Origin: Thraustochytrium sp. TN22
Taxonomy: Eukaryota > Sar > Bigyra > Thraustochytrida > Thraustochytriidae
Direction of reading: 5' to 3'
Assembly (NCBI GenBank): GCA_013306675.1
Contig: JABLUY010000279.1
Coordinates: forward strand, 1-22,452
DNA: 22,452 bases
The notes under the pieces were generated by a model. It was not told the origin of the DNA. It searched no databases and saw nothing but the letters and a program-made list of their open reading frames with translations. Positions 1 through 22,452 of the stretch are shown one piece after another. The first letter of the stretch is position 1. Each line of letters opens with the position of its first letter. A program made the position numbers and the translations under genes.

Positions 1-66
1 GGGCGGGCGGGCGGGCGGCGCGGCGCGGCGCGGCGCAGCGCGGCGCGGCGCGGCACGGCACGGCAG
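1..66. repeat. GGGC / GGCGC short tandem repeat upstream of the NRAMP gene
   Basis: The window opens with about five GGGC units followed by a run of GGCGC pentamers with a few A substitutions (gcagc, gcacg). It ends four bases before the ATG at 71, so it lies in the 5' UTR or core promoter of the transporter gene. The G runs could form G-quadruplex or stable hairpin structure. The left edge is cut by the window, so the full length is unknown. Confidence 0.7.
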
Positions 67-70
67 CGCC

Positions 71-2605
71 ATGGCGGAGCGCGGCGCGGAGGCGCGCGGG
101 CGGCGCAGCAGCGAGCCGCCGGCCGCGGACGAGGAGACGCCGTGGCGGCGCTGGAGCGCCTGGGGCAGCGCGGACGGCGCGGAGCCGCGCAGCGCGGGCA
201 GCGGAGGCAGCGCGTACGGGCTGGCGGCGGCCTTCGTGCACGGGCAGCCGGAAGCGGCGCGGCAGCGGCTGCACACGGACGAGACGGCGCGGCGCAGCAG
301 CGAACGCAACGTGCGCCTGGAGGACGCGCCGCCGCGCGCCACGCGCAGGCGCCGCGCTACGAGCTGGGACCACGCTGTGCGCCGCAAGCGCAGCCGCGAG
401 CACGCCACCTTCGACTTTGACGTGCTCACGCGCACGAGCTTTAAGCTCGTCGAGGCCCAGAAGGTCCACATCCCGGACGACGAGGACGATGAGGACGAGG
501 ATATTGAGGACCAGGACGAAGACGGCGACGGCGACGAGGGCACAGGCGACGATGGCGACGATGGCGACGGCGGCGCCAAGGAGCGAGGCGATTTGGCCGT
601 CAGCGACGCGGACATGGCCGACATGGAGGCCGGCCGCCGCACGCCGCGCAGCGGCGGCTTCAGCGCCGTGGACGAGACCGGCGAGGAGGACGAGGAGGAC
701 GAGGAAGACGAGGATCAGGAGGACGATCAGGAGGTGTCGGGCGCGTCCAGACCGCCGTCGCCGCGCCGTCGCCGCGTAGAGGTGGACGAGGACGAGGATG
801 ACGCCGGCAGCAGGCACGGGCCGAGGTCGCTCTCATCGTCGAGCAGTGAGCACGCGCCCCTGCTGCTCAAGCAGCTGTCCGTGGATAGCGTGGGCAGCGC
901 GCTCGTCGTCGTGAGCCCGCGGTCCGGCGCCGTGCGCCGCGTGACGCGCGGGCGCTTCTCTTTCCGCAAGTTCTGGATGTACTGTGGGCCCGGCTGGCTC
1001 ATGTCAGTCGCCTACCTGGACCCAGGCAACATTGAGTCGGACCTGCAGGCCGGCGCATTCCACGGGTACCAGCTGCTCTGGGTGCTAGCGCTCGCGACGT
1101 GCGCCGGGCTCTTCTTCCAGTGCCTGGCCGTGCGTCTGGGCGTGGTCATGAACAAGAACCTCGCGGAGGCGTGCCGCGAGCACTACGGCCGCGCCGACAA
1201 CTACGTTCTCTTTGGCATGATGCAGCTCGCCGTCATCGCGTCGGACTGCCAAGAGCTCCTCGGCTCCGCCATCGCCTTCCGCGTGCTCTTTGGCATCCCA
1301 CTCTGGGTCGGCTGCCTGCTCACCGGCCTCGACACGCTCACCTTTTTAGGACTGCACGTGATTGGCGTGCGCCAGCTCGAGCTCTTCTTCGTGCTGCTCA
1401 TTGGCGTCATGGTGACGTGCTTCGTGGGCACCTTCCTCTCGGACCCAGGCGACCCGCTCGCCATCGCTGAGGGCGTCTTCGTGCCGCGCCTGGCGCGCAG
1501 CGCCTCGGTGCAGGCCGTCAGCATCCTGGGCGCCGTCGTCATGCCGCACAATATTTTTCTGCACTCCGCGCTCGTGCTCTCGCGCGAGATCGACCGCTCG
1601 CGCCCGCACCGCGTCGCGGAGGCCAACTTTTATTTCTCCATCGAGGCCGGCCTGGCGCTCTTCGTGTCGCTGCTCATCAACATCGCCGTGGTGTCCGTCT
1701 TCTCCCACGGCTTTTACAGCGACACCTGCAGCGCGGAGCAGGGCCCGCTCATGCTGCACCCGGGCGCCATCCAGGTGGATCCGCCCTACGCGTGCGTGCC
1801 GGCGGCGCCCGGTGCCGCCGCCTCTGCCGTCGCTTGCGTGACGGCCGGCGGCGTGCAGGGCTCCTGCATGCCCATTGGCCTGCAAGGCGCCGCGCAGGCG
1901 CTCCAGGCCTTTGTGGGCCGCGCCGCCGCCGTTATCTGGAGTATCGGCCTGCTGGCCGCCGGCCAGAGCTCCACAATGACCGGCACCTACGCCGGCCAAT
2001 TCATCATGGAGGGCTTCTTGGAGCTCGAGATTCCCAATTGGGTGCGCGTCGCCATCACGCGTGCCATCTCGCTCATTCCGGCTCTCATCGTCGCGGTGCT
2101 CGCCAACTCCAATGTGCTCGCCGCCGACAAGCTCGACGAGATGCTCAACGTCCTGCAAAGCCTGCAGCTGCCCTTTGCGCTCTTCCCGCTGCTGCTCTTC
2201 ACCGGCTCGCGCGAATACATGGGCCACTTTGCCAACAGCGCCTTGGTGCAGCGCGCCGGTTTGCTCACCTGCGCGGTCGTCATCGTCATCAACTTTTACC
2301 TCGTCGCCAACTCCGTCGACGTCGACGACCTCTCCGCCACCGGCGTTGCTGTCGCGCTGCTCTTCTCGGCGCTCTACATTTACGTCGTCGCGCGTCTCGC
2401 TTGGAGCCTGCTGCGCGCCGATTCGGCGGACGGCCCATTTGGGCGCGCCTCCAAGACGGTCGACTCGGCCCCCTTGGTCGCCGCCTACGGCGCAATTGCC
2501 AGCAACGGCAACGGCGCGCAGCACATGCCGCGCAACGACAGCTCGTCCTCCAAGCTCTCCTCTTCTTCGCGCGGTCGCACCGGGTCGCTGCCCAGCCTAG
2601 ACTGA
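71..2605 (+). CDS. NRAMP-family divalent metal transporter with long acidic N-terminal extension
   Basis: 844-residue membrane protein expected to move divalent transition metals (Fe2+, Mn2+) with protons across an endosomal, vacuolar or plasma membrane. The SLC11 core spans about residues 296-790. It carries the metal-binding DPGN motif at 317-320, the A-x-x-M-P-H-N motif at 488-494 with the metal-coordinating Met491, and the family transport signature GQSSTMTGTYAGQF at 631-644, which is nearly animal-like. The core has the alternating hydrophobic segments expected of 11-12 helices. The ATG sits in a strong context (gcgccATGg) and no earlier in-frame ATG is visible. Unusually, about 295 residues precede the core: a basic Arg-rich stretch to ~110, then Asp/Glu-rich tracts at ~136-168 and ~202-243. 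A Leu-rich EHAPLLL segment at ~260-266 resembles an acidic dileucine sorting signal. Family assignment is secure; metal choice and location are inferred. The next gene is convergent, with ~107 bp between stops. Confidence 0.95.
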   Translation: MAERGAEARGRRSSEPPAADEETPWRRWSAWGSADGAEPRSAGSGGSAYGLAAAFVHGQPEAARQRLHTDETARRSSERNVRLEDAPPRATRRRRATSWDHAVRRKRSREHATFDFDVLTRTSFKLVEAQKVHIPDDEDDEDEDIEDQDEDGDGDEGTGDDGDDGDGGAKERGDLAVSDADMADMEAGRRTPRSGGFSAVDETGEEDEEDEEDEDQEDDQEVSGASRPPSPRRRRVEVDEDEDDAGSRHGPRSLSSSSSEHAPLLLKQLSVDSVGSALVVVSPRSGAVRRVTRGRFSFRKFWMYCGPGWLMSVAYLDPGNIESDLQAGAFHGYQLLWVLALATCAGLFFQCLAVRLGVVMNKNLAEACREHYGRADNYVLFGMMQLAVIASDCQELLGSAIAFRVLFGIPLWVGCLLTGLDTLTFLGLHVIGVRQLELFFVLLIGVMVTCFVGTFLSDPGDPLAIAEGVFVPRLARSASVQAVSILGAVVMPHNIFLHSALVLSREIDRSRPHRVAEANFYFSIEAGLALFVSLLINIAVVSVFSHGFYSDTCSAEQGPLMLHPGAIQVDPPYACVPAAPGAAASAVACVTAGGVQGSCMPIGLQGAAQALQAFVGRAAAVIWSIGLLAAGQSSTMTGTYAGQFIMEGFLELEIPNWVRVAITRAISLIPALIVAVLANSNVLAADKLDEMLNVLQSLQLPFALFPLLLFTGSREYMGHFANSALVQRAGLLTCAVVIVINFYLVANSVDVDDLSATGVAVALLFSALYIYVVARLAWSLLRADSADGPFGRASKTVDSAPLVAAYGAIASNGNGAQHMPRNDSSSSKLSSSSRGRTGSLPSLD
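479..805 (+). repeat. GAC/GAG-rich low-complexity tracts coding poly-acidic segments
   Basis: Two purine-rich blocks (about 475-560 and 675-730, with a shorter one at ~780-805) are built from gac, gag and gat codons. They encode the Asp/Glu tracts in the cytosolic N-terminus of the NRAMP protein. They resemble trinucleotide-expanded low-complexity coding sequence. No function is shown by sequence alone. Confidence 0.6.
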
Positions 2606-2712
2606 CTGCGTCCCGACCGTCGACCAAGGCAGGCACATTTTCTACTACCGACGATGAACGCCTCTGCCCAACGCGTCCCCAACACGATTTGCTATACTAC
2701 GATCGACAACCA

Positions 2713-5151
2713 TCACTTGTGCGAGTTTGAGAAGTGGCGGGAGGGCTGTGTCTGCGCCCACTCGCGACGCGCCTTGGACACGGCGTCGTTGGCCAACGAG
2801 GCGCGCGCGGCCACGGCCACGGACGGCAGCGCCGTCGCGGTGCGCGAGGCCGTGGCAAGGCGGCGCGTCCCCGTGGAACTTGGCCTGCTGTCGTCAAAGG
2901 ACCGTGCACGCCGCAGCGGGTTCCTGGCATCGGCCGTAGTGACCGCCTGCGGCTGTCCGCAGAACAGTAGGCCCCCGTTGCCGCTGCTGCTGCCGCCGCC
3001 CGTGCCAAAGACGGTCCCGGCGGCCCTCCTTGGGCCGGCGGCAAAGCCCGAGGCCGTGGCGCCCGACCCGCTGGCCACGCCGGGCCTCGCTACCGTGTGC
3101 ACCAGAAAGTCTCCTTCGCCCATGGGCAAGATGGGCGCGAAGCGCTCTCCGGACACCAGCGTGCGGTGCGCCCGCGATTTGGGCTGCTTCTTGCGGGCCA
3201 TCGCACCAGATGCGCTCGCGGTGGTGGTTGGTGGCGGGCCCAGGCTGCTGCCAAAGCTGCTGCGCCCGCTCACCAAGCCGTGGTCCGCCGTGCTCTGGCT
3301 CAGCCCGCACGAGCTCAGGCTCGACGCCGAGGTCGATCCGCAGCTGCGTCCCGACGGCAGCGCGTGCACGAGCGAGGCGTCCGTGTCCGTGGACCCGTAC
3401 GAGGCGTCCGCGAATTCCGGCAGCGGCCGCGCCGGCGAGAGGTCGTGCCGCAGTGCCAGCGACTGCATTGCGTCCTGCACCATCTCGAAAGGGTCGCTGA
3501 TCACGTGCACCACGCTTGGCGCGCTTTGCAGCTTCGGCAGCCGGTGTCGCCGGTCCAGGCTCTTGGATAGCCCGGCGCCAGGCGACGGCGCCCGGGCCGC
3601 GCGACTCCGCCGTTTCCGCTGCGCCTTTTTGCTCTTGCTGCTGCTGCCGTCCTCCTTTTGACGCTGCTCGACGCCCGGCGCGGCGCGCTCCTGCTTGATC
3701 TCAAAGCCCGGTGGCAGGTGCAGCTCGACGCGCTCGTCTTCCTCGGCTGCCGCGCCTCTGCTTCCGCGTGAGGAAAACGACGAGAACGCCGAGGTGGGCG
3801 CATCCAAGGACGTCTCCGAGGTCAGTTTCTCCTCGTCCAGCCGCAGGTGGCTCGAGGCTGGCGAGGGCGGCCCCTTGTCCTGATTGTTGTTGTTGTTGTT
3901 GCTGCTGCTGCTGCTGCCGCTGCTGTTGCTGCTGCTGCTGCTGCTGCGCATCGGCCGCAAGCTGCGATCCTGCCCGGCGTCCGAGCGCGACGTGAGCAAG
4001 GCCGGCACCGCCGTGTGCAGCGTCGTCTCCACGACGCGCGGGCGCGAGCGGTCGGCCGCAGACCGCGCCACAAACCCAAAGAAGAGGATCGCCGAGGCGT
4101 CCGGTCGTGCGCCCGGGTCCTGCTGAAAGCATGCCTCCAAGAACTCGCGCCCCTGGCCCGACAGCCCGGCCGGAATCTCCGGCGTGCTCTGGCCACAGGC
4201 AATATGATACATGGCCGTCACCGGGTTGTTGAACTGATGCCACGGCGGCTTGCCCGTCAGCATCTCCACCACCGTGCAGCCCACACTCCACATGTCGGCC
4301 TTCTTCCACATACGCTCCGATTGATCCTCGCGGATCACCTCGGGCGCCATCCACAGCGCCGTGCCTTTGATGCCGTACGCCACGCCCGAGAAGCGCGCCG
4401 ACCGCGCCGACGAGCTCCAGATGCGTTTGGATGCGCCGAAGTCCGCCAGCTTTACCGTGCCGTCCTGCGTCACGAGTACATTGCCGCCCTTGATGTCGCG
4501 GTGCGCCACCCCGCTCAGGTGCAGATACTCGAGCCCCAGCAACAGCTGCCGCGTGTACACGCGGACCACGGACTCCTCCAGGCACGAGAACCGCTCCAGC
4601 AGCCCGCAGATCGACCCACCCGACACGTACTCCAAGAAGATGCTAATCGCCGTTTCCGACCGCTCGTACCCCAGGTACCGCACGATGTTCTCGTGTTTGC
4701 ACTGTTGCAGCGTCTTGATCTCGTTCTCCAGCGCCGAAAGGTCCTGCTTGCTCGCCGTCGAGTCGTCGAAGTCCTCGATCTGCTTCACCGCGAACAGCTC
4801 GCCCGTGTCCAGGTTCATTGCCAGGTAGACGCTTCCGTACCCGCCCTTGCCCAGCATCTGGCCCCTCTTCCATCGCTTGATGCTGCACGTCATCTCCATC
4901 GCCGGGCTTCGCGTCGTCTCACGCGTGGCGGTCTCCCGCGACGGTCTCCGCACGTCCTCCTTGGACTCCATCGCCCCCCGCGGCTTGGCCCGCGGCTTGG
5001 CGAGCACGCCGAGCACGTTAAGCCGAGCTTGCTCGTCTGCTATCCGCGCGTGTAGCCCGCGCCCAGCTTGGGCTTTGATTGTGGCCTCCGTGCGGGCCGC
5101 CCGACGTGAGACTCTCAACGGCCACCTTTTGGGCCACGCGCCCATTTTCAT
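2713..5151 (-). CDS. STE11/MAP3K-like serine/threonine protein kinase
   Basis: About 812 residues if started at the ATG at 5151. The kinase domain spans ~94-360: glycine loop GKGGYGSV 101-108, ATP lysine K123 (AVK), catalytic HRDIKGGN 217-224, DFG 237-239 and activation segment end GTALWMAPEVI 263-273. The KGGN and GTxxWMAPE forms are typical of MAP kinase kinase kinases of the MEKK/ANP type, so the likely substrates are MAP2Ks. All catalytic residues are present. The remaining ~450 residues are low complexity: a Ser/Asn run at ~403-423, a basic SKKAQRKRR patch and Ser-rich segments, likely disordered regulatory sequence. The start is uncertain. The ATG at 5151 has a weak context; the ATGs at 5145 (MGAWPKRW) and 4971 (MESKEDV) have better ones, and all precede the kinase domain. 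It is divergent from the small gene at 5727 and convergent with the NRAMP gene. Confidence 0.9.
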   Translation of the reverse strand: MKMGAWPKRWPLRVSRRAARTEATIKAQAGRGLHARIADEQARLNVLGVLAKPRAKPRGAMESKEDVRRPSRETATRETTRSPAMEMTCSIKRWKRGQMLGKGGYGSVYLAMNLDTGELFAVKQIEDFDDSTASKQDLSALENEIKTLQQCKHENIVRYLGYERSETAISIFLEYVSGGSICGLLERFSCLEESVVRVYTRQLLLGLEYLHLSGVAHRDIKGGNVLVTQDGTVKLADFGASKRIWSSSARSARFSGVAYGIKGTALWMAPEVIREDQSERMWKKADMWSVGCTVVEMLTGKPPWHQFNNPVTAMYHIACGQSTPEIPAGLSGQGREFLEACFQQDPGARPDASAILFFGFVARSAADRSRPRVVETTLHTAVPALLTSRSDAGQDRSLRPMRSSSSSSNSSGSSSSSNNNNNNQDKGPPSPASSHLRLDEEKLTSETSLDAPTSAFSSFSSRGSRGAAAEEDERVELHLPPGFEIKQERAAPGVEQRQKEDGSSSKSKKAQRKRRSRAARAPSPGAGLSKSLDRRHRLPKLQSAPSVVHVISDPFEMVQDAMQSLALRHDLSPARPLPEFADASYGSTDTDASLVHALPSGRSCGSTSASSLSSCGLSQSTADHGLVSGRSSFGSSLGPPPTTTASASGAMARKKQPKSRAHRTLVSGERFAPILPMGEGDFLVHTVARPGVASGSGATASGFAAGPRRAAGTVFGTGGGSSSGNGGLLFCGQPQAVTTADARNPLRRARSFDDSRPSSTGTRRLATASRTATALPSVAVAARASLANDAVSKARREWAQTQPSRHFSNSHK
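3882..3948. repeat. TTG/CTG trinucleotide repeat inside the MAP3K gene
   Basis: About 20 triplets of ttg and ctg (with one ccg) on the + strand, read on the - strand as caa/cag-type DNA but in the frame giving aac and agc codons. The product is therefore a Ser/Asn run rather than polyglutamine. It lies just C-terminal to the kinase domain and is a likely length-polymorphic site. Confidence 0.75.
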
Positions 5152-5435
5152 GAACCGGGACAACGATCGTCTGTCTGTCTGTCTGTTGCTTGTGAGCGAA
5201 AGCCCGGTCTAGGCTGGACTATGAGTGGGATAGACTGTGAGGCCGGCGAGGGCGACGTCGAAGCTGGCTGCTTGACGAAAAGAGACGAGAGAGAAAGTGA
5301 TTCTCTGACGCTGACGAGGGCGAGGATGTCCGCTATCAAGAAAGCGTGAAGCTTCTTTGCCTAGCATGCAGCTTTCGAATGTCTCTTCTTCTTGCGGCCA
5401 CGATCCGGCACAACCAGTTCCAATTCACCGCACAG

Positions 5436-5440
5436 CCAAT
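5436..5440 (+). promoter_or_regulatory. CCAAT box candidate
   Basis: The sequence cagCCAATgag lies about 70 bp upstream of the TATA-like element at 5510, the classical spacing for a CCAAT box of a + strand promoter. It could equally serve the divergent kinase gene. It is a short motif, so chance occurrence is possible. Confidence 0.35.
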
Positions 5441-5509
5441 GAGGTCCTCACGACCAGGTCCTGGTCAAAGAGCATTTCCCCTTCTCTCCTCGTTCTCATC
5501 GTGAAAAAG

Positions 5510-5515
5510 TATAAA
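5510..5515 (+). promoter_or_regulatory. TATA box candidate for the small gene
   Basis: TATAAA in an AT-rich pocket (aaaaagTATAAAcacc) of an otherwise GC-rich region, 212 bp upstream of the ATG at 5727 and ~70 bp after a CCAAT. It implies a 5' UTR of about 180-190 nt starting near 5540. This is the best core-promoter candidate in the window. Confidence 0.45.
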
Positions 5516-5726
5516 CACCGTGCTTCACTGCGGCCAGGGCGCCGGCGAGTCCGAGGACTCGAAGACGGGGAAGCCAAGACCGGCCACGGCTTGCTCGAGG
5601 TCGGGGTGCCTCTCGGAGAGGCTTCTGGAACTCGGAAAGCGACTCGCTCCCCTCAACGCGGCCCCTTCTCGTCCAAAGTCGTCCCAGGAAGCTCCAGACC
5701 TGCAATCAACTGAGAGCAACCAAACC

Positions 5727-6215
5727 ATGGTGCGCGTGGAGCGGGAGCGCGGCGGCGGCGGGTGGGCCGCCTCGCGCACGTGGGCCGACGAGCCGGCGGC
5801 GGTGGCGCCGGGCCGGCGCGACGGCGCGATGGCCGGGCATGTGGCGGGAGGCGACCGAAGTCCGACCGCGCGTCTGGGCGACGAGGGCGCGCTGCGCGGC
5901 GTTCTTGCGCTCGCGAGGGCGTACCGACGCGTCCGCGTGCTCGTGGCGCACCTGCAGCCGCGTGTGGACGCGCTGCCAGGCGCCCTGAACGCGGCGCTGG
6001 TGCCCAAGCCCGGCACCTTCGAGTATGAGAGGTGGCTGGCGACGCTGCGGACGCTGCACGCGTCCTCCGAGGGCGCGCGCGTGCTTGAGCAGTGGACCAC
6101 GTTTTTCCAGGCGTCCGGCCCGGAGGTGAACCGGGCGCTGCGCCGGTTCCTCGTGATCTCCGCCCACCTCTCGGCGCCTGCGTACCCGGACACCTTGCAA
6201 GCCTTGCCGATGTAG
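5727..6215 (+). CDS. Small hypothetical protein, unrecognised
   Basis: 162 residues. The ATG at 5727 has an excellent context (caaaccATGg) and is the first ATG after the predicted TATA; the open frame extends upstream only by non-ATG codons. The N-terminal ~50 residues are Gly/Arg/Ala-rich and look disordered. Residues ~52-160 look helical and better ordered, with a conserved-looking core containing GTFEYERWLATLRTLH, then EQWTTFF, and a final ALRRFLVISAHL helix. No signal peptide, transmembrane helix or known motif was recognised, so no function is proposed. The codon bias (G/C at third positions) and the promoter support a real gene. It ends 187 bp from the stop of the convergent kinase gene. 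Confidence 0.65.
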   Translation: MVRVERERGGGGWAASRTWADEPAAVAPGRRDGAMAGHVAGGDRSPTARLGDEGALRGVLALARAYRRVRVLVAHLQPRVDALPGALNAALVPKPGTFEYERWLATLRTLHASSEGARVLEQWTTFFQASGPEVNRALRRFLVISAHLSAPAYPDTLQALPM

Positions 6216-6402
6216 CCAGCCCTTCGCGGACGCGCTGCATGCTGTACACAGACACATTTATGACACTCACACGCAAAAGAAAGAGGAAAGGGCCCACAAA
6301 GGCTGACTGAGACGAGAATCAAGAAACAGAAAGCAAAAAGGTGCAGTTGCTTATAATTACCACCAACACCGTGACTGACGCTGACCCCCGAAAAGAACCA
6401 AA

Positions 6403-9168
6403 TCACTCTTCATCATCGTCCTCGCCGTCGCTGGAGTCTGACGAGATGTCGGAGAACTGCGGCTTGCCGTTTGCCGGGGCCTGCTCCGCATCCGACTCGG
6501 GCTCGTCCTCCTCGAGCGAGAACCATGATGGCAAGGTGGCGCGCGTGTAGGTGTCGCTGACGACGTCCGAGGGCTGCACGCGGATGACACGCAGCGGGCC
6601 GTCGTTGCCCGCATGCGAGGGCGTATTGGTGAGGCGCAGCTTGGGCTCCAGCTCGTTGCGCGGCTTGCGCGTCTTGGTGAGCGGCGCGTCGCCCAGCGCG
6701 CCGGCAGCCACGACCTGCACGCCGCTCTCTTGAAACTTGCCCAGGAAGCGCTCGCAGACCACAGCCGGCATGTAGCCCGCAGCGGTCGGCGGCGCGGGCG
6801 GCGCCTCCGCCTCTGATGAGGCGGAGGCGGCATCCTCGGCTTTGGCGGCATCCTCGGCGTTGGCGGCATCTTCGGCTTTGGCGGCATCTTTGGCGGCATC
6901 CCCGACAAAGTCCCACATGTGGTGCGAAAAGACGAGGACGTGGCGCGCGCAGAGCTTGCCCTCTAGAATCTGGCTCTCAATCCACTTGGCCTGATCCTCT
7001 GCGCCCGGATCCGCCGTGGCCGCGTGGGCGAGCGTGGCGAGCTGGAAAGAGTCCAGCACGAGGACCATGACGCCGCGCAGGTAAAAGGAGTAGTAGGAGG
7101 AACCAAAGGCGGCGTCGAAGTCAGCAGCCGGGCGGCCGTCCGGCACGCAGGCTAGCGGGATAGAGAGGTCGAGGCGGCAGAGCGCCGGCTTGAGCGCCGC
7201 GGCGTCGCCGAGGCGGCCACCGCAGACGACCAGGCGCGGCGGTGGGTCGAGGCGGTTGAGGCGGCGCATGGTGGCCTCGACGTCGGCCGGCTGAGCATCC
7301 GCCAGGTCGCCGAGGTGCACGATGAGGAAGGAGTCGCGCGCCTTGCCCTCCTCGGCCTCGGAGAGGCCGGTAAAGTCGCGGCCGGCCGCGCGGTGGAAGC
7401 GCGCGGCCTCCTCGTCGGCGAAAAAGAGCTGGTAAATGTTCTGGTTGCGCAGCGCTAGCCGCTGCGCGAGCAGGCCCATGAGGTAGTCGCGCACGCGCTT
7501 CGGGACGCGGCCCGGCGCAAAGGTGCCGGGCGTCTTGGCCCACTCCGGCAGCGTGCGGCGCTTGGGGAACTCGGGCAGGCGCACGTCGGCGCCCGGGCCG
7601 GTCACCGGCGGCGGCGGGCCGGTGAGCACCTGCACGGCGGAGGCGCAGCAGAGCTCAAAGAGCGTGGGCACGGGGCGCACCGGATTGAGGAGCACGGCGG
7701 CGAAGTCGATGCCAGCAAAGGCTGGGTGCTGCTTGATGCCGGCCAGGCAGTCCTGCGCGCCGAGACGCTCAGCCGGGTCCTCACGGAAGATGCGGCTCAG
7801 CATGTCCGCGAGGTCGTCGGAAAAGTACGCCGGCATCTCGTAGTTGAGCGCCTGCGTCTTGAGAAACGTCAGGTACGGGCTGTTGCCCTTGAAGGGGATG
7901 CGCCCGCTGTGCAGCTGAAACATGGTGACAGCGAGCGCCCAGAGGTCGAGCGCGAAGGTGGGCGCCGCCTTGCCGGCAATGGCCTCCGGACTCATGTACT
8001 CGGGCGTGCCGACAAAGTGCGGACCGTTGAGCGCACCGTCGTTGGTGTCGTAGGCCGTGCCGAAGTCGATAAGCTTGACGCGTTCGACGCGGCCGCCCGA
8101 GGCCGGGTCCGCAAAGAGCATCATGTTCTCTGGCTTGATGTCCCGGTGGATCACACCCTGCGTCTGCAGGTACTCGAGCGCGTTGACGATCTGCGCGCAG
8201 TAAAAGACCGCCTCGCTGGGCGGCAGCGAGACCAGCGCCGTGCGCCCGTACCGCAGGCGCGCCCAGAGCTCGCCGGCCGTGGCCAGCTCCGTCACGTAAT
8301 ACAGGTGCCGCACGTCCTGCATGGTAAAGTACAGCTTGACCACATTCGGGTGCGCCAGCCGCAGCAGCAGCTTCTTCTCCATGATGAGCTCGTTGTGCAG
8401 GTTCGGGTGCCGCCGCGACATGCGCTGCGCCTTGTCCTTGTCCACGGACTTGATGGCGAAACGCTCGCCCGTGCGTCGGAAGACCGCGCTGTGCACCTCC
8501 GAGTAGTTGCCCTCGCCCAGCATCGCATCAATCTCGAACATGGACAGCGACAGCTTCGCCGTGCACCCCTTGATGCTGCCGTGCTGCGCCACGTACGCCT
8601 CCGCCTTGGCCTGCGATGACTGCGAACCGGTCTGCCGCTCCAGCTGCTCCACCTGCCGCCGCAGCCAGGCGCTCTCCGGCTCCAGCTCCAGCGCCAGGCA
8701 GTAGGTGTCCCGCGCCTCCTCCAGGCGTCCCAGCTCCAGCAGCGCCTGGCCCTTGCGGTGGTGGCCCTTGACCCAGCCGGGCCGCAGCCCGACCGTCTGC
8801 TCCGCCGCCTCCAGCGCCGCCTCCGCCTCGCCCAGCTTGAGCCGCGCCGCCGCCAGGTTGCACAGCAGCGTCGGCAGCAGCTCCACGAGCTCCGCCGTCG
8901 CCGCCGACGCCTCCTCGGACGCCGCCAGGGCGCCCTCCGCGCGGGCGGCCGCCGCCACGTCCGCTGCCGCCGTCGCCGCCGCCGGCGCGCTGCCGCCGCT
9001 CGCCGCCGCCAGCGCCGCGCCGCCGCCGTCGCGCAGCGCGCCCAGCGCCGCCTCAACCGCCATCGCGTACGCCGCCGCCGCCGCCGCCGCATCCCCGGTC
9101 TCGAACGCAGCGTTGCCGCGCGCCTTGAGCGCCTGCGCCTCCGCCGCCGCGCCCGCCGCCGACGCCAT
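6403..9168 (-). CDS. TPR - PDK1-like AGC kinase - degenerate CPPED1-like phosphoesterase fusion
   Basis: 921 residues from the ATG at 9168, which has A at -3 and G at +4. A weaker in-frame ATG lies at 9255, and the frame opens further only with non-ATG codons. Residues ~10-180 hold three Hsp70/Hsp90-cochaperone-type TPRs with an Ala-rich insert after the first. Residues ~210-490 are a kinase closest to PDK1: GEGNYSEV 218-225, K240, HRDIKPEN 341-348, DFG 368-370, FVGTPEYMSPE 385-395, DLWAL and a Pro-Phe-Lys-Gly pocket loop. The catalytic residues are intact, so it should be active on AGC-kinase activation loops. No PH domain is visible. Residues ~612-865 follow the layout of CPPED1-type calcineurin-like phosphoesterases but lack most metal ligands. 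An Ala/Glu/Asp/Lys repeat interrupts that domain, and the C-terminus is acidic. Family calls are by motif reading; the fusion is uninterrupted in sequence. Confidence 0.9.
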   Translation of the reverse strand: MASAAGAAAEAQALKARGNAAFETGDAAAAAAAYAMAVEAALGALRDGGGAALAAASGGSAPAAATAAADVAAAARAEGALAASEEASAATAELVELLPTLLCNLAAARLKLGEAEAALEAAEQTVGLRPGWVKGHHRKGQALLELGRLEEARDTYCLALELEPESAWLRRQVEQLERQTGSQSSQAKAEAYVAQHGSIKGCTAKLSLSMFEIDAMLGEGNYSEVHSAVFRRTGERFAIKSVDKDKAQRMSRRHPNLHNELIMEKKLLLRLAHPNVVKLYFTMQDVRHLYYVTELATAGELWARLRYGRTALVSLPPSEAVFYCAQIVNALEYLQTQGVIHRDIKPENMMLFADPASGGRVERVKLIDFGTAYDTNDGALNGPHFVGTPEYMSPEAIAGKAAPTFALDLWALAVTMFQLHSGRIPFKGNSPYLTFLKTQALNYEMPAYFSDDLADMLSRIFREDPAERLGAQDCLAGIKQHPAFAGIDFAAVLLNPVRPVPTLFELCCASAVQVLTGPPPPVTGPGADVRLPEFPKRRTLPEWAKTPGTFAPGRVPKRVRDYLMGLLAQRLALRNQNIYQLFFADEEAARFHRAAGRDFTGLSEAEEGKARDSFLIVHLGDLADAQPADVEATMRRLNRLDPPPRLVVCGGRLGDAAALKPALCRLDLSIPLACVPDGRPAADFDAAFGSSYYSFYLRGVMVLVLDSFQLATLAHAATADPGAEDQAKWIESQILEGKLCARHVLVFSHHMWDFVGDAAKDAAKAEDAANAEDAAKAEDAASASSEAEAPPAPPTAAGYMPAVVCERFLGKFQESGVQVVAAGALGDAPLTKTRKPRNELEPKLRLTNTPSHAGNDGPLRVIRVQPSDVVSDTYTRATLPSWFSLEEDEPESDAEQAPANGKPQFSDISSDSSDGEDDDEE
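6826..6900 (-). repeat. 18-bp tandem repeat coding AEDAAK-like hexapeptides
   Basis: About four copies of an 18-bp unit (+ strand form near gcatcctcggctttggcg) with small substitutions. It encodes DAAK-DAAKAED-AANAED-AAKAED-type peptides at residues ~757-781 of the kinase fusion. It sits inside the phosphoesterase-like domain just after the conserved FSHH segment and looks like a recent in-frame expansion, probably a charged helical loop. Confidence 0.75.
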
Positions 9169-10216
9169 CCTCCCGCCGCCGACGCCCGCGCGCGCAGCCG
9201 CTCCCCGCCGCCGACGCCCGCCGACGGAGTTCGACTTTGAGTTCGAGTTCTGCATGGGCCACGCCGTGGACCACCACCACCACCACGACGACGACGACAA
9301 CGACGACGACGACGACGTCGACGACGAGAAGGACGAGGACTGGACGTGGCTTCGACGAAGACTATTGTGGATTGTGAGGAGACGACGAACCGGGCGAGAA
9401 CATACACGAAGACCACGGCGACGAGGACGCACACGAGGACAACGAAGGAGGACGACGAAGATGCGGATGAGTACAACGACGAGGACTTGCCGGCCACTAT
9501 GTGGATTAGCAGCCAGCCAATCCCCAGCAAAAAGACCGGCGCGCCGCAGCACAGGCTGCTGCGCTCGATGAGCTCGGCAACTTTAGCTGGCCACTGCAGG
9601 AGCTGCATGCAAGTGTGAGTGCTGTCAATCCAGCGGCGGTCCACAGGAACGGCGTCGTTGTATACGCCATGCTACACCATCGCGGGCGTCTTTTCTGGCA
9701 GTACCGCGTGACTCGCTGCTCACGCGCTGCCAGCACTATGAGAGCGATCCGGGATGCAAGGTCGTGCGCATCACGTCGCTTGAGCGCAATTGAGTTCGCG
9801 CGACAAACTCAAAAGCCACTCCAAAGATTGCACGGGCGCGCGACGGCGCGTCGATGATGAGTACAAGCGTGATTTTGAGCTGGTGGGGCAAACACCACCT
9901 CCTACTGGCTGCTTCGGCATCGCGCCGAGGCGCCGCCCAGGCATACCGTCGTCGACCTGCCCTCGCCGACAGAACCTGCGCGTGCTCGCAGTCCGAGTCA
10001 CTGCCGGCTGCCAGGTCAACCAACACGCAGTCGTGCGCGGGTGAAGTAGTAAAACCTCAAAGCCGCGCCTGCTCGTCCAGGGGCCGCCGTCGCAGCCGGC
10101 GCTAGTGCCGCGGCGCTGAGAGCGGCGGTCGAGCGCACTAGGCGTGCGCAAGGTGGTGCTTGCCAGCGCGCAAGTCGGCGGCGGAGTTCTGCGAGACGGC
10201 ATCGCGGGAGTGCACC
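9169..10216. other. Divergent intergenic region between the TPR-kinase and the ATP-grasp gene
   Basis: 1048 bp between two divergent ATGs. Near the kinase it contains a trinucleotide block: (CCA/CAC)5 followed by GAC repeats at ~9270-9330. A CCAAT is present at 9517-9521, but no clear TATA follows in either direction. Several frames are open because of base composition, with low-complexity products (His/Asp or Ser/Trp runs). No RNA gene or protein I can support was found. Confidence 0.5.
9270..9330. repeat. CAC/GAC trinucleotide repeat
   Basis: Roughly five CAC units followed by about a dozen GAC units with interruptions (aac, gtc). It lies 100-160 bp upstream of the chosen ATG of the TPR-kinase fusion, hence in its 5' UTR or promoter. 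If translation began further upstream it would give a Ser/Trp-rich tail, which argues against an upstream start. Confidence 0.7.
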
Positions 10217-11128
10217 ATGAGCTCAACGACACATGGCGAGGTGACGAAGAAAGCGGCGCCCAAGGGGCGCACGCTCGTCCGGCTGCTGCATGAGGTGGCA
10301 GAGGAGCTCGAGGCGTCCATGGAAACAATTTCCAACGGCTGGATATGTGTGCTCACGAGCAAAGATGGCAGCAAATCCTGCGTGGTGACGGGATGTGCAT
10401 TTCCGCTCAACAGCCAGTCCTCCGCGAACCTGGCGCTTGACAAGGTCTCGGCCAGCGCGATGCTGACGCACCGCAAGGTTGCGCACGTCCCGCACGATCT
10501 CGTTTTCGGGCCGACCGTACAGTACTCCATGGCGGCGAAGAGCAGGCAGATGGGCACCATGAAAGGACTGATGGAGATGCTAGACAAGTATCCAGCGGGC
10601 CTCGTGATGAAGCCAAAGGATGGCAACAGCGGGCGGAATGTGCTTTTGGCGCGCAACCCGCTCGAGGTTGAGGCGTCGTGGCTCAAGCTCCTCCAGGGCG
10701 GCGCAAGGGACTTCGCCGTGTGCCCGTTCCTGCACCTCGATAAGGAGTGGCGATTGATGATTCTCGACGGCAAAGTCTACGTGTGCTACGCCAAGATTCG
10801 GCAGAGTCAGGAATGGCGCCACAATGTCTCTCTCGGTGCGTCGACGTCAATTGATGTGGACCAGGGCTTCGTGGAAAGGGCGCTTGCGCCGCTCGCGCTT
10901 ACGGCCATGGGCGCGCTTGGCATCCGCTTTGCGTCAGTGGATATTGTTCAGGTAGATGCCTCGGCTGGCACAGATACAGACCGTGGTTTCGCCAACGAGA
11001 ATGGGCTGATGGTCATGGAGGTGAACAGCGCCGTCTTCGTTGACGGCTTTCTGCGGGAGCATCCAGAGCGCAGGGAAGCTTGCTACACCATGTTCAAGGA
11101 CGCGGCCACCCGCGCCCTGGCCGAGTAA
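10217..11128 (+). CDS. RimK-type ATP-grasp ligase
   Basis: 303 residues from the ATG at 10217 (tgcaccATGa, A at -2 and C at -1, acceptable); 19 further in-frame codons upstream start only at TTG. The ATP-grasp fold is seen as a nucleotide-binding Lys in VMKPKDG (K132) with a Gly-rich loop DGNSGRNV at 135-142, the acidic KEWRLMILDGKVYVCY strand pair at 176-191, an HNVSLGA segment at 202-208, and the metal ligands D242 (SVDIV) and E268-x-N270 (VMEVN). This layout matches RimK and cyanophycin-synthetase-like enzymes, which use ATP to form amide bonds between an amino acid or peptide carboxylate and an amine. The substrate cannot be read from sequence. It is convergent with an FGase-like gene 103 bp downstream. 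The family is far commoner in bacteria, so ancient transfer is possible but untested. Confidence 0.8.
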   Translation: MSSTTHGEVTKKAAPKGRTLVRLLHEVAEELEASMETISNGWICVLTSKDGSKSCVVTGCAFPLNSQSSANLALDKVSASAMLTHRKVAHVPHDLVFGPTVQYSMAAKSRQMGTMKGLMEMLDKYPAGLVMKPKDGNSGRNVLLARNPLEVEASWLKLLQGGARDFAVCPFLHLDKEWRLMILDGKVYVCYAKIRQSQEWRHNVSLGASTSIDVDQGFVERALAPLALTAMGALGIRFASVDIVQVDASAGTDTDRGFANENGLMVMEVNSAVFVDGFLREHPERREACYTMFKDAATRALAE

Positions 11129-11231
11129 GCACATGGACAGACGAAACGTGCTTGAGAATTATAAAGAAAGTCAATAACCTTTCCGAGTTTGGAGCGTCGC
11201 AGATGCGCTTGCTCAAGAAGAAAATCGCCTC

Positions 11232-12593
11232 TCAGGGCTTGAAGGAGCGGAGAGCCTTAGCGAACCGAGACATCAGCTGCGAGTCCACAAGCAGAGCGAC
11301 GCGAAACGCACGGCTCATCTCGAGCTGAACAGAGAGAAGCCGGCCTTGCAGGATATCCACCGATTTACGCGTCATGGTGCGGTATGCAGAGCCCCCCGCA
11401 CCTGCAAACTTCGGGTTGGCATCGACGACCCACTCCGGCCCAATGGCATCCTGGACGTGTTGCATGAAGGCAGATTTGATGGCGAGGACATCTTCCAGGG
11501 CCGCGGACGGGTCCTCAGCAGTCTTGGCATAGCGTTCCATTGCCCCGAAGCCAACAGACACAGCCCCAGAGACGCCGTCAACCTCCCAGTTTCGGCGCCC
11601 GTGGCAGTCAAAGTGCTTGCGTCCATAGGGTTCCGAAGACGAGTCCCACGCAGGGAGGATTTCCTGCATCGCGCTCCAAAACCCATCGGTCTCCTCCTTG
11701 TCCATGTACGCGAAGTTGGGGTCATACGCCTTGGGGTGAGGCAGCTTGGTCTCGGACGAGCGGAGAGTCTCGGCGCGGGCCCAGCCGAGGTAGGTGCCGG
11801 ACAACTCCGTGGCAAGGGTGCGGGCCACGTAGGTTGCATAATTCTCGGGAAGATGGACCTCACCCTCTTTGCGGACAACGTACGTCCCGTGAGGCGCGCT
11901 CACGAGCACAGGTTCAGACCCATGAGTGGTGACGTCAACGCCCGCCGGCGGCAGGCGCTCCTCCAGACGGTTGAGCAGCTCTTCCGGGAGCCCCAGCATG
12001 GCCTGCAGACGTGATTCGGTCACGCGCTCTGCCTTGACGACCTTGCGCTTGGCGTTGCGGCCCTGCTCGGCGCTCGGCAAAGGGTCTCCATCCGGGCCAG
12101 CGACAACCTGAAAGAGCTCGGCCAGCCGGGACCAGCTGCCCTCTGCAGCCTCGACAATTCGTTCCGCCACGTCGTCCGCGGACGCAGCTCCATCCCCCCC
12201 CGACTCCGCTGCCACGCTCTGCGCCCAAGCAAAGATTTCATCCCGCGCCTCAGACGCCTTCCAGATCTCCGCGCAGTGTTGGTCGAGCGCGCCGGCCATT
12301 TCCTTGAGCATGCCGTCGCCGGCGTCGCCGCACGCGCCCGCGACCTCCGTGCCCAGCTCGAGCAGCTTCATGTAGCGCATCGTGTTCCCATTCGCCTCCT
12401 CGAGCGTCGCCAGGCTGTAGAGTGACTGGCAGAGCTCGATGCTGCCAAAGTTCTCCGCCATCTGCGCCTGAATGCTGCTCTCCAGGTCCTCCATTTTCCC
12501 CTGCGGGTTCACGCAGTTCGCGGCCAGCTCCGTCGTTGCCGAACTGGCCAGCGGGCTCGAGCTCGCTCCGGCGAGGCTTGCGAAGACCGACAT
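11232..12593 (-). CDS. Free-standing N-formylglutamate amidohydrolase-like (FGase-like) protein
   Basis: 453 residues from the ATG at 12593 (G at -3). An in-frame ATG at 12632 has a poor context and the 13 codons between use atypical third positions, so I read them as 5' UTR. Residues ~35-185 are helical and unrecognised. Residues ~190-450 follow the FGase (hutG/PF05013-type) pattern: VSAPHGT with H235 (cf. PHSG), E250, a YDPNF segment (cf. DxNRP), HFDCHGRRNW with H327, D329 and H331 (cf. DxHS), VSVGFGAM, VDANPKFAGAGG (cf. NxxxKGG) and VQLEMSRAFR with E425 (cf. QxEL). Such enzymes are zinc-dependent amide hydrolases. The assignment rests on motif order, not a search, and an M14/aspartoacylase-like relative is an alternative. 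The same domain ends the divergent gene starting at 13912. Confidence 0.7.
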   Translation of the reverse strand: MSVFASLAGASSSPLASSATTELAANCVNPQGKMEDLESSIQAQMAENFGSIELCQSLYSLATLEEANGNTMRYMKLLELGTEVAGACGDAGDGMLKEMAGALDQHCAEIWKASEARDEIFAWAQSVAAESGGDGAASADDVAERIVEAAEGSWSRLAELFQVVAGPDGDPLPSAEQGRNAKRKVVKAERVTESRLQAMLGLPEELLNRLEERLPPAGVDVTTHGSEPVLVSAPHGTYVVRKEGEVHLPENYATYVARTLATELSGTYLGWARAETLRSSETKLPHPKAYDPNFAYMDKEETDGFWSAMQEILPAWDSSSEPYGRKHFDCHGRRNWEVDGVSGAVSVGFGAMERYAKTAEDPSAALEDVLAIKSAFMQHVQDAIGPEWVVDANPKFAGAGGSAYRTMTRKSVDILQGRLLSVQLEMSRAFRVALLVDSQLMSRFAKALRSFKP

Positions 12594-13239
12594 GGCTGTA
12601 CTTTGCAAGTAATAGCACACGGATTCGCTCATGCAGCACCGCCGGCCGTCGCGCTTTCCTGACGGACGTCGGCGTCGGGCGTCCACGCGCGACGCCGTCC
12701 GGGCTCACCGCCCCTGGCGCTTGCAGACAGACCGCCAAGCCGCCGCCAAGTCGCCGCCGAGCCGCCGCCAAGCTAGCGCCGCCCTCCGTCTACCGCGCCG
12801 CGCCGCCCTTCCCCGCGACCGCGCGGCTTGCTGCTCTGCACCCGGCCGCCGCGCGCCGCGCCGCCGCTCTCGCCGCCGCCGCTCTCGAAGGCCATCATGC
12901 GCTCATGTGCAGGTGCAGGTCCCACGGCAGTACCATGGACCAGTACCTCCAAGGTCCTGTTAGCAGCAAAGCTTCAAGTTGAGCACCACGGTCACCTGGC
13001 CAGCACCACCGACACACGAACTCTCTCGAGTATGTTACCACTGCAGTTAATCAAAAGTCGTCGCCGCGGCGCGGCTGGCCGTCAAGTTGCGTAGCGGCGA
13101 AGGAGCGCGCGACTTGGAGAGCGGTAGCGAGTGGTAGCTCTGCTGGTGCGGTGCACCTAACGTTAAAGGCTCTCCAACTTCTCCAAGTAGACGTCAAGTA
13201 GAACTCCAACCAAGCAAAGCAGTGAAAGCACTCGCCACG

Positions 13240-13280
13240 GAGTAGCCAGGCTCGCTGCTCGCACTGCAGGCAGGCTACTC
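13240..13280. repeat. 8-bp inverted repeat with 25-bp loop
   Basis: GAGTAGCC (13240-13247) is matched by GGCTACTC (13273-13280) on the other arm, with an inner CTGCAG-containing loop and an adjoining CTCGCGCGAG palindrome at 13279-13288. It could form a hairpin or be a paired protein-binding site. Short arms in a GC-rich region make chance plausible. Confidence 0.35.
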
Positions 13281-13762
13281 GCGCGAGCGGGGGCTTCTGG
13301 GGGCAGCGCGCGACGGCGCAGCCCGCTCTCCGCCAGGGCTTCCCTCTCCCGCGTTCAGCCGCCGGCCCCCAAGCAGACGGTCAGGCGCGGCCTGCGCAGA
13401 GATGTGCCGAGACACGGCGGCCGCCCCCAGCCAGCGCGCGTCCAGCCGCGGACCCTTGCACGCGCGTGCGGTGACGGCGCGCGCGGCCGTGGTTGCCCTG
13501 CTCAGCCTGCTGCGGCGCAAGGCGCTGCGGTGGCCGGCCGCGGCCAGCCGCAGCCCGAGTCCGGTCGGTCGCGCTGCGAGGCCGCCTGCGCAAGGAGCAC
13601 GCGCGAGCAAGCTGCCAGCGCTGGCATGGCCTGCAGCGGCGCAGCGGCAGTCCCGGCGGCCTCGGCACGCGCGGCGACCGTGACACGCCACGGCGCGGCG
13701 CGTGCACTGGCAGCGGTCGCGCTGGCCGGAGAGTAAATACCTGCTCGCAGTCAGTGAGCCCC

Positions 13763-13780
13763 CTGGCACTGCAGTGCCAG
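13763..13780. promoter_or_regulatory. Perfect 18-bp palindrome upstream of the NACHT gene
   Basis: CTGGCACTGCAGTGCCAG reads identically on both strands. It lies 131 bp before the ATG at 13912 and ~25 bp after an AT-rich gagTAAATAcc. A symmetric site of this length suggests binding of a dimeric regulator or a hairpin in the 5' UTR. No specific factor can be named. Confidence 0.45.
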
Positions 13781-13911
13781 TGGTGACTGGCCGCAATCAA
13801 AGCCAGAATCAGGTCAGCGGGCAGGGCTACGCATTCAACTTGAGCTGGGCGCAGCGCAGGAGCGGCGCGCGGCGCGAGGCAGGACGGAAACTCGAGCAGC
13901 GCGGCGGCAAC

Positions 13912-16900
13912 ATGGGCGCGAAGAGCTCGCGGCCGCACAAGGGCCGGCAGCGCGAGGCGGGCGGCGAGGGCGCGCAGCGCAGGTCGCTCACCGCCAAGCT
14001 CGCGCGACTCTCGGGCGCGCGGGGCAAGCATGAAGGCGCGGGCGGCGCGGCGGCAGGGGAGAACGACAGCGCGGCCAGAGCGCTGCAGGCCGCGCTGGCA
14101 CGCGTTGGGCTGGACCTGAGCTGCGGGTTCAAGGCGGAGGACCTCAAGGCCATCAGGGAGGCGCCCATCTGGACCACGCTCGTGCAGGCCGCCGACCTGG
14201 TGCGCGGCTTGGCGGGCGACGACTTGGAGCGAGAGATGCGCCTGGAGATCCTGTCGACCCTCCCCGACGAAGTCCCGCGCTTCTCGCCCGTGGCCGTCAA
14301 GTTCTTTCTCTCGTCTACCTTCACGGACACCAAGATCGAACGCGACAGCTTCCTCGAGCTCGTCGACACGCCGCTGCGCGAGCTCGCAGCTGCGCTCGGC
14401 TGTAACTACGAGGCTAGGGAGATGCGCTGGGGCATTTCTGACCATGTCACAAGGAACCACAAGACCACCGACACCTGCCTTCACGTGATCCAGCGAACTT
14501 CGAGCGAAAGCGACGCGCTCAGCTTTCTCTTCTTCAGCACGGACAAGTACGGCTACCAGGACATCCCGGCCGAGGTTCCGGCCGAGACCATGCGCGCTAT
14601 GCTTGACGTGGCCGACGACGAAGAGCGCCGGGTGCTCCTGGTGGCGTATCGGGAGGAAAACAACATGCTCTCCGGCGCCTTCTGCATCCAGCCCGCGGCG
14701 CTCAAGGAGGAAGATCTGAGCGATCAAGTCGTCCGCTCGACGCTGCTTGCGGCCGCGGCGCGCGCGGATCTCACCTCCTTCGTCGACCTGCTCGAGATGT
14801 CAGTCACGTTTCGCGAGGTGCAGGAAGGGATTTTGTCGAACCCGGCGGCAGCCACCCAGGCGTTCTGCCTCGTTCGCACTCTCTCAAGCGCGGATGAGAC
14901 GGATTGGAACTACTTCGATCACAAGGAGGACAAGATCGATGAGCTCCGCGAGCTCGTGACCGACTGCCTCCCGGCCGATCGCATCGGCCGCTACGGGGTC
15001 CACTACCCCTCGCTCATAGCCGGCGGCGAGAAGGCGAGCGCGGCAGTGGCCGAATGCCTCCGCCAGATGCTCTTCGTTGTCGCGACATCCATTCTGGAGA
15101 GCGCCGCAACCGTGTCGATTGTGCGCGATCCCTTTCTTCGCGAGTGCTGCGTGCACGCCGAAAGCGCCCATCGTCTTTGCGCCGAAGCAGAGCGTACGCA
15201 GGTCCTCGAGTCATTCCTGGATGACGCACAGTCCACGCTACTCGCCAGCTCTGGGAGATGCCTGGGTATCGTCGGTGCCCCCGGAAGCGGCAAGAGTACT
15301 GCGCTGGCCCTTCTCGCCCGGGACATTCAAGCTACAACAACGCGGAGTCTCGTTTTTCGAAACTTGGCCCTCTACAAGGGGGACTCAAAGGACTTCATGG
15401 ACTCTGTCGCGACGCAGTTGGAGCTTCTCAAGGCGAACCGTCCCGAGCTCCTGCAAGAGGGGGCCGTAGTCACCGCCCAACCGGACTTTGACGGCAGCGA
15501 AGAGGAGGACAGCTCCTCTACGAAGCGGTCCGCGTCGTGGGAGGAAGCCCGCACACGATTTTTCTCAGCTCTCCGCGGGTTCCGCGAGGGCACTCTGATG
15601 CTCGCATTTGATGGCCTTGACAAGCTCGACAGGCCGCCTGCAGCTTTCCTCCCACCGCTCGAGGGCCAGAACATGGTCTTCACGTCCGATACAGCCGTCG
15701 ACGGGCACGCGCAGATTCACGTGCTGGAGATGGGCGAGGCGTTCGGGAGCGAGGACCACATCAGCGACATGATCCTGCACCACCTCGCCGCCATGGGCCG
15801 CACCGTTACCGACGAGCAGCTCCGCACCGGCGTCTCTGCCTTGCAGAAGAACCTGCAGGAGAAGCACGCTGCATGGAGTGCTCTCGAAGCACGCGCGTTC
15901 GCAACCTTGGCATCGTTCTGGCCGTCGTGGACGCTTCCCAGCGCTGCCGAGGTGGCTCACCCCGTGCATGGCGTCTTCGAGCACGCGGAAGAAATCTACG
16001 GCGCGCCCATCGTTGGCACCATCTCAGGCCTACTCATCGTGTCCAGATTCGGTCTCAGCGAGGCGGAACTGCTGGACATTCTCAGTCTCGATGATCCAGT
16101 ACTGGAAACCGTCTTCCAGTACTGGACCCGGCCTGTGCGCCGTTGCCCTTCACTCGTGCTGGAGCAGATCCTGGAACTCTTTGAGCCATTTCTCCTCCGC
16201 ACGCATGGAGCGAGCGGGTCCAGCGCTCCGCTGCTGACTTGGCGCTCCGAGATCTTTCGCGACACGGCCAGGTCGCGCTACATGCCAGACGTATCGGCCG
16301 AGACTGACCTGCGGCGCTTGCTCGTGGACTACTTCTCGGGCGCGTACGCCAACGGCAAGAAGTACAATGACGTCATGTACGCGCGCCTGGTGAACCCACA
16401 GCCCCTGGTGCTACGGGCTACCACCAAGCAGGTCACCGTGTACAACTTGCGCCGCGCCGCCGAGCTGCCCTACCAGCTCCTCCTTCTGAAGGACTGGCCC
16501 GCCTTTCTCGACGTGCAAGGTGATGTGGATATGTTCCAGGCGCAGTACCGTCTGGTGTCCAATGCGCAAGACGAGGCCATTTACATGACTCAGGCTTACC
16601 TCAAGAAGCAGCCTGCTTCTGCTTACGACGACGCCAAGCACCAGCTGGTGGACAAGTATCTCGCGTCCATCTCTGACGGCACCCAGGTCATCCAGATTGA
16701 ACGCCTCGGAATCTTCTTCCTGAAGATGTCCTGGTTCGACGCGTCTCGATCCGTCCAGCAGCGCGTGCTCCGCCATCGTGAGAAGCACGACAAGGGGACC
16801 ATCGCACACGTGCGGTCTGCGTTTCGGCTTCAGCTTGTAGACTACCGCGAGGGCGTCAGGACACCAGCGCTGGTGACGCAGGGCCAGGAGAACCTCGACC

Positions 16901-18600
16901 GCATGGAGAGCATCGTCAGGCGCGATGGCCATCCGTCGAGCGCGACCATAATGCTCTACTCCGAGATGCAGGCCACGCAGGCGGCGATCCTGCTGCAGGA
17001 GGCGAGGAAGGCGCGCATTGCCGGAAAGCCCCGTGACGAGATCGCGCCGGTCCTGCAGCGTTCGCTTGAGCTCCGTGCCGCGTCACTGGCATACCGCGAG
17101 AAGCTTTTTGGCCACGAGCACAGCGAGACGGCCAAGTCCTACGGCGGCCTCTCCGTCTCGTATCGCGAGATCGGAGATGTGGAGAAGGCTCTCGAACTCG
17201 CCGAGGAGTGCCTTCGTATTCGCGAGGTCGTGCTGGCACGCAACGACCCAGCCCTCGCAATGGCGCTCGAGAACGTGCACAAGGCACGCGCCAGGCTCGC
17301 TACGCCCCCGCCGGACGTCTACGATCCTAACGACGAGCTTCTCATCCGCGCCTTTGAGATTACCCAGGACTACTATGGTGCCGTGCACGGGCGCATAGGG
17401 CGCGTCCTCAAGGCATACGGCATGCATTGCTTCACGAGCGGCCGCAACGAGGAGGCCTACGAGATCTTTCGCTTCGCCGCGGAGATCTTCTTCCGTCTGC
17501 GCGAGTCCAACACGAAGAACGCTTCCGCCTCCGTGACTTCGGTCGCAGACAGGAAGGATGTGGGCCCGATCGCCGAGAAGCTCGCCGCGCTCCAAAACGG
17601 CCGTCTTGATGCTGTACAGGAGGTCTCGCAGGATACTTTCGCGCACTGGATCGAGGCTGCCGGGCTCCGCAAAGAAGCCTGCGAGAGGCTGAGCCAGGCG
17701 GTGAGGGGGAGCTCCGTAGAGCTTTCCATCCTGCTTACGCTAGGCGCCTCTGCCCATCCCCTTGATGCGGCAGGCAACGTTCTGGCGTACGTTCGGCATG
17801 AACTTCCAGACGCCGCGGGGGAGGGTCTGGACTCCCGTCTCAACCATGTGCTGGGCGAGCAAGGCTTAGCGCCGCTCGCAAAGGACGAGCTCGATGCCCT
17901 GATCGACACGTTCCCGGCTGCGCGCGCTGACCTCTCAACGAAGGGAGATGCATCTCTTTTGGTCATCTCCAGCCACGGCGCCCCGTGCATGCGAGATGGC
18001 AAGCCCCAGGACGCCCAGCCGCATCTTGACTTCGTTGCTCGTTCGGTGACAAGCGTCGCCAACGCCAGCAGTCTGTGTTGGGATGAGACCGAGCTTCTCC
18101 GCGCGCTGGCAACCATGCTCCCGCACCCCAAATTGACCGTCGACCCGAACCACCTACCCACTGGGGAGGAGACCGCCTCCCCCTTTTACGAGCCCCTTCT
18201 CGAGTGGGCCAAGGACCACCAGGACGGAGCCGTGGTCTCATTGCACGGCCGTGGGGATTGGGTTGAGGCTGGTACGGAGCTTCGTGGCGCTATCTCGGTT
18301 GGCACTGGCGCGTTGCGGAATTTCAGGTCGGAGGAGACGGCTGCCTCTGTTGAAGCGTCTCTTCTGGACGCTCTCCGCAGTGCTGTTGGACCTGGATGGT
18401 GCGTCGATGCCAACAAGAATTACGGCGGCAAGGGCGGAAGCTCTTGGACAAACCTGACGAACCAGTTCCTGGCCGAGGCAGGCTCGGAGGCCTTGGCCAT
18501 CGACCTCTCCATTTCACGAGCCTTTCGGCAGCACCTCATTCTCAACACGCCTCTCCGCGTTCGCCTTGCAGAAGCGATCGCTTCTACGCTTTGCTCTTAG
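13912..18600 (+). CDS. STAND receptor-like protein: myristoylation motif - DUF4062-like - NACHT - winged helix - TPR - FGase-like
   Basis: 1562 residues from the ATG at 13912 (ggcaacATGg, strong); the frame is open to 13702 but only from a GTG. The N-terminus MGAKSS fits an N-myristoylation signal followed by basic residues. Residues ~127-240 match the DUF4062-like module of NWD1/TEP1/NPHP3-type proteins: KFFLSSTFTDT 130-140, MRWGIS 171-176, DKYG 211-214. The NACHT NTPase has Walker A GAPGSGKST 455-463 and Walker B LMLAFDGLDKL 562-572. The NACHT-linked winged helix is at ~695-800 (SGLLIVSRFGLSEAELLDILSLDD region). Helical repeats follow, with clear TPRs at ~1045-1130 and a likely one at ~1140-1200. 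Residues ~1305-1560 are an FGase-like domain homologous to the divergent gene, with H1355 and H1445 kept. Predicted as a membrane-attached, nucleotide-switched sensor or scaffold; what it senses is unknown. Confidence 0.88.
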   Translation: MGAKSSRPHKGRQREAGGEGAQRRSLTAKLARLSGARGKHEGAGGAAAGENDSAARALQAALARVGLDLSCGFKAEDLKAIREAPIWTTLVQAADLVRGLAGDDLEREMRLEILSTLPDEVPRFSPVAVKFFLSSTFTDTKIERDSFLELVDTPLRELAAALGCNYEAREMRWGISDHVTRNHKTTDTCLHVIQRTSSESDALSFLFFSTDKYGYQDIPAEVPAETMRAMLDVADDEERRVLLVAYREENNMLSGAFCIQPAALKEEDLSDQVVRSTLLAAAARADLTSFVDLLEMSVTFREVQEGILSNPAAATQAFCLVRTLSSADETDWNYFDHKEDKIDELRELVTDCLPADRIGRYGVHYPSLIAGGEKASAAVAECLRQMLFVVATSILESAATVSIVRDPFLRECCVHAESAHRLCAEAERTQVLESFLDDAQSTLLASSGRCLGIVGAPGSGKSTALALLARDIQATTTRSLVFRNLALYKGDSKDFMDSVATQLELLKANRPELLQEGAVVTAQPDFDGSEEEDSSSTKRSASWEEARTRFFSALRGFREGTLMLAFDGLDKLDRPPAAFLPPLEGQNMVFTSDTAVDGHAQIHVLEMGEAFGSEDHISDMILHHLAAMGRTVTDEQLRTGVSALQKNLQEKHAAWSALEARAFATLASFWPSWTLPSAAEVAHPVHGVFEHAEEIYGAPIVGTISGLLIVSRFGLSEAELLDILSLDDPVLETVFQYWTRPVRRCPSLVLEQILELFEPFLLRTHGASGSSAPLLTWRSEIFRDTARSRYMPDVSAETDLRRLLVDYFSGAYANGKKYNDVMYARLVNPQPLVLRATTKQVTVYNLRRAAELPYQLLLLKDWPAFLDVQGDVDMFQAQYRLVSNAQDEAIYMTQAYLKKQPASAYDDAKHQLVDKYLASISDGTQVIQIERLGIFFLKMSWFDASRSVQQRVLRHREKHDKGTIAHVRSAFRLQLVDYREGVRTPALVTQGQENLDRMESIVRRDGHPSSATIMLYSEMQATQAAILLQEARKARIAGKPRDEIAPVLQRSLELRAASLAYREKLFGHEHSETAKSYGGLSVSYREIGDVEKALELAEECLRIREVVLARNDPALAMALENVHKARARLATPPPDVYDPNDELLIRAFEITQDYYGAVHGRIGRVLKAYGMHCFTSGRNEEAYEIFRFAAEIFFRLRESNTKNASASVTSVADRKDVGPIAEKLAALQNGRLDAVQEVSQDTFAHWIEAAGLRKEACERLSQAVRGSSVELSILLTLGASAHPLDAAGNVLAYVRHELPDAAGEGLDSRLNHVLGEQGLAPLAKDELDALIDTFPAARADLSTKGDASLLVISSHGAPCMRDGKPQDAQPHLDFVARSVTSVANASSLCWDETELLRALATMLPHPKLTVDPNHLPTGEETASPFYEPLLEWAKDHQDGAVVSLHGRGDWVEAGTELRGAISVGTGALRNFRSEETAASVEASLLDALRSAVGPGWCVDANKNYGGKGGSSWTNLTNQFLAEAGSEALAIDLSISRAFRQHLILNTPLRVRLAEAIASTLCS

Positions 18601-19124
18601 CTTCTCTACGTCTACATTGTTCTGTTGTTTGATTTTCACCTCTCCAAGCTCAACCAAGGTCAGTCCTGCCTAAGGAAAGCGCACGGCTTCAATCATCACC
18701 CCAAGTTCTTCGTGCGTGCTGCAGTGCCTGGAAGAGCATACAACCTACCCAGCACTGTCACGGCTTCAGCCTGCCCAGCGCCGCAGAGTGGCTTGAGGCT
18801 CGCAATGCCGCGCCGCGGCCGCCGCGAAATGCTCGCTCGTTCTCCGCGTCGCGGTTCCCGCGCAGCCCCAGGTGCAGAGGCTTGGGCTTGAGTCTGCATC
18901 GAGATGGTGGCCTTGAACTGAATTCGAAGACGAAGAGGATCGATCGCTAGCTCGTGCTCCCGCTCGCTCGCTCGCCGCGGCCGCGAGCTCGTGCGAGAAG
19001 TCGCGCGTCGTGCCCCTTTCCAGCTCCAGCTCCGCGCCGTGCTCTGCTACTCCGAGCAGCCTGAGCGCCTGAGCGCCTGAGCAGAGCCCGATCAGAGCCG
19101 AGCGGCGGCGCGGCGCGCGCGCGG
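18601..19124. other. Intergenic region between the NACHT and Rheb-like genes
   Basis: 524 bp holding the 3' UTR of the NACHT gene and the promoter/5' UTR of the GTPase gene. No AATAAA or TATA element was found. A short CTGAGCGC tandem repeat (about 2.75 units) lies at 19061-19083, with a GCTC-rich run near 18961-18975. Frames here (for example 18625-18891) start at TTG and show no recognisable protein. Confidence 0.5.
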
Positions 19125-19976
19125 ATGGCGGCGCGCGGCGGCGCGTGCGCGGAGGCGTGCGCGGGCGGCTGCGCGCAGCGGGTGGGCGCGTGGTGGTCGG
19201 CGACGCGCGAGGCGCAGCAGGATGGCGGCGGCGGCGGCGGCGGCTCCTGGTGCTGCGGCGACGCCTGGGCGGCGTGCTGCGGCGACGGCGCGGGCGGCGC
19301 GAGCCCGGGCAGCGAGGCAGACGGCGTGACGCGGTCGGGCCGCAGCCGCACGATGTCGTCGTGGTCGTCGAGCCCGGCGGGGCTGCGCGGCCTGCAGGAG
19401 CGACTGCTCGGCGTGCCGCAGGTGGACGTCCACCGCAAGCTGGTCGTGCTGGGCTTTCGCGGCGTGGGCAAGAGCGCGCTCATCGCGCGCTTTGTGGACA
19501 ATGTGTTCTTGGACGCGTACGAGCCCACCATCGAGTACACCTTCCGCACGACGCTGCTGCGCAACCAGGTCCGCTTCACGTGCGACATTCTCGACACCTC
19601 GGCGCAGGACGAGTACTCGACGCTCTCGCGCCAGGCCTCGGTGGGCGTGCACGGCTATGTCCTGGCCTACAGCGCAGTCTCGCGCACCTCCTTCGAGAAC
19701 GTCAAGCACATCCACGATAAGTTGCTGCGCGTCATCGGCGGGCCCACCATTCCCATGGTCGTGGTGGCCACCAAGTGCGACCTGGAGGCTTACCGCGAGG
19801 TCTCGGACGAGGAGGGCAAGCAGTTCGCGGCTGCCTGGGGCTACCCGTTCGTGCCATGCTCGGCCAAGCGCCCGTGGAACGTGGAGCGCGTCTTTTCCGA
19901 GCTCTTGCACGAGGTGGAGCGCGATTCGGGGCTCCTGGCCGAGGAGGAAGAGGAGCCCGCATGTACCCTGCTGTAG
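19125..19976 (+). CDS. Rheb-like small GTPase with Cys/Gly-rich N-terminal extension and CaaL tail
   Basis: 283 residues. The G domain (~104-265) reads closest to Rheb: P-loop GFRGVGKSA 110-118 with the Rheb-type Arg at the Ras Gly12 position (R112), switch I EPTIEYTF 133-140, a Rheb-like QDEYS after the G3 motif, G4 TKCD 216-219 and G5 SAK 246-248. Rheb-type proteins activate TORC1 at endolysosomal membranes. The G3 motif is DTSAQ (157-161) instead of DTAGQ, so the near-invariant DxxG glycine is Ala. The C-terminus CTLL is a CaaX box whose final Leu predicts geranylgeranylation. The first ~100 residues are Cys- and Gly-rich (WCCGD, AACCGD), possible palmitoylation sites. The ATG at 19353 would give a 207-residue protein without this extension; the first ATG has G at +4 but C at -3, so the start is uncertain. 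Confidence 0.88.
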   Translation: MAARGGACAEACAGGCAQRVGAWWSATREAQQDGGGGGGGSWCCGDAWAACCGDGAGGASPGSEADGVTRSGRSRTMSSWSSSPAGLRGLQERLLGVPQVDVHRKLVVLGFRGVGKSALIARFVDNVFLDAYEPTIEYTFRTTLLRNQVRFTCDILDTSAQDEYSTLSRQASVGVHGYVLAYSAVSRTSFENVKHIHDKLLRVIGGPTIPMVVVATKCDLEAYREVSDEEGKQFAAAWGYPFVPCSAKRPWNVERVFSELLHEVERDSGLLAEEEEEPACTLL

Positions 19977-20337
19977 AACGGCAAACATCACCGTAGTGAG
20001 TCAGGCCTGGCTGTCGGCATGGTCGGTGGACTTGTCGCTCCGAGTCGTAACGTTACCAGTAATAAATAACACCAAAAAGAATGACCAAAAGAAAAAGGAT
20101 TTCCGATTTCTGCCACTGGCAGGGAAGGGGGGTACGCGCCGCGAGTCGGCCCGCGCCCGTTCTCCCTCGCGCCCAGCGCCGCAACCGCGCGCGCCGCGAC
20201 CTGCACCAGACCAGCAAGGCAACCAGCCGCGCGCTGGGGGGCGGTGTCGGCAGCATACAGCGCAGCGCGCGAAAGGGCCTCGGCCGTCTCGCGGGCGTGC
20301 CAGCGGCGCAACCAGCGCGGTGGCGCCGCGCGCAATC
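19977..20337. other. Intergenic region between the Rheb-like and polyQ-TPR genes
   Basis: 361 bp. The first ~100 bp are A/T-richer and contain a canonical AATAAA (20061-20066), suitable for ending the GTPase transcript. The remainder is GC-rich and should include the promoter and 5' UTR of the next gene. No TATA element was recognised. The frame of the next gene is open through this stretch but contains no ATG before 20338. Confidence 0.55.
20061..20066 (+). terminator. Polyadenylation signal candidate of the Rheb-like gene
   Basis: AATAAA in the context ccagtAATAAAtaacacc, about 85 nt after the GTPase stop codon, followed by an A-rich stretch. It is the only canonical AATAAA I found correctly placed behind a gene in this window. 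Whether this organism uses the signal is not shown. Confidence 0.45.
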
Positions 20338-20369
20338 ATGCATTCCGCCAAGGCGTTCCCGCAGACCGT

Positions 20370-20426
<57 letters not shown>

Positions 20427-22452
20427 CGAGGTTGAGCTGCAGCCCAAGGAAGAGCAAGGGGACGGCCTGAGCAACGACATCGTGTGGTACCGCGGACTCA
20501 GCGTCGCCGCGCTACAGGCCATCTGGCAAGGCATCCTCAACGGCGAACGCGCGCAGGGCGTCCAACTCTACGTGCTCAAGGAGAACGTCGATGCCACCGA
20601 CAACAGGGGAATCAAGACGGGCACTGCCAACGCTGGCTTCACCGCCGCGGTTCGACGGCCCCGCGCCGATGGCAAGCTCAAGGGCAACGTTGCCTACGTC
20701 AAAGGCCAAGTCCTCTTCTCCCCCCACCAAGCCACACCCAAGGACAGGGCCGACTGGACCATCGAAGACGTCTGCGAATACCTTGTGCTCACCGACACCC
20801 TTCGCGGCAGCCTCTTCTACCTCGACGTCCTGCTAGAGGAGGCCGACGACCTCGTCGGCAAGCCCTTCGACGGCGCCTTCGTCAGCCAAGCGCGCAAGTG
20901 CCGCTTCGGCGACCTCGTCCAAGCCATCGTCGCGCACTACACGAACCAGGACAGGAACCTCCGCACGACCTTCGTCTGGCTCGATATCTTCTGCGCCAAC
21001 CAGCCCAAGCTCGCCAACAAGGACAAAGACCTCTTGCCCGAAATCTGCAAGCAGCGCGATGACCTCCTCACGCACGGCCTCCACGCCGCCATTGAGCGCT
21101 TCGACGAACGCCTCATCTTCTTCGACAAGTGGGACAACCCCACACCGCTCACGCGCATGTGGTGCGTCTGGGAGGTCTACGGCGCCGTCAACTGCGGCAG
21201 GGCCCTCGAGCTCATCTTTGCGCCGGGCCAGGACGAGCACTTCATCCAGCTCATGAAGGACGAGACGCCCGACGCCATTACCATGGCGCTCTCCAAGTTC
21301 AACCTTGCCAACGCCGACTGCCACTCTGACGCTGATCGCAAGATGATCACGGAGGCCGTCCAAGCCCTGCCCGGCGGCTTCCGCAACCTCAATGGTGTCG
21401 TGCTCGAGCAGCTGCGCTTCTGGCTCGCACAAACCGCGCGGCGCATCGTGGCCTCTCGCGTTCAGAGCGAAGGAAAGACCGTAGGGGTGGCATTTCTCAT
21501 GCACAACGTCGCCTGGCTGCTGGAAGACCAAGGCTGCGACAAGGACGCCCTCGACCTCTACCGGCAGTCGCTCGAGATCAAGTTGATCACGCAAGAACCG
21601 AGTCACACAAACGTGCTGGCAACGAAGCACAGGATCGCCCATGTGCGGCAGGACATGGGCCAGTACGAGGCGGCGCTGGCGCAGTTCAACGAGGTGCTGG
21701 AGCAACACGTGGAGCAGCTCGGGCCGACGCACCCGTCCGTGCTGACGACGAAGCACAGTATCGCCCAAGTGCGGCAGGACATGGGCCCGTACGAGGCGGC
21801 GCTGGCGCAGTTCAACGAGGTGCTGGAGTACGAAGTGGAGCAGCTCGGGCCGACGCACCCGTCCGTGCTGACGACGAAGCACAACATCGCCCAAGTGCTG
21901 AAGGACATGGGCCAGTACGAGGCGGCGCTGGCGCAGTTCAACGAGGTGCTGGAGCAACGCGTGGAGCAGCTCGGGCCGACGCACCCGTCCGTGCTGACGA
22001 CGAAGCACAGTATCGCCCAAGTGCGGCAGGACATGGGCCCGTACGAGGCGGCGCTGGCGCAGTTCAACGAGGTGCTGGAGTACAAAGTGGAGCAGCTCGG
22101 GCCGACGCACCCGTCCGTGCTGACGACGAAGCACAACATCGCCCAAGTGCTGAAGGACATGGGCCAGTACGAGGCGGCGCTGGCGCAGTTCAACGAGGTG
22201 CTGGAGCAACGCGTGGAGCAGCTCGGGCCGACGCACCCGTCCGTGCTGACGACGAAGCACAGTATCGCCCAAGTGCGGCAGGACATGGGCCCGTACGAGG
22301 CGGCGCTGGCGCAGTTCAACGAGGTGCTGGAGTACGAAGTGGAGCAGCTCGGGCCGACGCACCCGTCCGTGCTGACGGCGAAGCACAACATCGCCCATGT
22401 GCTGCTGGACATGGGCCAGTACGAGGCGGCGCTGGCGCAGTTCAACGAGGTG
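20338..22452 (+). CDS. PolyQ - TIR-like domain - kinesin-light-chain/NPHP3-type TPR protein (partial, 3' end beyond window)
   Basis: The frame is open from the ATG at 20338 (A at -3) to the last base: 705 codons, no stop, so the C-terminus is missing. Residues 12-29 are 18 glutamines. Residues ~140-390 form a domain with FVSQARKCRFGDLVQAI at ~181-197, FVWLDIFCANQ at ~212-222 and LTRMWCVWEVYGA at ~271-283. The order (Ser-containing first strand, Asp at the end of a hydrophobic strand, R-x-WC-xx-E) recalls TIR-fold domains and a family often fused to TPRs in algae and other protists. The first-strand SHAW seen in many such proteins is SQAR here. A degenerate TPR (~400-441) is followed by six full 42-residue TPRs plus part of a seventh, each with GPTHPSVLTTKH. 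A receptor or scaffold role is inferred only. TIR-like assignment is tentative; TPR assignment is certain. Confidence 0.88.
20371..20424 (+). repeat. Uninterrupted (CAG)18 microsatellite coding polyglutamine
   Basis: Exactly eighteen pure CAG triplets with no synonymous CAA interruption, beginning 33 bp after the predicted start codon. They code Q12-Q29 of the TPR protein. Pure repeats of this length are prone to slippage, so length variation between strains is expected. Confidence 0.95.
21661..22452 (+). repeat. 126-bp tandem repeat array with 252-bp A/B higher-order period
   Basis: Six full 126-bp units start at 21661, 21787, 21913, 22039, 22165 and 22291; a seventh starts at 22417 and is cut by the window edge. 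Units alternate. Type A begins QYEAAL and ends KHSIAQVRQDMG; type B begins PYEAAL with LEYEVEQL or LEYKVEQL and ends KHNIAQVLKDMG. Each unit codes one 42-residue TPR. Copies differ by only a few bases, including at synonymous sites, showing recent duplication or gene conversion. The last full unit has diverged (LTAKH, IAHVLLDMG). Confidence 0.95.

Follow-up and report, generated by a model that had tools for sequence, protein, structure and literature searches.

The window, by which we mean the whole 22,452-nucleotide stretch analysed from Thraustochytrium sp. TN22 contig JABLUY010000279.1, carries two divergent neighbours: the gene for a free protein, P0001, and that for a large, multidomain protein, P0002, whose C-terminus carries a second copy of the P0001 domain (Table 1). 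Both open reading frames are open over the coordinates assigned by an earlier, sequence-only reading, but the start of P0001 is uncertain because an in-frame ATG lies at 12632, 39 bases upstream of the start chosen there. The genes adjoining within the window encode an ATP-grasp ligase, the free domain protein P0001 and a Ras-like GTPase. When eight genes are taken as real, two of the seven adjacent pairs in the window are divergent, and the head-to-head orientation on its own therefore carries little weight. A comparison of GC3 drew on 39 rule-picked ORFs, some of which may not be genes, and some genes were counted twice because the loci overlap.

Table 1. Features of the P0001/P0002 locus (positions in the window)
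Feature	Position	Strand	Remarks
RimK-like ATP-grasp ligase gene, single-copy	10217..11128	+	convergent with P0001, 103 bp between ends
P0001, free FGase-like protein	11232..12593	-	453 aa (466 aa from the in-frame ATG at 12632)
Core of the shared domain in P0001, residues 192-453	11235..12020	-	H235, D291, N293, H331 and E425 on FGase-invariant positions
Divergent intergenic stretch P0001/P0002, putative promoter region	12594..13911	.	1,318 bp, counted between the two starts of the sequence-only reading
P0002, DUF4062-STAND-winged helix-TPR protein with appended FGase-like module	13912..18600	+	1562 aa
DUF4062, TIR-like, about residues 128-330	14293..14901	+	Pfam 18.2 bits, below the 24.7 cut-off
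STAND/AAA ATPase match, residues 436-581	15217..15654	+	Walker A GAPGSGKS at 455, Walker B-like LMLAFDGLDK at 562
NWD1-like winged helix, residues 684-792	15961..16287	+	HTH_NWD1 39.2 bits, cut-off 27
TPR repeats, residues 1049-1113 in Pfam matches	17056..17250	+	TPR_12 45.1 bits, cut-off 30.1
Appended FGase-like domain of P0002, residues 1255-1562	17674..18597	+	H1355, D1411, N1413 and H1445 kept; S1533 opposite P0001 E425

The two proteins share one homologous domain, free in P0001 and C-terminal in P0002, as had been proposed from the letters alone. BLASTP aligns residues 141-450 of P0001 with 1255-1558 of P0002 (95/326 identical, 29%; E 3e-31), the core domains (192-453 and 1306-1562) align with z = 21 and a score reached by 0 of 1000 shuffles, and all of the motif blocks named previously are present, in the same order, in both translations. 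A search of the organism's own 37.9-Mb genome with P0001 returned at E <= 0.001 only the protein itself and P0002 (E 1.6e-28) among the four candidates scored. At the DNA level, the only similarity between the copies is an inverted 39-nt match of 74% within the domain. Further upstream, P0001 74-140 may also match P0002 1193-1254, with a score reached by 9 of 1000 shuffles, and sequence comparison did not establish a relationship between N-terminal TPRs of the two proteins. The region that P0002 has in common with its best paralogue ends at residue 1192 and the best local alignment with P0001 begins at 1193; none of the four further DUF4062-STAND proteins identified in the genome carries the appended module.

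The arrangement could also have a neutral history, in which an enzyme gene was duplicated locally and one copy became joined to the adjacent receptor gene by accidental read-through, with no functional coupling. The observations come from one genome only, adjacent copies are the expected trace of local duplication, and divergent gene pairs occur often in the window. Against this, the duplication is old, at about 30% identity, but neither frame has been interrupted and each copy still carries the domain motifs; we regard this history as unlikely.

Relatives of the domain were found neither in phages nor in plasmids, and none was confirmed among 45 pattern matches in genome_contigs or 13 in viral_contigs, searches that are not exhaustive because they used short peptide patterns. 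Nor did 377 sampled genomes from the phylum of a Sandaracinus MAG (the source of locus L036) hold a relative; the one weak hit among them (E 0.002 over 52 profile positions) falls in an ORF judged by eye to be unrelated.

The domain had been called FGase-like, and a remote profile-profile relationship with the N-formylglutamate amidohydrolase family (FGase, PF05013; e.g. Atu2144/2odf and HutG) supports that name, although the family's Pfam model itself matches neither P0001 nor P0002 nor the P0002 C-terminus at E <= 10, the curated cut-off is reached by neither protein, and PF05013 is found in this genome at two other loci only. Against 59 FGases, hhalign scores were 32.9 (local) and 29.3 (global), compared with 21.6 and 12.0 for the best of 300 shuffles; these scores exceeded all 300 shuffles and all 297 control ORFs, a set in which many ORFs are probably not genuine genes. 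The controls were originally 300, from which three FGases (L148_1, L029_3 and L019_1) were dropped, the latter two encoding P0006 and P0004, both members of the FGase profile. The P0001 domain alone scored above the controls locally (22.9 vs 21.0) but not globally (5.2 vs 13.4). With a profile of four FGases (P0006, P0004, L154, L155), P0001 reached 32.1 locally, where the best non-FGase control had 24.6; the local score of P0002 (16.4) and both global scores were not above controls. With HutG-type FGases alone, the local score was reached by 6 of 300 shuffles and the global score by 38; HMMER searches with our own profiles did not raise the relationship above shuffles, and hhalign against single FGases aligned short stretches only. 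Taken at this level, a remote relationship to FGase is supported by profile comparison.

Within the remote match the FGase motifs lie in order (H, DxN, H and a late Glu strand), as in the PF05013 family, from which both proteins differ in falling below Pfam/HMMER detection and in lacking both invariant arginines. The invariant set, defined as the seven residues (H, R, D, N, R, H, E) found in 59/59 FGases, is complete in neither protein: P0001 has five, missing both Arg, and P0002 has four, missing both Arg and probably the Glu. The free copy thus seems to retain more of the set than the fused copy. Pairing of E425 with the FGase Glu depends on the alignment: the two-row profile pairs them, alignment A7 is shifted by two, and an alignment with P0002 only places the FGase Glu elsewhere than the two-row profile does. 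AlphaFold gave no acceptable model of the two domains alone (pLDDT 45.2, pTM 0.39); with 11 FGases added, the values rose to 63.5 and 0.68. The best PDB matches of the model were a metallocarboxypeptidase and the FGase 2odf (E about 5e-3, TM about 0.4), none being found at E <= 0.001. Because the added FGase rows introduce bias and A7 misplaces the last Glu, we count the model only as consistent with an FGase fold. A search of open-licence PMC literature for an FGase crystal structure with zinc found nothing.

The N-terminal bulk of P0002 was previously described as a NACHT receptor. It is a STAND protein, but NACHT is absent from the 22 Pfam families listed for it, whereas that model is listed for at least three of its four DUF4062-STAND paralogues. 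A DUF4062 domain, a conserved catalytic Glu position, Walker A and B motifs, a winged helix and TPRs place P0002 in the NPHP3/NWD1/TEP1 type, followed by the extra module; its ATPase matches AAA_16 (26.8 bits, cut-off 32.6) and NPHP3_N (21.4 bits, cut-off 24.8) below threshold. In this receptor class the part characterised as effector is the N-terminal DUF4062 domain, which has a TIR-like NADase fold (PMC13174449). A DUF4062 profile built from P0002 and its four paralogues matches the TEP1 TIR chain 11gz_A at E 6.7e-20 and aligns E302 of P0002 (14815-14817, within SVTFREV) with the TEP1 catalytic Glu, E1008, a column that is invariant in all five proteins; the E1008 numbering was deduced from R908, R954 and R976 as given in PMC13174449. 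At those three named Arg positions P0002 differs from TEP1, having T, K and K in an alignment read by eye. The segment CLHVIQRTS, which lacks a Glu present in the four paralogues, had suggested a dead DUF4062 in P0002, a candidate dropped when the TEP1 alignment put the catalytic Glu at the retained E302. Human TEP1, NPHP3, NWD1 and NWD2 (PMC13174449) have in common with P0002 the order DUF4062, STAND ATPase, winged helix and repeats, and P0002 keeps the position of the catalytic Glu; P0002 differs from them in its C-terminal FGase-like module. We consider P0002 best read as a receptor of a known kind with a new architecture. Open-licence PMC literature yielded nothing that joins N-formylglutamate amidohydrolase with NACHT, no formylglutamate paper with NLR terms among the matches listed, and, for thraustochytrid NACHT proteins, only titles on unrelated subjects.

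Kinship with NPHP3 also opens a non-immune reading, in which P0002 would be a flagellar or membrane scaffold whose C-terminal domain docks with P0001, the enzyme it works with, as a heterodimer or regulator, with neither bait nor cell death. The closest human architecture is indeed that of NPHP3, given the TPR_NPHP3 and NPHP3_N matches; NPHP3 is myristoylated and ciliary (PMC9266639), and the MGAKSS start of P0002 fits MGxxxS. Moreover, in the NADase assays of the preprint PMC13174449, human TEP1 was active while NWD1, NWD2 and NPHP3 were inactive. Nevertheless, P0002 does not reach the cut-offs of Pfam's NPHP3 models and the catalytic Glu position is retained, and we judge a scaffold to be rather improbable.

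The appended module had been proposed to act as output or bait. C-terminal modules of STAND proteins usually sense. Because the effector characterised in this class lies at the N-terminus, in DUF4062, the appended copy is likelier a sensor or bait than an output. If the domain were instead the output, an amidohydrolase would be switched on by the STAND ATPase; the remote FGase relationship fits such an activity, as does the fused copy's retention of four invariant residues (two His, the Asp and the Asn). However, P0002 already has an N-terminal effector fold with its Glu position kept, and neither invariant Arg, nor probably the Glu, is present in the fused copy, making this reading very unlikely.

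We tentatively favour the possibility, short of an even chance, that P0002, a signalling ATPase of the NPHP3/TEP1 type, acquired at its C-terminus a copy of its neighbour's FGase-like domain and that this copy acts as sensor or bait, a plausible role. The fused copy, which apparently lacks one FGase-invariant Glu retained by the free copy, might watch what the free copy acts on, what it makes or what attacks it. In that case an alteration of the C-terminal module would set the STAND ATPase free, the N-terminal TIR-like domains would oligomerise, and NAD+ loss or signalling would follow; if the N-terminal Gly of P0002 is myristoylated, this could happen at a membrane. The differences from TEP1 at the three Arg positions and the inactivity of human NWD1, NWD2 and NPHP3 speak against this reading, as does the dependence of the missing Glu on the alignment. 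The neighbouring RimK-like ligase is a possible third member of the set. It could add an amino-acid tag via an amide bond, P0001 could take the tag off, and P0002 could read the tag or the state of the eraser with its degenerate eraser domain, a disturbed cycle then prompting P0002 to trigger NAD+ loss; this writer-eraser-reader set is a long shot. Open-licence PMC literature pairing formylglutamate with RimK or ATP-grasp was not found among the matches listed.

Among known systems, the bacterial antiphage system Swarozyc likewise combines a DUF4062 TIR-like effector with a sensing part (PMC13174449); the DUF4062 profile of P0002 and its paralogues matches the KpSwz chain weakly (E 0.51), and the portions of that preprint drawn on here make no mention of an FGase-like part. 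P0002 and its free neighbour P0001 also resemble bait-carrying plant immune receptors. The integrated-decoy model holds that a target is duplicated and then fused to a receptor (PMC4246468). As in such NLRs, a host domain is fused to a STAND receptor with a free copy elsewhere, here next door; unlike them, P0002 belongs to a different receptor family and carries the domain at its C-terminus. The parallel drawn earlier with plant paired NLRs extends to a linked, divergent receptor and partner, but the partner is the free domain rather than a second NLR, and no linked signalling partner NLR for P0002 was found among the neighbours within the window. Integrated bait domains have been worked out in plant NLRs, and P0002/P0001 would be a candidate for the same trick, with a TIR-like NADase output, in a distant protist lineage. 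One protein pair, P0001 and P0002, is thereby singled out as a test case: if related genomes also have it, plants would not be alone in evolving sensors by duplication and fusion.

The window forms the first part of a 44,090-bp contig (C198) in a genome of 37.9 Mb and 453 contigs. A sequence-only reading had described a head-to-head gene pair with a common C-terminal domain, and this is borne out: the open frames of the free protein (P0001, 453 aa, minus strand) and the receptor (P0002, 1562 aa, plus strand) are confirmed, BLASTP aligns P0001 141-450 with P0002 1255-1558 at 29% identity (E 3e-31), and comparison of the core domains gives z = 21 (1000 shuffles). The codon-position GC of both genes (GC3 > GC1 > GC2) resembles that of other window genes and differs from that of two antisense frames. 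Genome-wide, at E <= 0.001, P0001 has no match besides itself and P0002. While the divergence is real, orientation carries little weight, as 2 of the 7 neighbouring gene pairs in the window are divergent; the adjacency of the only two copies found, despite ~30% identity, is more telling.

Genes of the window and DUF4062-STAND paralogues elsewhere in the genome
Feature	Location	Strand	Remarks
TPR + protein kinase	6403-9552	-	one frame
RimK-like ATP-grasp ligase	10217-11128	+	PF08443 30.3 bits, cut-off 21
P0001, free FGase-like protein	11232-12593	-
P0002, DUF4062-STAND receptor	13912-18600	+	FGase-like module
TPR-repeat protein	20470-22452	+	frame runs past window end; non-TPR N part, then near-identical 42-aa TPR units
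DUF4062-STAND paralogues	C111 near 271 kb; C332		WD40 C-termini
DUF4062-STAND paralogues	C111 near 510 kb; C142		TPR C-termini

Two Pfam models exceed their cut-offs on P0002, TPR_12 at 45.1 bits and that of the NWD1 winged helix at 39.2 bits; AAA_16, NPHP3_N and DUF4062 fall under theirs. Among the 30 of 116 candidates scored, DUF4062 and the ATPase recur in at least four other genes of the genome, the FGase-like module is absent from these four paralogues, and P0002 1252-1558 matches P0001 alone. The best paralogue, P0009, aligns with P0002 128-1192 (22%, E 6e-32), leaving the last 370 residues outside, and the best local P0001 alignment starts at P0002 1193, its portion ahead of 1255 being weak (9 of 1000 shuffles). 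Because the paralogues lack the module and the P0009 alignment stops at 1192 where that of P0001 starts at 1193, P0002 is read as an NPHP3-like protein to which a P0001-like module has been added. The N-termini of P0002 (MGAKSS) and of another protein, P0007 (MGQGKS), both fit MGxxxS, and myristoylation of NPHP3 is reported (PMC9266639).

The same reading had called the domain FGase-like (FGase, N-formylglutamate amidohydrolase); the kinship is remote. Pfam FGase (PF05013) gives no match at E <= 10, our own HMMs scored nothing above shuffles, HutG-type sequences alone yielded nothing above shuffles in hhalign, and no relatives were found in prokaryote and viral collections. However, a two-row profile of both domains scored 32.9 (local) and 29.3 (global) against 59 FGases in hhalign, compared with maxima of 21.6 and 12.0 in 300 column shuffles, with H, DxN, H and the final strand in register and order, which suggests a remote tie. 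Singly, the P0002 domain (31.2) and the P0001 domain (22.9) exceed the maximum of 297 control ORFs (21.0) in local mode; globally, P0002 (21.8) exceeds the control maximum of 13.4, whereas P0001 (5.2) falls short. Seven residues are invariant in all 59 FGases; P0001 holds H235, D291, N293, H331 and E425 at such positions, and P0002 holds H1355, D1411, N1413 and H1445, with S1533 facing E425. The pairing of E425 with the FGase Glu rests on two alignments, including the two-row profile, and is displaced by two in another (A7). Elsewhere in the genome, two further loci exceed the Pfam FGase cut-off (L018 on C410 and L019 on C47), and the protein encoded at C410 is similar to Atu2144 (2odf, E 1.6e-25).

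At the other end of P0002, a 2026 preprint describes DUF4062 as a TIR-like NADase, with E1008 required for TEP1 activity and NWD1, NWD2 and NPHP3 inactive in the assay used for TEP1 (PMC13174449). A profile of P0002 and the four paralogues matches the TEP1 chain 11gz_A (E 6.7e-20), whose numbering, fixed by the R908, R954 and R976 named there, places E1008 at the second Glu of SVTEMEV. Since SVTFREV of P0002 aligns with this motif, E302 is retained at the E1008 position, a column invariant across all five proteins; by eye, the three Arg positions are T, K and K in P0002. NADase catalysis by P0002 is possible, not assured. All four paralogues (L020, L021, L022 and L023, on C111, C142 and C332) likewise carry Glu at the E1008 position.

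Of the proposed "output or bait module", we favor the second half, tentatively: the TIR-like domain at the N-terminus of P0002 would be its output, and the module at the C-terminus, perhaps a partly decayed copy of the neighboring P0001, might act as an appended sensor or bait. A non-immune scaffold partnered by P0001 seems less likely, a neutral fusion somewhat less likely still, and a hydrolase output of the module is hard to credit. Because P0002 is linked to the gene for the free domain rather than to a second NLR, and no such NLR is seen in the window, the paired-NLR scheme with an integrated domain is matched half at most. DUF4062-STAND proteins are already known, as are integrated domains; their combination was absent from the open-licence papers listed.

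The ATP-grasp gene is convergent with P0001, 103 bp separating their ends; it has no second genome copy at E <= 0.01 and a single PDB match (3vpb, E 0.002). GC3 is 0.771 in this gene, 0.771 in P0001 and 0.779 in P0002, which together span 10217-18600, vs 0.867-0.933 in four other window genes; among 39 ORFs from other loci (mean 0.854, sd 0.051), 3 are equally low, and the common low GC3 is a weak hint of shared history. Because RimK-like ATP-grasp ligases make amide bonds and FGase-like enzymes cleave such bonds, we infer, and only infer, that the three could form a writer-eraser-reader set.

The TPR units of the protein at the window's end show a 126-bp DNA period with 92% matches and a 252-bp period with 97%. 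Its non-TPR part (20740-21570) has 116 genome matches at E <= 0.001, several of them fragments of a single gene, and 7 other copies at 83-91% identity, so the family is large and still duplicating. By eye, the N part resembles a TIR domain (a WCVWE-type motif); the 25 Pfam families listed, of 51, include no TIR model. For the last 410 residues of the TPR-kinase protein, Pfam gives no match at E <= 1. A PUFA synthase of the PfaA type is also encoded in the genome, as a single open frame of 3044 aa (TIGR02813, 2539.7 bits with neighbors in frame); taken with the high GC and the long open frames, it suggests a thraustochytrid. Near 26.7-41.1 kb of C124, the PfaA-type frame adjoins a divergent 2083-aa frame with ketosynthase-like matches, another divergent pair of this genome.
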